DNA of 64,000 nucleotides, from the NCBI RefSeq assembly GCF_019683635.1, contig NZ_JADGIA010000001.1:1-64000 (forward strand), in the 5' to 3' direction. The stretch comes from Thermogemmatispora sp. (lineage in GTDB: Bacteria > Chloroflexota > Ktedonobacteria > Ktedonobacterales > Ktedonobacteraceae). A model generated the notes under the pieces. It had not been told where the DNA came from and made no database searches. It worked only from the letters and a program-made list of their open reading frames with translations. Made by a program: the position numbers and the translations under genes. Below are positions 1-64,000 of this stretch, in pieces (positions within the stretch are counted from its first letter, which is position 1; the number at the start of each line of letters is the position of its first letter).

Positions 1-127
1 AAAGGAGGTAGAGCGTGATGAAATAATCAGCTCTTGGGAGCATGAGCTTTCCTCTGCACACTGGAGTGCAGAGCGTGCATCAACGCGGATGGTCATCTAT
101 GAGCAAGGATTTTGCGGGAGGCTCCCC
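1..127. other. Upstream flank with small hairpin
   Basis: No gene can be called here; at most it is the tail of a neighbour cut off by the window edge. An 8-bp inverted repeat (CTCTGCAC and GTGCAGAG, loop of 6) lies at 52-73, about 55 bp before the start of the secreted-protein gene. It is not followed by a T-tract, so it may be an operator or a leader hairpin rather than a terminator. Confidence 0.35.
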
Positions 128-1771
128 ATGAAACTGCTCAGTCATCGACTCTGTCTGCTTGCTGGTACCCTCGGTTTGGTCTTACTGCTGGCGACTGGCC
201 TCAGCCTGGGGGGTGCCAGTCGAGCGCAGGCTGCTGTGCTCTTGCAGACGCACTGGCACATCGACTGTTCCCGTCCAGGTACAGCCTGCACCGAGGTACA
301 AGACCCTGAAGAGGTCTTTGGGGAAGGCTACTATGTGGGACATGACGAGCCTTCAGTCTTGTTCTACTCCTCTTTGCCCGGCTCGGGCAACCACATGACC
401 TATTTGCTCCGTCTACCAACCGATCCACCGGGTTTGAGTGCTGGAGGAAACAAAGCCTTCAACTTCCAGCTACATATCACCTTCTGGCTTGGCATGGCCC
501 TCTGCGACACCCAGTCCTATCCCCTCCAGGTGAGCACGTGTACACCAGACAGCGATCGCAATATCGTTGATCCGGCGATCAGCCCCAATCATCCCGGCAC
601 GGCCTACATGGAGCTGCAATTTTACCCGCCTGGCTTTGTATCCTGGCCGCAGGGTAATAGCTGCGACGCGCGCCAGTGGTGTGCAGCCCTGACCATAGAC
701 AGCCTGTCGGAGGACCCTGTACATGGCACAGTGCTCAACCCAACCTGTGCGGCGCAGACCGGGCTGGAGTACGTCAACTTCGCCTTTATTACGCGCGATG
801 GGCGGGCGCAGGCGCCGGCCAACCCGGTGCAGTCGACACTGGCCACGTTCACCCCTGATCCGCGGCGCGATCTCTTTATGAACTCCGGCGACTTCGTCCT
901 GGTCAAGCTGGGAGATACGCCACATGGACTGCGGGTCGATCTCTTTGATCTGACGACGGGCCAGCATGGAGCAATGACGGCCAGCGCCGCTAACGGTTTT
1001 GGACAGGTCAAGTTCGCGCCGGCCCCTTCGACTGAGTGCACCAACATTCCCTACGATTTCCACCCGATGTACAGCACCTCCTCCGAGGCGACGCGTGTCA
1101 TCTGGGCGGCTCACTCCTATAATATTGCCTTTGCCGACGAGATCGGCCATTTCGACTATTGCACCGGTCCCATTGATGCCAGCGGCGTCTGTCGTGGTAG
1201 CGAGGGCACGGGCAGCGATCTTGAGCCGGCTGATAGCGATGATACCGCCTGCTTTGCAGCAACGGCCTCGCTGCGCATCCAGGTCTCGGGCTGCTACGGC
1301 ACCAATGTGGGCTTCGATGGCACCTCTTACAAGCCGGTCTGGCCAGATGGCAATACGCGACTCCATCCGACGCCGATTCTCTTCAGCAGCCCTCGCACGG
1401 GCCTGGGCGATCAGCAGAACTACAGTCGAGTGGCCTTCGAGTCAGACACGCCGCGGATTGAGGCGGCGGACTTCAATGGGCAGTGCAATCGGGATACTGG
1501 CGCTGGTTGTGCCATTGTGCCCAATACGGACGATGGGGTGCCAGCGGACTTCTATCCCTTCTTCAGCATGGCCCACCACGGGCCAAGCTGTCTCTGGCTG
1601 ATTGGAAACGACGTGCCGGGGCTGACGACCAACGATTTCGGGAAGACGAGTGAGTTTGGCTCTCTGTTGAAACTGACTTACCTGGCCTTCGGCGGCGGTG
1701 GAGCAACCTTGCAGCGCTATAACGATTTCCGTCAGGTGCTGTCGAGCAATCCCTGCCCATTCCTCTACTAG
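128..1771 (+). CDS. Secreted Cys-rich protein, function unknown
   Basis: Predicted exported protein of about 547 residues. I place the start at 128 rather than 89 because a GGGAGG Shine-Dalgarno sits about 7 bases ahead, and the N-terminus then becomes a textbook signal peptide: basic start (MKLLSHR), a Leu/Gly-rich hydrophobic stretch, and an A-x-A-type cleavage site near SRAQA. The mature part has no membrane segment but many Cys residues, often close together, which suggests disulfide-bonded extracellular folds, plus Asp/Gly-rich loops. I do not recognise a catalytic motif or named domain. It stands alone, followed by a large hairpin. Function is unassigned; a surface or secreted role is inferred from export only. 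Confidence 0.75.
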   Translation: MKLLSHRLCLLAGTLGLVLLLATGLSLGGASRAQAAVLLQTHWHIDCSRPGTACTEVQDPEEVFGEGYYVGHDEPSVLFYSSLPGSGNHMTYLLRLPTDPPGLSAGGNKAFNFQLHITFWLGMALCDTQSYPLQVSTCTPDSDRNIVDPAISPNHPGTAYMELQFYPPGFVSWPQGNSCDARQWCAALTIDSLSEDPVHGTVLNPTCAAQTGLEYVNFAFITRDGRAQAPANPVQSTLATFTPDPRRDLFMNSGDFVLVKLGDTPHGLRVDLFDLTTGQHGAMTASAANGFGQVKFAPAPSTECTNIPYDFHPMYSTSSEATRVIWAAHSYNIAFADEIGHFDYCTGPIDASGVCRGSEGTGSDLEPADSDDTACFAATASLRIQVSGCYGTNVGFDGTSYKPVWPDGNTRLHPTPILFSSPRTGLGDQQNYSRVAFESDTPRIEAADFNGQCNRDTGAGCAIVPNTDDGVPADFYPFFSMAHHGPSCLWLIGNDVPGLTTNDFGKTSEFGSLLKLTYLAFGGGGATLQRYNDFRQVLSSNPCPFLY

Positions 1772-1845
1772 AAGCGGTGCGGTGGAGCATCGCGACTCGC
1801 CCTCTGGACTGGCGAGAGGGTGAGTGAGGTTCATCTGGCAACGAG

Positions 1846-1898
1846 GGCAGGAACCGCCGGCGGCTCGCAGTGTCGCAATGGCGCCGCGGGTTCCTGCC
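1846..1898. terminator. Large hairpin, probable U-less terminator
   Basis: GGCAGGAACC pairs perfectly with GGTTCCTGCC, with further CGGCG/CGCCG pairing inside. It sits 75 bp after the stop of the secreted-protein gene. No T-tract follows, so termination is inferred from position and stem strength. The rest of the 1772-2126 gap shows a weaker CTCGCC/GGCGAG dyad near 1796-1816 and no gene. Confidence 0.45.
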
Positions 1899-2126
1899 TT
1901 GAAGGTCGACCAGGACGAGGCTTGCCTTCCTGCTCGTCTGTACCTTTCTTGCTGTTGCCGGAGCCTTCTTGCGTGTGCGATACTATCATAATTAGGAGCA
2001 GAAGGTAGGGCGCTGCCCCTTCTACGGCTCTCTGCGCCGTGTGATGATAACTCTTCCGTTCTGTACTCCATGCGCTTGGCGAAGCAGCAAGGAGAGGAGC
2101 GAGCAGTCGATACACAGGTGTTCCAG

Positions 2127-2525
2127 ATGAAACATATCGTCGGGATTTCGGAGATTGTGCTTTGGACGGCGGACAAGGAAAAGGCTCTCCACTTCTATCG
2201 CGACCTCCTGGGCTTAGAGGTGATCTCTCCTCCGAGCCTGCCGAACGTCTTTTTAAAAGTTGGCGAGGGGAAAGCCGGTATCCCCCAGATGATTGTCCTG
2301 GTGCCCAAGACTGAGGAAGTCAAGGCCAAACCTGCGGGCTACCAGCTTCATCATCTGGCATTGGAGCTGCCCGAGGAAGCCTTTGATGCGCAGTACGCAG
2401 CTCTCGTGCAGGCCGGCTACCAGCCACGCGGCGGCAAGCATCCCGTGCTGGCCAGTCGTACCATGTATGTGGATGATCCTGATGGCAATGAAGTGGAGTT
2501 TATCTGTCGGGCCAGTGCCAGTTGA
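2127..2525 (+). CDS. VOC-family (glyoxalase-like) protein
   Basis: Small cytosolic protein of about 132 residues with the vicinal-oxygen-chelate fold. The start at 2127 gives the canonical opening (KHIVGISEIVLWTADKEKALHFYRDLLGLE). The C-terminal half ends in the family signature YVDDPDGNEVEF, whose Glu is the usual metal ligand, and LHHLALEL supplies a His. These proteins bind a divalent metal and act as glyoxalases, dioxygenases or resistance proteins; the substrate cannot be read from sequence. An in-frame ATG at 2070 would add 19 residues outside the fold. The FIST gene begins 9 bp downstream, so the two are probably co-transcribed. Confidence 0.85.
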   Translation: MKHIVGISEIVLWTADKEKALHFYRDLLGLEVISPPSLPNVFLKVGEGKAGIPQMIVLVPKTEEVKAKPAGYQLHHLALELPEEAFDAQYAALVQAGYQPRGGKHPVLASRTMYVDDPDGNEVEFICRASAS

Positions 2526-2534
2526 GGGCCTGTC

Positions 2535-3773
2535 ATGGAGAACGAGCGGGCAAGCATAGAAGAGACAGAGTATGGAAAAACAAGTATGAATGCGACTGAG
2601 GAGAAGCCCCTGGTACGGGTGGCACTGGTCGAAGATGCACGCTGGGAGCGGGCCCTGGCTCGCGCCCTTGCGCGCGTCAAAGGTCCCACCGATCTGGCCA
2701 TTCTCTTCGCCAGTGGCCTCTATGCAGAATCGCTGCCTGAACTCGTGCGTCGCGCTTATGAGGAAAGCGGGGTGCGGCTGCTCATTGGCTGCTCAGGCCA
2801 GGGAGTGATTGGCCAGGGCGAAGAGCTGGAGGAGACAGCAGCTCTGGCCTTGATGACGCTGCAGTTGCCGGGGGCAGGGCTGCGGGTGGTGCGCTTTACA
2901 CAGGCCCTGGTCGAAGAGTGCGAGCGTGCTGAGGAGTGGCATACGCGTCTGGGGCTGTCGCCTGAAGAGGTCAACGCCTGGCTCATCCTGGCTGACCCTT
3001 TCCGTCTGGATAGCGAGGCCCTGCTGGAAGGGCTGGCGCGGGCCTACCCCCATTGCCCGATCGTGGGTGGCCTGGCCTCGGCTCACCCCTTGCTGCAGCG
3101 GACTTTTGTCTTTCGCAATGGCGATGTCTTCGGCGAGGGCGGCGTCGGGCTGGCCCTCGGCGGCCCCTACACTATCCTGCCGCTCGTCTCTCAGGGATGT
3201 GAACCAATCGGCGAACCCTGGACTATCACCAGTGTACGTGGCAATCTCGTCGAAACGATTTCTAATCGTCCCGCCTATGAACTTCTGCTAGAGACCTTGC
3301 AGGAACTACCGCCTTTTATGCAGCGTCGTGCTCGCCATAATCTGCTGGTGGGCCTGGCGGCCAATGAGTACCGTGAGAGCTTTGGGCGTGGTAGTTTCCT
3401 GGTGCGACCCCTGATTGGGGTTGATCGGCTCAGTGGGGGACTGGCCATTGGGGCTATGCCGCGCGTGGGCCAGACGATTCAGTTTCAGATGCGCGATGCC
3501 AGCACCGCCGATATGGACCTGCGCGATGCGTTAGAGCGGGCACGTGAAGAGCTGGGTGACCGCGAACCGGTGGCCGCGATCCTCTGCACCTGTAATGGAC
3601 GTGGCATGAATCTTTTCGATACTCCCAATCACGATGCTGAGGCGGTCGAACACTATCTTGGTCCCCTCCCGCTTGTTGGCCTCTTCTGCAGCGGCGAAAT
3701 TGGGCCTGTTGATGGCCGTCCCTTTCTTCATGGCTTTACTGCCTGCATGGCGCTGCTCGTGCGCCTGGAATAA
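2535..3773 (+). CDS. FIST-domain signal transduction protein
   Basis: About 412 residues matching the FIST_N plus FIST_C architecture: an N-terminal sensory half (GCSGQGVIGQG region, around residues 95-105) and a C-terminal half ending in GLFCSGEIGPVDGRPFLHGFTA, the typical FIST_C closing motif. FIST domains are thought to sense small ligands, possibly amino acids, and usually sit beside or are fused to kinases and cyclases; here the protein is free-standing. The start at 2535 is favoured because a GAGG Shine-Dalgarno overlaps the stop of the VOC gene; a second ATG at 2586 lacks one. No membrane segment is visible. No partner histidine kinase is adjacent. Confidence 0.85.
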   Translation: MENERASIEETEYGKTSMNATEEKPLVRVALVEDARWERALARALARVKGPTDLAILFASGLYAESLPELVRRAYEESGVRLLIGCSGQGVIGQGEELEETAALALMTLQLPGAGLRVVRFTQALVEECERAEEWHTRLGLSPEEVNAWLILADPFRLDSEALLEGLARAYPHCPIVGGLASAHPLLQRTFVFRNGDVFGEGGVGLALGGPYTILPLVSQGCEPIGEPWTITSVRGNLVETISNRPAYELLLETLQELPPFMQRRARHNLLVGLAANEYRESFGRGSFLVRPLIGVDRLSGGLAIGAMPRVGQTIQFQMRDASTADMDLRDALERAREELGDREPVAAILCTCNGRGMNLFDTPNHDAEAVEHYLGPLPLVGLFCSGEIGPVDGRPFLHGFTACMALLVRLE

Positions 3774-3853
3774 GCTGCGCCGGAGCTGGTCAGTGAGGTA
3801 ACTGCCGATCGAAGCCCTCGATGAGGCTTCTCATGTTGCGCTGCACTCTCATC

Positions 3854-4056
3854 TCAAGCAGGTGGTGCGGTCCAGACCTGGGCCGTGCCGTCGTTGCCGC
3901 ACAAGAGGAGTTGCTGGCCATCGTACGACCAGAGAGCTGACCAGACGGTGTCGCTGTGTCCGCGTATTCCTGTGAAGCGATGACTATCTGGCCACAACGA
4001 AAACAGCGATGCACCTCCGGTGGCAAGGCTGCTGTACCACAGAAAGTGCAGGGCAT
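3854..4056 (-). pseudogene. Zinc-ribbon/WD40 gene remnant
   Basis: A start with a good ribosome site (GGAGG, 8 bases before the ATG) opens a zinc-ribbon N-terminus (MPCTFCGTA then CFRCGQ, two CxxC pairs). Within about 30 codons the matching sense shifts by +1. In the new frame the sequence reads as a C-terminal WD40 blade (GHSDTVWSALWSYDGQQLLL, then NDGTAQVW) ending in TGA at 3854-3856. The ribbon-frame ORF runs on to 3790 as nonsense. I infer that a longer gene, perhaps zinc ribbon plus kinase or linker plus WD40 propeller, lost its middle by deletion and was frameshifted. A small functional fused protein is unlikely because one blade cannot form a propeller. Confidence 0.55.
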
Positions 4057-4226
4057 AAAGACTGCCTCCATCCTATGCCTCGCTACTATGAAACGCTGTT
4101 TGCTTCATTCGTTGTAGGAGAGAAAAGCCCTGGCTGGCCTTTTCTGGTCCCGCTCGCGGACGGTTTTTCACCCCTGGCTGTAACCAATAGCCGGGGCCAT
4201 TCGTAAAGACATTTCGAAACTGCACC

Positions 4227-4246
4227 GTTCTAGATCTTTCTAGAAC
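4227..4246. promoter_or_regulatory. Perfect palindrome, candidate operator
   Basis: GTTCTAGA and TCTAGAAC form a perfect 8+8 inverted repeat around TCTT, ending 28 bp before the RND pump start. Size, symmetry and place fit the operator of a TetR- or MarR-type repressor, which commonly control such pumps. No repressor gene is adjacent, so the binding protein is unknown. Confidence 0.5.
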
Positions 4247-4274
4247 CAGACCAGAAAGGGTACGAGAGAACAGT

Positions 4275-7200
4275 ATGCATCGCCTTGCGAAACTGAGCAT
4301 GGCTAACAGGAGCATAGTGGCCTTAGCCACTATTGCCGTGCTCCTGTTAGGAGGATATATCATCCCGTTGTTGAAGCAAGAGCTTCTACCTCCGCTCGTC
4401 TATCCGGCTATTTCGGTTATCACCGCCTATCCAGGCGCTGCCCCTGAGCAGGTAGAGCAAGACGTCACCGATCCGCTAGAAAGCAACTTCCAGGGCAACT
4501 CTAATGTGCAGCGGATCACCTCGCAATCCAGCCAGGGGCTATCTGTCATCACGATCTACTACAACTTCGGGACCGACCTTGACCGGGCCCAGCAGACCAT
4601 CAGCGAAGAGATCAACAAGGCCCAGTCCAGTCTGCCGTCCAACGTCACCCCGCAGGTCCAGCAGTATGACTTTGCTGATGTTCCCATCATCATCCTGGCC
4701 GTCAGCTCGGATCAGAACCAGCAGGACCTTGCTGTGCGCCTCAAACAGATTGTTGTGCCTGCATTGCAGGGGATCAATGGTGTGGCAAATGTCAGCATTA
4801 CAGGTGTGCGCCAGCAGATTGTCAGCATCACGCTCGATCCCAAGAAGCTACAGCAGCACAATCTCACCGTCAATCAAGTTGAGCAGGTGCTGCAGGCTAA
4901 CAACATCACTCTGCCGGCGGGCCAGCAAACTACCAATGATCAAACGCTCGCGGTGCGGGTGGGGAACACCCTTGGCTCGCTAGATGACCTCAAAAACCTG
5001 GTTGTAGGTGAGCAGGCGGTCCTGCCACAGGGGCAGTTCCCGAGCAGCTCTGTAGCGGCCAGCGCCAGCGCGGCCAGCAGTGCTGCTGCTCTGCAGCAAC
5101 AGCAGACCAGCGCCAGCAGCAGTGCCAGCGCTGCCGCCGCGGCGGGTGTCACCCTGAAACCGATCAAGCTTGGCGATGTGGCCACGGTCAAAGAAGATCT
5201 CGCGCCCTCGACTACCCTCACGCGTACCAATGGCCAGCCCAGTCTGGGCATCTCGATCACCAAGACCAACGACGGCAATGCGGTCTCGATCTCACAGGAA
5301 GTCAACAACCAGATTCCCGACCTGGAGCGCAAGTTAGGCTATAACGCTCGTATTACCGTCGTTAGCGACCAGGCCCCCTACATTCAGGAGTCAGTCCGCG
5401 ACCTGGCTCGCGAAGGGCTGCTCGGTGCGCTCTTTGCCATCGTCGTCATCCTCGTCTTCCTGCTCTCCGTCCGCTCTACCCTGGTCACTGCGATCTCGAT
5501 TCCGCTCTCGATTGTGATCGCCCTGATCGGCCTCTGGGTGGGGAACTACTCGCTCAACCTGCTCACCCTCTCGGGCTTAACCATTGCTGTCGGGCGAGTT
5601 GTCGACGACTCCATCGTTGTTCTTGAAAATATCTATCGCCATTTGCGAGGAGGAGAAGACAAGCGCACGGCTGTTCTCGCAGGAGTCAAAGAGGTTGCGA
5701 CTGCTGTCACAGCCTCGACCCTGACCACTGTCTGTGTCTTTCTGCCGTTGGCCTTTATCGGGGACATCGTTGGCGAGTACGCTCACCCACTGGCCTTCTC
5801 GGTCACCGTAGCTCTCCTGGCCTCGCTGCTGGTGGCCCTGACCATTATCCCTGTGCTGGCCTACTGGTTCCTCAAGAATCCCGCGGAGAAGGCCAAGAGC
5901 GAGCGTGCTCTTCCCCAGGAAAAGCCGAGCTTCCTGGAGCGGGGCTATGTTCCGCTGGTACGCTGGGTCACGCATCACCGGGCGATTACGCTCGTGGTGG
6001 CCCTGCTGCTCTTCCTCGGCAGCTGCGCGCTCTTCCCGCTGCTACCGGTCAATGTCTTCGGCAACCAGGGAGCGACCTCCTTCCGCTTTAGCCAGAAGCT
6101 TGACCCTACGGCCAGTCTGACCCGCATGGACGCAGCCGCGCGGCCTGTTGAGAACGTGCTCAGCACGATCCCAGATATCCAGGCCTATCAGGTAACCATT
6201 GGCGGAGGCGGCAGCTCTCTGCTCAACCTCAGCCCGGGTAGCTCGAACGGCAACAGTGCCACCTATACTGTCACCGTCAAATCGAGCGCCGATCTCAATC
6301 ATGTGCAGCAGACCGTCCGTGACCGTCTCAAGACACTGCAGGGGGTTGGCACCTTTACCTTCCTGCAGACCAGTAACAGCAACATTGTCGATATCACGGT
6401 ACAGGCTCCTGACGAGACCACACTGCGCCAGGCGGCTCAGCAGGTCTACGATGCAGTCGCCAATACGCCCAACACCACCGATGTCAGCAGCGACCTCTCC
6501 TCGGCGGTCCCCCTGATTGACGTTCATGTTGATCCCACCAAGGCCCTGGCCCACGGTCTGACAGCGGTCCAGGTGGGGCAGCTGCTGCAGATGGTCTATA
6601 ATGGCACCACGGTCACCCATGTGACGCTCAACGGGGTGCAACAGGATGTTGACCTCAAGCTGGGGACGGCGCCGACTAGCCTGCAGCAGCTGCGCGATCT
6701 CCAGTTGCCGACCGGCTCGGGCAGCATTCGTCTCGGAGACATTGCCACGGTCAGCCAGGTCAATGGGCCAACCCAGATCTCACATCTGAACGGCACGCGC
6801 ACGGCCACCATTACCCTGACCGCCACCATCGATAACGTGGGGGCCGTGACCCACGATGTCGAGAAGCGCATCAACAGCCTCCATTTGCCGAATGGGGCCA
6901 GTGCCAGCCTGGGCACCAACACCTCGCTGCAAAATCAGGCTCTGCAGCAGTTCTACTTTGTCCTGCTGGTAGCCATTCCTCTGGTCTACATCGTCATGGT
7001 GGCTACCTTCCGCAGTCTGGTGCAGCCGCTGATCCTGCTGATTGCCATTCCCTTTGCCGGCGTTGGCTCGCTGATCCTGGCAGCCATTACGCGCACACCG
7101 ATCGGTATCTCCTCCCTCTTTGGCTTCCTGATGCTGATCGGTATCGTAGTCACCAACGCCATCGTCCTGATCGATCTGGTGAACCAATATAGGGCACGAG

Positions 7201-7511
7201 GTCTGGATGCGCGCGCAGCAGTCGTGGAGGGTGGACGGCGACGCCTGCGACCCATCTTGATGACTGCGCTCGCCACGATAATGGCCTTGATCCCGATGGC
7301 TCTGGGCATCGGAGGCGGCGACAGCCTGCTCATCTCGGGCGATCTTGCCATCGTCGTCATTGGCGGTCTGACCTCCTCAACAATGCTCACGCTGCTCCTT
7401 GTTCCCACCCTCTATGTACTGGTTGAGGATATCAAGGAGCGCTTCACCAGGCGGCCAGCGCCGCCCGCTACTGGAGGAGGCGAACGCACCGAGGCTATAG
7501 CTACCCACTAG
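4275..7511 (+). CDS. RND-family efflux permease (AcrB/HAE1-like)
   Basis: Inner-membrane proton-driven exporter of 1078 residues, close to the family's usual length. It has the expected duplicated layout: an N-terminal TM helix (residues about 10-30), a porter domain, a six-helix bundle (about 380-550), a second isolated helix near 575-595, a second porter domain, and a final bundle (about 890-1060). The AYPGAAPEQVEQDVTDPLE segment and the VGRVVDDSIVVLENI helix are hallmark RND sequences. The first porter half carries an odd Ala/Ser/Gln-rich insert (about residues 255-290). No membrane-fusion or TolC-type partner is nearby, as in monoderm relatives. A palindrome upstream suggests repression; a strong terminator follows. 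Substrate unknown. Confidence 0.93.
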   Translation: MHRLAKLSMANRSIVALATIAVLLLGGYIIPLLKQELLPPLVYPAISVITAYPGAAPEQVEQDVTDPLESNFQGNSNVQRITSQSSQGLSVITIYYNFGTDLDRAQQTISEEINKAQSSLPSNVTPQVQQYDFADVPIIILAVSSDQNQQDLAVRLKQIVVPALQGINGVANVSITGVRQQIVSITLDPKKLQQHNLTVNQVEQVLQANNITLPAGQQTTNDQTLAVRVGNTLGSLDDLKNLVVGEQAVLPQGQFPSSSVAASASAASSAAALQQQQTSASSSASAAAAAGVTLKPIKLGDVATVKEDLAPSTTLTRTNGQPSLGISITKTNDGNAVSISQEVNNQIPDLERKLGYNARITVVSDQAPYIQESVRDLAREGLLGALFAIVVILVFLLSVRSTLVTAISIPLSIVIALIGLWVGNYSLNLLTLSGLTIAVGRVVDDSIVVLENIYRHLRGGEDKRTAVLAGVKEVATAVTASTLTTVCVFLPLAFIGDIVGEYAHPLAFSVTVALLASLLVALTIIPVLAYWFLKNPAEKAKSERALPQEKPSFLERGYVPLVRWVTHHRAITLVVALLLFLGSCALFPLLPVNVFGNQGATSFRFSQKLDPTASLTRMDAAARPVENVLSTIPDIQAYQVTIGGGGSSLLNLSPGSSNGNSATYTVTVKSSADLNHVQQTVRDRLKTLQGVGTFTFLQTSNSNIVDITVQAPDETTLRQAAQQVYDAVANTPNTTDVSSDLSSAVPLIDVHVDPTKALAHGLTAVQVGQLLQMVYNGTTVTHVTLNGVQQDVDLKLGTAPTSLQQLRDLQLPTGSGSIRLGDIATVSQVNGPTQISHLNGTRTATITLTATIDNVGAVTHDVEKRINSLHLPNGASASLGTNTSLQNQALQQFYFVLLVAIPLVYIVMVATFRSLVQPLILLIAIPFAGVGSLILAAITRTPIGISSLFGFLMLIGIVVTNAIVLIDLVNQYRARGLDARAAVVEGGRRRLRPILMTALATIMALIPMALGIGGGDSLLISGDLAIVVIGGLTSSTMLTLLLVPTLYVLVEDIKERFTRRPAPPATGGGERTEAIATH

Positions 7512-7595
7512 TCGCCAGGCACTGCCGGCAGCAGCCCATCTGACGGCAGGCGCCTGCTCTCTCTCCTGCTACCTGGAGCAGAGAGACCTCAAAGC

Positions 7596-7638
7596 GAGGA
7601 GACCAGCGTAACTCTGGTCTCCTCTTTGTTTTGTTTTT
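7596..7638 (+). terminator. Intrinsic terminator of the RND gene
   Basis: GAGGAGACCAG pairs perfectly with CTGGTCTCCTC (11 bp, 7-nt loop) and is followed by a T-rich tail (TTTGTTTTGTTTTT). It lies 85 bp after the RND stop. This is a classical Rho-independent terminator. Confidence 0.9.
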
Positions 7639-7904
7639 GGCCTGGCTGCGCGCCGCGGGTGGAGCTGAATCTGAATGAATGCCCCTCGCAAGAGAAGAGG
7701 GGTGGGTGGCCCACCTGTTGGAAACCGCTGCTCACTCAGGGATAGGGGGACAGGCGCTTCTCTGCCGTCGGCCAAGCTAGCTGACCAGCCTCAACAAGTG
7801 AGAAACAACCTGGAAGCGTCTGGATAGGGGGAGAACAGGTGAGGCATTGAAAAAGAGAAAAAGGGGAAAATAACAGAAGCGAATGCTGCGATATCATGCC
7901 TCCC

Positions 7905-7939
7905 TCCCTCGCCAGCCGGAGAGGCTGGTCAGCGAGGGA
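7905..7939. terminator. Hairpin downstream of gyrB
   Basis: TCCCTCGC/GCGAGGGA plus CAGCC/GGCTG form an interrupted stem with a GGAGA loop, about 50 bp beyond the gyrB stop on the minus strand. An A-rich plus-strand tract (7849-7870) further on could supply U residues to a minus-strand transcript, but it is about 35 bp away, so termination is only probable. The rest of 7639-7988 shows no gene. Confidence 0.4.
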
Positions 7940-7988
7940 GAGAGCAACTCAAAGGATGGGCGTAAGCTGTCCGGCAGGTGCCTAAACG

Positions 7989-10082
<2,094 letters not shown>

Positions 10083-10628
10083 CTATCGCAGCCTGTAGAC
10101 TCGCGCGAGCCGGCGTATCGCTGGCCGGCGCCGAGTTTTCCTCTGACAGACCTGATCACCTCAGCCCAGCTCATCGCCGGAGAGGCGGGCTGGTCTGTTC
10201 TCGTGGCCTATCTCACTGTCTGTCCGCTTGCTTGTCTGTCTACCTGTCTGAGCAACCTGGCTACAGCCTCAGAGCAGAGGCGCACAGCCTCTCTTTGCCC
10301 ATTCACCTGCTTGCTCGCTTGCTCACTCGCCAAAGCCACAGTGGTAGTTTCCACCCAGGCTGGACAGAGAGACGGACAGGCAACACTCGTCAAAAACCTT
10401 ACTGCTCGCTTCGCTTGCTTTGATGCCTTACCCCCGCTCCTCTCTGGTCTACCGGGCTAAGACATGGCCAGTGCCTTCCGACCCTCGATTGCGCATCGTC
10501 TGGAATGCGTGCGCCTGGCGGTCTCAAGCACCTGCGTGCTGAGCAGGGCGAGGAGACAGGCTCTGTGAGGAAAAGATCTCAGCTGCTATGCTGCTTATCT
10601 ATTCTTTCTGAAAGAGAGAAGCCAATGT

Positions 10629-10643
10629 GGTAACGAAGTTACC
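10629..10643. promoter_or_regulatory. Palindrome just downstream of a promoter
   Basis: GGTAAC-GAA-GTTACC, a perfect 6+6 inverted repeat. It falls in the first 10-25 transcribed bases expected from the minus-strand promoter at 10660-10688, where a repressor would block elongation or initiation. It is not followed by a T-tract. Confidence 0.35.
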
Positions 10644-10659
10644 CTTTGGTGTCTCTCTT

Positions 10660-10688
10660 ATTATATCACATGCAGGCCTTTGGGCCAA
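10660..10688 (-). promoter_or_regulatory. Extended -10 promoter, minus strand
   Basis: The minus strand reads TTGGCC, 17 bp, TGATATAAT-type: a perfect TATAAT with a TG extension. It points towards gyrB, whose start is about 650 bp away. It may give gyrB a very long leader or drive an unannotated RNA. Confidence 0.5.
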
Positions 10689-11404
10689 TCAAAGACGGAC
10701 AGATTGACCACTGGTAGAGCTAAAGCGGGTACCATCTGCTGCCGCGCCGACCTGTCCTGTCTCTCAGTCAGCCCGTCATCTCAACCAGCCAGCTCAAACT
10801 CTCATCCTCATAGACTGCCTGGCGTCGGTGACTAGAGGCGCCACCTCTTTCCAGGCGCCATACCTGGCCTGGACCGGGCAGCAGTAGGCATCTGCGGGTC
10901 CGGGCAGGAAGGCAAGCATTTGGGCGAAGCGAACAACCCAACAAGAGAAAAAGCACACAGCGAGCGGCCAGCTCAAATCTCCCTGGCTATGTGTGCAGGC
11001 CAGACAACGGACCAGTCGGCGATTCAGAGAGGGTTGAATGAAGCAAGACAAGAGCCGTCTGACCAGGTTAGCAAACCGGGCAGGCGGCCCATCGCCGGTC
11101 ACCGTAGCCTGCAACAGAGCAGAGAATACCGAGCTAGTGCCTGGGAGCCAGCGCAGCGCTCACCGTGCAAGGGGAAAGGTGGCAGACAGCGCAGAAGGAC
11201 GACAGAGTAATCCAGGCCGAGCGGGCAAAGTTGGGTGATGCCAGAAGCCAAAGCCGGGCCAATCCATCGTCTTCTCAGCTGTTACTGTCGGCCAGTTGCT
11301 TATTCATGCGCTCGATGACGCCCCTACTCACTGGCTCACCCACTCAGCCAGCCAAAACAGCCAACAAGAAAGGGTAAGCGAGTTGCAGAGGCTAAGAGCC
11401 AGAG

Positions 11405-12028
11405 CTAGAAGCGATTACCGCCGAGCGGCCCGCTCATCGGAACGCCTGGTGGCTGATTGGCGGGCATCCCGGCTACGCCTGGCATCGACGGAACGCCGGG
11501 CACCCCGGAGACGCCGGGGACGCTGGGCATGCCCTGCATAGGCATGGCCATCAGATTAGTAGCGCAGTAAGGGCAGAACGACCAGCGCAGCTCAAGGAGA
11601 CGCTCGCACTTTGGACAAGGCCGCTTGAGCTTCTGCCCACAGGAAGGACAGATCTGGAAATCCGACTCCACGCGGGCGTGGCAATTCGTGCATGTCTGGC
11701 GCTCTGTCATCTCGGCCAGCAGCGACTCCTCTTCCAGCTGGCGCTCGTAGATCTCTGCCAGCGTCTGGCGAGGGCGCAAGATCAGGTAGATCAACAACCC
11801 GCCCACGTTAAAGACCGCCACCAGCAGCGTGGCAATAACCTGCGTGGCCAGATCTTGAGAGCGGGAGCGGATATCACGGAATGTCCAGATGATCAAGCTT
11901 ATCCAGAAAACGAAGAAGAAAGCAAGAAAAAAACTAATAATAAGCCCCAATGCGTTCTGCAGGGTTGTTAGCAGGCCGCCCCCACTGGGCGTAGCTCCGA
12001 GAATAAGGCTAAGAGATTGCGCGTTCAC
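11405..12028 (-). CDS. Zinc-ribbon membrane protein
   Basis: About 208 residues if translation begins at the GTG at 12028, which has AAAGGGG about 10 bases upstream; the ATG at 12073 has no such site. Order of parts: short N-terminus, two TM helices (LGLIISFFLAFFFVFWISLIIW and a second around VIATLLVAVFNVGGLLIYLIL), a charged linker, then double zinc ribbons made of four CxxC pairs (CTNCHA, CPSCGQ, CPKCER, CPYCAT), and a Pro/Gly/Met/Val repeat tail (MPSVPGV, GVPGVPSMPGVAGMP). Such ribbon-plus-TM proteins are common and functionally unassigned in this phylum. The tail repeats look like slippage-prone low complexity. Confidence 0.8.
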   Translation of the reverse strand: MNAQSLSLILGATPSGGGLLTTLQNALGLIISFFLAFFFVFWISLIIWTFRDIRSRSQDLATQVIATLLVAVFNVGGLLIYLILRPRQTLAEIYERQLEEESLLAEMTERQTCTNCHARVESDFQICPSCGQKLKRPCPKCERLLELRWSFCPYCATNLMAMPMQGMPSVPGVSGVPGVPSMPGVAGMPANQPPGVPMSGPLGGNRF

Positions 12029-12422
12029 AGGATGAAGGCCCCTTTCAGAATAGACATAGCTCAGTACACACAATTACAACGGACATCCCCGGTTGAATGT
12101 TGCTCCTTCCAGGACTTCCAGTACCCCCCGGGCTGGCCCGCCGGAGAGGAAAGACCCCGTGGCGGGGCGGTCGCGCGAGCGCTGATCAGCGTGAGCGCTG
12201 TCTCTGGACCGCCCCGTCACAGTGCTTTCCGTTACACCTTGCCTTGAGGCTTGACAGGTCCCGCTCAGCCATCGACCGTTGCCTCAGAAGAGCGGAGGGC
12301 AGGGCAGAAGCCTGAGCAAGACGAGGCCCCAGCGAGAAGCGGCCTCGCCCTCAGCGGGACCTGGCTCTGGAAGAGCTAACACGCTATCGATGCTGAGTAA
12401 GAACTCACAACAGAAGAACGGC
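12029..12422. other. Intergenic, no gene seen
   Basis: A 394-bp gap between two minus-strand genes. It is very GC-rich with scattered short dyads (for example around 12178-12205, AGCGCTGATCAGCGTGAGCGCT). I find no coding potential, clear promoter or U-tract terminator. Confidence 0.4.
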
Positions 12423-15400
12423 CTAACGGAACAGCAGCGTCACGATCTCCCCGGCGCGCAGCTGTCGCCGGATAGGAGGTGTGTCCTGCAGCAATGAGCT
12501 ATCCTGACTCCCCTGCCATCCAAGCTGCTCGCGCGGTTCCTCCAGTAAGTTTGCCACAAATGCCTGACTGGCGGCAAGACCGGGCTGGAAAGTCGCCTCG
12601 ACCTCGTGGTCGAGCGGATTATAGACGCGCACAACCCAGCCCTGGTCATCGAGCGAGCGCTTAATGGCGCTGACCACCAGCTCCGGGGGCGAGACCTCGA
12701 CCAGCGAGGTGCGGGCCGGAAGCTGCCCGTCGTGCTGGCTGGTCACCGTGGCGCGGGCTGGCAGATTGAAAGCCTGCGCCTCGCGCACCACCAGGCCATC
12801 CTCGGCTTCCCACGTGCCGCGATGGGGCACCAGCGCGTAGTCGAATTCGTGGCGTCCAGGACACTGAGCCTCCGGGGTATAGTACATAGGGCCGGCAGGA
12901 CCCTGGCGCGTTGAAAGATCATCGCGCGAGAGCCACTCAACGCAGCGCAGCAAGGTCAGAGCCAGCGCCATCTGTCCCGGCGCCAGGCCTGGCCCGCCCT
13001 GCACAACCTCATATTCCGGCAGGCCGCGGTTGAGGACCGCCAGGCCGATCTGGCCATCGCTGAGGTCGACGAAACGCTTCTGCGGGAAGGTATTAACGGG
13101 TGTCTCGGCCCACTCGCTGACGTTCTCCGGGCGAGGAGCTGTCACCGGGCGCAGACGCACCTCAAACGTTCCCTCGGCGGCCACCCTTTCTATTGTATAA
13201 GGTATCGGGAACAGCACTCGCAGACGATGATCGCGCGCATTGTTCTCCACTGTCGTGTGGATATCGATGCGGCGCACCCCGGGGTAGAGCGAGATCTCGC
13301 TGGTGATCGGACAGTCGACGAAGCCCTCGCTGCGCCTATCACGGCTATCGCTGCAGGTCGCCGGCAGACGCCAGATCGAGCTGATACGCAGCGCGGCGCG
13401 CACCGGGCCAGCGCTCAGCAACTCAATGCGGGGTGGCTGGGCCGGCGTGCTGATCAGCGTATCGTGTGTAGGCGGACAGTAGGTATACAGGTCACCGACG
13501 TCGCCGCCATCGACAAAGCGATGCAGGCCGCGGAAGACTGCGCCCGTCTCCTTGTCGGTCACTGTGAGCGTACCAAGCTCGCTATCCACCTCGACGCGAT
13601 AAAACTCATTCTCGATCGACTGCGGAGCGCAGTGCAGCGTGGCATGCTCCAGCAGCGGAACCTGCTCGGGCTGGACCGCCGGATAGAGCCAGTAGGTTTT
13701 CGCCCCGTAAGGCGGCAGCTCGCTGGCCAGGAACTCGACCTTCTGCAGCACCAGCTCAAAGACCTCGAACTCCAGGGCTTTGATCTCCTCGCGCTGAAGC
13801 AGCTGCAGCACCTCCTGCTCGCTGGCGAGCAAGCGCTGACGGTCGCCTTTGAGCAGATTGGAGGGCGCGAGAGCAATTTCAATGCGGCGCAGGTCAGGAG
13901 TAGCGGCAGGCAGGACGCGCAGATCAACGATCTCATCGGGATCGTCGGGGATGCCCATCGCAATCCTGATCGTATCGTGGGTCAGCGCCAGGAACTGGCC
14001 AGGACGGTCAAAGGTGCCCACGGCTTGCATCCGGGCCAGCGCCTGACGTTGAATCGTCTGGCTGCCGATGCGCCGACGATGCTCGCCCAGCACCCGGAAA
14101 GGCAAAGCCCGCCCGTTCTCATCGACGAGGACTGCGCGCTGCAACGACTCAGCGATAGGGACCTCGACGGAGACCGCCGCATTGCGTGGCCCGGGCCCCA
14201 TATTAAAGACCACGATCGGGAAAGACGTCTGCCCGTGACCAGCCAGCGGCTGCGGCGGCAGCGTCCGCATACTCTCGGTGACCCGCTGCAAGGCCCGACT
14301 CACCAGAGCCTCGCCGATCTGCTGACACTGCGCAAAGCGAACACTATTCTCGCGATGGACCTGGTCGATGCTGCAGCCACAGATGCTATCGTGCGGCTGA
14401 TTCTGCAGCAGGTATTTCCAGGCCAGGTTCACCAGACCGCGCGGATAGTCATCGCCGAGCTTCCAGGCCCAGAGCGTCAGTGGCTCAACCCAGTGCTGCA
14501 GCAGATGCTCCTGCGCAGTATTCTGCTGCTTGATCCACATGCGTGTCGAAAGAACGGCAGGGAGCAGATGAGCATAGCGGCTGCTGCGCAGCTCACCCTG
14601 GAGGAGGCGAAGCTGGCGCTGCTGCTGCTCGATGCGCCGACGCACCTGCTCGATGTACTGGGGAATCGTCCCAATCTGAATATGAATACCTTCATACTGA
14701 TGATGATTGCTGTGAGCCGAGCGCGAGGTGTTCCCCAGGAGCTTATTGGCTGCCTCGATGGTTGCCGGCAGGCCCTGCTGCGGCTCCAAATGGTCGGAGC
14801 CGTTCATCAAGAGCAGCGTGTCCGTCGTGGTCGGAGTACGGTCGAGTAGCTGCGAGACCACCATCTCCAGCCGCGTGATGAAGGCATCAGGAGTCAGGGG
14901 CATCAGGCGCGCATTGCCGTAGCCTTCGGGCAGGTAGATCACCAGAACCCTGGTGCCATCTGGCGCCTCCCAGTAGAATTCACTTTCTCTGACCTCGTCA
15001 CCCACACCTCGCCAGAGAACCGCGCTGTCAATGCCGAAGCCCTGCAGAATCTGTGGCATCTGGGCAATATGGCCGAAGCAGTCAGGTAAGTAACCGACAC
15101 GCATAGGCTCCCCGAAGCGTGCAGCTTGCTTGAGACCCGTCTGCAGATTGCGAATCAGCGACTCGCCACTGACCAGAAACTCATCGGGCTGGAGATACCA
15201 GGGACCGATGAGAATGCGCCCCTCGGCAATGTATTGCTTGAGACGCTCCTCCTGCTCCGGTCGCACTTCCAGGTAGTCTTCAAGCACGATTGTTTGCCCA
15301 TCGAGCATGAAGTGCTTGAATGCAGGGTCATGTTCCATGATATTCAGCAGTTTGTCTATGGTTTGCACCAGCCGGATGCGAAACTGCTGGAAGGTCAGAT

Positions 15401-15458
15401 ACCACTCGCGGTCCCAATGGGTATGTGGCACCAGAATGATGCTGAGTTGCCCACTCAT
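12423..15458 (-). CDS. GH38 alpha-mannosidase
   Basis: Glycoside hydrolase of family 38, cleaving alpha-mannosides with retention. 1011 residues, in the usual range. The catalytic N-terminal domain opens with VPHTHWDREWY; by family analogy H14 and D16 are zinc ligands. D126 in YLPDCFGHIAQMPQIL is the expected nucleophile, and the later HDSICGCSIDQVH segment supplies another zinc His. The rest is the three-helix bundle and C-terminal beta-sandwich domains. There is no signal peptide, so it is cytosolic and probably acts on imported mannosyl oligosaccharides or on mannosylglycerate-like solutes. It has its own promoter (15587-15615), a leader of about 120 nt and an AAGGGA ribosome site. No sugar transporter is adjacent. 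Confidence 0.93.
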   Translation of the reverse strand: MSGQLSIILVPHTHWDREWYLTFQQFRIRLVQTIDKLLNIMEHDPAFKHFMLDGQTIVLEDYLEVRPEQEERLKQYIAEGRILIGPWYLQPDEFLVSGESLIRNLQTGLKQAARFGEPMRVGYLPDCFGHIAQMPQILQGFGIDSAVLWRGVGDEVRESEFYWEAPDGTRVLVIYLPEGYGNARLMPLTPDAFITRLEMVVSQLLDRTPTTTDTLLLMNGSDHLEPQQGLPATIEAANKLLGNTSRSAHSNHHQYEGIHIQIGTIPQYIEQVRRRIEQQQRQLRLLQGELRSSRYAHLLPAVLSTRMWIKQQNTAQEHLLQHWVEPLTLWAWKLGDDYPRGLVNLAWKYLLQNQPHDSICGCSIDQVHRENSVRFAQCQQIGEALVSRALQRVTESMRTLPPQPLAGHGQTSFPIVVFNMGPGPRNAAVSVEVPIAESLQRAVLVDENGRALPFRVLGEHRRRIGSQTIQRQALARMQAVGTFDRPGQFLALTHDTIRIAMGIPDDPDEIVDLRVLPAATPDLRRIEIALAPSNLLKGDRQRLLASEQEVLQLLQREEIKALEFEVFELVLQKVEFLASELPPYGAKTYWLYPAVQPEQVPLLEHATLHCAPQSIENEFYRVEVDSELGTLTVTDKETGAVFRGLHRFVDGGDVGDLYTYCPPTHDTLISTPAQPPRIELLSAGPVRAALRISSIWRLPATCSDSRDRRSEGFVDCPITSEISLYPGVRRIDIHTTVENNARDHRLRVLFPIPYTIERVAAEGTFEVRLRPVTAPRPENVSEWAETPVNTFPQKRFVDLSDGQIGLAVLNRGLPEYEVVQGGPGLAPGQMALALTLLRCVEWLSRDDLSTRQGPAGPMYYTPEAQCPGRHEFDYALVPHRGTWEAEDGLVVREAQAFNLPARATVTSQHDGQLPARTSLVEVSPPELVVSAIKRSLDDQGWVVRVYNPLDHEVEATFQPGLAASQAFVANLLEEPREQLGWQGSQDSSLLQDTPPIRRQLRAGEIVTLLFR

Positions 15459-15586
15459 ACGTTTTCCCTTGTTATGTTTCCATTTTTTATCGATTTATTG
15501 CTGTGCATTTACCACCTGCATGGCCTGGTGGGGAGCCTGCTAGCAGACGGCGATTACCGATGCAGGTACAATAAATGTTGAAAGAT

Positions 15587-15615
15587 ATTATACTCGCTGT
15601 CTACCCGGATGGCAA
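15587..15615 (-). promoter_or_regulatory. Promoter of the GH38 gene
   Basis: On the minus strand TTGCCA, 17 bp, TATAAT: a near-consensus sigma-70-type promoter with ideal spacing, placing the transcript start near 15579, about 120 nt before the mannosidase ATG. Confidence 0.7.
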
Positions 15616-15734
15616 TAAATGCCCCTCAAAGTAAGACTCTTAGTTAGTCAAAATGGCCCCCTTGCATTGAAGCTTGCCCCCATATATAATCTTCGCGCTA
15701 ACACCTACCATTCAAAATCGAGGAACTGCGACCT

Positions 15735-16589
15735 GTGGTCACCAGCCTACACGTTGTCTTATCACACGTCCAGGTTGCCCCTCTTTTGCAGGCTCGTCGG
15801 GAGGGGAGGCGGCAGTGGGAACTCTCGCCGGACCTGGGCCTCTCCCAAGTGACGGTTGCCCTTACTGAAGAGGGGGTACTTTTTCCTTCGGGCGAACTGT
15901 TGCGTTGGGACGATGTTGAGCGCATCGCATCTGCTCTCAATAGCTGTTTCCTGCTGGAGCATGGTTCTGTGCGGGCCATCCAGACCTTCTCATCGGTGAC
16001 CAATCGCCCCTGTAGTCTCTATCCGACCCAGGGGGCGCCCAGCCTGCTGATTGCTGGCTTTGTCATGCACCGTGTCAAGGAGGTTGATCCACTGGAGGAC
16101 ACGCGCCTCAAGATGCGCACGCTGGCGCCCATCGGTGGGCGCGTGCTGGACACAGCCACTGGCCTGGGTTATACCGCCATCGAAGCGGCCCGTCATGCTG
16201 ACGAAGTGATTACCATCGAGCTTGATCCTGCGGTCCAGGAGGTGGCTCGCTTCAATCCCTGGTCACAGGATCTCTTCCATCATCCGAGAATCCGCCGCAT
16301 GCTTGGCGATGCCAGCGAGCTAGTGCCGACCTTCCCCGATCAGTATTTTTCGCGGATTATCCATGATCCGCCGGCCTTCGATCTGGCTGGCGAACTCTAC
16401 TCGGGTGCCTTTTATCGCGAGCTGTATCGGGTGCTCCGCGGAGGGGGGCGCCTCTTCCACTATGTTGGCGACCTGCAGAGCCGCGCGGGTAGCAGCACCT
16501 TACGGGGGGTGACCCGCCGTTTGCAGGAAGCTGGCTTTCCGCGGGTGGTGCCGCGTCAGGAGGCGTTTGGCGTGGTGGCCTATAAGTAA
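15735..16589 (+). CDS. COG2521-type SAM methyltransferase
   Basis: Predicted class I methyltransferase of 284 residues, GTG start with AGGAA about 9 bases ahead. The SAM-binding motif I region reads [20 protein letters not shown], motif [13 protein letters not shown], and the active-site loop [16 protein letters not shown] followed by [12 protein letters not shown]. These match what I know of COG2521, described as predicted archaeal methyltransferases, whose DPPRFSLAGELYS block is characteristic. The N-terminal 100 residues form a separate accessory part. Target (protein, RNA or small molecule) is unknown. It is transcribed divergently from the mannosidase and stands alone. Transfer from archaea is possible but not shown. 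Confidence 0.8.
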
Positions 16590-16643
16590 CGCTGAGGAGG
16601 CAGGCTGCTCGCCAGACCCCAGTGCGCTCTGGTTCGCTCTTGC

Positions 16644-17936
16644 TTAGTGTTGTCCCAACTCCTCGCTGTGCTCGCGCGCCTCTCCGACTCCCGGCGCGTG
16701 TTTCTCCTCCTCGCACAGCTCACAGATGGTGCTGAGGCCCTGCTCGATGGCCTCCTCCTCTGCTCCCAGAGAGACGCGTACATGGTCAACCGTCCTGGAG
16801 CCGAAGAGGCTTCCTGGCACGACCAGCACGTTCCGACGGCGGAGCAGTTCCAGGGCGAAGGCGCTGGACTGCGCGCTGTCGCTGCCGTTGCTATGCTGCC
16901 TGCCGTTTCGCTTGCTGGCGATATTGACCAGGATATAGAAGGCGCCATGTGGCATGTATTCATAGCGCCCGTAGCGCTTTAGCAGAGCAACCGCGCGATC
17001 GCGGCGCTGGCGGTAGGCGGAGCGCATCTGAGCGACGCAGTCCTGTGGTCCGCTCAAGGCAGCTGCCGCGGCGCGCTGGGTTGCCAGCGGCAGGCTGGTA
17101 TAGCTGGCGTCAAGCACCTGGCTGAGGCTGCGCATGAGAGTCTGGCTCGCGACCAGATAGCCGATGCGCCAACCAGTCATAGCATATGTTTTTGAAAAGC
17201 TATAGACGCCGATGAATATTCCCTGCTCGCGCTCCGCTGGTGTCAGCAGCGTAGCGGGGCTGACATGTTCTCCTTCAAAAACAAGCTCATCGTAGCATTC
17301 ATCTGAGAGCAGCAGCAGTCGATGACGCCGGGCGAAGTCCAGGAGGGCGGCCACTACTTCCCGGGGGAAGACGGCCCCGGTGGGGTTGCCTGGGCTGTTG
17401 ACAATCAGCAGGCGCGTGCGTGCGCTGACGCGGCGCTCCAGCTCGGACAAGTCCGGTAGCCAGCCGCTTGCCGGATCAAGCGGGTAGGGCACGGGCCTGG
17501 CGCCTGCAATGGCAAGCTGACGATAGTAATGGGGCCAGCCGGGATTGGGCAGCAGTACCTCGTCACCCTCGCCAACGGTCGCCAGCAGGGCTAACTGGAC
17601 TGCGCCCGTCCCGCCGACGGTCACTCCGATGTTGGCCGGTGAGACCTCGTAACCATTGACGCGCCTGATCTTCTCCGCCAGTAGCTCGCGCAGCCAAGGC
17701 CAACCGCAGGATGGGCCGTAAGTTTGGGCTTCTTCCTGCAGGGAGGCAAGGGCGGCTGCGATAATGTGTGGCGGGGTGCGGAAGCTCGGCTCGCCGATCT
17801 CCAGGCGGAGCAGCGCCTGACCTGCCCGCTCTTGTTCCTCAGCGACCTGGCGTAGCTCGGCGAGGGGATTAGGCGGCAGGCGCTGCCAGAGGCGCTGACC
17901 TGGCTCCTCTCTCCCCTCTGAGATCCCTAGTTGCAT
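16644..17936 (-). CDS. PLP-dependent aminotransferase class I/II
   Basis: Fold-type I aspartate-aminotransferase-like enzyme, 430 residues. Signature pieces: PSCGWPWLRELLAEKI, VTVGGTGAVQLAL, NSPGNPTGAVFPREVV, LLSDECYDELVFEG, and the PLP-lysine motif YSFSKTYAMTGWRIGYL (the Lys in SFSKTYAM). A conserved Arg in HVRVSLGA near the C-terminus binds the substrate carboxylate. The substrate amino acid is not determined; the family includes aspartate, alanine and aromatic transaminases. The C-terminal tail of about 25 residues (EEEKHAPGVGEAREHSEELGQH) is non-conserved and charged. An extended -10 (TGATACAAT) lies only about 24 bp upstream of the ATG, so the leader is very short. Confidence 0.92.
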   Translation of the reverse strand: MQLGISEGREEPGQRLWQRLPPNPLAELRQVAEEQERAGQALLRLEIGEPSFRTPPHIIAAALASLQEEAQTYGPSCGWPWLRELLAEKIRRVNGYEVSPANIGVTVGGTGAVQLALLATVGEGDEVLLPNPGWPHYYRQLAIAGARPVPYPLDPASGWLPDLSELERRVSARTRLLIVNSPGNPTGAVFPREVVAALLDFARRHRLLLLSDECYDELVFEGEHVSPATLLTPAEREQGIFIGVYSFSKTYAMTGWRIGYLVASQTLMRSLSQVLDASYTSLPLATQRAAAAALSGPQDCVAQMRSAYRQRRDRAVALLKRYGRYEYMPHGAFYILVNIASKRNGRQHSNGSDSAQSSAFALELLRRRNVLVVPGSLFGSRTVDHVRVSLGAEEEAIEQGLSTICELCEEEKHAPGVGEAREHSEELGQH

Positions 17937-17959
17937 ATCTGCTGTTCGCTCACTCCCTT

Positions 17960-17968
17960 ATTGTATCA
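17960..17968 (-). promoter_or_regulatory. Extended -10 of the aminotransferase gene
   Basis: The minus strand reads TGATACAAT, a TG-extended -10, with no good -35 but a GACAGACAG stretch about 17-21 bp above it. The predicted transcript start is near 17953, giving a leader of roughly 17 nt. Confidence 0.5.
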
Positions 17969-18110
17969 CATAGACCGGTCTGTCTGTCCACTGCTTGCCT
18001 GCATGCCTGGTAGCTTACTCGCTGCCGCCTGCCTCGCGTTCTCTCCCCTGGCTGCTGGTTGCCTCCTTCGTTCGGAGGAACCAGGGTCTGAGAGTACCGG
18101 CTGTTGATCC

Positions 18111-19292
18111 TCAGATGATACCCTGCGCGCGGAAGGCAGCGATCTCTTCCTGGCTGTAGCCCAGTTCGCTCAGGATTGCGGCGCTGTGCTCACCCAGTTG
18201 TGGTGGCTGGTAGCGCTCTTCCGGGGAAGTGTCGGAGAGGCGCGGGAAGGGGCGCAGGGTGCCGAGCGTTTCACCGGCGATTTCGCTCAGGTGGGCGACG
18301 CCGCGGGCCTGTGCGTGGGGGTCACTGAGCGCCTCCTCCAGAGAGTAGACCGGCCCGACGCAGGCGTCGAGATCGGCCAGCTCGGCCAGCCACTCATCGC
18401 GTGTCCTGGTTTTGAAAATGCTTTGTAGAATGGCGATTGCCTCTTTGCGCTCCTCGGGTCCGACAGGAGTATGGAAAGGCAGTAGCTCCAGATGGCCGAT
18501 GCGCGTGCAGAAGGCGTGCCAGAATTTCGGTTCGAGGGCGGCCAGGGTAATATAGCCGCCATCTCTTGTCTCATAAATATTGTAGCAGGGCAGGCCACCG
18601 TCGAGGGGAGAGTGTCCCGGTTGCGGGGCCTGACCCGTTGTCAGATAGCCGCTAATGGCCAGGGGGAGCAGCGCCATTGCTCCCTCTGTCATGGAGACAT
18701 CGACCAGGCGCCCCTGGCCGGTCTGGCTGCGCCCAATGAGGGCTGTGAGGATGCCGATCACCGCCATCAGGCCACCGCCGGCCAGATCAGCCAGCTGGGT
18801 CGGGGGCATGACCGGTCTCCCCTGCTGATCGCGGTTGTAGTGCAGCAGCCCGGCATAGCCAAGATAATTCAGATCGTGGCCGGCGCGCTGGCTGTAGGGG
18901 CCGTCCTGGCCGTAGCCGCTAATGGCGCAGTAGATCAGCTCGGGGCGAATCTCGCGTAGCTGCTCGTAGCCCAGGCCCAGACGCGCCATGACGCCGGGGC
19001 GGAAGCTCTCCAGCAGGACATCGGCGCTGCGTACCAGGCGCAGGAAAATAGACCGGCCCTCCTCGGATTTGAGATTAAGTGTCAGGCTGCGCTTGTTGCG
19101 ATTGACCGCCAGAAAGGCCAGGCCCATACCGCTGGGACCGTAGGGGGGCATGTGCCGTCCATAGTCGCCGCTGCCAGGCTCTTCGACCTTGATGACATCG
19201 GCCCCAAAGTCGGCCAACAATTGCGAGGCGTAGCCTCCAGGCAAGAGGCGGGAGAGGTCAAGTACACGGATGCCGCTCAGAGGCTGGGTCAT
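18111..19292 (-). CDS. Family III CoA-transferase (CaiB/BaiF)
   Basis: Formyl-CoA/carnitine-CoA-transferase-type enzyme that moves CoA between carboxylic acids through an aspartyl-CoA intermediate. 393 residues, typical length. Family blocks: GIRVLDLSRLLPGGYASQLLADFGADVIKVEEPGSGDYGR, then VNRNKRSLTLNLKSEEGR, then DVLLESFRPGVMARLGLGYE, and the AGHDLNYLGYAG block, whose Asp is the expected catalytic residue. The C-terminal part has the usual TRDEWLAELADLDACVGPVYSLEEALSDP. Acceptor and donor acids are unknown. AGGAG precedes the ATG. It is divergent from the isoaspartyl peptidase, and the shared 292-bp gap holds promoters for both. Confidence 0.92.
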   Translation of the reverse strand: MTQPLSGIRVLDLSRLLPGGYASQLLADFGADVIKVEEPGSGDYGRHMPPYGPSGMGLAFLAVNRNKRSLTLNLKSEEGRSIFLRLVRSADVLLESFRPGVMARLGLGYEQLREIRPELIYCAISGYGQDGPYSQRAGHDLNYLGYAGLLHYNRDQQGRPVMPPTQLADLAGGGLMAVIGILTALIGRSQTGQGRLVDVSMTEGAMALLPLAISGYLTTGQAPQPGHSPLDGGLPCYNIYETRDGGYITLAALEPKFWHAFCTRIGHLELLPFHTPVGPEERKEAIAILQSIFKTRTRDEWLAELADLDACVGPVYSLEEALSDPHAQARGVAHLSEIAGETLGTLRPFPRLSDTSPEERYQPPQLGEHSAAILSELGYSQEEIAAFRAQGII

Positions 19293-19401
19293 GCCTGCTC
19301 TCCTTACTGCAGTGTGGGAACTCCTGGTCCGTCCAGGTTGCTTGACAAACGCTGTCTGTCCTGTCGGCTGGAAACGATTGATGAGCGATAGTGTTCGCTA
19401 T

Positions 19402-19430
19402 GTTATAGCAGGATTAGTCAACGCTGTCAA
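19402..19430 (-). promoter_or_regulatory. Promoter of the CoA-transferase gene
   Basis: On the minus strand TTGACA, 17 bp, TATAAC: consensus -35, ideal spacing and a 5/6 -10. The transcript start would be near 19395, about 100 nt upstream of the gene. Confidence 0.75.
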
Positions 19431-19529
19431 TCCTTCACCGCTCCCTCTGTCGGTAGTTGTCTGACCAGCTGAGGCATACATAATACATAGCCTCTGCGGC
19501 CTGGGGGTGCGAAGCTGAAGGGTGCTGCG

Positions 19530-19538
19530 TGATACAAT
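19530..19538 (+). promoter_or_regulatory. Extended -10 of the isoaspartyl peptidase gene
   Basis: TGATACAAT, identical to the element before the aminotransferase gene, 47 bp ahead of the peptidase ATG. The -35 region is poor, consistent with an extended -10 promoter. Confidence 0.45.
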
Positions 19539-19584
19539 GCACTCAGAGCCATGAATCTGTTGGAAATGAGGAGCACAGGAGTAG

Positions 19585-20592
19585 ATGCCTATCGCCATTG
19601 TTGTTCATGGAGGAGCCGGCTCGATCCCCGAGGAGCGGGCAGCGGTCGCCCAAGCCGGCTGCCAGGAAGCGGCAGAGCTGGGATGGCGCATTCTGAAGCA
19701 AGGAGGCTCAGCTCTCGATGCGGTCGAGGCGGCGGTGCGTGCCCTGGAAGATAATCCGGTCTACAATGCTGGCACGGGAGCCACCCTGACGCAAGATGGC
19801 CGGATTGAGCTAGATGCAGGCATCATGGAAGGGCGCACTCTGCAGGTAGGGGCTATAGCTGCCGTTGAGGGCGTGAAGAATCCGATCACTCTGGCACGAC
19901 GTGTGCTGGAGAGTCCGCATGTTCTGCTTGTTGGGCATGGGGCTCAGCAGTTTGCGCTGGAACAAGGGATTCCGCTCTGCCGTACTGAAGATCTGTTGAC
20001 CGACTATCAGTATCGCCGTTGGCGCGAGGGACAACGTGGGGCCGAAAGCCAGGCGGACGAGGATGGTGAGGATGAGCCGTCTTTCTACCGTTTGGAAGTG
20101 GCCACAACGATGTTCGCCTCAGACGAGGGGGAGCCTCCCTATTATCGCCTCCAGGTCGGCGCGACCAGCATCCACGTGGACGAGGAGCGACATGGAACGG
20201 TGGGAGCAGTGGCCCTCGATGAGTCGGGACTGCTGGCGGCGGCCACCTCTACGGGAGGCATCTTTCAGAAGTATCCCGGGCGCGTCGGTGATACTCCCCT
20301 TGTCGGCTGCGGCTTCTACGCCGACGAGCATGCGGCGGTCTCCTGCACAGGTCAGGGTGAAGACTTCGTACGCCTGTTGCTGGCGCGGCGCGCTGCCGAC
20401 TTTGTCGCCCTGGGGGCCAGCGCCGAGGCTGCGGCTCAGGCGGCCATTTCTGTCTTGAGTGCCAAAGCTAGCGGTAAAGGAGGCTTAATCATTGTCGATG
20501 CTGCGGGACAGGTTGGGCTGGCCCACAACAGTCCGCAGATGGCCTACGCCTACCGCTGTTCTGGGATGGATCAATCAGTTTGTGGGGTTTAA
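19585..20592 (+). CDS. Isoaspartyl peptidase/L-asparaginase (Ntn hydrolase)
   Basis: Plant-type asparaginase of 335 residues that self-cleaves into alpha and beta chains and hydrolyses isoaspartyl dipeptides or asparagine. The start MPIAIVVHGGAGSIP and the segment DNPVYNAGTGATLTQDG are family hallmarks. The nucleophile is T205 in RHGTVGAVALDE, with TSTGG and GCGFYADEHAAVSCTGQGE following. Unusually, the alpha-chain tail before the cleavage site (about residues 155-200) is long and acidic and contains an imperfect tandem repeat (EPSFYRLEVATT and EPPYYRLQVGAT). A GGAG ribosome site lies about 13 bases ahead of the ATG. Confidence 0.93.
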   Translation: MPIAIVVHGGAGSIPEERAAVAQAGCQEAAELGWRILKQGGSALDAVEAAVRALEDNPVYNAGTGATLTQDGRIELDAGIMEGRTLQVGAIAAVEGVKNPITLARRVLESPHVLLVGHGAQQFALEQGIPLCRTEDLLTDYQYRRWREGQRGAESQADEDGEDEPSFYRLEVATTMFASDEGEPPYYRLQVGATSIHVDEERHGTVGAVALDESGLLAAATSTGGIFQKYPGRVGDTPLVGCGFYADEHAAVSCTGQGEDFVRLLLARRAADFVALGASAEAAAQAAISVLSAKASGKGGLIIVDAAGQVGLAHNSPQMAYAYRCSGMDQSVCGV

Positions 20593-20629
20593 GCAAGCAA
20601 GTAACTAAGAGCAAACGAACGAGCGAAAC

Positions 20630-20688
20630 GTCTCGCCCTCTCAGAGCCGGCTGGCCGGCCTCGGCTGGCTGACCAGCCGGGGCGAGAC
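20630..20688. terminator. Two-part hairpin between convergent genes
   Basis: GTCTCGCC/GGCGAGAC encloses CCGGCTGG/CCAGCCGG. It lies 38 bp after the peptidase stop and between convergent genes, so it could terminate both transcripts. There is no T-tract on either side. Confidence 0.45.
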
Positions 20689-20799
20689 CAATAGAGCGGC
20701 AGCTTGGAAAACCACCTCGCCTTCTTTCCCCTTGCTCTCTCTTTAATTCTGACCCGCCCGCTCACCCCGCCGTCAGGAGCGTCTTTCTTGAATTGTCTT

Positions 20800-22011
20800 C
20801 TAATGCAGCAGGAGTGTGCTCAAGAAGAAGCCCAGGGCAAAGAAGCAGGCAAAGATCACCAGACCGCAGACCAGCAGCAGCAGGAAGGGGATCTGTTGTT
20901 GTTCCTGGCCTGGCTCCGCCTCTGGCCTGAAGTGGGTTGCAGGTGGCGTGCCAGCGTAAGGGTAGAGGGGAGCTTGAGGCTGAGCGGGGGTCACCTTCAG
21001 CGAGCTGTCGGCGACGGTTGGCGAAGCCGGTGACAGCTCCAGAGCGGAACCCGGGTGGGGGCCAGCGGAAGCGAAGGAGGAGAGGCGACGCCCACCTTCA
21101 CCGCCAGGTAGCGATGGAAGGGGCTGGCCGTCAGTTTCCGGTAGCAGCGGAGCGGGAGTGAAGGGGCGGGCGACGGCGCCCTCTTCCACTGCCGGTGCGC
21201 CTACCGCGACCGAGGCAGGTACGGCGGTTTCCAGAGCCTCGCCCAGTGCTTTCAGTTCCATATAGAGAACTTCGGGTCTATTGATATGCTGAGGATGGTC
21301 GCGCATGACTGCGCGGGCGACGAGATCACACAACTCTGGAGGAATAGCGCGCAAGAAGCGCAGGCGACCATCGGGAGGCGGCTCGACGCCGGTGGCGCCG
21401 GCGGGTCGTCCTGCCAACAACTGATAGAGCAAGAGGCCGACGGCGCGGGTATCATCGTCGAGGCGGCCCTCACTTGCCTGGCCCCAAGGCAATTCCTGGT
21501 CGGAGAGCACGATGCCGGCGGCGCCGACCACGCTCCAGGCGTTGAAATAGGCGAGATCGCTAGGGAGGGCGAAATTATTGACGCGCACAAAGCCCTGCCG
21601 ATCGCGCAGAATGGCTGAGGGTGTCAGGTCGCCGTGGCAGACGTGGCGGCTACCGCTGGCAGCATAGACCAGGGCCTGGCAGAGCTGACAGCCAAGCTCG
21701 ATTACCTCAAAGGGGGAGAGCTGGCGTTGCAGAAGAGCGGCGAAATCCTCGCCCTCGACGTACTCCTGGACCACGTAGAACTGGTCGCCCTCGCCAACGA
21801 GATCATAGAGGCCCACAATATGCGGGTGGGAAAACTGAGCTGTCATGCGCAGGGCGGTGCGGTAGACAGACACCTGCGACGGGGGCACCGCCTTGACGGC
21901 GACAGGGCGCTGCAGGACCTGGTCCAGGCCCTGATAGACGGTGCAAAAAGGTCCCTGCTTAATCAAGCGTCGCAGCAGGTAACGCCTGCAAATGACCCGG
22001 CCTGTTTCCAC
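20800..22011 (-). CDS. Membrane-anchored Ser/Thr pseudokinase
   Basis: Protein-kinase-fold protein of about 403 residues with one C-terminal TM helix (IPFLLLLVCGLVIFACFFALGFFL). Kinase landmarks are present but damaged: the Gly loop reads IKQGPFCTVY (two of three Gly lost), the VAVK lysine is kept, the catalytic loop is HGDLTPSA (Arg to Gly, Asn to Ala), and DFG is replaced by NFA. The metal-binding Asp and Asn are therefore missing, so phosphotransfer is doubtful and a scaffold or sensor role is more likely. A Pro/Ala/Ser-rich linker joins kinase and TM parts. I start at GTG 22011, which has AGAGG seven to eight bases ahead; a TTG at 22035 is the alternative. It follows the ROK gene by 6-30 bp in one operon. 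Confidence 0.8.
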   Translation of the reverse strand: METGRVICRRYLLRRLIKQGPFCTVYQGLDQVLQRPVAVKAVPPSQVSVYRTALRMTAQFSHPHIVGLYDLVGEGDQFYVVQEYVEGEDFAALLQRQLSPFEVIELGCQLCQALVYAASGSRHVCHGDLTPSAILRDRQGFVRVNNFALPSDLAYFNAWSVVGAAGIVLSDQELPWGQASEGRLDDDTRAVGLLLYQLLAGRPAGATGVEPPPDGRLRFLRAIPPELCDLVARAVMRDHPQHINRPEVLYMELKALGEALETAVPASVAVGAPAVEEGAVARPFTPAPLLPETDGQPLPSLPGGEGGRRLSSFASAGPHPGSALELSPASPTVADSSLKVTPAQPQAPLYPYAGTPPATHFRPEAEPGQEQQQIPFLLLLVCGLVIFACFFALGFFLSTLLLH

Positions 22012-22040
22012 AATCGATGCCTCTTTATCAATCAAAGCGA

Positions 22041-23069
22041 TTACAGATCCTGGAGAGCCAGCGTCACTGCTCCGACAAGGCTCGCCTGGGGGCCCAGCTT
22101 GCCCTGAACGATGCGCAGATGCTGGCTGGCTGCGGGCAGACAGAGCGCGCGCAGACGCTCGCGCAGGGGGGCGATCAGGGGTTCCCCCACGAGCGCAACC
22201 GACCCGCCTAAGATGATCATACCGGGATTGACAAGATGAACGATATTGGCCAGAGCGAAGGCCAGATAGGTCAGCACCTCGTCGATCAGGCAGCGAGCCA
22301 CCTCATCGCCCTCTGCGGCCAGCTGAAAGATCTGCCCCACGGTGATGCGCTCGGCCCTTCCCTCGGTAAGGCGGTGGATAGCCGCTAATGTCGCGGGGTG
22401 CTCGACGGCACGACCGATCATGGTGCGAACAATGGCCTGAGCGGAGGCGATGGCTTCCAGATGGCCGTAGCCGCCGCACGAGCATTTTGGCCCATTCTGC
22501 ATCACCAACAGATGGCCGATCTCGCCCGCTGTCGAGGTCACGCCGTGGTAGATCCGGCCATTGACGATCAAGCCGCCGCCGATTCCTCGGCCCAGCCCGA
22601 CGTAGAGAGCCACTCGCTCCCCAATGCCGGCCCCGTAAAGCACCTCAGCCAGGGCGGCAGCGTTCGCGTTATTATCGATGATGCAAGGGACGTTCAGGCG
22701 CTCGGCCAGGTAGTCCTGCAGCGGAAAATTATCCCAACCATGTGCATGGTAAAGCGTCCGCACGATCCCTTGTGAAGCATCGACTGGCCCGCCTACGGCG
22801 ACACCTACGCGTAGCACGCGCCCATCGCGCAGGTGTTCGGGGTCCAACACCTCCCCAAGCATGGCCTCCAGCAGCTGGAGCAGGGTTGTCGTATCGGGAA
22901 TATACTCCAGAGGGCGGCGCAGCTGATAGAGAATGTTGCCATCCAGATCGGCCAGGGCTACTGATTGGCGCGTGCCGCTACCGCTGATCTCAATTCCCAC
23001 TACATAGCCCTGGGTAGCCAACAGCTTACCGGTGGACCGTGGCGTCTGGCTGCTGCGTTCTGTAGACAC
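22041..23069 (-). CDS. ROK-family sugar kinase/regulator
   Basis: ROK protein of about 343 residues, glucokinase-like. The GTG start at 23069 has GAGGAG eight bases ahead; the longer ORF start has no support. Parts: ATP-binding GIEISGSGTRQSVALADLDG, VGVAVGGPVD, substrate loop IDNNANAAALAE (the Asp is the catalytic base), GRGIGGGLIVNGRIYHG, the exchange motif STAGEIGHLLV, and the zinc motif CSCGGYGHLEAIAS, where the usual third Cys is His. There is no N-terminal helix-turn-helix, so a kinase role is favoured over a repressor. Probable substrate is glucose or N-acetylated hexose. The pseudokinase is directly downstream. An extended -10 lies about 315 bp upstream. Confidence 0.88.
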   Translation of the reverse strand: MSTERSSQTPRSTGKLLATQGYVVGIEISGSGTRQSVALADLDGNILYQLRRPLEYIPDTTTLLQLLEAMLGEVLDPEHLRDGRVLRVGVAVGGPVDASQGIVRTLYHAHGWDNFPLQDYLAERLNVPCIIDNNANAAALAEVLYGAGIGERVALYVGLGRGIGGGLIVNGRIYHGVTSTAGEIGHLLVMQNGPKCSCGGYGHLEAIASAQAIVRTMIGRAVEHPATLAAIHRLTEGRAERITVGQIFQLAAEGDEVARCLIDEVLTYLAFALANIVHLVNPGMIILGGSVALVGEPLIAPLRERLRALCLPAASQHLRIVQGKLGPQASLVGAVTLALQDL

Positions 23070-23624
23070 GCTCCTGTCTCCTCTTGCGGGCTTGCCTGGT
23101 GCTGCCGGTGTGGGCAGGGCAAGCACAAAACAGAACAGCACAAAGCAAGACAGAGAGGATTGGTCGGTCTCTACTTCGGCGCTTGCCTTGCCTGGGCTGG
23201 GCTAGACTAGACTAGACTGGACTGGGCAGCTCGCCTATACTGTTGCTGTCCTGCTTCCGTTGCTTTCCTACTCACGCCCTGGCGCTGCCTCGCCCTGCCC
23301 GCCAGCGGGGTGAGCCATTCCAGGAATTCTGATTACTCCCTTGTTACAGGCAGTGCTCTCTAGATGAACGAGACAGCGGCTTCAGTATATCATAAGAAAT
23401 GCCTCACGCAAAGTACGTTAGGATGGCTGTCTCACCTCAGCTGACCAGCCCTTCTCTGCCTTCTCAGACGTCTGCTTGCTATGGCAGCTGACTGACCTCT
23501 TGCTTGCATCAGCGGGAGGCTGACCGCTACAATTGGTCCAGAGTCTGGATGGGCATCGGCTGCCAGCAGCAAGGCTGGTGGATGATGCCGGCCTCAGCAT
23601 TTCGGCAATCTGCGAGGGAGGGCG
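23070..23624. other. Intergenic between divergent genes
   Basis: A 555-bp gap. It contains 5-nt periodic DNA (GGGCTGGGCTAGACTAGACT type, around 23200-23226) and the minus-strand promoter listed below. No coding sequence is credible. Confidence 0.45.
23384..23392 (-). promoter_or_regulatory. Extended -10, ROK operon
   Basis: The minus strand reads TGATATACT, a TG-extended -10 element. It would give the ROK-pseudokinase operon a leader of about 300 nt. The -35 region (TTTGCG) is poor. Confidence 0.4.
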
Positions 23625-24140
23625 ATGGTCTCATCTTCGCTGGCTGAGCCGCGTACCTTTGTTGGGCGGGGCCTCAGCCCTATGAAGCGAGCAGTCACAA
23701 TTGTAGCGTTGCTGGCGATTACGCTTGCGGTACTGCTGATTGCTTTGCACGAGGGCCTGTCGGCGGTCGGTAGTACTATTGCGGCTTTGCTCTTTATTGC
23801 GGGCTTTATCTATTATCTCTGGATTATTGCCCCGCAGCCCTTTACGATCACTGTGAGCGCCGAGGAGATTGTGAAGCGTAGTCAGCGCGGCGAGACGGTG
23901 GTGCTGCGCTGGGAGGAGCTGGCGCGCGTCAAGGAGGAGTTTTTCCCGAATGGCACGCGCATCAGTCTGGCGCTCTACCGCCGCCCGAGCGCTGACGGTC
24001 AGGGGGAGCATAGCGGCCAGCCAGTGCGGGCCTGGGTAGTCTACCGCGACGACGTCGATGATCTCGATGGGCTGGCGGCCCTTATACAGCAGCTGAAGCC
24101 CGCTGACTGCCGCTGGGAGAGCGCTACAGTCCATGAGTAA
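23625..24140 (+). CDS. Small membrane protein, PH-like domain
   Basis: 171 residues: a short cytosolic N-terminus, two closely spaced TM helices (about 22-43 and 48-69), then a soluble domain of about 95 residues beginning FTITVSAEEIVKRSQRGETVVLRWEEL. This arrangement, with the beta-rich ITVSAEEIV..VLRWEEL pattern, resembles bacterial PH (bPH) membrane proteins. That is a fold guess, not a recognised family. GAGGGAGG precedes the ATG. Divergent from the ROK operon, convergent with the next gene. Confidence 0.65.
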   Translation: MVSSSLAEPRTFVGRGLSPMKRAVTIVALLAITLAVLLIALHEGLSAVGSTIAALLFIAGFIYYLWIIAPQPFTITVSAEEIVKRSQRGETVVLRWEELARVKEEFFPNGTRISLALYRRPSADGQGEHSGQPVRAWVVYRDDVDDLDGLAALIQQLKPADCRWESATVHE

Positions 24141-24288
24141 GTGACTCAGTCCAGGCGACCTGTCCTCTGCTGTGGCGCTCTCTAGCTGGCTGGGATGCTT
24201 GCTGCCTTTGCCCCCGGCCTGGCCGGCGCCTCCAGGCACTCCGGGCAGGCCGGGCTTGCTGCCTGCCCCTATTTTTTTACGGGCTAAT

Positions 24289-25422
24289 TCATAGACTGAA
24301 CACCTTGAAGCTGGTGATGATGAGCTGGAAGCCATAGCACGATAGGCCAACTTGTGAGGTGGTGAGATAGCGATTATCGGTGACTGCCAGCTCCTGGCCG
24401 CCGTCGATCAGTAGCTTCAGGCTGTTCGCTTTGACTTCGACACGGTAGAGGTGGCTATGATTCCCAGGGTTGAACGGGACCTTAGCCAGGGTTTGACCGC
24501 CGCCGCCGTCGAGGCTGTCGGCGGCGAAGAGCGCTTTGTAGGGATTGGTGTCAAAATCAGTATAAGTAACGGCGGCAATATAGCCGCGCCACGGGTTTTG
24601 TGTGGGATCTCCGCGCACAGTGATACCGAACCCATCGTTATAGGTGTTATTAGAAGCAATGATCTGCACTGTAACCTCGACGGCGTAGTTCGTAATGCCA
24701 TTCAGCGAGCAGGGTGCCGCAATCGTCGGCTGCAGAGAATCATCGTCGTTTGTGCCGTCGTTCAGTAACTGACCGTTCAAAACTTTCCAGTCGTTAGAGC
24801 CAGACCAGCCATTCCAACCCTGGGCCGCATCGGCCTGGCAGAGAATGGTTCCAGGAGCTGGCTGCGTGGTTGACGAGGGCGTCAACTCGCCTGGCGAGGT
24901 CGAGCCCTGACCCTGACTGCCCCCCGTGGTTCCGGTCGTAGTATTGAAGGATGTGGATTTATTCGTTTGGGCATTGCCACCCACCTTTATGAAATTGAAG
25001 ATCAGCGAGATCGCTAGCAGTAGACTCAGTAGTACAATGAGGCCGATAGAGAGGCCGCGTGACTGGCGCTGCCTCGCCGGCGCTGGAGATGACGAAGAAG
25101 GAGGAAGAGTAAAGGGCAAGGGGGGCGTACGCTGGTCTCCGCGCAGGACAGGTGTAGTCGGGGTGGCCCCTGCTTGCCAGCTCATAGTGGGTGGCGGTGG
25201 TGGTATAGACCTCTGGTCCTCTCCGCTCTGTGCAGGGGGTGGCAGGGGGGTCTGATGGCTCTGGAGGATGGTTGACAGGTCACTGGCGGCTGGCTGACCT
25301 AGCTGGTCGACGATGCGCTGATTGTAAAGGGTGCATTGAGGATTGATGCAGACTCCACTACTGTGGAGGCGGTGGCCACATTGGCCACAGAACTGAGGCA
25401 CATCAGTGCTACTCTGGCTCAT
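24289..25422 (-). CDS. Zinc-ribbon, TM, jelly-roll surface protein
   Basis: About 377 residues, starting at 25422 where AGGAGG lies seven bases ahead (the track's start at 25446 does not fit). Order: N-terminal zinc ribbon (CGQCGHRL then CINPQC), a Pro-rich linker, one TM helix (LSIGLIVLLSLLLAISLIFNFI), a Gly/Ser/Thr-rich stalk, then a C-terminal domain of about 180 residues (ILCQADAAQGWNGW to the end) resembling LamG/DUF1080-type beta-sandwiches that bind or cleave glycans. Topology would put the ribbon inside and the sandwich outside. Carbohydrate binding is inferred only. It is divergent from the MFS gene. Confidence 0.75.
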   Translation of the reverse strand: MSQSSTDVPQFCGQCGHRLHSSGVCINPQCTLYNQRIVDQLGQPAASDLSTILQSHQTPLPPPAQSGEDQRSIPPPPPTMSWQAGATPTTPVLRGDQRTPPLPFTLPPSSSSPAPARQRQSRGLSIGLIVLLSLLLAISLIFNFIKVGGNAQTNKSTSFNTTTGTTGGSQGQGSTSPGELTPSSTTQPAPGTILCQADAAQGWNGWSGSNDWKVLNGQLLNDGTNDDDSLQPTIAAPCSLNGITNYAVEVTVQIIASNNTYNDGFGITVRGDPTQNPWRGYIAAVTYTDFDTNPYKALFAADSLDGGGGQTLAKVPFNPGNHSHLYRVEVKANSLKLLIDGGQELAVTDNRYLTTSQVGLSCYGFQLIITSFKVFSL

Positions 25423-25687
25423 GGCAAAGCCTCCTATAGTCAACATAGTGTAGGGTCGGATGGACGACTAGATGGATGTATCTGCTCTTTCAACGGTGTG
25501 TGTTCCTTCTGATCCTTCCTCCTGTTCTTCTCATCTCCCCCCTATTCTAGCACTGATGGTCCCTGTCTGCGACCTCTATCTCTTGGCCACTGTCGATCTG
25601 AACGCAGGCAGACAGCCAGATAGTATAATAAAAGCACGAACCGCTCTCCTCGCAGCGGTGCAGCAGGACATAAAGGCGGTCTTCTGT

Positions 25688-27796
25688 ATGGATGCACGTA
25701 TCTCTCAGCATCACCTGACAGTTCGTGAGCAACTGGTCCTCAGCTTCCTCTGGCTCGGACTCAACATCCAATCAGCCGCCCTCTTGCCGATTGTGATCCC
25801 GACCCAGATTCTTCTGTTTGTCGCTCCGGGCCAGGTTGGCAGCGCTGAGCAGGCTACCTTTCTGGGCTGGCTGTCAGCGATGGGGGCCTTTTTTTCGCTG
25901 ATCGTGCCGCCCATTGTGGGCCTGCTTTCTGATCACACCAGCAGCCCTTTTGGCAGACGGCGACCCTATATCGTGGTCGGCGGAGTGTTGACGCTGGTCA
26001 GCGCTCTCCTGTTAGCGGGCGCTGTGAGCGTGGCCCTGTTGGTAGTTGGGCTGGCGCTCTTCCAGTTCGCCAGCAACGTTGTCTGGGCGGCCTATCAGGG
26101 TTTACTGCCCGATCTGGTGCCAGAGGACCAGCGCGGTGAGGCTTCTGGCTACATGGGCCTGATGACCATTCTGGGCAATGTTGGTAGCCTGGGTCTGGCG
26201 GCCTGGCTACTCGGAGGGGTGAGCCTGGGATCGCTCGGCGCTCCTCTGATTGTACGAGGTGCGCTGATTTATTATGTGGTAACCGATCTGGTTATGCTGC
26301 TTGGTATTCTGGTGACTGCCTTTGGGGTGCATGAGATGTCCTATCATCCGGCGGCCCAGGCCAAAAGCCGACTTCGCTCCTGGGAGGAGCTGCGCCGCTG
26401 GCTGGTCAGCAACTGGATCGCACCCTGGCGCAGCTCCAATTTTACCATTGTCTTCTTGACGCGCTTCTGCGTCATGATGGGCCTCTACTTATTCATGACC
26501 TTCATCGAGTACTATTTTGCGAATGTGGCCCATGTCTCCAATTTTGTTCAACAGACGGCTGCTGTGGCCACGCTGGCTCTGGTGGGCGCCTTGCTCAGTA
26601 CGCTGGGTCTGGGAATGCTCTCGGATCGCTTTCGCCGGGCGCCGCTCGTTTGCCTGGCGACACTGGTGATGGGGCTGCCGGCCCTGGCCTTCGTGGTGGC
26701 GCCAGCGGCGCTGCCGCTCTGGCCGTTGGGCCTGCTCTTCGGTCTCGGCTACGGTGCCTATACCAGCGTTGACTGGGCCCTGGCGATCGATGCCCTGCCT
26801 TCGCTGGAAGTGGCTGCCAAGGACCTGGGTCTGTGGGGCGCCTCATCGAACCTGCCTTTGACGCTGGCTCCCTTGCTTGGTAGCCTGGTCATCAGTATAG
26901 CCGCTAGTCAGGATCAGACAGCTCTGGGCTATCGCCTGGTCTTCGCTCTGGCCGCTTTCTTCCTCCTGCTCGGGGCGATTCTGGTGCTGCGTGTGCGCGA
27001 GCAGCGCCAGCAGCGTCTCCTCCCGGAGCCGCCAGGTGGCGGAGCTGGAGAGCAGGCACCTGGCGAAGCAGAGAGGATGCTGATGGCGTCGACTCCGGCT
27101 CTATCCACGGCTGCCATCTCGTCGGGGGCGCATCCCATCCAGCAGGGTCGGCGGCGACGGAAACGTGTCAATCCTCTCTGGTTGCTGGCGCGTGAGACGC
27201 ACGCTGGCGAGGCGCAGGGGATCATGCGCTTCTGGACTTTTTGGGAGAGGTTGTCGCTCGCTGTGCTGAGGATTCAGCCGGTGCCTGCTGCTCCCTATGG
27301 TCTGTTTCGTGCCCGGCTCACGCGCTATCATGGTCGGCGTCCCCTTGTTCTGCCCGATGGAACGCGCATCGACCACGGCGATCGGCTGATGGAGCTACAT
27401 TTTGCCAATCGTCGCCTGCGCGATGCCGCCCTGCGGAGTTCTCCCTGGGAGCTGCTGCGGATGATGCGCGCCGATCTGCGCGCCCTGGCAGCCTGGTTGC
27501 AGACGCCGGCCTGCGCGGAGGTGCGCGCAGTCTATGGCGTGACTCTCTTAGGCCAGGCGGCGCCTCGCCTGGGCTTCAGCTTGCGAGAGAGGCCGCGTAA
27601 CCTGTGGAGCCGGGCTGATCGCATTTTTATGACCGGCCTGCTGCTTCTCTATCACCCGCAGGGGCGAGCCCGTCTCGCGCGCGGCACCACCTATGGCCGC
27701 TATCCCACGGAGGTCTGGATGTCGCGCTCCGAGCTGCTACGCCGCTACGGCGGCTCTGATGGAGCAGCGCCGAGCGCGCACACCCAGCGGGAATGA
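25688..27796 (+). CDS. MFS transporter fused to YkoP-like domain
   Basis: About 702 residues when started at 25688 (MDARISQHHL), which has AAGGCGG eight bases ahead; the track's start adds 72 unlikely residues. Residues about 15-440 are a 12-helix major-facilitator protein of the SLC45/GPH kind, with the motif LSDHTSSPFGRRRPYIVVGG and a WAAYQGLLPDLVPEDQRGEASG loop. After a Gly/Pro/Ala linker (about 440-500), residues about 530-695 form a soluble cytosolic domain (LFRARLTRYHGRRPLVLPDG, GDRLMELHFANRRL, YHPQGRARL, EVWMSRSELLRRYG) that I recognise as YkoP-like. A sugar or lipid substrate is possible. A TATAAT at 25624-25629 may be its -10. Confidence 0.85.
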   Translation: MDARISQHHLTVREQLVLSFLWLGLNIQSAALLPIVIPTQILLFVAPGQVGSAEQATFLGWLSAMGAFFSLIVPPIVGLLSDHTSSPFGRRRPYIVVGGVLTLVSALLLAGAVSVALLVVGLALFQFASNVVWAAYQGLLPDLVPEDQRGEASGYMGLMTILGNVGSLGLAAWLLGGVSLGSLGAPLIVRGALIYYVVTDLVMLLGILVTAFGVHEMSYHPAAQAKSRLRSWEELRRWLVSNWIAPWRSSNFTIVFLTRFCVMMGLYLFMTFIEYYFANVAHVSNFVQQTAAVATLALVGALLSTLGLGMLSDRFRRAPLVCLATLVMGLPALAFVVAPAALPLWPLGLLFGLGYGAYTSVDWALAIDALPSLEVAAKDLGLWGASSNLPLTLAPLLGSLVISIAASQDQTALGYRLVFALAAFFLLLGAILVLRVREQRQQRLLPEPPGGGAGEQAPGEAERMLMASTPALSTAAISSGAHPIQQGRRRRKRVNPLWLLARETHAGEAQGIMRFWTFWERLSLAVLRIQPVPAAPYGLFRARLTRYHGRRPLVLPDGTRIDHGDRLMELHFANRRLRDAALRSSPWELLRMMRADLRALAAWLQTPACAEVRAVYGVTLLGQAAPRLGFSLRERPRNLWSRADRIFMTGLLLLYHPQGRARLARGTTYGRYPTEVWMSRSELLRRYGGSDGAAPSAHTQRE

Positions 27797-27920
27797 ATTG
27801 ACGTGCGTGCTCCTCCTGGCGAGGCGCCTCAGGCTTTCGGTTGACACAACTATAAGGCGGCGCCTACAATCACAAATAAGGCCACCGGTGTGAACACTGG
27901 CACGCCAGGTAGACAGACAG

Positions 27921-27966
27921 GCGCTCCGGCGAGCCACTGATCCTGACCAGCCGGTGGGCGCTTTCT
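27921..27966 (+). terminator. Terminator-like hairpin after the MFS gene
   Basis: GCGC..CCGGC pairs with GCCGG..GCGC and is followed by a short T-containing run (TTTCTC). It lies about 125 bp after the MFS stop. The stem is interrupted by a small bulge. The remaining 27797-28119 gap holds no gene. Confidence 0.45.
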
Positions 27967-28119
27967 CATGGAGATTGAGCGTTTCTCTATCTGTTTGTCC
28001 CTCTATTCGAGTCTCCAGTCGTGAGGCAAGGGCCAGAAGAAGCAGGAGAGGGAAGGGTCGCATAGGACGGGCGAGTGTGCGAAGCTGCTAGCGATCTGCC
28101 CGGCTGGAGAGAGTAGCGA

Positions 28120-29211
28120 GTGAAGGTGACTCTCTTGAGTGACGATAAGAAGAACCGTGCAACGGCTGATGAGCGCCCTAAGCATCCCGCCGAGCTAACG
28201 CCGGGAGCCCAGGAGGTTGTGAGCGGCGTCTGGAAGATCACTTTGCCCATTCCTTTTCCTCTGCGCACGGTCAATGTCTATGCCCTGGTGGGCCGTGATG
28301 GCTGGGCCCTGGTCGATGCAGCGATGGGGACACCCGAGGCCCGCGCCGTCCTGACTGAGGGGCTGGAGCGGGCCGGCTTGCAGCTACAGAAGTTGCGGGC
28401 TTTAGTGCTCTCGCACCATCATCCCGACCATATTGGCCTGTCGGCAGAATTGCAGGAGCAGAGCGGCGCCGCGGTCTATATGCACCCCATCGATGCCGCC
28501 ATTATGCAGGCAATGTGGCGCGATGGCCACAGCGATCATGGTGGCCATCAGCGCTCCTTCGCTCAGGCGAATCAGTTTTTCAGGCCGCATGGAATGCCGC
28601 CGCTGGAACCGACGGTCAGCTCGCAGCTGCCGCCGGAGGTGATGAACTTTGTCATTCGCGTCCCTCCAGCGGAGGCCATTACCCACGTCGAAGATGGTGC
28701 TGAGATTACCCTGGTCGGGGAGCGCTACCGCGTCATCTGGACGCCCGGTCATTCGGACGGTCATATTGTGCTCTTCCGCGAGCGCGATGGCCTCTTGCTG
28801 GCCGCCGACCATGTACTGCCGCGCATCACGCCGAATATCGGCCTCTATTCGGAGTACAATCGGGCCAATCCACTGGGGGACTACATTCAGTCGCTGGAGA
28901 AGGTGCGTCATCTCCCGGCGAGCCTGGTACTTCCGGGTCATGGCGAGCCATTCCGCCATCTAGCACGCCGCGTGCGCGAGCTGATCAGGCATCACGCTCA
29001 GCGCGAACTGGAGATTTTGTCGCTGCTCGGTCGGCGTCCCCAGCACGCCTATCAGCTCGCCGAGCAGGTTTTTGGTTCCCGTCTGAAGAACGATGAGTCG
29101 CGTCGGATGGCGGTAGCCGAGATCCTCTCTCACTTAGAGCACCTGCGTCTTGGGGGGTATGTCAGGCAGGAGCATACAGATGATGGCTTGATTCTGTACG
29201 CTGCTGTTTAG
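28120..29211 (+). CDS. MBL-fold metallo-hydrolase with C-terminal winged helix
   Basis: 363 residues, GTG start with GGAGAG ahead. The metallo-beta-lactamase fold shows LVDAAMGTPEA, the metal motif SHHHPDHIGLS (HxHxDH), a further His in WTPGHSDGHIVLF, and LLAADHVLPR, then LPGHGEPF. These ligate two metals. The last 75 residues (HHAQRELEILSLLGRRPQHAYQLAEQVFG onwards) form the winged-helix-like tail seen in LACTB2/beta-lactamase-like nucleases and hydrolases. The substrate is unknown; thioesterase, lactonase and RNase roles are all possible. A perfect hairpin follows 26 bp downstream. Confidence 0.9.
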   Translation: MKVTLLSDDKKNRATADERPKHPAELTPGAQEVVSGVWKITLPIPFPLRTVNVYALVGRDGWALVDAAMGTPEARAVLTEGLERAGLQLQKLRALVLSHHHPDHIGLSAELQEQSGAAVYMHPIDAAIMQAMWRDGHSDHGGHQRSFAQANQFFRPHGMPPLEPTVSSQLPPEVMNFVIRVPPAEAITHVEDGAEITLVGERYRVIWTPGHSDGHIVLFRERDGLLLAADHVLPRITPNIGLYSEYNRANPLGDYIQSLEKVRHLPASLVLPGHGEPFRHLARRVRELIRHHAQRELEILSLLGRRPQHAYQLAEQVFGSRLKNDESRRMAVAEILSHLEHLRLGGYVRQEHTDDGLILYAAV

Positions 29212-29236
29212 AAATTTGGGTTATGGTAGAGCTGTC

Positions 29237-29300
29237 AACCGGCCTGGGAAGCCAATTTTTTACTTGTTCGCTCGCTATGAATTGGCTTCCCAGGCCGGTT
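29237..29300. terminator. Perfect 21-bp stem hairpin
   Basis: Two 21-nt arms (AACCGGCCTGGGAAGCCAATT-type and its exact complement) flank a 22-nt loop. It sits 26 bp after the MBL-fold stop and just before the HU promoter. The T-run present (29256-29261) is at the loop edge, not after the stem. It may end transcription, protect the mRNA 3' end, or be a palindromic repeat. Confidence 0.5.
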
Positions 29301-29337
29301 CAGCCTCACAACCTAGCTCTGAAGCTTGACGAGCCGC

Positions 29338-29366
29338 TTGTATTTCGGAAAAGTGCGTGCTATATT
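29338..29366 (+). promoter_or_regulatory. Promoter of the HU gene
   Basis: TTGTAT, 17 bp, TGC-TATATT: modest -35 but an extended -10 with 5/6 match. The transcript start would be near 29373, about 97 nt before the HU ATG. Confidence 0.55.
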
Positions 29367-29469
29367 CTATTTGGCAGTGAGGTTGTCATGCCGCTTGACT
29401 GGCCCGGCGTCTTCGGGGTCGAGACCGGGAGCGGCCTTGCATCGACAGTTGTGTTGTAAGGAGGTCTCC

Positions 29470-29784
29470 ATGGCAACAGCGAAGAAGAAGGAAGTTGCGA
29501 CGATTGGCCGTCAGGAATTGGCCAAGCGCATCGCTCAGAAGGCCGATATCTCTCAGAAGCAGGCGGGTGTCATTCTGGAAACGACGCTGGACGTGATTCG
29601 CGACGCTCTCAAGTCCGGCGATGAGGTCCGTCTGGTTGGCTTCGGCTCCTTTAAGGTACGCAAGAGTGCGCCGCGCAAGGGCGTCAATCCGCGCGATGGT
29701 AAGGCCATTCAGGTGCCTGCAAAGAACCGCGTGCGCTTCTCCGCTGGTAAGGAGCTGAACGAAGCTGTACAGAGCAAGAAATAA
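29470..29784 (+). CDS. hup: HU-family DNA-binding protein
   Basis: Small basic nucleoid protein of 104 residues that bends DNA as a dimer. The ATG at 29470 is preceded by an almost perfect AAGGAGGT. The family core is complete: NATIGRQELAKRIA-like start, LVGFGSFKVRKSAPRKGVNPRDGKAIQVPAKNRVRFSAGKEL, with GFGSF and the beta-arm RxGxNPxxG intact. A short Lys-rich N-terminal extension (MATAKKKEV) precedes the first helix. The upstream part of the 152-residue track ORF is leader DNA. Confidence 0.95.
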   Translation: MATAKKKEVATIGRQELAKRIAQKADISQKQAGVILETTLDVIRDALKSGDEVRLVGFGSFKVRKSAPRKGVNPRDGKAIQVPAKNRVRFSAGKELNEAVQSKK

Positions 29785-30122
29785 CTGTAGTCGCTCGTAG
29801 TGCGTCTCTTCTCCTCACTGCCACTGGGTCCCTAGCCCCTGGCACGCCCTCGCTGGAGCAGGGAGAGGGGTGAGCAAGAGCGCCTATCGCCCCGATCGAC
29901 CTTGCTCCTCCTCGTGCAGGCCACGGGGCTGCTGTTTACTCACTTGACTGATTGATCGCTCGTTCGCTCGCTGTGCTCTCCTTCTCCGCTCTGAGCCGTG
30001 TCTTCCCTTCCATCCCCTTTGCGTAACTCAGGCTTATGCCTTGACTCACTCTCTGCTCCGCTTGCTGATCTGGCTCTCTGTCCCTATTTCCCTGTCTCTT
30101 CTCCCAGGCCAGGGAGCGGCGT
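29785..30122. other. Intergenic between convergent genes
   Basis: A 338-bp gap. It shows 4-nt periodic DNA (TGACTGATTGATCGCTCGTTCGCTCGCT region, 29945-29975) and pyrimidine-rich runs. No gene and no strong hairpin is visible. Confidence 0.4.
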
Positions 30123-31607
30123 TCAATTGTTCCCTCCCCTGCTGCGCAGGGCTGGCCAGAGGTTGCAGGCCAGGCAGAGGACTGTGGCCAGTCCTGATGG
30201 ACCCGACAGAGCGAAGAGCAGGTTCAGGAGCAGGGAGCTGCCGGACCAGAGGCTTCCCAGCGGCGAGGCCAGAAGCAGGGGAAAAACACGCAGGATGGTG
30301 GCCAGGTTGCCGAGCCAGAGGGTGGCCGCTACCAGCCGGGGCGAGGTGATCTTGCCGCCGGAGAAACCTGGGATCATGCGCGGAGCGATGCCGCAGATGA
30401 GCAGGGTGATGAAGCCCATTGCCAGGCCGTGGCGTGGCACGTCGAGACTGAAGGGAAGCGGGCTGCCCCAAAGCAGGATGAGGCCCGCGCTGATAAGCAG
30501 GAGGGCTGAGAAGAAGGCCCATAGATAGGCGCTGGCGATCAGGGCGACGAAGGGGCCATAAGCCTGGCTTTGCTGGGCAGTGTGGCGACGATAGGAGCGT
30601 GCCAGGGCTTCTGGTGACGGGGAAAGGGCCGCGACGTGGGCCGGTAGCCGTCCACGCCGGCGCATCATGCTGATAAAGATAGTAACAAAGCCAGCGATGA
30701 CGCCGCCCATCAGCAGCAGGCCAGGCCCTTCGAGGAAACGAAGCGGCCAGGTGGTCGCAGCTGACGCCACGTCGGCTCCGTTGGCGAGGCTCAGGCCCAG
30801 GCAGAAGAGGAGCAGCCCAAGCCCATAGCCGCCGGCCAGCGGCCAGAGGATAGGTCGCGGGAAGGCTTCCAGCCCGGCGTACATGGGAAGCGACTGAGCA
30901 GAGACGGCCAGGGCGAAAGAGATGAGGAAGCCGAAGAGGCCGAGGCTGACGTTAAGGTCGTCGCCAGGCTGGGGAGCGAGGCCGCCCTGAGTGGCCGCCT
31001 GCAGCATATTGACCAGATTCAGGATGGCCGCCACCGTTAGGGCGAGCGCAGCCAGGCTGATAAAGGGAGCAATCCCTAAAAAGGCTTTGCGTGTACTCAA
31101 GGCTGGACCACGCCGCAAGAGTAGGAGGTATTCAGCAGCGGCCAGCAACAAAGCCAGTCCCTCGCTGCCGCCGCTCACCACAAGCGCCAGCCTCCAGAGG
31201 AGAGGGACAGGACCGGTCAGGGTGAGCAGCGGCTGGGCCAAGGCGCGCAGGAGCAGGCCACCAGTCTGCAGACCGAGAATCCAGGGCACCAGCCGCGGTA
31301 GCGGGAGAGCCGTGCCGCGCAGACGTGGCAGGAAATGGAAGGAGACGCCGATGACGAAGAGCGCCGCCCAGCCATAGAGCTGGAGATGGCCATGCGCCTG
31401 CACCAGGGCGCTCCACCAGGCCGCAACTGCGAGATGCAGGGCCTGGGTCACCGTCAGTATGGCAGCCAGCAAGAACCCGCCGCCGCTGCCGATGAGGAGG
31501 GAGGCGCGCAACACTGGAGAGACAAGCTTGAACGGCTCTTGCGGTCTTTCGCGCTCCCTGCCGGCACTAGCTGCACCCGCCGAAGAGGTAGCCTCTGCCG
31601 CAGACAT
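30123..31607 (-). CDS. NnrS-like polytopic membrane protein
   Basis: 494 residues with about 12 hydrophobic helices. Two His-containing helices read LVQAHGHLQLYGWAALFVIGVSFHFLPR and RHGLAMGFITLLICGIAPRMIPGFSG, which match the NnrS family and resemble heme-copper-oxidase subunit I helices. NnrS proteins are heme-containing and counter nitrosative stress. The start codon shares one base with the cupin stop (TGATG), so the two are translationally coupled. The order cupin then NnrS-like, beside DUF2249 genes and a Crp/Fnr gene, points to nitric oxide or low-oxygen physiology. No nitrite or NO reductase is in the window. Family assignment is by motif only. Confidence 0.75.
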   Translation of the reverse strand: MSAAEATSSAGAASAGRERERPQEPFKLVSPVLRASLLIGSGGGFLLAAILTVTQALHLAVAAWWSALVQAHGHLQLYGWAALFVIGVSFHFLPRLRGTALPLPRLVPWILGLQTGGLLLRALAQPLLTLTGPVPLLWRLALVVSGGSEGLALLLAAAEYLLLLRRGPALSTRKAFLGIAPFISLAALALTVAAILNLVNMLQAATQGGLAPQPGDDLNVSLGLFGFLISFALAVSAQSLPMYAGLEAFPRPILWPLAGGYGLGLLLFCLGLSLANGADVASAATTWPLRFLEGPGLLLMGGVIAGFVTIFISMMRRRGRLPAHVAALSPSPEALARSYRRHTAQQSQAYGPFVALIASAYLWAFFSALLLISAGLILLWGSPLPFSLDVPRHGLAMGFITLLICGIAPRMIPGFSGGKITSPRLVAATLWLGNLATILRVFPLLLASPLGSLWSGSSLLLNLLFALSGPSGLATVLCLACNLWPALRSRGGNN

Positions 31608-32080
31608 CAGCCCTCACCTCCTCCGGGCCTGCGCTGCGGCTCGCTGGCAGGCCCCTCTGCAGGGGGGGCGACGGCCTGGATCTGGGCTATCTTGCCTTCT
31701 GCGCTGGCCGCGATCAGGGTGATCAGGAAGACGCTATCCTGTAGTGCTTCAACGCTATGGGCCACGCGCGGCTCCAGATGCAGCAGTGTTCCCGCTCGCA
31801 TGCTGATGCGCTCGTGCTCCAGCGTGAACATGAGGTGTCCGCTGATGACCTGGATAAAGGCTTGATAGCTCGTACGATGCTCGTCTAGCTGCTGCCCTTC
31901 CTGCAGGGCGAGCAGCAGCAGGCGCCCCGTGGCGCTTTCCCAGAGCACTCGCACCGCTGACCCCTCGCTGCGGAAGGTTGCTGAGGACGCCAGATCGAAG
32001 ACCCTGAAATGGCTCGTGGCCTCTGGCTCCTCAGCAGCGCGACTTGCCTGGCTGGTGTTGGCCTGCTCCTGTTGCTCCAT
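31607..32080 (-). CDS. Cupin-domain protein
   Basis: 157-residue single-domain cupin. The beta-barrel region runs from about residue 45 to 125. The first motif is weak (DEHRTSYQAFIQVISGHLMFTLE, one His), and the second reads HLEPRVAHSVEAL. With few His/Glu ligands it may bind no metal or a weakly held one. An acidic Gln/Ala-rich N-terminus and a Pro/Gly-rich C-terminus flank the barrel. Similar small cupins accompany DUF2249 and NnrS genes elsewhere. It overlaps the next gene by one base. A TTGACA lies at 32138-32143 on the minus strand, but a matching -10 (GAGGAT) is poor. Confidence 0.8.
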   Translation of the reverse strand: MEQQEQANTSQASRAAEEPEATSHFRVFDLASSATFRSEGSAVRVLWESATGRLLLLALQEGQQLDEHRTSYQAFIQVISGHLMFTLEHERISMRAGTLLHLEPRVAHSVEALQDSVFLITLIAASAEGKIAQIQAVAPPAEGPASEPQRRPGGGEG

Positions 32081-32162
32081 CCTGTCTGGATGCCTCCTTC
32101 CCGTTGCTTAGACTATCCTCCCGGTGATCATCTCTGCTGTCAATCGGTAATTCAGAGGGAGA

Positions 32163-32405
32163 TCAGCCAGCGCGCTTGATAATGCGAATGATCCACTCCT
32201 CTGGCCCCTGTTGCTCCGGTATCCAGTCGAAAGCCTCTGGATATTCGGCCATCAATTGATAGCGCAAAGGGGCGGGATCGTGGTCGTTGATCAGGCGCAG
32301 CGCACTACCTGGCTGGAGCGCCTCCAGGCGGCTGAAGATGAGCGGATGACGCTCACGCGGTATGATCGTGCGCACGTCGAGCGTTTCGGCAACGTTGTCA
32401 CTCAT
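32163..32405 (-). CDS. DUF2249 protein
   Basis: Single-domain 80-residue DUF2249 protein. Recognisable blocks: LDVRTIIPRERHPLIFSRLEAL at the start, LRLINDHDPAPLRYQLMAEYP in the middle (the conserved NDHDPxPL motif), and EWIIRII at the end. The domain has a TusA-like small alpha/beta fold and is repeatedly found with hemerythrin, cupin and denitrification genes. Its biochemical role is not established; redox or metal-sulfur handling is suspected. It lies at the head of a minus-strand series with the cupin and NnrS-like gene, separated from the cupin by 82 bp. Confidence 0.85.
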   Translation of the reverse strand: MSDNVAETLDVRTIIPRERHPLIFSRLEALQPGSALRLINDHDPAPLRYQLMAEYPEAFDWIPEQQGPEEWIIRIIKRAG

Positions 32406-32629
32406 GCTTGAGCTTCTTCCTCCTGATGTATCTACAAAAAGGCGACGATCGATCTAGCTATCATGAGCCAGGGACAGTGGTGCCCTTCCGGCCAGTAGCG
32501 GAGGCTTGTCCGCTGGAGACAGAAGGCTAGCTGTTCTGCCGGGAGCATCACAACTGGGACTATACCCCCTGGGCGAACGAGCTATCCTCTCTGTTCTGCC
32601 TCCAAGTATGGCAGCCTGGCCACGAAAAT

Positions 32630-32675
32630 ACCGTGACTTTTGTCGCAGCTTAGCTGCCCTCCTGCACGCTATACT
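32630..32675 (+). promoter_or_regulatory. Candidate Crp/Fnr-type site and -10 of the DUF59 gene
   Basis: CCGTGACTTTTGTCGCA contains an imperfect dyad GTGAC-TTTT-GTCGC (centre about 32639.5). A TATACT lies at 32670-32675, predicting a start near 32682, so the dyad centre falls around -42, the normal class II activator position. Nearly the same sequence occurs before the Crp/Fnr gene at 34957. The rest of the 32406-32807 gap shows no gene. Confidence 0.5.
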
Positions 32676-32807
32676 TGCCCGTGAGGTGACGGTGAGCCAC
32701 TGCTGCTCCGCCCCCTTGCCTGGACTGCTTCGTCCTGTGTGGGAAGGCGGAGCAGCGCCCTCTGTAGGCGCTCTCTCTGCTAGCAAAACTGAGCCAGAAA
32801 GGGGCTG

Positions 32808-33140
32808 ATGGCAACCATGCTTGATGAGAAGACAATTGAACGGGTCAAGCGGGAGATTTACGAAGCACTGCGCAGCGTGGATGATCCCGAGCTGGGGGTC
32901 AATCTTGTCGATCTCGGTTTGATTTACGGCCTTCACTTGACGCCGGACGGCTTTGTGACGATCCGCATGACTCTTACCACGCCCGGCTGTCCCATGCATG
33001 AGTCGCTGGCGGACGGCGTCGGGGCGGCGCTGGCCCATATTCCCGAGCTAACGGGCGGCGAGATCGAACTGGTCTGGGAACCGCGCTGGACACCCGAGCG
33101 CCTGACCCCCGAAGGAAGACGCCTGTTGGGACTGGCCTGA
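32808..33140 (+). CDS. DUF59/MIP18-family metal-sulfur cluster protein
   Basis: 110-residue protein of the MIP18 (PaaD/SufT-like) family, which helps assemble or deliver iron-sulfur clusters. Blocks: ALRSVDDPELGVNLVDLGLIYGL (the DPE signature) and MTLTTPGCPMHESL, holding the conserved Cys in TPGCP. AAAGGGG lies close to the ATG; a second ATG at 32817 is possible. It is the only plus-strand gene among minus-strand DUF2249/NnrS-like genes. A client heme-copper or Fe-S enzyme in this locus is plausible but not seen. Confidence 0.9.
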   Translation: MATMLDEKTIERVKREIYEALRSVDDPELGVNLVDLGLIYGLHLTPDGFVTIRMTLTTPGCPMHESLADGVGAALAHIPELTGGEIELVWEPRWTPERLTPEGRRLLGLA

Positions 33141-33174
33141 CCAGCTAAGTCGCCAGGCTGGTTCCAACAGGCGT
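33121..33174. terminator. Hairpin between convergent genes
   Basis: CGCCTGTTGG pairs exactly with CCAACAGGCG, with more pairing inside (GGCCTG with CAGGCT). It overlaps the last codons of the DUF59 gene and stops 13 bp short of the opposing gene's stop. Symmetric and U-less, it may terminate both transcripts. Confidence 0.5.
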
Positions 33175-33186
33175 GCCTGTCGAGGG

Positions 33187-34548
33187 CTAGCTGCGTAACG
33201 TGCTCAGCTTCCATTCCAGGTGGCGCACCACACCGAGCACATTGGCGGCTGCTCCCACCAGGCTCGCCCCGACCAGGGCCGCGCCCAGGCGCATCAGCAG
33301 GCCATCCCAGGCGAGGAGTGTGGCGGGCAACAGCAGCACCAGCCCCCCGTTGAGCAGCCAGAAGCTGATCCAGGCCAGGCGCTCGTGGACCAGCTCGCGC
33401 ATCAGCGGTACCTTCTGATGGCCGACCAGCGGTCCATAGCGACTATGCCAGACGAGAAAGGGAACGATCTTGTAGAGGTAGCCAACTATGCTCTGCCCTG
33501 TCCAGCCGACGAGCAGGCAGAGCACGAAGGCAACAGGCCAGGCAGGCAATGCACCCCCCATCGCGATCAAGATAGGCAAGGCTATTGCCGCGATCAGCAG
33601 CCAGATGAGGGCCGCACTACTGTGATACTGGGTCACGTCCAGGGGACGCCGCCGCCGCCGACGCAGCATGCGCCAGTAATCCCAGCCAAAGAGCCAGACG
33701 CTGAGTGTGAGTAACACCGCCCCCAGTAGCGTCAGCCAGATCTCGCTCCCCAGCAGGCCGAGAGCCAGCCCAATGATCCCCAGATTCAACAGCCCTAGCA
33801 CGACCCAGCCCAAATGATCATTGTGATCGTGCACCAGCGCGAAGAGGCGCACCAGCGTGTAGGAGACGCCTACCAGCATATTCGTCAGCCAGCCAGCCAG
33901 ACCCAGGGTCACATGAATCGGCAGGACCAGCAGCGCCCCCAGGCCCAGAAAACCATAGACGAAGTTGAGAGCCGCCGTCAGGCCGAGCGCAACAACCAGG
34001 CCAAGGTAGAGCAGGGCGGCGAAGAGGTAGAAGCTCGTCAGCGGGCGCTTGCTAGCCTGGAGCAGGGTTGTAGCCAGAATGGCCACATAGCAGAGCACTG
34101 CCACGATGACCAGTGAACCCCCGAGCACGAGCAGCCCGGGAAGAAAGAACCAGAAGCCGCTCAGCAGCACCAACACCCCGGCCAGATAGAGAGGATAGAC
34201 CACGGGAGTCAGAGCTTTGAGGCGCAGGGGCGTGACGGCAATCACTGGCGTGAGCTGCTGCGAGGCTCCCAGGATGGTCATAGTCAGCCAGCCGAGCGTC
34301 ACCGTGTGGACAAGGGCCAGGACGTGGGGCTGACCGCGGTTGATGAGAGCCTCGGGCAACACGAATGGTAGCAAGAAGCCGGCTAGAGCGGCCAAACAGA
34401 TACCGGTAACCAGAAACGGCAAAGGTATCCCGAGCGGCACACCGCGGCGCCCCATCATCCCGGGCAATCCGCCGGCCTGCTGGTCTGTAATCCTGAAGGC
34501 GCCAGCCCGGGCGCCTGCTCCAGGGGGTCCGCCGGCCATTGGCATCAT
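33187..34548 (-). CDS. Heme-copper/NnrS-like polytopic membrane protein
   Basis: About 454 residues from the ATG at 34548, which has AGGTG six bases upstream; the track's longer N-terminus runs through the DUF2249 gene and is rejected. About 12 TM helices. His residues fall at helix positions typical of subunit-I-like proteins: QPHVLALVHTVTLGWLTMTILGAS, LPIHVTLGLAGW, and LYKIVPFLVWHSRYG. A basic Arg cluster (MLRRRRRRPLD) sits in a cytosolic loop. It looks like a second, divergent member of the NnrS/CcoN superfamily. The cytochrome oxidase Tyr-His crosslink motif is not evident, so terminal oxidase activity is unlikely. Downstream partner of a DUF2249 gene in one operon. Confidence 0.7.
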   Translation of the reverse strand: MMPMAGGPPGAGARAGAFRITDQQAGGLPGMMGRRGVPLGIPLPFLVTGICLAALAGFLLPFVLPEALINRGQPHVLALVHTVTLGWLTMTILGASQQLTPVIAVTPLRLKALTPVVYPLYLAGVLVLLSGFWFFLPGLLVLGGSLVIVAVLCYVAILATTLLQASKRPLTSFYLFAALLYLGLVVALGLTAALNFVYGFLGLGALLVLPIHVTLGLAGWLTNMLVGVSYTLVRLFALVHDHNDHLGWVVLGLLNLGIIGLALGLLGSEIWLTLLGAVLLTLSVWLFGWDYWRMLRRRRRRPLDVTQYHSSAALIWLLIAAIALPILIAMGGALPAWPVAFVLCLLVGWTGQSIVGYLYKIVPFLVWHSRYGPLVGHQKVPLMRELVHERLAWISFWLLNGGLVLLLPATLLAWDGLLMRLGAALVGASLVGAAANVLGVVRHLEWKLSTLRS

Positions 34549-34573
34549 TGTTATCACCTGCCTTGCTGCGCGC

Positions 34574-34855
34574 TTATTGTCCTGTGGGGATCTCCTGGCG
34601 CGTGAAGCGTACCACCCATTCATTGGGAGCCAGACAAAGTGTCTCGTGGCTGAAACCGCGCCCGCCGAGCACTCCATAGAGCGGTACTGGCTCAAAGGGA
34701 GCCACAATCACCAGCGTTTCACCTCTCTTCAGCGGCGTGGCCGCCTCCATGATTCGCACAAAAGGTTCATCGCCGCGTTCCAGATCAGGGCGCACGTCCA
34801 GCAGGGCTGTCGCCTGCTCGCGCCAGATCTGGGCCTGTTCCTGGTTCGCGTCCAT
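34574..34855 (-). CDS. Second DUF2249 protein
   Basis: About 93 residues if started at 34855 (MDANQEQ), with AAAGGAGG just ahead; the ATG at 34891 would add 12. Core pieces: ALLDVRPDLERGDEPFVRIMEAATPLKRGETLVIVAPFEPVPLYGVLGGRG, matching DUF2249 with the FEPVPL version of the conserved turn, and EWVVRFTRQ at the end. It is the first gene of a two-gene operon with the polytopic protein 25 bp downstream. It is divergent from the Crp/Fnr gene. Confidence 0.85.
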   Translation of the reverse strand: MDANQEQAQIWREQATALLDVRPDLERGDEPFVRIMEAATPLKRGETLVIVAPFEPVPLYGVLGGRGFSHETLCLAPNEWVVRFTRQEIPTGQ

Positions 34856-34956
34856 AAGCCTCCTTTCCGGCTCGGTAAGATTGCCGGCCATCTCACATTT
34901 ACTTGCCCCGTCAATCGGCGCTACAATTCTGAGTGTACAGCTCGGGATAGGCTGTC

Positions 34957-34977
34957 ACCGTAACTTTTGTCGCATCT
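34957..34977. promoter_or_regulatory. Second copy of the 21-bp motif
   Basis: CCGTAACTTTTGTCGCA matches the sequence upstream of the DUF59 gene at 19 of 21 positions. It lies in the 176-bp divergent gap between DUF2249 and Crp/Fnr, 55 bp before the regulator start, so it could serve autoregulation or activation of the opposite operon. Confidence 0.5.
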
Positions 34978-35031
34978 GGCAAGCACACCGGTGAGTTGGC
35001 TTCTTTGGCCGGCAGCGAATGCGAGAAGAAG

Positions 35032-35727
35032 ATGGCAATCGATATTGAGGCGGTACGCCGCATACCGATGTTCGCCGCGTTAGGAAGCGAGGAGCTGGCG
35101 CGCGTGGCCGCGGTCATCAGAGAGCGGCGCTACGAGCGCGGTGAGTTGATCATCATGGAAGGAGATCGTGGCGGCGCGCTGTATTATGTGCAGAGCGGGC
35201 TGGTTAAGGTCTTCAAGCTCTCGCCTGAAGGCAAAGAGCAGGTATTGCGCCTGATCAGCGCTGGTTCTACCTTCAATGACGTGCCGGCGCTGGATGGCGG
35301 CCCCAATCCTGCGAGCGTGGCCGCGTTAGAGCCGAGCACCGTCTATAGCATTGGCCGCGAAGAGCTGCGCCGACTGATCAGAGAGCGGCCAGCGGTGGCA
35401 GAGGGGGTAATCGCCGCCCTGGCGCTGGCTCTACGCCACCTGGTGGGCCTGGTTGAGGACCTCTCGTTCCGCCATGTCACGGCGCGGGTAGCGCGCATCC
35501 TCTTGGAACAGGAGCGGGCCCTGGCCGAGGGCCGTCAGGCACGCCGCCTGACTCAGCAGGAGATGGCCGCCATCGCCGGCACCGCTCGCGAGGTCGTGGG
35601 GCGCGCTCTCAAAGAGCTAGAGGCCGCCGGGGCGATCTCCGTTCGGCATGGGCGCGTACACATTCTCAGCCAGGAGCGTCTGCAGCTCCTGGCCGGCAGC
35701 GGCCCTGGACTGATGCCGGCCTTGTAA
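35032..35727 (+). CDS. Crp/Fnr-family transcriptional regulator
   Basis: About 231 residues from the ATG at 35032 (the track's TTG start is unsupported). N-terminal cyclic-nucleotide-binding fold (MFAALGSEELARVAAVIRERRYERGELIIMEGD, then YVQSGLVKVFKLSPEGKEQVLRLISAGSTFNDVPALDGGPNP), the long dimer helix, and a C-terminal winged helix (RLTQQEMAAIAGTAREVVGRALKELEAAGAI). No N-terminal Cys cluster is present, so it is not an Fe-S FNR. A heme-binding or ligand-sensing type (DNR/CooA-like) is possible given its neighbours. Likely regulator of the adjacent NnrS/DUF2249/DUF59 genes; that link is inference from divergent position and the shared motif. Confidence 0.9.
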   Translation: MAIDIEAVRRIPMFAALGSEELARVAAVIRERRYERGELIIMEGDRGGALYYVQSGLVKVFKLSPEGKEQVLRLISAGSTFNDVPALDGGPNPASVAALEPSTVYSIGREELRRLIRERPAVAEGVIAALALALRHLVGLVEDLSFRHVTARVARILLEQERALAEGRQARRLTQQEMAAIAGTAREVVGRALKELEAAGAISVRHGRVHILSQERLQLLAGSGPGLMPAL

Positions 35728-36012
35728 GCTCCTCCTCCGCGCGCTGGCGAAGAGAGAAGCGCAGGCAGTCGACCCTGCCGGGCCGCTTCAGTCAGTGCTC
35801 CAGCTGATCCTGGCTGGACCACTGACTGTGCCAGTGCCCAGCGCTTGTCAAGGCTGGCTGGCATCAGCCACAATGGATAAGGGAGGCCACACGACACGAT
35901 GCGGAGTCGGAGCGCGCTCCTCTCCTGGCAAGACAAGGTCGACCTGTTACCAGACCAGACCTGATCGGCCAAAACTCTCGTCCACTGGCACCACAAGAGA
36001 AGGGGTGACCGC

Positions 36013-36567
36013 ATGCTAGAGCAACGTGAAACGCGGACCATCAACGGGGTGACGCTTGCCCTGATGCAGGGCAACATTGTCGAGGTAGAGGCAGATGCCA
36101 TTGTGAACGCCGCCAACTCAGCCCTGGCCGGAGGCGGGGGAGTCGATGGGGCCATCCATCGCGCCGGCGGCCCGCAGATCATGGAAGAATGCCGCAAGAT
36201 TGGCGGCTGCCCCACCGGCAGCGCCGTGGTCACTACGGCAGGACGACTGCGCGCTAAATACGTCTTTCACGCCGTTGGCCCCATCTATGGAGTCGATCGC
36301 GATGCTCCGCGTCTACTGGCCAGCGCTTATCAACGCTGTCTCGACCTGGCCGAACAGTACGGCCTGCAGAGCATCGCCTTTCCCTCGCTCAGCACCGGCG
36401 CCTATGGCTATCCGCTGGACGAGGCCGCGCCCATTGCCCTGCGCACCATCATTGCTCACCTGCAAAAGCCGACCTCGCTCAAGCGCGTTATGCTGGTGCT
36501 CTACGGAGAAGAGGCTTATAGAGCCTATGCCCGGTCCCTCGCTGCGCTGCTGCCCGCTCAAGGGTGA
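36013..36567 (+). CDS. Macro-domain ADP-ribose hydrolase
   Basis: Single macro domain of 184 residues. Signature blocks: DAIVNAANSALAGGGGVDGAIHRAGG (ADP-ribose binding and catalytic loop), GSAVVTTAGRLRAKYVFHAVGP, and IAFPSLSTGAYGYPLDEAAPIAL. This is the YmdB/MacroD-like class that hydrolyses O-acetyl-ADP-ribose and removes mono-ADP-ribose from proteins; the NAAN Asn and the GGGGVD loop are intact. AAGGGG precedes the ATG. Solitary gene; convergent with the lipoprotein gene, 11 bp between stops. Confidence 0.95.
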   Translation: MLEQRETRTINGVTLALMQGNIVEVEADAIVNAANSALAGGGGVDGAIHRAGGPQIMEECRKIGGCPTGSAVVTTAGRLRAKYVFHAVGPIYGVDRDAPRLLASAYQRCLDLAEQYGLQSIAFPSLSTGAYGYPLDEAAPIALRTIIAHLQKPTSLKRVMLVLYGEEAYRAYARSLAALLPAQG

Positions 36568-36578
36568 ATGAAGCAGCA

Positions 36579-37163
36579 TCAGCTCTCTGCGCTTGTCGGT
36601 GAGGCTGAGCGCGCGGGCAGGAGAATATCGCCCTCAGCGCCGCAGCCGACAACGCGGTAGCGACCGCGCTCCATCGTCACAGCGCGACAGCTATAGCTGG
36701 CCGCTGGGCGTGGGGGCGAGGGAGCAATAAAAATGGTTGTGGCATCGCTGAGCAGGCAGTGCCCCTGCCGGCGCTCAAGGCGAAAATGATGGATGAAGCC
36801 GCTGTCGACCTCGATGCGGGTATAGTCCAGACGGGCCGGCTGGCAGTGCAGAAAAGCCTGGAGCAAACAGGCCTCTGCGGGGAGCGGGTTCTCGCCACGC
36901 GGACTGCTTCCCTGGGCCCCGACGCCGTGAATGCTGCCGCAGTTGAGAGACTGTGACGACTGGGGAGTCGAAGCAGTGGTAGTCGCCGGCCTGCCCGGCT
37001 GGCTCTGGACCGGCCCATTCCCGGCGGCCCCATCGGTGGCCTGGGCCGCGCTGGTGCAGGCAACGAGCAGCATAAGCATCATGGCCCAGCTCAGACGGCG
37101 CAGCCTGGTCAACCAGGCGCTGGCTGGCAAAGATCTCTGGTTTGGGCAGTGGACGCTCTCCAT
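36579..37163 (-). CDS. Probable lipoprotein, function unknown
   Basis: 194 residues. An unusually long N-region (MESVHCPNQRSLPASAWLTRLRR) is followed by a hydrophobic stretch and a lipobox (LMLLVAC), so Cys36 would be lipidated and the rest displayed outside. After a Ser/Thr/Pro/Gln-rich tether, a domain of about 115 residues holds five to six Cys (LNCGSIHG, EACLLQAFLHC, GHCLLSD, SYSCRAV, VGCGAEG), probably disulfide-bonded. I recognise no family. A shorter start is possible. A G6/C6 hairpin lies in its upstream leader at 37211-37226. Confidence 0.7.
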   Translation of the reverse strand: MESVHCPNQRSLPASAWLTRLRRLSWAMMLMLLVACTSAAQATDGAAGNGPVQSQPGRPATTTASTPQSSQSLNCGSIHGVGAQGSSPRGENPLPAEACLLQAFLHCQPARLDYTRIEVDSGFIHHFRLERRQGHCLLSDATTIFIAPSPPRPAASYSCRAVTMERGRYRVVGCGAEGDILLPARSASPTSAES

Positions 37164-37210
37164 CCTCCATAACCTCCTTGGCTACCCTATCGGCGTACAA
37201 CGGCATCCTT

Positions 37211-37226
37211 GGGGGGAGATCCCCCC
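37211..37226. promoter_or_regulatory. G6/C6 hairpin upstream of the lipoprotein gene
   Basis: GGGGGG-AGAT-CCCCCC, 48 bp before the lipoprotein ATG. A CCTAGT/ACTAGG dyad (37234-37264) stands next to it. It could be a leader hairpin of the minus transcript, or a plus-strand terminator (ATCTTTT follows), although no plus-strand gene ends here. Confidence 0.35.
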
Positions 37227-37333
37227 ATCTTTTCCTAGTTGCTCTTCGAGAGGGAGGGACTAGGTCCCTGCTACCAAAGAGACGCGCGCGCCGCTCAGAA
37301 GTTCCCATTCTCGGCTCAGACTCAGCTTCGCTC

Positions 37334-37363
37334 TTGTTTTTCTCGGGCCATGCGCGCTATAGT
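37334..37363 (+). promoter_or_regulatory. Candidate promoter of the small membrane gene
   Basis: TTGTTT, 18 bp, TATAGT. It predicts a transcript start near 37370 and a leader of about 150 nt before the gene at 37524. Confidence 0.4.
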
Positions 37364-37523
37364 TAGGGGCGAGTTGAGTCTCCCCGTCCACTTTGCACCA
37401 TCACAACAAGAAGCTTATTGAAAGGACGCAACCACCGGTGGCTTCATCAGGCTGACCCGGCCCGGCCCGATCCCCGGCGCCGCAGAGCCTGGTGTGGTGA
37501 CCAACGGTTGCGCTAGGCATACA

Positions 37524-37922
37524 ATGGCACAGGTTTTCATCACACTCCACTATTGGAACCAGTTTCTGGTCCTGGCGACAGGCGCTATCACAACCATCTG
37601 GGGCTTTATCCTCTTCTTCACGAAGAGAACCGAGACCCTCAATCCGGCCTGGCGCATTGCCCTGATTGTGACAGGCTGCGTCGCGGCTCTACAGGGCCTG
37701 CTCGGAATCATCATGGTCATCATGGGGCTGCGTCCTGGAACCGGCACGGGCCTCTACTGGCTCCATTATGTCTATGGAGCCATTGTCGTCTTCATCCTGC
37801 CTGTGGCCCTCACCTATAGCTCCAGCGGCAAAAACGTCCGGCGCGATGTGCTCATCTTCAGCATTGCCACCCTCATTCTCGTCGCGGCGGCCATTCGGGC
37901 CATGATGACCGGACCTGCCTGA
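37524..37922 (+). CDS. Four-helix membrane protein
   Basis: About 132 residues from the ATG at 37524 (MAQVFITLHYWNQFLVLATGA). Four TM helices fill most of it (about 10-30, 40-65, 75-93, 103-122), joined by short basic loops. A His-Tyr-Trp at the start and the LYWLHYVYGAIVVF helix carry His residues that could in principle bind heme, but no family is recognised. The track's GTG at 37494 adds ten residues without a ribosome site. The neighbour downstream is SbcD, 85 bp on. Confidence 0.7.
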   Translation: MAQVFITLHYWNQFLVLATGAITTIWGFILFFTKRTETLNPAWRIALIVTGCVAALQGLLGIIMVIMGLRPGTGTGLYWLHYVYGAIVVFILPVALTYSSSGKNVRRDVLIFSIATLILVAAAIRAMMTGPA

Positions 37923-38007
37923 TCTGGTCTGAAGCTGCGGTTCTTCAAAACCATCTGGCGAGGGGCAGCAGTACAGAAAGCGAGCAGCCTAGGGAGGAGT
38001 CATCAGC

Positions 38008-39357
38008 GTGCGAGCATCTTTCATTCATGTCGCCGATATTCATCTGGGCTACGAGCAGTACGGAGTCAGCGAGCGCTTCAACGACTTTGCCCGAGCTTTT
38101 TGGGAGATCATGGACGAGGCGGTTCGGCGTCAGGTTGATTTTGTCGTGATTGCGGGCGACCTCTTCAATAAACGCTCCATCGATGCCCGCACCCTGCTGC
38201 AGGCCATCGAGGGGCTACGGCGTTTGCGCGAGCGCAACATACCGGTGATTGCCGTCGAAGGCAACCATGACCGCAGCTATTACCGCGATGGCGTCTCCTG
38301 GCTGCAATTCCTCTGCCATCAAGGCTATTTAACCCTGCTGGCGCCGCAGATGCGTGGAGGCGCACCGGTCATCGCGCCCTGGAGCAGGCAGACCATGCTT
38401 GGCTCGCATGTCGATCTGCTAGAGGGACGACTGCGGGTCTACGGTCTGCCCTGGCAAGGCTCTGCGACCCTGCGCTGCTTGGAGGGACTGGCCGAAGCCC
38501 TGGCTGCCGAGCATGCCCACGAAGAGGCTGCCGGCATCGAATATCGCCTGCTCGTAATGCACACCGGCCTCGAAGGAGTGGTACCGCGCCTGCAGGGATT
38601 GCCATCGCTGAGCCACTTTCAGCGCCTGCGCCCCTACATTGATTACGTGGCCCTGGGGCACATCCACAAGCCCTACGAATTTGAAAGCTGGATCTATAAC
38701 CCAGGCTCACCCGAGACCTGGAGCGCCGAAGAGGCTCAGTGGCAGGAACGAGGCTACTACTTTGTCGAAATCGACACTGGCAAGGCCCAACCAGGCGGGA
38801 CAGCAGAGCGTCCCTGCTATCATCGGGCCGCCCATTTGATCAACAGCCGCCGCCCCTTTGTCCGCTATGACCTGCGCGTCGATGGCCTGACGACCCCCGA
38901 AGCTATCTACGCCCGACTCGCCGAGTTTTGCCAGCGCGAAGGGCCGCGCTACGCAGGAGCTGAAGAGCGCCGGCGCCCCGTCGTGCAAGTCCAGCTTGTG
39001 GGGACCCTGGCTTTTGACGCCGATGCCCTCGATCTCCAGCGCTTGGAGGAACTACTGCGCTCCTCTTTTCAGCCGCTGCATGCCCGTGTCGAGAACAATA
39101 CCAGCGACCGTGACTATCTGCTCGACGGCGAAGGACTGGACGGGCGCGATCGCTCCACCTGGCATGAACTGGAACGGCGCATCTTCGCCGAGCTACTCGG
39201 ACACGATAGCCGTTATCTGCCAGCCAAAGAAGCCTGGGGGCAGGTTCTGGCCGAGCTGAAAGAGCGCGCCCTCCAGAAAGAAGATCCCGCCGCTCTGGCG
39301 CACTATCTCCGCGAGAAGCGTGCAGAGCTGCTGAGCGGTGGCGAGCCAGCTCAGTAG
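38008..39357 (+). CDS. sbcD: SbcD/Mre11-type DNA repair nuclease
   Basis: Metallophosphoesterase nuclease of 449 residues that trims hairpins and DNA ends, normally with an SbcC/Rad50 ATPase. GTG start with GGGAGGAG ahead. Phosphoesterase motifs are complete: FIHVADIHLGYEQYG (D-x-H), VIAGDLFNKRSID (GD), VEGNHDRSYY (GNHD), LLVMHTGLEG, and VALGHIHKP (GHxH). The C-terminal 180 residues form the capping and partner-binding part, ending in a Leu/Glu-rich helix. No sbcC/rad50 gene follows; the next gene lies on the other strand. Confidence 0.9.
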   Translation: MRASFIHVADIHLGYEQYGVSERFNDFARAFWEIMDEAVRRQVDFVVIAGDLFNKRSIDARTLLQAIEGLRRLRERNIPVIAVEGNHDRSYYRDGVSWLQFLCHQGYLTLLAPQMRGGAPVIAPWSRQTMLGSHVDLLEGRLRVYGLPWQGSATLRCLEGLAEALAAEHAHEEAAGIEYRLLVMHTGLEGVVPRLQGLPSLSHFQRLRPYIDYVALGHIHKPYEFESWIYNPGSPETWSAEEAQWQERGYYFVEIDTGKAQPGGTAERPCYHRAAHLINSRRPFVRYDLRVDGLTTPEAIYARLAEFCQREGPRYAGAEERRRPVVQVQLVGTLAFDADALDLQRLEELLRSSFQPLHARVENNTSDRDYLLDGEGLDGRDRSTWHELERRIFAELLGHDSRYLPAKEAWGQVLAELKERALQKEDPAALAHYLREKRAELLSGGEPAQ

Positions 39358-39460
39358 CGCGCCTGGCTCGACCAGCGCTCTGCCGCCTGCACGCTGCTCT
39401 CCTAGATGCCACAGTCGCCGCGGCGAGAAGATGGTCCGACTCTGTGGCTCACCCCAGGAC

Positions 39461-40657
39461 TCAGGGCTGCAGGTAGTCGAGAGCCGTACGCGTCAGCACC
39501 TCCACAGCCACCGGTAGAGCCTCCTCGTCGATATTGAAGCGTGGATGATGGTGAGGGTAGACAGCGCCCTTGGCCTCATTCCGGGCACCTACAATAAAGT
39601 AGCAACCGGGCACGGCATGCAGGAAATAGGCCATATCATCGCTGCCGGTCGTCATCACCCGCTCATCGCTGTCGACCCGCTCGGGGCCAACCGCGGCCTC
39701 CGCTGCGCGGCGCACCACCTCGGTCACCGCCGGATCATTCATGCAAGCCAGACAGCCGTCGGCCACCTCGACCTCGCAGGTCGCCCGGTGGGCGGCGGCG
39801 ATGCTCTGGGCCATCTCACGCAAGCGGGCGATGATCTGCTGGCGATACTCCTCGTCGAAGGTGCGCAGCGTCCCCTGTAGCACCGCCTCCTCAGGAATAA
39901 TATTGAAGGCCGAACCAGCCTGGATGCTGGCGATGGTCAAGACCGCCCGCTCAAATGGCGATGTCTCACGGCTGATCAAAGTCTGGAGCCCTAGAATAAT
40001 CTGAGCGGCGGTCACCACCGGGTCGATCGTTCCCTCGGGCATGGCGGCATGACCGCCCTTGCCCTTGATGCGCAGCTCCAGACGATCGGCGGCGGCGAAG
40101 ACTGGGCCGCTGCGCACCCCTACGCGCCCAACCGGGTGGCCGCTAAAGAGATGCAGGCCAATCACCCCATCCACGCCCTGCATTACCCCGGCCTGCACCA
40201 TTGGAGCGGCGCCCCCGATCACCTCCTCAGCCGGCTGAAACACAAACTTGACCGTGCCCCGCAGCTGGTCGCGATGGCGGCTCAAGAGCGCCGCCACTGC
40301 CAGCGCAATCGAGACATGGCCGTCATGGCCACAGGCATGCATCTTGCCATCGACCGTCGAACGATAGTCGACCTCGTTCAATTCATGAATAGGCAGCGCA
40401 TCCATATCGGCGCGGATTGCCAGCGTGCGACCGCCCTCACCAGCAGTCCCGCGCAACAGGCCGACCACCCCGGTCTGAGCGATACCCGTCTGCACCTCCA
40501 AACCGAGCGCGCGCAGGCGCCCTGCTACGATCTCCGCAGTGCGTACCTCCTCAAAAGCCAGCTCAGGATGCTGGTGCAGATCGCGCCGCAGGGCCACGAT
40601 ATCCGGCACCATCTCATCGATTTCCTGCTTGAGGGCATCATACGCAGTAGTAGTCAT
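39461..40657 (-). CDS. M20-family amidohydrolase
   Basis: Zinc peptidase-fold amidohydrolase of the IAA-amino-acid hydrolase/N-acyl-amino-acid deacylase type (M20D), 398 residues. I use the ATG at 40657, six bases after GGAGG; the track's ATG at 40663 directly abuts that site. Motifs: RRDLHQHPELAFEE, IRADMDALPIHE, MHACGHDGHVSIAL, VFQPAEEVIGGA (catalytic Glu) and YPHHHPRFNIDE. The dimerisation (lid) domain lies around residues 185-300. The N-acyl substrate is unknown. A monocistronic-looking gene upstream of which YchF is also transcribed leftward; the two may share a transcript (74-bp gap). Confidence 0.93.
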   Translation of the reverse strand: MTTTAYDALKQEIDEMVPDIVALRRDLHQHPELAFEEVRTAEIVAGRLRALGLEVQTGIAQTGVVGLLRGTAGEGGRTLAIRADMDALPIHELNEVDYRSTVDGKMHACGHDGHVSIALAVAALLSRHRDQLRGTVKFVFQPAEEVIGGAAPMVQAGVMQGVDGVIGLHLFSGHPVGRVGVRSGPVFAAADRLELRIKGKGGHAAMPEGTIDPVVTAAQIILGLQTLISRETSPFERAVLTIASIQAGSAFNIIPEEAVLQGTLRTFDEEYRQQIIARLREMAQSIAAAHRATCEVEVADGCLACMNDPAVTEVVRRAAEAAVGPERVDSDERVMTTGSDDMAYFLHAVPGCYFIVGARNEAKGAVYPHHHPRFNIDEEALPVAVEVLTRTALDYLQP

Positions 40658-40731
40658 AGTCATCCTCCAGGCAGAAGAACTGGTAGAGCCTGAGAGCGGT
40701 GAAGCGGAGCCGAGTCAGGCCAGCTCTCACT

Positions 40732-41904
40732 TCAGCGCCCCACATTGAAGCGGAAGTGAGCGATATCGCCGTCCTGCATCACATAGTCCTTGCCTTCGAG
40801 CCGCTGCAGGCCCTTACGAGCCGCTGCGGCGAAGGAGCCACCGCAGGCCATAAAGTCATCGAAATGAGTGATCTCGGCGCGAATAAAGCCGCGCTCGATG
40901 TCCGAATGGATCTTGCCAGCGGCCTCGGGAGCCTTCGCCCCTTTCGTCACTGTCCAGGCGCGTACCTCATCCTCACCGACCGTCAGGAACGTAATCAAGT
41001 TCAACAAGCGATAGCCGACCTGAATCACGCGCTCAGCTCCCAGCTTAGGCAGGCCAAGCGAAGCCAGATACTCGGCAGCCTCCTCGGGAGCCAGCTCGCT
41101 TAGCTCCGCCTCCAGGCGGGCGGAGACCGCCACCGTCTCAGCCTCCTCCGAGCGCGCTCGCAGTGCTACCGCCGCCACACCACGCAGCTCGCCAGCCAGG
41201 CTTTCCAGAGCTGGCGCAGCCCCCTGGTGGATCTGCTCCAGCAAGGTCGCGGCCTCGGCGAGCACATCCTCGCTCACATTCAGCACATACATGCGCGGCT
41301 TCATCGTCAACAGGAACAGCTCCTTGACAAGAGCCTCTTCCTGCGCGTTCAGCTCCAGATGGCGCACCGGTGTCCCATTGCTCAGCGCCTCCTGCAAGCG
41401 AGCCAACAGATCCAGCTCTTGCTGATATTTCTTCTCACCTGACTTGGCCGCCTTAGCCGTGCGCTCGCTGCGGCGCTCGACGGTTGCCAGATCGGTCAGG
41501 GCCAGCTCGTTATCGAGCTGCTCCAGATCGCGCAGCGGATCGATGCTTCCGAGCGGATGAGGCACATTTTCATTAGCGAAGGTGCGCAGCACAATGGCCA
41601 GTGCGTCGGCATTGCGGATATGTCCCAGGAACTCGGCGCTCAGACCTCCCTTGCGGGCCTCCTCATCCTGCTGACCCATACCGGCCACATCCACAAACTC
41701 CACCGTGGCATAGGTTACCTTCTTGGGCTTAAAAATCTCCGCTAGCGGCTTCAAACGCGGATCGGGCACCTGAACCACAGCCGTATTGGCCTGCACCGTC
41801 CTGGTCGCATAGCCACTAATAGGCGCCTGGGCGCCCGTCAGGGCATTAAAAAGCGACGTCTTGCCACTCTGCGGCAGACCGACGATGCCTATTCTCAGAG
41901 CCAT
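40732..41904 (-). CDS. ychF: YchF/OLA1-type P-loop ATPase
   Basis: Obg-related nucleotide hydrolase of about 390 residues with preference for ATP; it binds ribosomes and is linked to stress responses. Start at 41904 (MALRIGIVGLPQSGKTSLFNAL) with AGGAGGGG about ten bases ahead. Walker A GLPQSGKTS, the VDVAGMGQQDEEARKGGL switch region, a coiled-coil insertion (about 130-200) and the C-terminal TGS-like domain (NLITFLTVGEDEVRAWTVTKGAKAPEAAGKIHSDIERGFIRAEI, then GKDYVMQDGDIAHFRFNV) are all present. Confidence 0.95.
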   Translation of the reverse strand: MALRIGIVGLPQSGKTSLFNALTGAQAPISGYATRTVQANTAVVQVPDPRLKPLAEIFKPKKVTYATVEFVDVAGMGQQDEEARKGGLSAEFLGHIRNADALAIVLRTFANENVPHPLGSIDPLRDLEQLDNELALTDLATVERRSERTAKAAKSGEKKYQQELDLLARLQEALSNGTPVRHLELNAQEEALVKELFLLTMKPRMYVLNVSEDVLAEAATLLEQIHQGAAPALESLAGELRGVAAVALRARSEEAETVAVSARLEAELSELAPEEAAEYLASLGLPKLGAERVIQVGYRLLNLITFLTVGEDEVRAWTVTKGAKAPEAAGKIHSDIERGFIRAEITHFDDFMACGGSFAAAARKGLQRLEGKDYVMQDGDIAHFRFNVGR

Positions 41905-41934
41905 AGCGAACAAACCCCTCCTGACCAGCTATTC

Positions 41935-41963
41935 TTGACGCTTATTCAACCCTCCCTTACAAT
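41935..41963 (+). promoter_or_regulatory. Promoter of the FmdB-like gene
   Basis: TTGACG, 17 bp, TACAAT: 5/6 in each hexamer and ideal spacing. The transcript start is expected near 41970, about 54 nt before the FmdB ATG. Confidence 0.7.
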
Positions 41964-42023
41964 TAGGAGTGGCATTCTTGATTGCTCCTCTCTCTTTGTG
42001 CAACAACGCGGAGGTCGCTTCTC

Positions 42024-42260
42024 ATGCCATTGTACGAATATCGCTGCAGTGATTGCAAATCCCGCTTCGAACTCCTGGTCAGCCATGAGCAGGCCGACGA
42101 CGTGGCCTGTGCCCAGTGCGGGAGTGAGAACGTCAGGCGCCTGCTCTCGGTTTTCGCCACGCAGCGCGTCGGGGCGGCATCTGCTGTAGGTCTGGAGGAG
42201 TTCTCCGCCGGCGCAGGCGGGAGCTGCAGCTGTGGTGGTGGGAGCTGTGGCTGCCACTGA
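42024..42260 (+). CDS. FmdB-type zinc-ribbon protein
   Basis: 78 residues from the ATG at 42024, with GGAGG nine bases ahead. The opening MPLYEYRCSDCKSRFELLVSHEQADDVACAQCGS is the FmdB regulatory-protein zinc ribbon (two CxxC pairs). The C-terminus is a Gly/Ser/Cys run (GGSCSCGGGSCGCH), often seen in this family and possibly a second metal site. Function in most bacteria is unknown. The downstream membrane-protein gene starts inside its last 29 bases. Confidence 0.85.
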   Translation: MPLYEYRCSDCKSRFELLVSHEQADDVACAQCGSENVRRLLSVFATQRVGAASAVGLEEFSAGAGGSCSCGGGSCGCH

Positions 42261-42816
42261 AACCTCTTCTCCAACTCAGCAGAGGCCGCAGAAGAAAGAG
42301 TCGCGCCTCTTCTTCAAGACCAGCTATCGACGCGGCGTAATCGAAGCGGTAGTGATCTACACGCTTGGACGCCTGGGGGCCTTGATCAGCCCGCAGGTCT
42401 TCCCCGACTGGTTGTTTGTGCTGCTGCCCCTCCTCTTTCTCTTCCTGCAGTACCTGGGTGGCCCTATCTGGGCAACCTATCGCATCCAGTCGACCAGGCG
42501 TGAACGCATGAGCCGGCGCTTCTGGCTCCTTGGGCCACTCCTGGCAGGTCTCTGTTTCCTGATCGACCTGGTGATCTCGCTCACGCTTGGGCTGGCCGTC
42601 AACGCTCTTGGAGGAGTACAGCAAGGTCCAGCTCTCTGGCGCTTCTTCGCCAGCGGTGAGGCGCATCTCACCCTGAGTGAGTTCGGCCTCTATGAGCTGC
42701 GCACCGCTGTCGCCCTGCTGGCGCTCTACACCGTCGCCGTGGTCTGCTCACGCCTGGCTCAAGGCGGCTTCCTACGCTTCACTATGCCAGCGGGTGGTCG
42801 ACGGGTAACCCTCTAG
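42232..42816 (+). CDS. Four-helix membrane protein overlapping FmdB
   Basis: 194-residue ORF with a GTG at 42232, overlapping the FmdB-like gene by 29 bp in another frame; other GTG codons just downstream could be used, so the exact start is uncertain. Four TM helices: about 40-55, 60-80, 100-125 and 155-175, separated by basic loops (RIQSTRRERMSRRF). The N-terminal 30 residues are polar (TETSSPTQQRPQKKESR). No family recognised. The overlap implies co-translation with the zinc-ribbon protein. Confidence 0.65.
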   Translation: MVVGAVAATETSSPTQQRPQKKESRLFFKTSYRRGVIEAVVIYTLGRLGALISPQVFPDWLFVLLPLLFLFLQYLGGPIWATYRIQSTRRERMSRRFWLLGPLLAGLCFLIDLVISLTLGLAVNALGGVQQGPALWRFFASGEAHLTLSEFGLYELRTAVALLALYTVAVVCSRLAQGGFLRFTMPAGGRRVTL

Positions 42817-42984
42817 TGGCTCCTCTGTCGCCCAGCCATCCCAGTGGGCCAGGCGCGAGCAGAAGCAGAGCAGGATCAGCAGCCAGGTGCTGGGAAACCA
42901 CAGTGAAGCCGTGAGAGCATGTGGCCATGCGGCTCAACCAGAGGAGAAGCCACGGCCTTGCTCACGGCAGCCAAACGAGGGGAT

Positions 42985-43030
42985 AAAAAAGAGCGCTGTG
43001 CGGGAAAAGCAGCCCGCCGCGCTTTTTTTT
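42985..43030. terminator. Bidirectional intrinsic terminator
   Basis: AAAAAA, then AGCGC..GCGGG paired with CCCGC..GCGCT, then TTTTTTTT. It has tracts on both sides, so it can stop transcripts from either direction. It lies 170 bp after the membrane-protein gene; on the minus strand it would end an unseen transcript coming from 43-44 kb. Confidence 0.85.
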
Positions 43031-44153
43031 CTGTCACGGTCAGCCACCTGTTCACAGCAGGGATACAACCATCCCTTGATTCTGGCCTGGCACTCGCTGG
43101 CTGGTCGTAGTCAGCAATTGCAGGCCGCAGAGCAAAGTGGCCCTGATAGCGTTGCCTCGGATGGCGCCGCCGCCCACGAACAGCTCTGAGCGCAGCCCTC
43201 CCGAAGGAGCGGAGCGCTTGCGGGACCAGGAGTAGGTGACTCCCTGTCACCATCAGCCAGCAAAAGCATAGGCAAAGAAAGCAAGCAGAAACAGCGACCT
43301 CGAACAAGATGACCGTCTTCTGAAGAGGAAGGCCCCTTATTGGCCCACTGCTTAGAGCAAGCCAGGCTGATCTCGGCTTGAGCTGACCGGGCCGGACTGG
43401 CGCGTAGCAGCCGCGAACAGCCGGCGCGGCGGCGAACTCGCCTGACCTGAATAAGCGAGGCCAGCCTCCTCTCTGACGCATCACAAGCATCGTCCTCAGC
43501 GGCTCAATCGGCAACCAGCGGGGCAGGCCGATCCGGCGGCGCAGACCGCGGGTAACCTGGGAGTGCGGCCTACTGGCCTGATTATTTAGTTGCGCTCCCT
43601 TGGTCTCGAAGCCGAGCCACCTGCCAGCGGACGAGCAGAAGGAGCACCTGGCCTGTTCACGTCGTCTTCTCCCTTTAGGAGCCGCATCTGCGCTCACGTT
43701 AGCTGCTCATTCTGCTGCCTCCCTCTTGCGGGCGAGCGGAGAGCAAGAGGCGATGGGTGGGAGACGGCCCTGGCCAGGGAGCCAGATTATGAGCCGACAG
43801 AAGGCACCACCCCATGATGTGAGCGCCTGCGAGGGGCTGCGACTGCCAGCCGAAGCCTGCCAGCCGGGTTCGCACCTGTCGAGCGGCCTCGCTTCGTCGC
43901 GGGCGAAGGAAAAGGAGTGGAGAAAAGAGACCGACCGGGCGGCCCAGTCAGAACAGAAGGGACACTGTTGAGGGGGCCAGAAGCCAAGCCGTGCGACGAT
44001 GCGACAGCGCCACAGTGCCCACAGTGCCCACACTGCCAAAGCGCAACGCCGTAGCGACGCTAACGAAGCGGACAGGCGAAAGCCGACGAGGCTGAAGTGA
44101 CCAGCCGGCAGAGAGAAGCAGGAACGTGAATGCCAATCTCTGATCGAGCTTCT
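43031..44153. other. Gene-free region before the rho 3' end
   Basis: About 1.1 kb with no convincing gene. The 273-residue minus-strand ORF (42876-43697) runs through the terminator and has random-looking Arg/Ala/Pro composition. A GGTGAC/GTCACC dyad sits near 43234-43250. AGAGAAGC/GCTTCTCT (about 44117-44160) may form a weak hairpin after rho. I found no signature of RNase P RNA, tmRNA or SRP RNA. Confidence 0.5.
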
Positions 44154-45413
44154 CTACAAGATACTCTTATTCAGAGTAGCCAGGAACTCCATATTATTCT
44201 GCGTCTTAGCCATATGCTGTAGCAGGGCCTCCATCGCCTCCAGGCCACGCTGCTCCGCCAGCGTTGAGAACATTCTGCGCATCAGCACGACGGCGCGCAG
44301 CGTCTTCTCATCGAGCAGGAGATCCTCGCGGCGCGTGCCGGAGAGGCTGATATCGATGGCCGGGAAGACCCGTCGCTCAGCCAGTTTACGATTGAGGATC
44401 AGCTCCATATTACCGGTGCCTTTGAACTCCTCATAGATCACATCGTCCATGCGGCTACCGGTATCGATCAGAGCCGTAGCGATAATTGTCAGGCTACCAC
44501 CCTCCTCGACCTTACGAGCGGCGCCGAAGAAGCGCTTGGGAGGGAAAAGCGCGCTGGGATCGAGTCCGCCGGTGAGCGTACGGCCACTTGGCTGAACAGC
44601 CAGGTTATAGGCGCGGCTGAGGCGAGTGATGCTATCGAGCAAGACCACCACATCGCGCCCGCCCTCGACCAGGCGTTTGGCGCGCTCCAGCACCATTTCG
44701 GCCACGCGGGTATGGGCCTCAGTTGGCTCATCGAAGGTCGAGCTAATCACCTCGGCCTTCACCGAGCGCTTCATATCCGTTACCTCTTCAGGGCGCTCAC
44801 CGATGAGGGCCACCATCAGATGGACATCGTCGTACTTCTCGGTGATTGAGTTAGCGATGGCCTTCAGGAGCATCGTTTTGCCGGCTTTGGGAGGAGAGAC
44901 GATCAGACCACGCTGACCGCGACCGATGGGGGCGACCAGGTTGATGAGGCGACCGGCGATGTTCGTTGGACCGGTTTCCAGATCGAACATCTCGCGGGGG
45001 AAGATGGGCGTCAGGTTATCGAAGTGGGGACGCCGTTTCGCATCTTCCGGGTTCATGCCATTGATCGCCTCCACGCGCAGCAGGCCGTAGTACTTCTCGT
45101 TATCCTTCGGCGGGCGCACCTGACCGGTCACCATATCGCCGGTGCGCAGGCCGAAGCGGCGGATCTGCGACTGGGAAACATAGACGTCCATGTTTCCCGG
45201 CAGGAAGCGCTCCTGGCGCAGGAAGCCGAAGCCATCCTCCACAATTTCGAGCACGCCGGCGCTAAAGATGTTGCCCTGCTGCTCGGTATGCTGCTGAAGA
45301 AGCCGGAAAATGAGGTCTTGTTTTTTGAGGGTTGTGTAGCCGGAAAGTTCGAGGTCGCGAGCGATCTCGCGCAACTCTGCGATCGTTTTGGTCTCTAGCT
45401 CAGCGATGTTCAC
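44154..45413 (-). CDS. rho: Transcription termination factor Rho
   Basis: Hexameric RNA-dependent ATPase of 419 residues. N-terminal Rho_N helix domain ([25 protein letters not shown]), the cold-shock-like RNA-binding domain ([14 protein letters not shown] and the [17 protein letters not shown] block), then the RecA-like core: Walker [51 protein letters not shown] (Walker B and R loop) and [21 protein letters not shown]. Its length is typical and it has no inserts. The promoter lies about 235 nt upstream, leaving a long leader of the kind through which other rho genes are autoregulated. Confidence 0.97.
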
Positions 45414-45653
45414 GTTGCGTTGGGCGAATTATGTCCTTTTGGGAAAGAACACGCCCCCTCTCCTTTCTGGTTGAACCTAGATTTCATAAAGGCTGCTGGT
45501 GGGAACAGGTACATAACAGGCTTCCGTCTCTGAAACCCGTGAACAGGTGGTGACCGTACGTTTGCTGTGCTGAAGTAATGCTTGCTTGGTTTGGTTGCAG
45601 GACCCGGAAACGGATCGACGACCCGGGAGGTTCTGGTCCGGGGAGTCAGCTTC

Positions 45654-45682
45654 ACTATACCACAGGCGCAAAGCAATGTCAA
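45654..45682 (-). promoter_or_regulatory. Promoter of rho
   Basis: On the minus strand TTGACA, 17 bp, TATAGT: consensus -35, ideal spacing and a 5/6 -10. It is the best-scoring promoter by eye in the window. The transcript start is near 45647. Confidence 0.8.
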
Positions 45683-46087
45683 CTGCCCTAACCCTGGTTT
45701 TTGCCCGCTGCAGTCCGCTTCTGCGCCTCTTTGCCCGCCTGGCTGGCTGACCTGGTGCCTGCCTTTCCTGGCTGAGGGCAGACCAGAGGTGGGATCAGAG
45801 CGGAGCGGCGGACGGGCCTGCCTGCACCTAAGTCAGTGAGAGCTGCGACTGAAGCGGACGAGGTGCGCCCATTCGTTGACTGGCTGGCTCGCGGGCGAAC
45901 GCGTGCGTCAACGAGTGAGCAAGCAAACAAACAAGCAAAACCAACGAGTAGGAACGGTTAACCTCCCAGGAAGGTAAGTGCCTCGCGGGTCAGAGCGATC
46001 CGACTCGCTTCACATACCCTTGATCGGTCGATTGCTGGATCGAAGTCGGAGGCGGGGTCAGGCGGGGTCGGCCAGGCCCGCTGAGGC
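45683..46087. other. Intergenic, periodic DNA
   Basis: About 400 bp between rho's promoter and the metallopeptidase stop. It contains a 4-nt periodic run (GAGCAAGCAAACAAACAAGC, 45916-45937). No gene, no strong hairpin. Confidence 0.4.
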
Positions 46088-46597
46088 TTAGCGCCGCTGA
46101 GACCTGACCCGGGCCTCTATCCAACCTGATTGTTGGACCATATCATAAAACGCAAACCACTGGTTGTCAATCCAATCATCGCAGAGGCGACGCTCTTCGT
46201 GCAGGCCGCGCCGATCCAATTCATCGTTTACCACATTATGGGCGTGTGGATGGCGATAGCGGCGTGGCAGGGGTGAACCGAAGCCGTGGGCGTAGTGAGC
46301 CAGCTCGTGGGCAATGGTGATGAGCAAGACCTGCTCTGGGACAAGCTCATGCTGTAAGAGGAGATTGATGCCAATAAAGGTGATGCCGCTCTCTTCCGAG
46401 AGGCGGATCAGCCCCAGGCGGCGCTTCCAGGGCTGGCAATAGGCGATCTGCACCTCATTGACGCGTGGAATATCGGCAAAGTAGGTCTGCCAGATGTAGT
46501 CTAGGCAAGGAGACAGATCGCGCTGCGGCGAGACTTCGACAAGCGAACGAGCGCGAGCGGGGGCCTGATCTCCAGGTGCTAGCGCAGATAGCAGCAT
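46088..46597 (-). CDS. HExxH metallopeptidase-like protein
   Basis: About 169 residues from the ATG at 46597, which has GAGGAGG about ten bases ahead; the longer track start is rejected. The motif ITIAHELAHYAHGFG (HExxH, His97, Glu98, His101) marks a gluzincin or SprT/WLM-like zinc site. A His-rich segment (RYRHPHAHNVVNDE) follows and may give the third ligand. No signal peptide, so it is cytosolic. Resemblance to SprT-like proteases is loose; I do not assign a family. A TATACT at 46640-46645 on the minus strand may be its -10. Confidence 0.65.
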   Translation of the reverse strand: MLLSALAPGDQAPARARSLVEVSPQRDLSPCLDYIWQTYFADIPRVNEVQIAYCQPWKRRLGLIRLSEESGITFIGINLLLQHELVPEQVLLITIAHELAHYAHGFGSPLPRRYRHPHAHNVVNDELDRRGLHEERRLCDDWIDNQWFAFYDMVQQSGWIEARVRSQRR

Positions 46598-46902
46598 GGC
46601 CGCTGATCCTCCTCGACGATTTGATTCTGCTTGTGTGTCCAGTATAGCAGGGTACTCCCAATGGCCGGGCCGGCCCGTCGGCCTGTCGGACCCGCTCACC
46701 CCAATTTTGCTTGTGCCTGTCTCCTGATTCTTCCTCTCTGCAGGGCGCGTGAGCGTAAGATCGTGTATTATTTCTACATAGCATACCTTCTGGCCCGAGC
46801 ATCGTCAGCAGTTTTTTGACAGAGAGCATCACTGCAGATGCGCCTCGTTATGATGCAACAAGCAACTTTCCAGACATCCGTCCGGAAGGAAGGTAGGCAA
46901 TT

Positions 46903-47385
46903 ATGCAGTACACACCAAGGAGAAGAAGACGACTGATGCCCCGACAAGATGGCAGCGGTTCCAGTGTGACTGCGGCGGTTGGCTTCGGCGAGGGAAGTGG
47001 GGCCAGCCGGGCGCGACGAAACGTGCTATTCACGCGTGGCCTGATCTGGGTCACCGCCCTGATCAGTCTCTCGCTCCTGCTCGGCTCGATCGCCCAGGCC
47101 TGGTCGAATAGTCGCTTGCTGGAGCAGGAGGCCGCCGCACGCACTCAATATGAGCAGACGCTGGCCCGCCATGATCAGCTGCAGAAGCTGGTCGACTATT
47201 ACAAGGACCCCTTCGTCATTGAAAGCGAGGCGCGCCAGAGCCTGGGATATGTGCGGCCCGGCGAGCATCGTGTGGTGATTGTCAGTCCGCCATCCAGCCA
47301 GCCGTCGACCAGGCCGCGCCCGGCGCCACCCGCTTCCAGCGGCGGCTTCTGGTCCCAGTGGTGGGCGATCCTCTTCGGCAGTTAG
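46903..47385 (+). CDS. FtsB/DivIC septum formation initiator
   Basis: 160-residue bitopic division protein. A basic N-terminus (about 40 residues), one TM helix (LIWVTALISLSLLLGSIAQAW), a coiled coil (NSRLLEQEAAARTQYEQTLARHDQLQKLVDYY), then the conserved block DPFVIESEARQSLGYVRPGEHRVVIV, and a Pro/Ser-rich tail. This layout is that of the FtsB/DivIC family, which with FtsL and FtsQ activates septal wall synthesis. GGAAGGTAGG precedes the ATG; a second ATG eleven codons in is possible. It stands alone. Confidence 0.9.
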   Translation: MQYTPRRRRRLMPRQDGSGSSVTAAVGFGEGSGASRARRNVLFTRGLIWVTALISLSLLLGSIAQAWSNSRLLEQEAAARTQYEQTLARHDQLQKLVDYYKDPFVIESEARQSLGYVRPGEHRVVIVSPPSSQPSTRPRPAPPASSGGFWSQWWAILFGS

Positions 47386-47680
47386 CGGTGAGATGCGCGT
47401 GGCGCTCAACCTCGCTCTGCTGTCCCCGCGCTGAGTTCGGCAAACGCTCGGCTCAGGCGAGCGGGCATCTGCTAGCCCGGGCTGCCTCTGCGGCTCGGGC
47501 TGCCAGATGCCATAGCCCGGTAGCATAGAAGTAATAGCATGACGCAACAGGCTTGACGTCTTGCCTATAATAAGAATAGACTATCATCAGTAACAAGCCT
47601 ACAACATTGTTAGTCTTTTGAGGTAGACAACGTGAAACGTGCTATCGCTGGCGACCACGTGAGCGTCTCCTACCCGCAAT

Positions 47681-47716
47681 GTCCGCGTTCTCTAGCTTTT
47701 GCTTCGCGGACTTTTT
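47681..47716 (+). terminator. Terminator-like hairpin A in leader
   Basis: Seven-bp perfect stem GTCCGCG/CGCGGAC, 17-nt loop with AGC/GCT pairing, then TTTTTG. It lies inside the transcribed leader, as an attenuator would. Confidence 0.6.
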
Positions 47717-47840
47717 GTGCATTTATGGGACTTATGGAGATGCTTATGCTTATTAGCGGGCTTCAGCGTGTAACGCTGGAGCTTCGTAAGCTTGGTTGCG
47801 CAGCGATGCGTTTCGTTGTGTAGTATCTGGCATCTCCTCT

Positions 47841-47882
47841 GAAGCGGAACGCATCACAAGCGTTCCGCTTCTTCTGTTTTTA
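47841..47882 (+). terminator. Intrinsic terminator B
   Basis: GAAGCGGAACGC and GCGTTCCGCTTC form 12 perfect pairs with a 7-nt loop, then TTCTGTTTTTAT. It ends 50 bp before the glutamine amidotransferase ATG, so the downstream gene needs readthrough or its own promoter. Confidence 0.85.
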
Positions 47883-47932
47883 TAGCGCTCATTATTCATA
47901 CTCGAAATCTTATATGAAAGGCTGTTAAGACT

Positions 47933-48706
47933 ATGCGTCCTTTGATCGGCATTCCGTGCCATCCGGCTTATCGGCATGGCTCTCAACGCCCGATCTACGG
48001 CAATAACCGGGCGTATGTCCATGCCATTGAGGATGCCGGGGGCGTTCCTGTGCTTATTCCGCTTGTTCATGATCTCTCCGCTCTGGAGGCGCTGCTGGCT
48101 CACCTCGACGGGTTGCTCCTGCCCGGGGGACAGGATATTCAGCCGCGCCGCTATGGCGAGGAGCCGCATCCTCGCCTCGGCGACACTGATCCCGCTCTCG
48201 ATGAGTTTGAGCTGACGCTGGCCCATTGGGCGCTGCAGGAGGAGAAGCCGATGTTGGGCATTTGTCGCGGTATGCAGTTGCTCAACGTGGCTCTGGGGGG
48301 AACGCTCTATCAGGATTTAGAGAGCCAATATGCAGGCAGTCTGCGTCATATGAATCAGGATCGGCCCCGCAGCCAGGTGGTCCATCGGGTGCTCATCGAG
48401 CCGGGTACTTGCCTGGCGGCCATCACGGGCGAGCGTGAGTTTTGGGCCAATAGCATTCACCATCAGGCGGTCAAGGAGCCTGGCAAGGGAGTGCAGGTCG
48501 CTGCGCGCGCTGAGGATGGTGTGGTGGAGGCGATTGAGGTGCCGACCAGGCGCTTTGTCGTGGCCTTGCAGTGCCATCCCGAGGAGATCTATCGTCAGGT
48601 TCCTGCCTGTGCCCGTGTTTTCTCGGCTTTCGTCCAGGCTTGTGGTCTTCGCGAAGCAGTGCCTCAGCCTCAGCGCGCCCTGTCCTTGCCGGTCGGGGCG
48701 GCCTGA
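47933..48706 (+). CDS. Class I glutamine amidotransferase (peptidase C26)
   Basis: Gamma-glutamyl-hydrolase-like enzyme of 257 residues, resembling PuuD, which frees GABA from gamma-Glu-GABA. Motifs: IGIPCHPAY start, GLLLPGGQDIQPRRYGE (oxyanion), MLGICRGMQLLNVALGGTLYQDL with the nucleophile Cys in GICRG, NSIHHQAVKE, and the catalytic His/Glu in ALQCHPEE. The substrate is uncertain; no putrescine genes are adjacent. Translation starts at ATG 47933 behind a weak AAAGG. The upstream structured region with two terminators suggests conditional expression. A 10-bp-stem hairpin follows the stop. Confidence 0.9.
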   Translation: MRPLIGIPCHPAYRHGSQRPIYGNNRAYVHAIEDAGGVPVLIPLVHDLSALEALLAHLDGLLLPGGQDIQPRRYGEEPHPRLGDTDPALDEFELTLAHWALQEEKPMLGICRGMQLLNVALGGTLYQDLESQYAGSLRHMNQDRPRSQVVHRVLIEPGTCLAAITGEREFWANSIHHQAVKEPGKGVQVAARAEDGVVEAIEVPTRRFVVALQCHPEEIYRQVPACARVFSAFVQACGLREAVPQPQRALSLPVGAA

Positions 48707-48750
48707 ACCAGAGCCGCGTGACGCTAGACACCTTTCCCTGGCAACCCTGG

Positions 48751-48816
48751 CGCCGGCCCGCTGTCGCGGCCCCTTTTTCCTCCCCCGGAGGAGAAGCGCG
48801 TGGCAACGGGCCGGCG
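48751..48816. terminator. Large hairpin after the amidotransferase gene
   Basis: CGCCGGCCCG pairs exactly with CGGGCCGGCG, enclosing a CCTCC/GGAGG stem. It lies 45 bp after the stop, with TTTT a few bases on. Probable terminator. Confidence 0.5.
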
Positions 48817-48902
48817 TGCCTTTTGCAGGCATGCGGGTGCGGGCGGCTCTCTCTCGTGCGCCTTCTCTCTCCGCTGCTCAGTCTGCCCGCGCTGAAGTGG
48901 TG

Positions 48903-48911
48903 TGATATACT
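48903..48911 (+). promoter_or_regulatory. Extended -10 of the two-component operon
   Basis: TGATATACT, the same element type seen before the ROK operon. It predicts a start near 48918, about 110 nt before the kinase start chosen here. Confidence 0.45.
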
Positions 48912-49027
48912 AAAAAAGAGCGTCTGGTCCTCAGTGATTTATGTGTATTTGTCTGTGGATGGATGTGCCAAGCACGCCGCCGTACAGCGGCAGGCCCACG
49001 CTGCTCGCGACTGGACAGGGCGGTGGT

Positions 49028-50356
49028 ATGTGCGGCATCAGCCGGTCAAGTGAAAGTATGATGGATTCTGAACGACACCACGCTCCAGCCAATGAAAATC
49101 TTGCCGCAGCGGATGAGGGCCAGGAAGAGGCGGCCTCTTTGCTTGGTAGTAACCGCGAGCTGGCGATCCTCTATACCATTGCTGGCCAGCTCAATCGCAA
49201 AGTGGACGTGCGTGAGGCTTTGCAGGAGGTCTTGAGTCAGGTCACTCGTCTGCTGGGACTCAAGACAGGCTGGGTCTGGCTGCTTGACGGGGAGGGGAAG
49301 CCGTTGCTAGCCGCTGCGCAGTCCTTGCCCCCTTACCTGGCTGACCACCCCGAGCGGATGACCGGGCGCTGCCTCTGTCTGGATACCTTTCTAGGCGGCA
49401 ATCTGGCCAGTGCGGCCAATATCAATGTGCTGCGCTGCAGTCGCTTGCGCAACGCTGAGCGCGAGGGTGATCCTTCTTCCTGGGGCCTGCGTTTCCATGC
49501 CAGCGTCCCAATCCATGTGGGGGAGGTGCCGCTGGGGGTGCTGAATGTGGCCAGCGAGGACTGGCGCGAGCTGCACTCGTCAGAGCTGCAATTGTTACAT
49601 ATTATCGGCGATCAGATTGGTCTGGCTATTCAGCGTGCACGCCTCTCTGCCGAGCATACGCGCGCCGCAGCCCGCCTGGCCACTATCGAGGAGCGTAACC
49701 GCCTGGCGCGGGAGATTCACGATACACTGGCTCAGGGCCTGGCGGCAATCGCTTTGCAGTTAGAGACCGCCGATGCTTTGCTGCCTACTCAGCCCGAACG
49801 GGCCCAGGCGGCCATTCGCCGCGCTCTGGCCCTGGCGCGCAGCAATCTGGAGGAGGCGCGCCGCTCGGTAATGGATCTGCGGGCCGCCCCGCTGCAGGAC
49901 CATGCCCTGCCCGAGGCTCTCGCTCTGTTGGTCAAGCGCTTGCAGGCCGAGAGCGGGACCCGGCTGCAGTACCGCTATGAGCCGCCGTCGGGACCAGGCA
50001 AGGAGCCTGGCCGCTTTCCTCCGCTCTCGCCTCATTGCGAGGCCGGCCTCTATCGTATCGCTCAGGAGGCTCTGTCTAACGCGCTGAGACATGCCGCCGC
50101 CGAGCAGATTACGCTCACTCTGGCGGTTCGTGATCAGATGATTGTGCTCCAGGTACAGGATGATGGTTGCGGCTTTGATCCCGACCGCGCCCGCGAGTAT
50201 ACGCGCGAGGGTCATTTCGGTCTGACCGGCATGAGCGAGCGGGCCCGCTTACTTGGAGCCCAGATCTCTATTGAGAGCCTGCCGGGTGCTGGCACCTCCA
50301 TTAGTGTCTATCTGCCCTACCACGGGCAGGAGCAAGAAAGGTCCCCCTGGCTATGA
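49028..50356 (+). CDS. GAF-domain sensor histidine kinase (NarX/LiaS type)
   Basis: About 442 residues. A GAF-like sensor domain (about residues 35-195, LLGSNRELAILYTIAGQLNRKVDVREALQEVL to QIGLAIQRARL), a HisKA_3 dimer helix with the phospho-His in LAREIHDTLAQGLAAIALQLE, and a HATPase domain (QEALSNALRHAAAEQITL, VQDDGCGFDPDRA, GHFGLTGMSERARLLGA). No TM helix, so it senses a cytosolic signal; a CLCLDTFLGGNL segment in the GAF part has two Cys that might hold a cofactor. The start is uncertain: ATG 49028 follows GGGCGG, with others at 48941 and 49058. Its stop overlaps the response-regulator start (ATGA). Confidence 0.92.
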   Translation: MCGISRSSESMMDSERHHAPANENLAAADEGQEEAASLLGSNRELAILYTIAGQLNRKVDVREALQEVLSQVTRLLGLKTGWVWLLDGEGKPLLAAAQSLPPYLADHPERMTGRCLCLDTFLGGNLASAANINVLRCSRLRNAEREGDPSSWGLRFHASVPIHVGEVPLGVLNVASEDWRELHSSELQLLHIIGDQIGLAIQRARLSAEHTRAAARLATIEERNRLAREIHDTLAQGLAAIALQLETADALLPTQPERAQAAIRRALALARSNLEEARRSVMDLRAAPLQDHALPEALALLVKRLQAESGTRLQYRYEPPSGPGKEPGRFPPLSPHCEAGLYRIAQEALSNALRHAAAEQITLTLAVRDQMIVLQVQDDGCGFDPDRAREYTREGHFGLTGMSERARLLGAQISIESLPGAGTSISVYLPYHGQEQERSPWL

Positions 50357-51027
50357 CGATTCGCATCTTGCTCGCTGATGACCATCCAATTGTGCGCGAG
50401 GGCTTACGGGCCGTGCTAGAGACGCAGCCGGATCTAGCTGTGGTGGCCGAAGCTGCCAACGGCGAGGAAACGATCGCCCAGGCCCGTGAAACGCACCCGG
50501 ACATCGTCCTGCTTGATCTTGAAATGCCGGTGTTGGACGGCGTCGAGGCTATTCGCCACTTGCTTGAGTTGGAACCGAAGCCGCGAGTGATCGTCTTTAC
50601 GGCTTTCGATAATGATGAGCGGATTCTGCACGCCGTGCGGGCCGGGGCCAGAGGCTATCTGCTCAAAGGGGCGCCGCGCGAGGAGATTTTCCAGGCCATT
50701 CGCGTGGCGATGGAGGGCGGTTCTCTCCTGCAGCCGGTGGTCGCCTCAAAATTGCTGCGTCAGATTGGCCAGCAGGGCGGTGGATCGCAGGCAGCTTCCT
50801 ATCCCTACGAGCCGCTGACCGAGCGTGAGCTGGAGGTCTTGCGCTTGCTGGCCCAGGGTATGCCCAACAAAGAGATCGCCACCCGCCTCGTCATTAGCGA
50901 GCGCACCGCCAAGTTTCACGTCAGTTCGATTATGAACAAGCTGGGAGCCACCAATCGCACTGAGGCGGTGGCCCTGGCCGCTCAGCGTGGCCTGATCACC
51001 CTGCAGGGTGATCCCTCCTGGCGCTAA
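50353..51027 (+). CDS. NarL/LuxR-type response regulator
   Basis: 224 residues: receiver domain (IRILLADDHPIVREGLRAVLE; phospho-Asp in DIVLLDLEMPVLDGVEAI; Thr in VIVFTAFDND; Lys in GYLLKGAPREE) and a C-terminal LuxR helix-turn-helix (EPLTERELEVLRLLAQGMPNKEIATRLVISERTAKFHVSSIMNKLGATNRTEAV). It overlaps the histidine kinase gene by four bases, so the two form one operon and a cognate pair. Target genes are not evident. Confidence 0.95.
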   Translation: MTIRILLADDHPIVREGLRAVLETQPDLAVVAEAANGEETIAQARETHPDIVLLDLEMPVLDGVEAIRHLLELEPKPRVIVFTAFDNDERILHAVRAGARGYLLKGAPREEIFQAIRVAMEGGSLLQPVVASKLLRQIGQQGGGSQAASYPYEPLTERELEVLRLLAQGMPNKEIATRLVISERTAKFHVSSIMNKLGATNRTEAVALAAQRGLITLQGDPSWR

Positions 51028-51097
51028 CCTGAGCGAGCGAGCCATACCGGCTGGTTGGTGATGGCGGTCGAGGCCCGCTCTGCTCAGGAGGCAACGC

Positions 51098-52543
51098 TCA
51101 GGGCAGCTGGTCGATATAGACGGTCTTCCACTGTGTGAAGAACTCGCGTGCTGCTTTCCCCTGCTCACGAGAGCCGGATGAGCTATCTTTCATTCCGCCG
51201 AAGGGCACCTGGAACTCCAGGCCCGCCGACTCCTGATTGATCTTGACAACGCCAGCCTGAATCTCGGAGGCGAAGCGCAGCGCCAGCGAAAGGTTGTTAG
51301 TAAAGAGGCTGGCCGATAGGCCGAACGGCGTGGCGTTCGCCAGGGCCACCGCCTCCTCGAAAGAGGCGGCGGGCAGGAGGGCAGCCACAGGGCCGAAGAT
51401 CTCCTCCTGGGCGACATGGCTGCCCTGGTCGAGGTCGGTGACAATGCTGGGCCGCACATAGTAGCCCTCACCATTGATCGTAGTGGGCTCGCCGCCAGCC
51501 AGGAAACGCCCACCTTCGCGGCGCGCCAGCTGCAGATAGCCGCTTACCTTCTGCAGCTGATCCTCTGAGACCAGGGGACCGACGCGCGTGTCCGGCTCCA
51601 GCGGATCGCCAAGTTTCCAGCTTTGGGCCAGTGCGGCAAGACGCTCCTGAAACTCTGGCAGAATGGCCCGCTCCACAATCACGCGGCTGGTGGCCGTGCA
51701 CTTTTGTCCCGCACTCAGAAACGCGCCGCGCGCGACCTGTTCAACAGCGACGTCGAGGTTGGCGTCCGCCAGCACCACCGCCGGGTTCTTCCCGCCCATC
51801 TCCAGTTGGACTTTTTTGCCGTGCTCGATAGCCTTGTGCTGCAAGGCTCGACCGACGGCATTAGAGCCGGTGAAGGTGATAGCATCGATCTCTGGGTGAG
51901 TCACCAGGACATCACCCACCTCGGAGCCTTTGCCAAGAACCAGGTTGAGCACACCAGGTGGCAGGCCAGCATCGAGCAGGGCCTGGGCCAGGTGCACCGC
52001 CGTCAGTGGTACCAATTCGGCGGGCTTCCAAACCACGGTGTTGCCATAGGCCAGGGCTGGAGCGATCTTCCAGGCGGGAATGGCAATCGGGAAGTTCCAG
52101 GGCGTAATCACGCTGACCACCCCGACCGGCTCGCGGCGGGCATAGAGAAAGGTCACACGCGAGCTGCTCGGATAGGTCTCGCCATCTGGCTCCAGGGTCT
52201 GCCCCGCGTAGTAGCGCAAAATAGAGACCGCGCGCCTGGTTTCACCAATGGCCTCAGCCAGCGTCTTGCCCTCCTCGCGCGTCAGATCGCGCCCCACACT
52301 CTCGGCGCGCTCCTCCAGCAAATCGGCAGCCTTGCGCAGGATGTCGCCCCGCGCCGGCGCCGGCGTTGCCCGCCAGGCGGCAAAGGCCGAGCGCGCGGCC
52401 TGCACTGCCTCAGCCGCCAGCTCCGCCCCTGCCAGCGAGGTCCGCGCCACCACCTCGCTCGGGTGGGCCGGGTTAAGATCGTCGCTCAGGCGCACGCCAT
52501 CGCGCCAGACACCGCCGATATACGAGCGCAGTTCAACGGTCAT
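51098..52543 (-). CDS. Aldehyde dehydrogenase, possibly 2,5-dioxopentanoate-type
   Basis: NAD(P)-dependent aldehyde dehydrogenase of 481 residues, standard length. The ATG at 52543 has AAGGAG ahead; the 57 extra track residues are leader DNA. Motifs: TPWNFPIAIPAWKIAPALAYGNTVVWKPAE, FTGSNAVGR, LEMGGKNPAVVLADA (general base Glu), GAFLSAGQKCTATSRV (catalytic Cys), EEIFGPVAAL. It lies about 160 bp downstream of the FAH-family gene on the same strand. In oxidative pentose pathways a FAH-family 2-keto-3-deoxy-pentonate dehydratase is paired with 2,5-dioxopentanoate dehydrogenase; I infer that role. Confidence 0.9.
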   Translation of the reverse strand: MTVELRSYIGGVWRDGVRLSDDLNPAHPSEVVARTSLAGAELAAEAVQAARSAFAAWRATPAPARGDILRKAADLLEERAESVGRDLTREEGKTLAEAIGETRRAVSILRYYAGQTLEPDGETYPSSSRVTFLYARREPVGVVSVITPWNFPIAIPAWKIAPALAYGNTVVWKPAELVPLTAVHLAQALLDAGLPPGVLNLVLGKGSEVGDVLVTHPEIDAITFTGSNAVGRALQHKAIEHGKKVQLEMGGKNPAVVLADANLDVAVEQVARGAFLSAGQKCTATSRVIVERAILPEFQERLAALAQSWKLGDPLEPDTRVGPLVSEDQLQKVSGYLQLARREGGRFLAGGEPTTINGEGYYVRPSIVTDLDQGSHVAQEEIFGPVAALLPAASFEEAVALANATPFGLSASLFTNNLSLALRFASEIQAGVVKINQESAGLEFQVPFGGMKDSSSGSREQGKAAREFFTQWKTVYIDQLP

Positions 52544-52704
52544 AGAGAGTCCACTCCTTCCTCTGTCTCTGCTCAAGACAAGCACAGAACCATAGACCTG
52601 TTTAGGCAATAACACTGCCCTCTGGCCGCTGGGCGGCGATGGCCAGGGCCGGGACGGGGCCGGTGCCTCCATCGCCCACCTCACTGCCACGAGCTCCTGG
52701 AGGA

Positions 52705-53598
52705 TCAGCAGCACTGGCCTCCGCTCGCCGCTTTCAGGGCCAGTTTGCCACGCACCACCCGGTTGCGCAGCCTTCCAAGGCCAGTGATCGCAATGCTGAC
52801 CACATCACCGGCCTGCAAGCTAAATGGTCGCTCTGGCACCAGCGCGGTGCCGCTGCAGAGAAAGACGCCGGCGGGAAACTCATCCTCGCGGAAAAGATAG
52901 GCGACCAGCTCTTCCAGGCGGCGCCGCAGGTCAGCGGTCGAGCTGCGCCCCTGCCAGCAGAGCTGACCGTTGCGCTCAATGGTCAGCTCGATGCTCAAGG
53001 CGTAAGGGTCGGGGATCTCCCAGGCCGGGACGATGGCCGGGCCAAGGGCGCAGCTGCCGGCATAGACCTTGGCCTGGGGAAGATAGAGGGGGTTCTCGCC
53101 TTCGATGCTGCGGGAACTGACATCGTTGCCGATGGTGTAGCCGACAATCTCTCCGTGGGCATTGATGACGAGTGTGAGCTCCGGCTCGGGTACGTCCCAC
53201 TCGGAATCGGCGCGCACGGCGATGGCGGCCTCGGGTCCAGCTACCCGCCGCGGGTTGGCCTTGAAGAATAACTCGGGACGCGCTGCTGTGTAGACACGCG
53301 CATAGATGTCAGGCGTGGCGCTCTCCTCGCGCCTCGCCTCCTCGGAGCGCTTGTAAGTGACTCCCGCCGCCCAGACTTCGCTCTCTCCGTCGATCGGTGC
53401 GAGCCAGGGCGGCCTGGCCTCTACTGGCTCAGCGCGCGCAGCTACCGCGCTCAGGAGGGCGCGCAGCTCGGTGGTGCGTAGGACCCAGAGGTCAGAGAGA
53501 CGCTGCCCGGCATCGGGGAAGGCCCGCACTGCGCCCTCGTCAGTGAGCAGCCCCACGCGCTCGCGACCGTCCGCGGCGCGGTAACGAATGATCTGCAT
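52705..53598 (-). CDS. FAH-family dehydratase/hydrolase
   Basis: Fumarylacetoacetase-superfamily enzyme of 298 residues from ATG 53598 (AAGGAG ahead). Metal site and core: [94 protein letters not shown], and [11 protein letters not shown]. The combination of [13 protein letters not shown] and SCALGP matches what I recall of 2-keto-3-deoxy-arabonate/xylonate dehydratases rather than true fumarylacetoacetases; this is inference. With the downstream aldehyde dehydrogenase it would feed 2-oxoglutarate. It has a near-consensus promoter. Confidence 0.88.
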
Positions 53599-53664
53599 GG
53601 CTATGCTCCTTGTCCTTGCCCGTGGTAGCGATGCGGAAGCTTCAATAAAAGTGCATCTTCTAAG

Positions 53665-53693
53665 CATATAGCCCCCGTGAGCCAGCCTGTCAA
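53665..53693 (-). promoter_or_regulatory. Promoter of the FAH-aldehyde dehydrogenase operon
   Basis: On the minus strand TTGACA, 17 bp, TATATG. The start is expected near 53658, about 60 nt before the FAH ATG. Confidence 0.7.
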
Positions 53694-54012
53694 CCTCTGC
53701 CGGTCAGCAAATTCGCCCGCGCCTCTGACGCTGAACCCCTGTTACTGAAGAATGGCTTGCTCGTCATTATCAATGCATATTTATAAAGTACATTATTGTT
53801 CAGCTGCCGGTTGAACAGAGATGAGTGCGCTACGCCGCCAGACCCTTGTTCGTGCCGCCAGCCGGCCAGAAAGCGCTCTGAGAAGCGACCGGGCTGGCGT
53901 CAGAGAGATCAAAGCAAGAGAGCGTAGCGCCACTGCGGGCGGGCCGGACTTGCTCACAGACGGCGCGATAATCTACTGAGTGTGCACTGGTTGGGGAAGA
54001 GGACAGTACGTG
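53694..54012. other. Divergent intergenic region
   Basis: About 320 bp between the FAH promoter and the first methyltransferase. It includes a locally AT-rich patch (TATCAATGCATATTTATAAAGTACATTATTG, about 53769-53800), unusual for this GC-rich DNA and a plausible plus-strand promoter area, though no well-spaced hexamers stand out. No gene. Confidence 0.4.
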
Positions 54013-54861
54013 ATGGATCGCACCCATGCTGGGGAACAACTCTCATACAGTATTCCAGAGCCGGAGGAGCTGCAGCATCTGTATCACGCACAACATGGTC
54101 TCTTGCCACCGGAGATCGATGTCAGGCGTCTCAAGCGGGTCCTGCACTTGAGCTACGGTGATCTGGCCTGGGCACCGGCGCTTGCGCGTGCCCATCCGTC
54201 CATCAGTGTTGTGGCCCTCTTTGCCAGTCCCCAGGCCCTGGCCGCTTGCTGGCAACGGCTTGATCTGGCTACTCTGCGACGGCTGAGCATTGCTGAGATT
54301 GATCTCAGCGGAACCATTCCCTTCACCGCCGGCTTCTTTGATCTGGTGCATCTCTTCCTGATGGAGCCGCTGCTGCGTCCTGCGGCCTGGCCAGACTTAT
54401 TACACGAGTGTCGGCGCGTGTTGCGCCCCCGTGGCCAGATCAACCTGGTCGCCTTTCTTGTCGGCCCCTCTTCCAGCGCCGCCTACCAGTCTCTCCGCTC
54501 CCTGGTTGCTGCCGCCTGGCAAGCGCTGGGCTACAGTTTTGCCAGCGTTGGGGAAGGGGGGGGCGGCCTGTTCGTCGACTGCGGCGTTCACCTGTGCCAT
54601 CTCCTGCGGCAGCAAGGATTTGGGCAGGTGCGCTATCGGCTCTATCCTGTAGATCTGGGCGGCTGGAACAATCCTGCGGGCCGGGCCTGCTCTCGGCGCC
54701 TGCTTCAAGATCTGGCCCTGCAAAAGGCCCTCGTCCTGGCGCAGGGTGGCTGTGACGAAGTCACTTATGCCACACTCCTCACCGAGGCGGAGCGCGATCT
54801 TGACGCCGAAGCCTTCTGTGCCTCTGGCGCCCTCATCTCGGTGACAGCGCGAAAGCGATAG
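54013..54861 (+). CDS. Degenerate methyltransferase paralogue
   Basis: About 282 residues. It aligns along its length with the next gene (shared blocks: LLHECRRVLRPRGQINLV, AERDLDAEAFCASGALISV), so it has the class I methyltransferase fold. The SAM motif I, LDLGCGSGEW in the neighbour, is here LHLSYGDLAW, and the acidic residue ending motif II (GVDLD) is lost (ALFASP). SAM binding is therefore doubtful. It may be an inactive partner of the active paralogue, as in some heterodimeric methyltransferases, or bind another ligand. Start at ATG 54013; the upstream GTG at 53980 is weaker. The next gene starts eight bases on. Confidence 0.75.
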   Translation: MDRTHAGEQLSYSIPEPEELQHLYHAQHGLLPPEIDVRRLKRVLHLSYGDLAWAPALARAHPSISVVALFASPQALAACWQRLDLATLRRLSIAEIDLSGTIPFTAGFFDLVHLFLMEPLLRPAAWPDLLHECRRVLRPRGQINLVAFLVGPSSSAAYQSLRSLVAAAWQALGYSFASVGEGGGGLFVDCGVHLCHLLRQQGFGQVRYRLYPVDLGGWNNPAGRACSRRLLQDLALQKALVLAQGGCDEVTYATLLTEAERDLDAEAFCASGALISVTARKR

Positions 54862-54868
54862 AGCTGTC

Positions 54869-55840
54869 ATGAGCCAGTCATTTATGGACAAAGGCCAGTC
54901 AAGTGGCCTCCAAGAGCGGCAGACGCAGCAGAGCGGGAGCAGACGCCGGCGACCATCCGCTCCCGCCGTTCCTGCCGATCTTCCTTTGGAAGTGTACGAA
55001 GAAAGCATTCGTCATCGCTATCTGCTTCAAATGCAAGGTGGGCGTCTCTTTCCCGAGAGTATTGATATCGAGGGCGTAGAGCGCGTCCTTGACCTGGGCT
55101 GTGGCAGCGGTGAGTGGGTCTTTGCCCTGGCCCGGCGCTATCCGCGGCTCTTCATCTGTGGGGTTGATCTCGATCGGCGCCAGCTGCAGCGGGCTCAGGC
55201 CCGGCGCAACCGTGCTGGCCTAAGCCAGCTTGAATTTCGTCAGCTAGACTTCACCCGTCCCTTTCCTCTGGCCGAAAGCTCCTTTGACTTCCTGCACATG
55301 CGCGCCTGCGCCCGCTTCATGACCGCCAGGGCCTGGCCGGCCCTCCTGGCTGAATGCCAGCGCGTCCTGCGCCCCCGCGGTTGGCTCACCCTGGTCGAGA
55401 TCGAACTCTGCGACAGTAGCAGTAGCGCTTTCCTCAAGCTGCGCAGACTTCTCAACCGCTGCTGGTACCGGCTTGGCCATGCCCTGGACGAGAGCGGACT
55501 CAGCTTCGGCGTCGCCAGCCGCCTCTATGGCATGCTCCTCGCGGCGGGCCTGGAGGAGGTAGCCTACGATGTCCATATCGCTGACCTGGGGTGGCAGTCA
55601 GCTACAATACAGGACGGAGAGGCCGGAAACGCCGATCCCGCTGGAACGATCACCGCTCTTTTCCTGCGGCAATGCCTGACCGAAGTACGTCTGGCGGCTC
55701 CGCTGATCATCCAACAGGGACTGATCAGCCCGCCAGAGCTGGCGGCCCTGCTTGAGCAGGCTGAGCGTGAGCTGCAGGCCCCCGACCTCTGCGGCTGGGG
55801 CGTCATCATCTCGGCCTATGGCAGGCGTCAGGCGGAGTAA
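54869..55840 (+). CDS. SAM-dependent methyltransferase
   Basis: 323 residues with an intact class I fold: VERVLDLGCGSGEWVFALARRYP (motif I), FICGVDLDRRQLQRA (acidic loop), LDFTRPFPLAESSFDFLHM, and LAECQRVLRPRGWLTLVEIEL. An N-terminal extension of about 45 residues is basic and Ser/Gln-rich; a second ATG at 54884 is possible. The C-terminal third (ITALFLRQCLTEVRLAAPLII, LLEQAERELQAP) is helical and shared with the upstream paralogue. Target unknown. Co-transcribed with the degenerate copy. Confidence 0.85.
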   Translation: MSQSFMDKGQSSGLQERQTQQSGSRRRRPSAPAVPADLPLEVYEESIRHRYLLQMQGGRLFPESIDIEGVERVLDLGCGSGEWVFALARRYPRLFICGVDLDRRQLQRAQARRNRAGLSQLEFRQLDFTRPFPLAESSFDFLHMRACARFMTARAWPALLAECQRVLRPRGWLTLVEIELCDSSSSAFLKLRRLLNRCWYRLGHALDESGLSFGVASRLYGMLLAAGLEEVAYDVHIADLGWQSATIQDGEAGNADPAGTITALFLRQCLTEVRLAAPLIIQQGLISPPELAALLEQAERELQAPDLCGWGVIISAYGRRQAE

Positions 55841-55926
55841 ATCCTATAGCAAGGAAGAGCAAGCCAGCGAAACGACAGGGAGCAACAGGGAAGGAAGATG
55901 GCAGAGTCGGGCGCTGCAGACTGGGG

Positions 55927-58095
55927 CTACGCGCCCGAAGGCAGCGCACTAATTGTCGGGCCAGCCTCATCGCCATCGTCCTCCTCCAGCAGAGGATGGC
56001 GCAGAAACCAGGCCTGACAATCCAGCGGCGGCTCCCCCGGCTGTGGGCGAATCCGGGCGTAGGTCCCATCCGGCAGCAGCTCACGGGCATTGACCGTATC
56101 GGCCAGCAGTATCTCCAGCACCCGCTCACGAATGGCCTGGCGCAGGCGGGGATCTTCGATGGGAAACAGCGTCTCTACCCGATTATTCAAATTGCGCTGC
56201 ATCATATCGGCACTGCCGAGAAACAACTCCTCGGTACCGCCATTGTAGAAGTAAAAGATCCGACTGTGCTCCAGAAAGCGGCCTACAATGCTGCGCACGC
56301 GAATATTCTCGCTTATCCCCGGGATGCCGGGTCGCAGACAGCAGATACCGCGCACGATCAGCTCTACCTGCACCCCGGCCTGAGAAGCCTCATAGAGCTT
56401 ATAAATGATCTCCGGGTCGACCAGGGCATTCAACTTAAAGATCAGCAAGCCATAGCCGTACTCGCGCCGCAGACGAATCTCCCGCTCAATGCGCTCCAGA
56501 ATGCCGCGGCGCAGGCTAACAGGGGCCACCAGCAACTTACGGTAGGCATTCAGGCGCGAATAGCCCGTCAACGAATTGAAGAGATCCGAGATATCGGCCC
56601 CAATCACCGGGTCGCAAGTCAGCAAGCAGAAATCCTCGTAAGTACGGGCCGTCAGGGCGTTATAGTTTCCCGTGCTCAGATGAACATAGCGGCGCAGACC
56701 ATCGGGTTCGCGGCGCACCACCAGCGCCACCTTCGCATGCGTCTTCAAACCGATCAAACCATAGACCACATGAACGCCGGCCCGCTCCAGCGCCCGCGCC
56801 CACTCAATATTATTCTCCTCATCGAAGCGCGCCTTCAGCTCCACCAGCGTGGCCACCTGCTTCCCATGCTCAACCGCCTCCAGCAAAGCATGCACCACAG
56901 GCGAATTCGTTCCCACGCGATAGAGCGTCTGCTTAATGGCCAATACCTGGGGATCAGTGGCCGCAGCGCGAATAAAGTCCACCACTACTTCGAAGCTATC
57001 GTAGGGGCGATGCAGCAGCAGATCCTGCTCACGGATTGCCGCAAAAAGGTCGCCGCAATACTTCGAGAGCAAGCGAGGCACACGCGGAGTAAATGGTGGA
57101 TCTTTCAGATCGGGGCGATTGAGTGCATGCAACTCCATCAGATCGCCCATGCCGAGCGGGCCATCGATCACCGTGAGATCTGAGGCATCGATCTCCAGAT
57201 TATCGAGCAACAGGCTGCGGATGCGCGGCGGCATCGACGGATTGACCGCCAGATCGACCACTGACCCGAAGCGGCGCTCGCGGACGCTCTTCTCCACATC
57301 CTCTAACAAATCCGAAGCCTCGTCCTCCTGCAACTCGATATCGGCATCGCGCAAGACACGGAACGGGTACGACTCCCAGACATCGATGCCGGGGAAGAGG
57401 CGGCTCAAGTGAGCGGCAATGACCTGCTCGATCCAGACAAAGGCCACCGGTTGCACACCTGAAGCCGTCCGGGCGTGCAGCGGCAACGGCACCTGAATAA
57501 AGCGAGGGAGGCGCGGAGGGACCTTTACACGCGCGAACCGCTCGCCGTGAACGGCATCGTTAATGACCACGGCCAGATTCAGACTGCGGTTCGAGATATG
57601 GGGGAAAGGATGGCCGGGATCGACCGCCAGCGGAGTCAGCACCGGAAAGATCTCGTACTCGAAATACTCGGCCAGGGCGGCGCGCTGCTCCTCGTCGAGC
57701 TGCTCATAATCAAGAATATAGATATGCTGCTCTGCCAGACGTGGCAGCAGCTCCTGACGCCAGTAGCGACGCACCTCCTGCACCAGAGGGGCCAGACGCC
57801 GACGCACCTCGCGCAGCTGCTCCTCAGCGCTCAGCCCGTCGGGACTGGGAGTCGTCGCGCGGGCGGCCACCTTCTCCTTCAGCCCTGCCACACGGATCAT
57901 CATGAACTCATCGAGGTTCGTATCGAAAATAGACAAAAACTTGACCCGCTCCAGCAGAGGATGGCGACTATCCTGGGCCTCCTCAAAGACGCGACGATTA
58001 AACTCGATCCAGCTCAACTCGCGATTGATATAGAGATCGGGTCGTTCCAGGTCCATCGAGGACGAGGTAGATGGGGAATGCGGCGGCTGCTCCAT
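55927..58095 (-). CDS. ppk1: Polyphosphate kinase 1
   Basis: PPK1 makes long-chain polyphosphate from ATP. About 722 residues from the ATG at 58095 (a GTG at 58119 is the alternative). Domains in order: N-terminal (LYINRELSWIEFNRRVFEEA), head (FPHISNRSLNLAVVI), and two C-terminal PLD-like catalytic domains. IKQTLYRVGTNSPVVHALLEA, LIGLKTHAKVALVVRRE (the phosphorylated His) and HLSTGNYNALTARTYEDF are present, as are LLIFKLNALVDPEIIYKLYEASQAGV and SADMMQRNLNNRVE. Normal length, no PPX gene nearby. Transcribed away from the tRNA. Confidence 0.96.
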   Translation of the reverse strand: MEQPPHSPSTSSSMDLERPDLYINRELSWIEFNRRVFEEAQDSRHPLLERVKFLSIFDTNLDEFMMIRVAGLKEKVAARATTPSPDGLSAEEQLREVRRRLAPLVQEVRRYWRQELLPRLAEQHIYILDYEQLDEEQRAALAEYFEYEIFPVLTPLAVDPGHPFPHISNRSLNLAVVINDAVHGERFARVKVPPRLPRFIQVPLPLHARTASGVQPVAFVWIEQVIAAHLSRLFPGIDVWESYPFRVLRDADIELQEDEASDLLEDVEKSVRERRFGSVVDLAVNPSMPPRIRSLLLDNLEIDASDLTVIDGPLGMGDLMELHALNRPDLKDPPFTPRVPRLLSKYCGDLFAAIREQDLLLHRPYDSFEVVVDFIRAAATDPQVLAIKQTLYRVGTNSPVVHALLEAVEHGKQVATLVELKARFDEENNIEWARALERAGVHVVYGLIGLKTHAKVALVVRREPDGLRRYVHLSTGNYNALTARTYEDFCLLTCDPVIGADISDLFNSLTGYSRLNAYRKLLVAPVSLRRGILERIEREIRLRREYGYGLLIFKLNALVDPEIIYKLYEASQAGVQVELIVRGICCLRPGIPGISENIRVRSIVGRFLEHSRIFYFYNGGTEELFLGSADMMQRNLNNRVETLFPIEDPRLRQAIRERVLEILLADTVNARELLPDGTYARIRPQPGEPPLDCQAWFLRHPLLEEDDGDEAGPTISALPSGA

Positions 58096-58265
58096 GCTCT
58101 CTTCAGCTGACCTCTGCACCTTAGCCTGGCAGGCGTCTCTTTAGCTTTATGATAGCACGCATTGTCCAGCGAGAGAGCAAGACCCTGGCGTGCCACAGCC
58201 CTCATACACACATCTGCCCTGACTCACCCAGCGCTCCCCCTCTTTGGCCGGAGAGAGTGCTCACC

Positions 58266-58295
58266 TTGACACTGATAGCCCCCCTGATGTATCAT
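58266..58295 (+). promoter_or_regulatory. Promoter of tRNA-Leu
   Basis: TTGACA, 18 bp, TG-extended TATCAT. The transcript start is near 58302, about 106 nt before the tRNA. Confidence 0.55.
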
Positions 58296-58407
58296 CACTC
58301 AGGTGAGAGCGTTTCATCCCCTTACCAGACAGCAGGGGTGTGGGAGCGAGGAGCTGCACCCCTGAAGCACGACGGCTGGCAGTGTGGAAACGCTGCAAGG
58401 CCAACAT

Positions 58408-58492
58408 GGGCGGTTGCTGAAACTGGTAGACAGGACGGACTTAGGATCCGTTGGTGCAAACCGTGAGAGTTCGAGTCTCTCACCGCCCACCA
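58408..58492 (+). tRNA. tRNA-Leu (anticodon UAG)
   Basis: Cloverleaf of 85 nt including an encoded CCA. Acceptor GGGCGGT pairs with ACCGCCC; the D arm is CTG/CAG with GG in the loop; the anticodon arm ACGGA-CTTAGGA-TCCGT gives UAG at 58442-58444, reading CUA and other CUN leucine codons. A class II variable arm and a GAGAG-TTCGAGT-CTCTC T arm follow. The discriminator is A, as in leucine tRNAs. Confidence 0.95.
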
Positions 58493-59138
58493 TCGCAAAG
58501 GTCCCGGAGTCACCTGCAGCGGGGGTGGCTCCTTCCATTCGCCAGCGGAGCGGAGCGCCTGCTCGCGGTGGCACGGACAGGACAAGGCAAAGCAAGCAAA
58601 CGGCATGAGGGCTGGCGGGTACGCAAGCTTTATCTCAGGCCCGAAGGCGGGGGAGAGGGAACTCTCTCAGTAGAGGCCGGGTGGCTGATCAGCGAGCTTG
58701 CCTACTCAGCAGGCCCGCGCAAGATAACAAGCTACCATCAGGCTCCCCTGAGCGCCACTTCCCGCTGCGGTTCCCGTTTTGTCGTCCTGGCGGGTGAAGA
58801 AGCGAAGCAGACTGCATTCCAGGTGGCCGATGGGGCGGAGGTTGTCGGAAAGAAGAGGGTGCAGGTTGGCCAGAGAAGACAGCTCGCCGAAGCTTGAGAA
58901 GCGAGCGCGTCGAGCAAGTAGCCTGCTCAGCGACTCGATGGGTGCAGACTGAGGAGTGGCATAGCGGGATAGTCCCGCGCCGATCGCTGTAAGACCAGAT
59001 TTGTCTGTCGCGCCTTGTTCTGTTGTGCCCTGTGTCGTCACATCAGATCACACCGCTCAGCCAGTCAGAGGGACAGACAGGCAGGCGACATGCCAGGCGG
59101 CACGTACGTACGATGATGATGCTTGTGTTGGAGGAACA
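58493..59138. other. Intergenic before tig
   Basis: About 650 bp without a credible gene. A perfect GCGGGA-TAG-TCCCGC dyad lies at 58964-58978, about 160 bp before tig, and could be an operator. The ORFs offered here are read-throughs of the tRNA. Confidence 0.4.
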
Positions 59139-60614
59139 GTGAAGGTCACAGTTGAGAAATTACCGACCAGCGAAGCCATCCTCGATGTAGATCTCACCTG
59201 GGAAGAGGTGGAGAAGGCTTCGGATAAGGCTTATCGTAAGCTGGTGCAGCAGGTTGATATTCAAGGGTTTCGTCGGGGCAAAGCTCCCCGCTCCTTGCTT
59301 GAGCGCAAATTGGGCAAGGAGTACATTTATCAGGAAGGTCTTGACGACCTGATCAGCGAGGCCTACCGCCAGGCGCTCACGGAGCACCAACTTACCCCGC
59401 TCGCGCAGCCGGAGCTGGATGCGCCCATGTTTGAGATGGGGCAGCCTTACCATTTCCGCCTGAAGGTTCCCATCCTGACCCCCGTGGAGTTGGGTGACTA
59501 CCGCTCGTTGCACTTTGAGGATGAAGAGGTGATGGTGACGTCGGAGGAGGTTGAGCGGGAACTGGAGGCGCTGCGCAACCAGTATGCCAGCTGGCAGAAG
59601 GTCGAACGCCCTGCCCAGATTGGGGACCGCGTCACGGTCGATCTCAAGCTGACGGTCGAGGGGCGCACCATTTCCGACTACAAGGAGAATCCCTTCGAGC
59701 TGACCGAGAATCGGCCCGGTCTCTTCGCCGGCATGGATGAGCAAATTGTTGGAATGCAGGTCGGCGAGAGCAAGAGCTTCACTCTGACCATCCCCTCCGA
59801 CTATGGCAATGAGGAGCTGGCCGGCAAGGAGGCCCACTATGAGCTGACTCTCCGTCAGGTCGAGGAGAAGGTGCTGCCCGAGTTGGACGACGCCTTCGCC
59901 GCGCGCGTTGGCCAGTACGAAACCCTGGAGGACCTGCGCAAGGTCATCAGCGATGCTATCCAGGATCGCAAAGAGCGGCAGAAGCGCCAGGAGCTGCGCG
60001 ATAAGGTGCTGGAGGCCGTTGTGGCTCAGTCCAACATTGTCCTCCATCCGGTTCTGGTCAAGGAGGAGGTTGAGGACATGTTGCACGAGCTGTCCCATAT
60101 GTTGGAGAGACAGCGCATGTCGCTCGATCAGTATCTCCTGCTGATGCGCAAGAGCCGCGAGGAGTACATGAAGGAGCTGGAGCCGGATGCGGAGAGACGC
60201 GTCAAGCAGCAGCTGGTCCTGGATGAGGTTGCCAGGCGGGAGGGAATCGAGGTTACGCCGGAAGAAGTGGAGGGCGTTTTCCGCATGTATGCCCAGGCGG
60301 GGCAGCCGCTGCAGCGCAGCGAGGCCCAGGTGCGGGCGCTGATCATCACGCTGCGGCGCGAAAAAGCGCTTTCGCGCCTGGTGGAGCTGGCGACACGTCC
60401 GGCGGAGGAGACGGAGCAGCAGCAAGGTGGGGAGAGTGGAGAGCAACCGCAGCAGCCAGAGGAGACGCAGCAGAGTGAGGCCACTGCAGCTCAGGCAGAG
60501 GCTACCGGGCCGGAGCCGGAGGCCGGGCAGACCGATGAGGCGACGTCTTCCTCTCCTGCTACAATAGTAGTAGAAGACGCGGGGGCGCCGGCTGACTCCG
60601 GAGGCCAGCAGTAA
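59139..60614 (+). CDS. tig: Trigger factor
   Basis: Ribosome-bound chaperone with peptidyl-prolyl isomerase activity, about 491 residues. The GTG at 59139 (VKVTVEKLPTSEAILDVDL) follows GGAGG by four bases; the 46 extra residues in the track are leader. N-terminal ribosome-binding domain with the signature QGFRRGKAPRSLLERKLGKEYI, FKBP domain (GDRVTVDLKLTVEG, then LFAGMDEQIVGMQVGESKSFTL), and the helical C-terminal arms. It ends in an odd Gln/Glu/Ala-rich tail of about 65 residues (EQQQGGESGEQPQQPEETQQ) of low complexity. clpX follows by 51 bp; together they form the classic tig-clpX operon. Confidence 0.96.
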   Translation: MKVTVEKLPTSEAILDVDLTWEEVEKASDKAYRKLVQQVDIQGFRRGKAPRSLLERKLGKEYIYQEGLDDLISEAYRQALTEHQLTPLAQPELDAPMFEMGQPYHFRLKVPILTPVELGDYRSLHFEDEEVMVTSEEVERELEALRNQYASWQKVERPAQIGDRVTVDLKLTVEGRTISDYKENPFELTENRPGLFAGMDEQIVGMQVGESKSFTLTIPSDYGNEELAGKEAHYELTLRQVEEKVLPELDDAFAARVGQYETLEDLRKVISDAIQDRKERQKRQELRDKVLEAVVAQSNIVLHPVLVKEEVEDMLHELSHMLERQRMSLDQYLLLMRKSREEYMKELEPDAERRVKQQLVLDEVARREGIEVTPEEVEGVFRMYAQAGQPLQRSEAQVRALIITLRREKALSRLVELATRPAEETEQQQGGESGEQPQQPEETQQSEATAAQAEATGPEPEAGQTDEATSSSPATIVVEDAGAPADSGGQQ

Positions 60615-60665
60615 GACTCCAGCCAAGACTCAAGCGTCGTAATTGAGGGAAAGGTAACAACGGAC

Positions 60666-61946
60666 GTGGCAAACTCTAAGAATATTCGTACAACCTATCG
60701 CTGCTCTTTTTGCGGCAAGAGCCAGGATCAGGTTCAGCGGCTGATTGCCGGCCCGTCAGGGGTCTATATCTGCGACGAATGCATTGACCTGTGCCGGGAG
60801 ATCATCGAGGAGGAGCAGGCCACCTTTAGCAAGCCGCGTCTTCAGACCGGGAAAATCCCTACCCCGAAGAAGATCTATGAGCAATTGAGCCAGTATGTGA
60901 TCGGGCAGGAGCGGGCCAAGAAGACGCTGGCGGTGGCCGTCTACAACCACTATAAGCGCATTAGCGTGGGGATGCAGATCGATGACGTGGAGCTGGGAAA
61001 GAGCAATATTCTGCTCATCGGCCCCACCGGCTGCGGTAAAACCCTGCTGGCGCAGACGCTGGCCAAAATCCTCGATGTGCCCTTCTGCATCGCCGATGCC
61101 ACGGCCCTCACAGAGGCTGGCTACGTGGGCGAGGATGTGGAGAACATTCTGCTGCGCCTGATCCAGGCTGCCGATTTCGATGTAGCGCGGGCCGAACGCG
61201 GTATCGTCTACATTGATGAGATCGACAAGATTGCCCGCAAGTCTGACAATCCCTCGATCACGCGCGATGTCTCCGGCGAAGGTGTGCAGCAGGCCCTCCT
61301 GAAGATCATCGAGGGCACCATCGCTAATGTGCCCCCCCAGGGTGGCCGTAAGCACCCCCATCAGGACTTTATTCAGATCAATACGTCGAATATTCTCTTT
61401 ATCTGCGGCGGCGCCTTCGAGGGCCTCGACAAGATCGTCGAGCAGCGCCTGGGCAGCAACCGCACCATTGGCTTCAAGAAAACGGTGGCCGAGTCTGAGC
61501 AGCGCGCTCAGGAGTCCGTGCTCGCCCAGGTCATTCCAGAAGACCTGCTCAAGTACGGGCTGATCCCAGAGTTTATCGGACGCCTCCCCGTGGTGGTGGC
61601 CCTCGATAACCTGGATAAGGAGGCCCTGATCCGCATCCTGACAGAGCCGAAGAATGCGATTGTAAAGCAGTATCAGAAGATCTTCCAGCTCGATCGCGTC
61701 GAGTTGGTCTTTACTCCCGATGCGCTCGAAGCTGCCGCGGAGTGCGCGCTTAAGCGCAAAACCGGTGCGCGTGGCCTGCGCAGCATCATCGAGGATGTAC
61801 TCCTTGATGTGATGTACGAGATCCCTTCGCGCGCCGATGTCAAAAAGGTGATCATTAACGGCGATGTTATTGCCCAGCGGCATAAACCGCTGCTTGTGAC
61901 ACGCAGCGAGCGCTCTGCGGCCTATTCCGAGGATGAGTCTGCATAA
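60666..61946 (+). CDS. clpX: ClpX, unfoldase of ClpXP
   Basis: AAA+ unfoldase of 426 residues that feeds substrates to ClpP. GTG start behind GGGAAAGG. N-terminal C4 zinc finger ([28 protein letters not shown]), Walker [19 protein letters not shown], pore loop [16 protein letters not shown], Walker [15 protein letters not shown], sensor region [11 protein letters not shown], and sensor 2 [16 protein letters not shown]. The ClpP-binding loop is present in the [13 protein letters not shown] region, where the IGF tripeptide is clear. clpP is not adjacent. A terminator overlaps its stop codon. Confidence 0.97.
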
Positions 61947-61967
61947 CGCAGACTCATCTGTTTTTCT
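61932..61967 (+). terminator. Intrinsic terminator of clpX
   Basis: GATGAGTCTGC and GCAGACTCATC form 11 perfect pairs with a 5-nt loop that holds the clpX stop codon region, followed by TGTTTTTCTC. Confidence 0.9.
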
Positions 61968-62358
61968 CTAGCTTTGACGAATTGTCTGCGTGATGGTAAG
62001 CGGTGGCCCGGTCAAGCACGAGGAGAAGACCAGAGTGGGGCTGTAGGGAAGCGGTGGAAGGTTGTGGCGGCAGGAGAGGAAGGACCCGTTCCTGGCCTGG
62101 AAGCTGGGGATGAGGTGCTGGCGGGTAGCCTCTTCTGGTTGCCGCTCCCGCTCGCTCCGACTTCTGTGCCGATGGCGGGAGTAGTCAGGAGTGGCTGCCT
62201 GCGATGGATGCAGCCGATCAGCAGCAGAGACCCCTCTGTGGATCTCTCGCAGCCTGCCCATTCCTGCCCGCCTGCTGCTCGCTGCCATTTGTCTGAGTAC
62301 TGAGCCGCTTGCTTCTCTTCTGTGAGAAAGCTCTCGCAAAAATCAACAATTATCCTGT
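61968..62358. other. Intergenic before lon
   Basis: About 390 bp with no gene. The last 60 bases turn AT-rich (AAAAATCAACAATTATCCTG), typical of a promoter area. I see no clear CIRCE or HAIR heat-shock element. Confidence 0.4.
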
Positions 62359-62364
62359 TATAGT
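62359..62364 (+). promoter_or_regulatory. -10 element of lon
   Basis: TATAGT in an AT-rich patch 44 bp before the lon ATG. The -35 position is weak, so an alternative or activated promoter is possible. Confidence 0.4.
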
Positions 62365-62408
62365 CTATATAGAGAAGAGAAATAATAGATAGTAGATAGG
62401 CGGAACTC

Positions 62409-64000
62409 ATGAATGAGCAGCAACACCCATCGGTGGAGCCAGAGACGATAGAGGTCTATCCGCTGGTAGCGCTCAAAAACATGGTTGTCTTCCCGCGCAC
62501 GCGTATGTCCCTGGCGATTGCGCGCGAGAAGTCGGTGCGGGCTGTCGAGGAGGCGCTGTTACGTGCTGACCGCATGCTGGTCACGGTCGCGCAGCGTTCG
62601 TCGGAGATTGAAGATCCCCAGCCTGCGGACCTCTATGGCTGTGGTGCTCTGGTTGAAATTGTCACCGTTCATCGTCAGGCCGATGGGAGCCTGCAGGTGC
62701 TGCTCAATGGCCTGCGCCGTGTGCGCCTGTTGGAGTTTCAGGATCTGGAGCCGTTCATGCGGGTGAGTGTGGAGGTGTCTCCTGAGCCACAGGTGCAGGG
62801 TCCCCAGGCTGATGCTCTGGTGCGTCATGCCACCAACCTCTTCGAGCATTATGCCCAGCTCAACCGTCGCTTCTCGGTCGAAGATATCAATTCGATTGTG
62901 GCCATTAAGTCCCCGGCTCGTCTTGCCGATATGCTGGCCGCCCATGTGGTGAGCGATGTTGTCCAGCAGCAGGATCTGCTGGAGACCTTTGATCCCCTGG
63001 CCCGCTTAGAGAAGGTCTGCGTCTTTATCGGCAACGAGATCGAGATTCTGGAGCTGGAGTCGGTGATCCGCAATCGCGTGCGCTCGCAGGTGGACCGCTC
63101 GCAGAAGGAGTTCTATCTGCGCGAGCAGCTGCGCGCGATTCAAGAGGAGCTGGGCATGGAGACGCCTTCGGAGGCCGACGAGCTGCGCGAGCGCTTGCGC
63201 CAGAAGAATCTGCCTCCCGAGGCGGCGGCCAAGGTGCGTAAGGAGATCGATCGATTGGAGCATATGCCGCCGCAGTCGGCGGAGATCGCCGTGGTCCGCT
63301 CGTATATCGACTGGATGCTCGCCTTGCCCTGGAACGAGCGCACGGTGGATAGCTTCGATCTGGAGCGCACGCGCCGCATTTTGGATGAGGACCACTACGG
63401 CCTGGAGAGCATCAAGGAGCGCATCATTGAGTTTCTGGCGGTGCGCCAGCTGCGCCTGCAGCGCGCCAGTGAGCAGGGCCAGCCCCAGCGTGGCAGCCAG
63501 GGGCAGATTCTCTGCTTCATCGGCCCGCCCGGCGTCGGCAAGACCTCCTTGGGACAGTCGATAGCTCGCGCCCTGGGACGCAAGTTTGTGCGCATTGCCC
63601 TGGGAGGGGTGCATGATGAGGCTGAGATCCGGGGTCATCGCCGCACCTACGTGGGCGCTCTGCCCGGGCGGATCATCCAGTCGATGAAGTCCGCGGGTGT
63701 GCGCAATCCGGTCTTTCTGCTCGATGAGATCGACAAGCTCTCGTCAGAGTATCGCGGCGACCCGGCGGCGGCCTTGCTAGAGGTGCTTGATCCCGAGCAG
63801 AATGCACAGTTCGTGGACCATTATCTGGAGGTCCCGTACGATCTCTCCGAAGTCTTCTTTATCTGTACCGGCAACGTCAAATACCAGATCCCGCGCCCGC
63901 TGGCTGATCGCATGGATATCATTGACGTTCCCGGCTACATGCTAGAGGAGAAGGTCAATATCGGCCTGCGCCACCTGCTGCCGAAAGTCCTGGCAGAGCA
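62409..64000 (+). CDS. lon: Lon protease (3' end beyond window)
   Basis: ATP-dependent Lon protease, 530 codons present. The ORF track misses it because it runs off the edge. ATG 62409 follows AGGCGG by seven bases. N-terminal LON substrate domain (VYPLVALKNMVVFPRTRMSLAIAREKS), the coiled-coil region (KEFYLREQLRAIQEELGME), and the AAA+ module with Walker A CFIGPPGVGKTSLGQSIA and Walker B VFLLDEIDKLS. Near the cut it reads YDLSEVFFICTGNV and PLADRMDIIDVPGY. The Ser-Lys protease domain would lie downstream. Position after clpX gives a proteostasis block. Confidence 0.95.
   Translation, partial: MNEQQHPSVEPETIEVYPLVALKNMVVFPRTRMSLAIAREKSVRAVEEALLRADRMLVTVAQRSSEIEDPQPADLYGCGALVEIVTVHRQADGSLQVLLNGLRRVRLLEFQDLEPFMRVSVEVSPEPQVQGPQADALVRHATNLFEHYAQLNRRFSVEDINSIVAIKSPARLADMLAAHVVSDVVQQQDLLETFDPLARLEKVCVFIGNEIEILELESVIRNRVRSQVDRSQKEFYLREQLRAIQEELGMETPSEADELRERLRQKNLPPEAAAKVRKEIDRLEHMPPQSAEIAVVRSYIDWMLALPWNERTVDSFDLERTRRILDEDHYGLESIKERIIEFLAVRQLRLQRASEQGQPQRGSQGQILCFIGPPGVGKTSLGQSIARALGRKFVRIALGGVHDEAEIRGHRRTYVGALPGRIIQSMKSAGVRNPVFLLDEIDKLSSEYRGDPAAALLEVLDPEQNAQFVDHYLEVPYDLSEVFFICTGNVKYQIPRPLADRMDIIDVPGYMLEEKVNIGLRHLLPKVLAE

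Follow-up and report, generated by a model that had tools for sequence, protein, structure and literature searches.

A one-locus Crp/Fnr regulon of Thermogemmatispora that is probably a reductase-free variant of a denitrification accessory module

The window analysed in this study, a stretch of 64,000 nucleotides from a Thermogemmatispora sp. (a heat-loving soil bacterium; source genome 5.41 Mb), carries seven genes which are real and constitute one unit, and which we interpret, with a probability of roughly 0.6, as a one-regulator, two-operator regulon for coping with a nitrogen oxide, nitric oxide (NO) being the likeliest. We class the locus as a reductase-free form of a known accessory module of denitrification, that of the drp type in Thermus, and its probable task is to handle or sense NO or a different nitrogen oxide. 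The structure of the regulon is well supported, as is its nitrogen-oxide link through association with relatives; the exact ligand and the activity of the encoded proteins are inferred.

Results

The genes and predicted regulatory elements of the locus are as follows.

30123–31607, minus strand: MemA, 494 aa, 12-TM heme-copper-oxidase-homology protein, NnrS-like, with invariant H72 and H393
31607–32080, minus strand: cupin (Cupin_2), 157 aa (Pfam, 5e-8)
32163–32405, minus strand: DUF2249-A, 80 aa, DrpA-type (RHP...NDHDP histidines; Pfam)
32605–32610, minus strand: CATACT -10 box, DUF2249-A/cupin/MemA promoter, 32 bp from the centre of operator 1
about 32632–32647, bidirectional: operator 1, CGTGACTTTTGTCGCA, reverse TGCGACAAAAGTCACG, between DUF2249-A and DUF59
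32670–32675, plus strand: TATACT -10 box, DUF59 promoter, 33 bp from the centre of operator 1
32808–33140, plus strand: DUF59/MIP18-type metal-sulfur cluster assembly factor, 110 aa (Pfam FeS_assembly_P, 1e-19)
33187–34548, minus strand: MemB, 453 aa, 12-TM heme-copper-oxidase-homology protein, with invariant H82 and H213
34574–34855, minus strand: DUF2249-B, 93 aa, similar to the first of the DUF2249 domains in Thermus DrpB (Pfam)
34898–34927, plus strand: putative crp promoter, TTTACT-18-TACAAT, TACAAT being invariant in the genus
34932–34937, minus strand: TACACT -10 box, DUF2249-B/MemB promoter, 32 bp from the centre of operator 2
about 34959–34974, no strand assigned: operator 2, CGTAACTTTTGTCGCA, reverse TGCGACAAAAGTTACG, between DUF2249-B and Crp
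35032–35727, plus strand: Crp/Fnr-family regulator, 231 aa (Pfam cNMP_binding and HTH_Crp_2)

All seven genes of a preliminary description of this DNA are present where it had placed them, and the TGATG coupling that it reported between the cupin gene and a membrane protein gene was found at the overlap of the cupin end with the MemA start. Pfam profiles bore out its identification of two DUF2249 proteins, a MIP18-type DUF59 protein, a cupin and a Crp/Fnr regulator; both DUF2249 proteins score above the curated PF10006 cut-off of 29.5 (97.5 and 65.6 bits; 4e-28 and 4e-18). Start codons were refined using ribosome-binding sites and conservation (MemB ATG at 34548, DUF2249-B ATG at 34855, Crp ATG at 35032), and MemB histidines are numbered on a 454-aa query that begins one residue ahead of the ATG.

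In each of the five other Thermogemmatispora genomes, among them those of Thermogemmatispora tikiterensis and T. aurantia, the Crp, DUF2249-B, MemB, DUF59, DUF2249-A and cupin genes keep their order and orientation, and for this reason the locus is not a chance assembly; MemA is present in six of six genomes, on a separate contig in G002. The preliminary description had made its reading dependent on conservation of the cluster in relatives, and that reading survives the comparison with these congeners. Since dN/dS values lie between 0.04 and 0.24 for all seven genes in every comparison made among the six genomes, the locus is not a relic. Each of the six encodes just two DUF2249 proteins, both at this locus.

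The claim that the set is self-contained and lacks a reductase holds in the window, where the scanned ORFs included no nitrite, NO or N2O reductase, and genome-wide for NarG, NirK, NirS and heme-copper NO reductases, the enzymes covered by the search. The six Thermogemmatispora genomes yielded no protein that reached or approached the NarG cut-off, no NirK (the best score, 52 bits, belongs to a laccase-like protein) and no NirS/cytochrome cd1; each encodes one strong COX1 protein (aa3-type oxidase), and a second heme-copper oxidase, cbb3 oxidase or NO reductase was not found in any of them. These genomes are drafts (about 89–95% complete), so that absence from a single genome could reflect a gap, which is unlikely for absence from all six. 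A 725-aa molybdopterin protein, which is formate-dehydrogenase-like, was rejected by score as a nitrate reductase, and so was a 449-aa multicopper oxidase of the genus as a nitrite reductase. A single-domain globin is encoded elsewhere in the genome.

Both intergenic regions with divergent promoters contain the sequence CCGTRACTTTTGTCGCA, of which the window holds two copies with zero mismatches (32631–32647 and 34958–34974), 0.18 being expected at three mismatches. Exact matches to TGCGACAAAAGTYAC number two per genome in six of six Thermogemmatispora genomes, both within the locus, and the remaining operator-like matches in these genomes have two mismatches and are scattered. Judged by its distribution, TGCGA-N6-TCGCA is the apparent private operator of the Crp/Fnr gene, reported here as new. 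Its half-sites show CRP-type spacing, and two recognition-helix residues of the regulator are conserved among 51 neighbouring Crp proteins (E187 in 98%, R191 in 100%), at the positions by which E. coli CRP recognises half-sites of this kind. The operators and -10 boxes are among the best-conserved blocks of the genus alignments, being nearly invariant across six genomes.

The predicted operators stand at the class II activator position (approximately -41.5) of three promoters in the window, operator 1 serving two divergent ones (DUF59 in one direction, DUF2249-A–cupin–MemA in the other) and operator 2 that of DUF2249-B–MemB. The same geometry recurs among 18 loci of the Ktedonobacterales, where 26 of 60 site-direction tests place a -10-like hexamer at 32–33 bp as against 0–3 at any other offset, in a set of related loci picked by operator score whose direction tests are not independent. 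Operator 2 also follows the crp -10 box at a distance of 42 bp, which makes it plausible, on positional grounds, that the Crp protein negatively autoregulates through this site. H136 was considered as a heme-ligand histidine of the regulator and ruled out, as it is not conserved in the family. Searches for a wider regulon in the genus returned scattered sites only, those for TGYRAC-N4-GTYRCA being fewer than in the reversed-pattern control and those for the exact motif with up to two mismatches likewise falling below that control.

An operator matrix was trained on the crp/DUF2249-B, DUF59 and DUF2249-A promoter sites and applied to genes outside this training set. At a score of at least 12, the operator was found upstream of MemA outside the genus in 7/18 cases and upstream of nirK in 4/8, compared with 4/231 in the background (p = 8e-7 and p = 3e-5, respectively); at a score of 14, the corresponding figures were 5/18 and 4/8 versus 2/231 (p = 2e-5 and p = 8e-6). 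The Ktedonobacterales MemA genes preceded by the operator include detached ones, and the operator also precedes crp/DUF2249-B in untrained loci (L031, L034, L036, L037 and L042). The link to nirK is not universal, as the site is missing before this gene in four of the eight order relatives. These nirK calls score 162–210 bits against TIGR02376, under its cut-off of 296, with copper-ligand motifs kept on inspection by eye. The one high operator score of the background set comes from a G045 contig on which narG is also encoded; the gene downstream of it looks unrelated, and the score was put down to chance on inspection by eye. Of 41 relatives from outside Thermogemmatispora, nine have both MemB and nirK, 28 have neither and 2 + 2 are discordant (p = 8e-6, an optimistic value because the genomes are related).

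The context of these genes in other phyla points in the same direction. MemB relatives are encoded in at least 527 loci, of which 89 were analysed: 70 have a DUF2249 neighbour cluster (which takes in some cupins by linkage), usually immediately upstream, 52 have DUF59, usually immediately downstream, and a Crp-type gene is nearby in 52. DUF2249–MemB–DUF59 recurs there as an operon, often close to nap and heme d1 genes; loci of the Sulfurovum type (Campylobacterota) carry NapA, NapG and NapH together with the heme d1/siroheme genes NirJ and AhbA/B, while an operon of Eleftheria reads DUF2249–qNOR–Rrf2–NnrS. Rodionov et al. (PMC1274295) had earlier connected COG4309 with norB, and DUF2249 genes of Haloferax are induced under denitrification (PMC11218638). 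The connection to nitrogen oxides that had been proposed from the gene families is supported by the operator shared with nirK in relatives, by MemB–nirK co-occurrence, and by synteny with Thermus nar genes, campylobacterotal nap/heme d1 genes and the DUF2249–qNOR–NnrS operon.

The membrane proteins had been described as heme-copper- or NnrS-like. A heme-copper-oxidase fold is well supported for both in AlphaFold models, MemA (pLDDT 89, pTM 0.89) being a 12-TM protein of this fold and MemB (pLDDT 92, pTM 0.90) having 12 helices; the best Foldseek matches of both are to the cbb3 oxidase subunit CcoN, with the NO reductase subunit NorB lower in the ranking. Profile searches by sequence relate MemB to CcoN (8e-10) and MemA to NorB (1e-4). 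The closest counterpart of the opening unit of MemB is the last unit of CcoN, as in a circular permutation, but collinear and circularly permuted alignments of the two proteins score equally (106.3 versus 106.2). The NnrS assignment is borderline for MemA, which remains under the 28-bit gathering cut-off of PF05940 (26.4 bits in the genome search, 10.4 in hmmscan) and has a relative, L198, that passes it (45.1 bits), and it does not apply to MemB, for which no Pfam, NCBIfam or NnrS match was obtained.

Structure prediction had been proposed as a check for heme and copper sites, with an unrelated fold lacking heme ligands to count against the preliminary reading. The models do not go against it, as the heme-protein fold is accompanied by invariant histidines, H82 and H213 in 76 MemB sequences (H241 in 72/76) and H72 and H393 in 27 MemA sequences (H74 in 19), and these leave two ligand histidines in each protein. 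The full catalytic histidine set (low-spin heme, high-spin heme and CuB) was not found in either. This histidine pattern suggests that MemA and MemB likely bind one heme each, and an active heme-copper (CuB) centre is not supported in either.

On Thermus plasmids pTTJL1801 and pTHTHE1601 the gene order is dnrT, dnrS, narGHJI, MFS, drpA, drpB, a gene for a 144-aa protein, protoglobin, MemB and DUF59 (dnr and drp names being given from position and published description). Homologs of DnrT, DrpA, DrpB, MemB and DUF59 are assembled at the Thermogemmatispora locus, with identities to the Thermus thermophilus proteins of 36% (Crp–DnrT), 58.6% (DUF2249-A–DrpA), 49% (DUF2249-B–first domain of DrpB), 35% (MemB) and 48% (DUF59), and the 144-aa protein is related, as a single-unit protein, to the three-unit MemA and to MemB. 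In contrast, nar, DnrS and protoglobin are features of Thermus, no nitrate reductase was encountered next to or under the control of the Thermogemmatispora locus (NarG being absent from the six genomes), and the latter has a three-unit MemA, a cupin, divergent transcription units and a conserved operator that was not seen at the Thermus locus. In the published drp study, drpAB figures as an operon of two genes, for which nitrate sensing was proposed (PMC6282519).

Other named systems share part of this make-up. MemA resembles the NnrS family PF05940 as a 12-TM heme-copper-oxidase homolog in a nitrogen-oxide context, but falls short of its cut-off (26 versus 28 bits), and MemB has no match to it. 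The heme-copper oxidase homology (HCOH) families reportedly comprise three-unit proteins with two conserved histidines, plus single-unit proteins, and the likeness extends to both protein types and to DUF2249 neighbours. An association of the HCOH families (Pei et al. 2014) with DUF2249 is cited in a passage of PMC11218638. The DNR, NnrR and HcpR regulons (PMC1274295) similarly place NnrS, COG4309 and nitrogen-oxide genes under a Crp/Fnr activator; however, the operator TGCGA-N6-TCGCA differs from their TGTGA-N6-TCACA, TTGAC-N4-GTCAA and TTGcg-N4-cgCAA, and the Thermogemmatispora regulon is limited to one locus.

Discussion

The operator, the link to NirK and the correspondence to Thermus drp are additions of this study to the preliminary description. 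In the interpretation that we favour, a signal (NO, another nitrogen oxide or the accompanying low oxygen) would cause the regulator to switch on all three transcripts, while binding at operator 2, downstream of the crp -10 box, would damp crp. MemA and MemB would each hold a single bis-histidine heme within a scaffold of the heme-copper-oxidase type that has lost its catalytic centre, and may bind, hold or pass electrons to NO in the manner of NnrS instead of acting as ordinary NO reductases, with the DUF2249 proteins as putative soluble partners and DUF59 presumably maturing a metal centre. Since the genus encodes no NarG, NirK, NirS or heme-copper NO reductase, the set would act against externally derived NO. 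Against this reading, the main NO consumer could be the single-domain globin, and the cupin is given no role in the scheme. The argument for a nitrogen oxide is drawn from relatives and association, while the genus itself is devoid of the partner enzymes. It is conceivable, though we consider it doubtful, that MemA/MemB, DUF2249 and DUF59 form a stand-alone membrane heme system which consumes or transduces NO without a classical reductase, and that the same activity is what DUF2249–MemB–DUF59 contributes in denitrifiers across phyla.

The close correspondence to Thermus invites a different view, in which DUF2249 and membrane proteins sense nitrate or nitrite and tune the Crp-type regulator, as a relay like DrpA/DrpB and not a detoxification system. 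The direct homologs of DrpA (58.6%), of the DrpB domain (49%) and of DnrT (36%) favour such a relay, as does the finding that nar expression is no longer nitrate-dependent in drp mutants (PMC6282519). The genus, however, possesses no NarG, NirK or NirS to be regulated and its genomes contain no further exact operators, and a sensor would therefore regulate only itself, which renders this view unlikely. We attach a lower probability still to an accessory role in aerobic respiration, whereby the locus would respond to low oxygen or redox state, MemA and MemB would carry electron-transfer hemes and DUF59 would participate in aa3 cofactor assembly: the single aa3-type oxidase of the genus, the lack of a cbb3 oxidase or NO reductase and the CcoN-like folds are consistent with it, but neighbour and operator associations elsewhere point to nitrate, nitrite and NO enzymes, and no exact operator copy exists beyond the locus. 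It is very improbable that the locus is a decaying relic of former denitrification genes, since all seven genes are under the constraint described above (dN/dS 0.04–0.24) and both operators and the -10 boxes show next to no variation among the six genomes, even though relatives carry nirK with the same operator and the genus has either lost nirK or never had it.

DUF2249 proteins, MemB-type heme-copper-oxidase homologs and DUF59 accompany reductases of nitrate, nitrite and NO across many phyla, where those enzymes help to mask the function of these helper proteins. The drp operon of Thermus has been studied as a nitrate sensor of two genes; the findings of this study suggest that it belongs to a six-gene array with MemB and DUF59 among its members, and that a role in nitrate sensing alone fails to explain why drp-type genes are retained. 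In Thermogemmatispora, the set is maintained under its own regulator and under selection in culturable species in which those reductases were not found, and this genus represents a clean setting in which to learn what the helper proteins themselves do.

Gene content of related loci

In the 2018 study of Thermus, drp was regarded as a pair of genes (PMC6282519). On a plasmid of Thermus thermophilus JL-18 (locus L274), the drp array extends beyond drpB: next come genes for a membrane protein of the single-unit type and for a protoglobin, then those for MemB and DUF59. In Ignavibacteria, a 151-aa single-unit heme-copper-oxidase relative, which matches COX1 at 2.5e-8, is encoded downstream of MemB in L101, L126 and other loci, where DrpA-type and DrpB-type DUF2249 proteins are also present and, in some cases, cupins lie close by.

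L274, 13822-16608: Thermus array
L101, 9596-10051: 151-aa single-unit protein
L126, 9444-9899: 151-aa single-unit protein

Elsewhere in the window, a YkoP domain is fused to an MFS transporter (774 aa; 25472-27796), and a GAF-domain histidine kinase is paired with a LuxR-type response regulator (48941-51024), 13 kb away from the seven-gene locus; such GAF kinases can serve as gas sensors.

Two relatives (L028 and L033) carry DUF2249-A as a fusion with a hemerythrin domain. The DrpB-type DUF2249 domains of two further loci, L108 and L161, also match TusA at about 6e-8, which suggests that DUF2249 has the same fold as TusA.

L028, 3017-3781: DUF2249-A-hemerythrin fusion
L033, 7294-8064: DUF2249-A-hemerythrin fusion
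L108, 7143-7952: DrpB-type domains matching TusA
L161, 7415-7927: DrpB-type domains matching TusA
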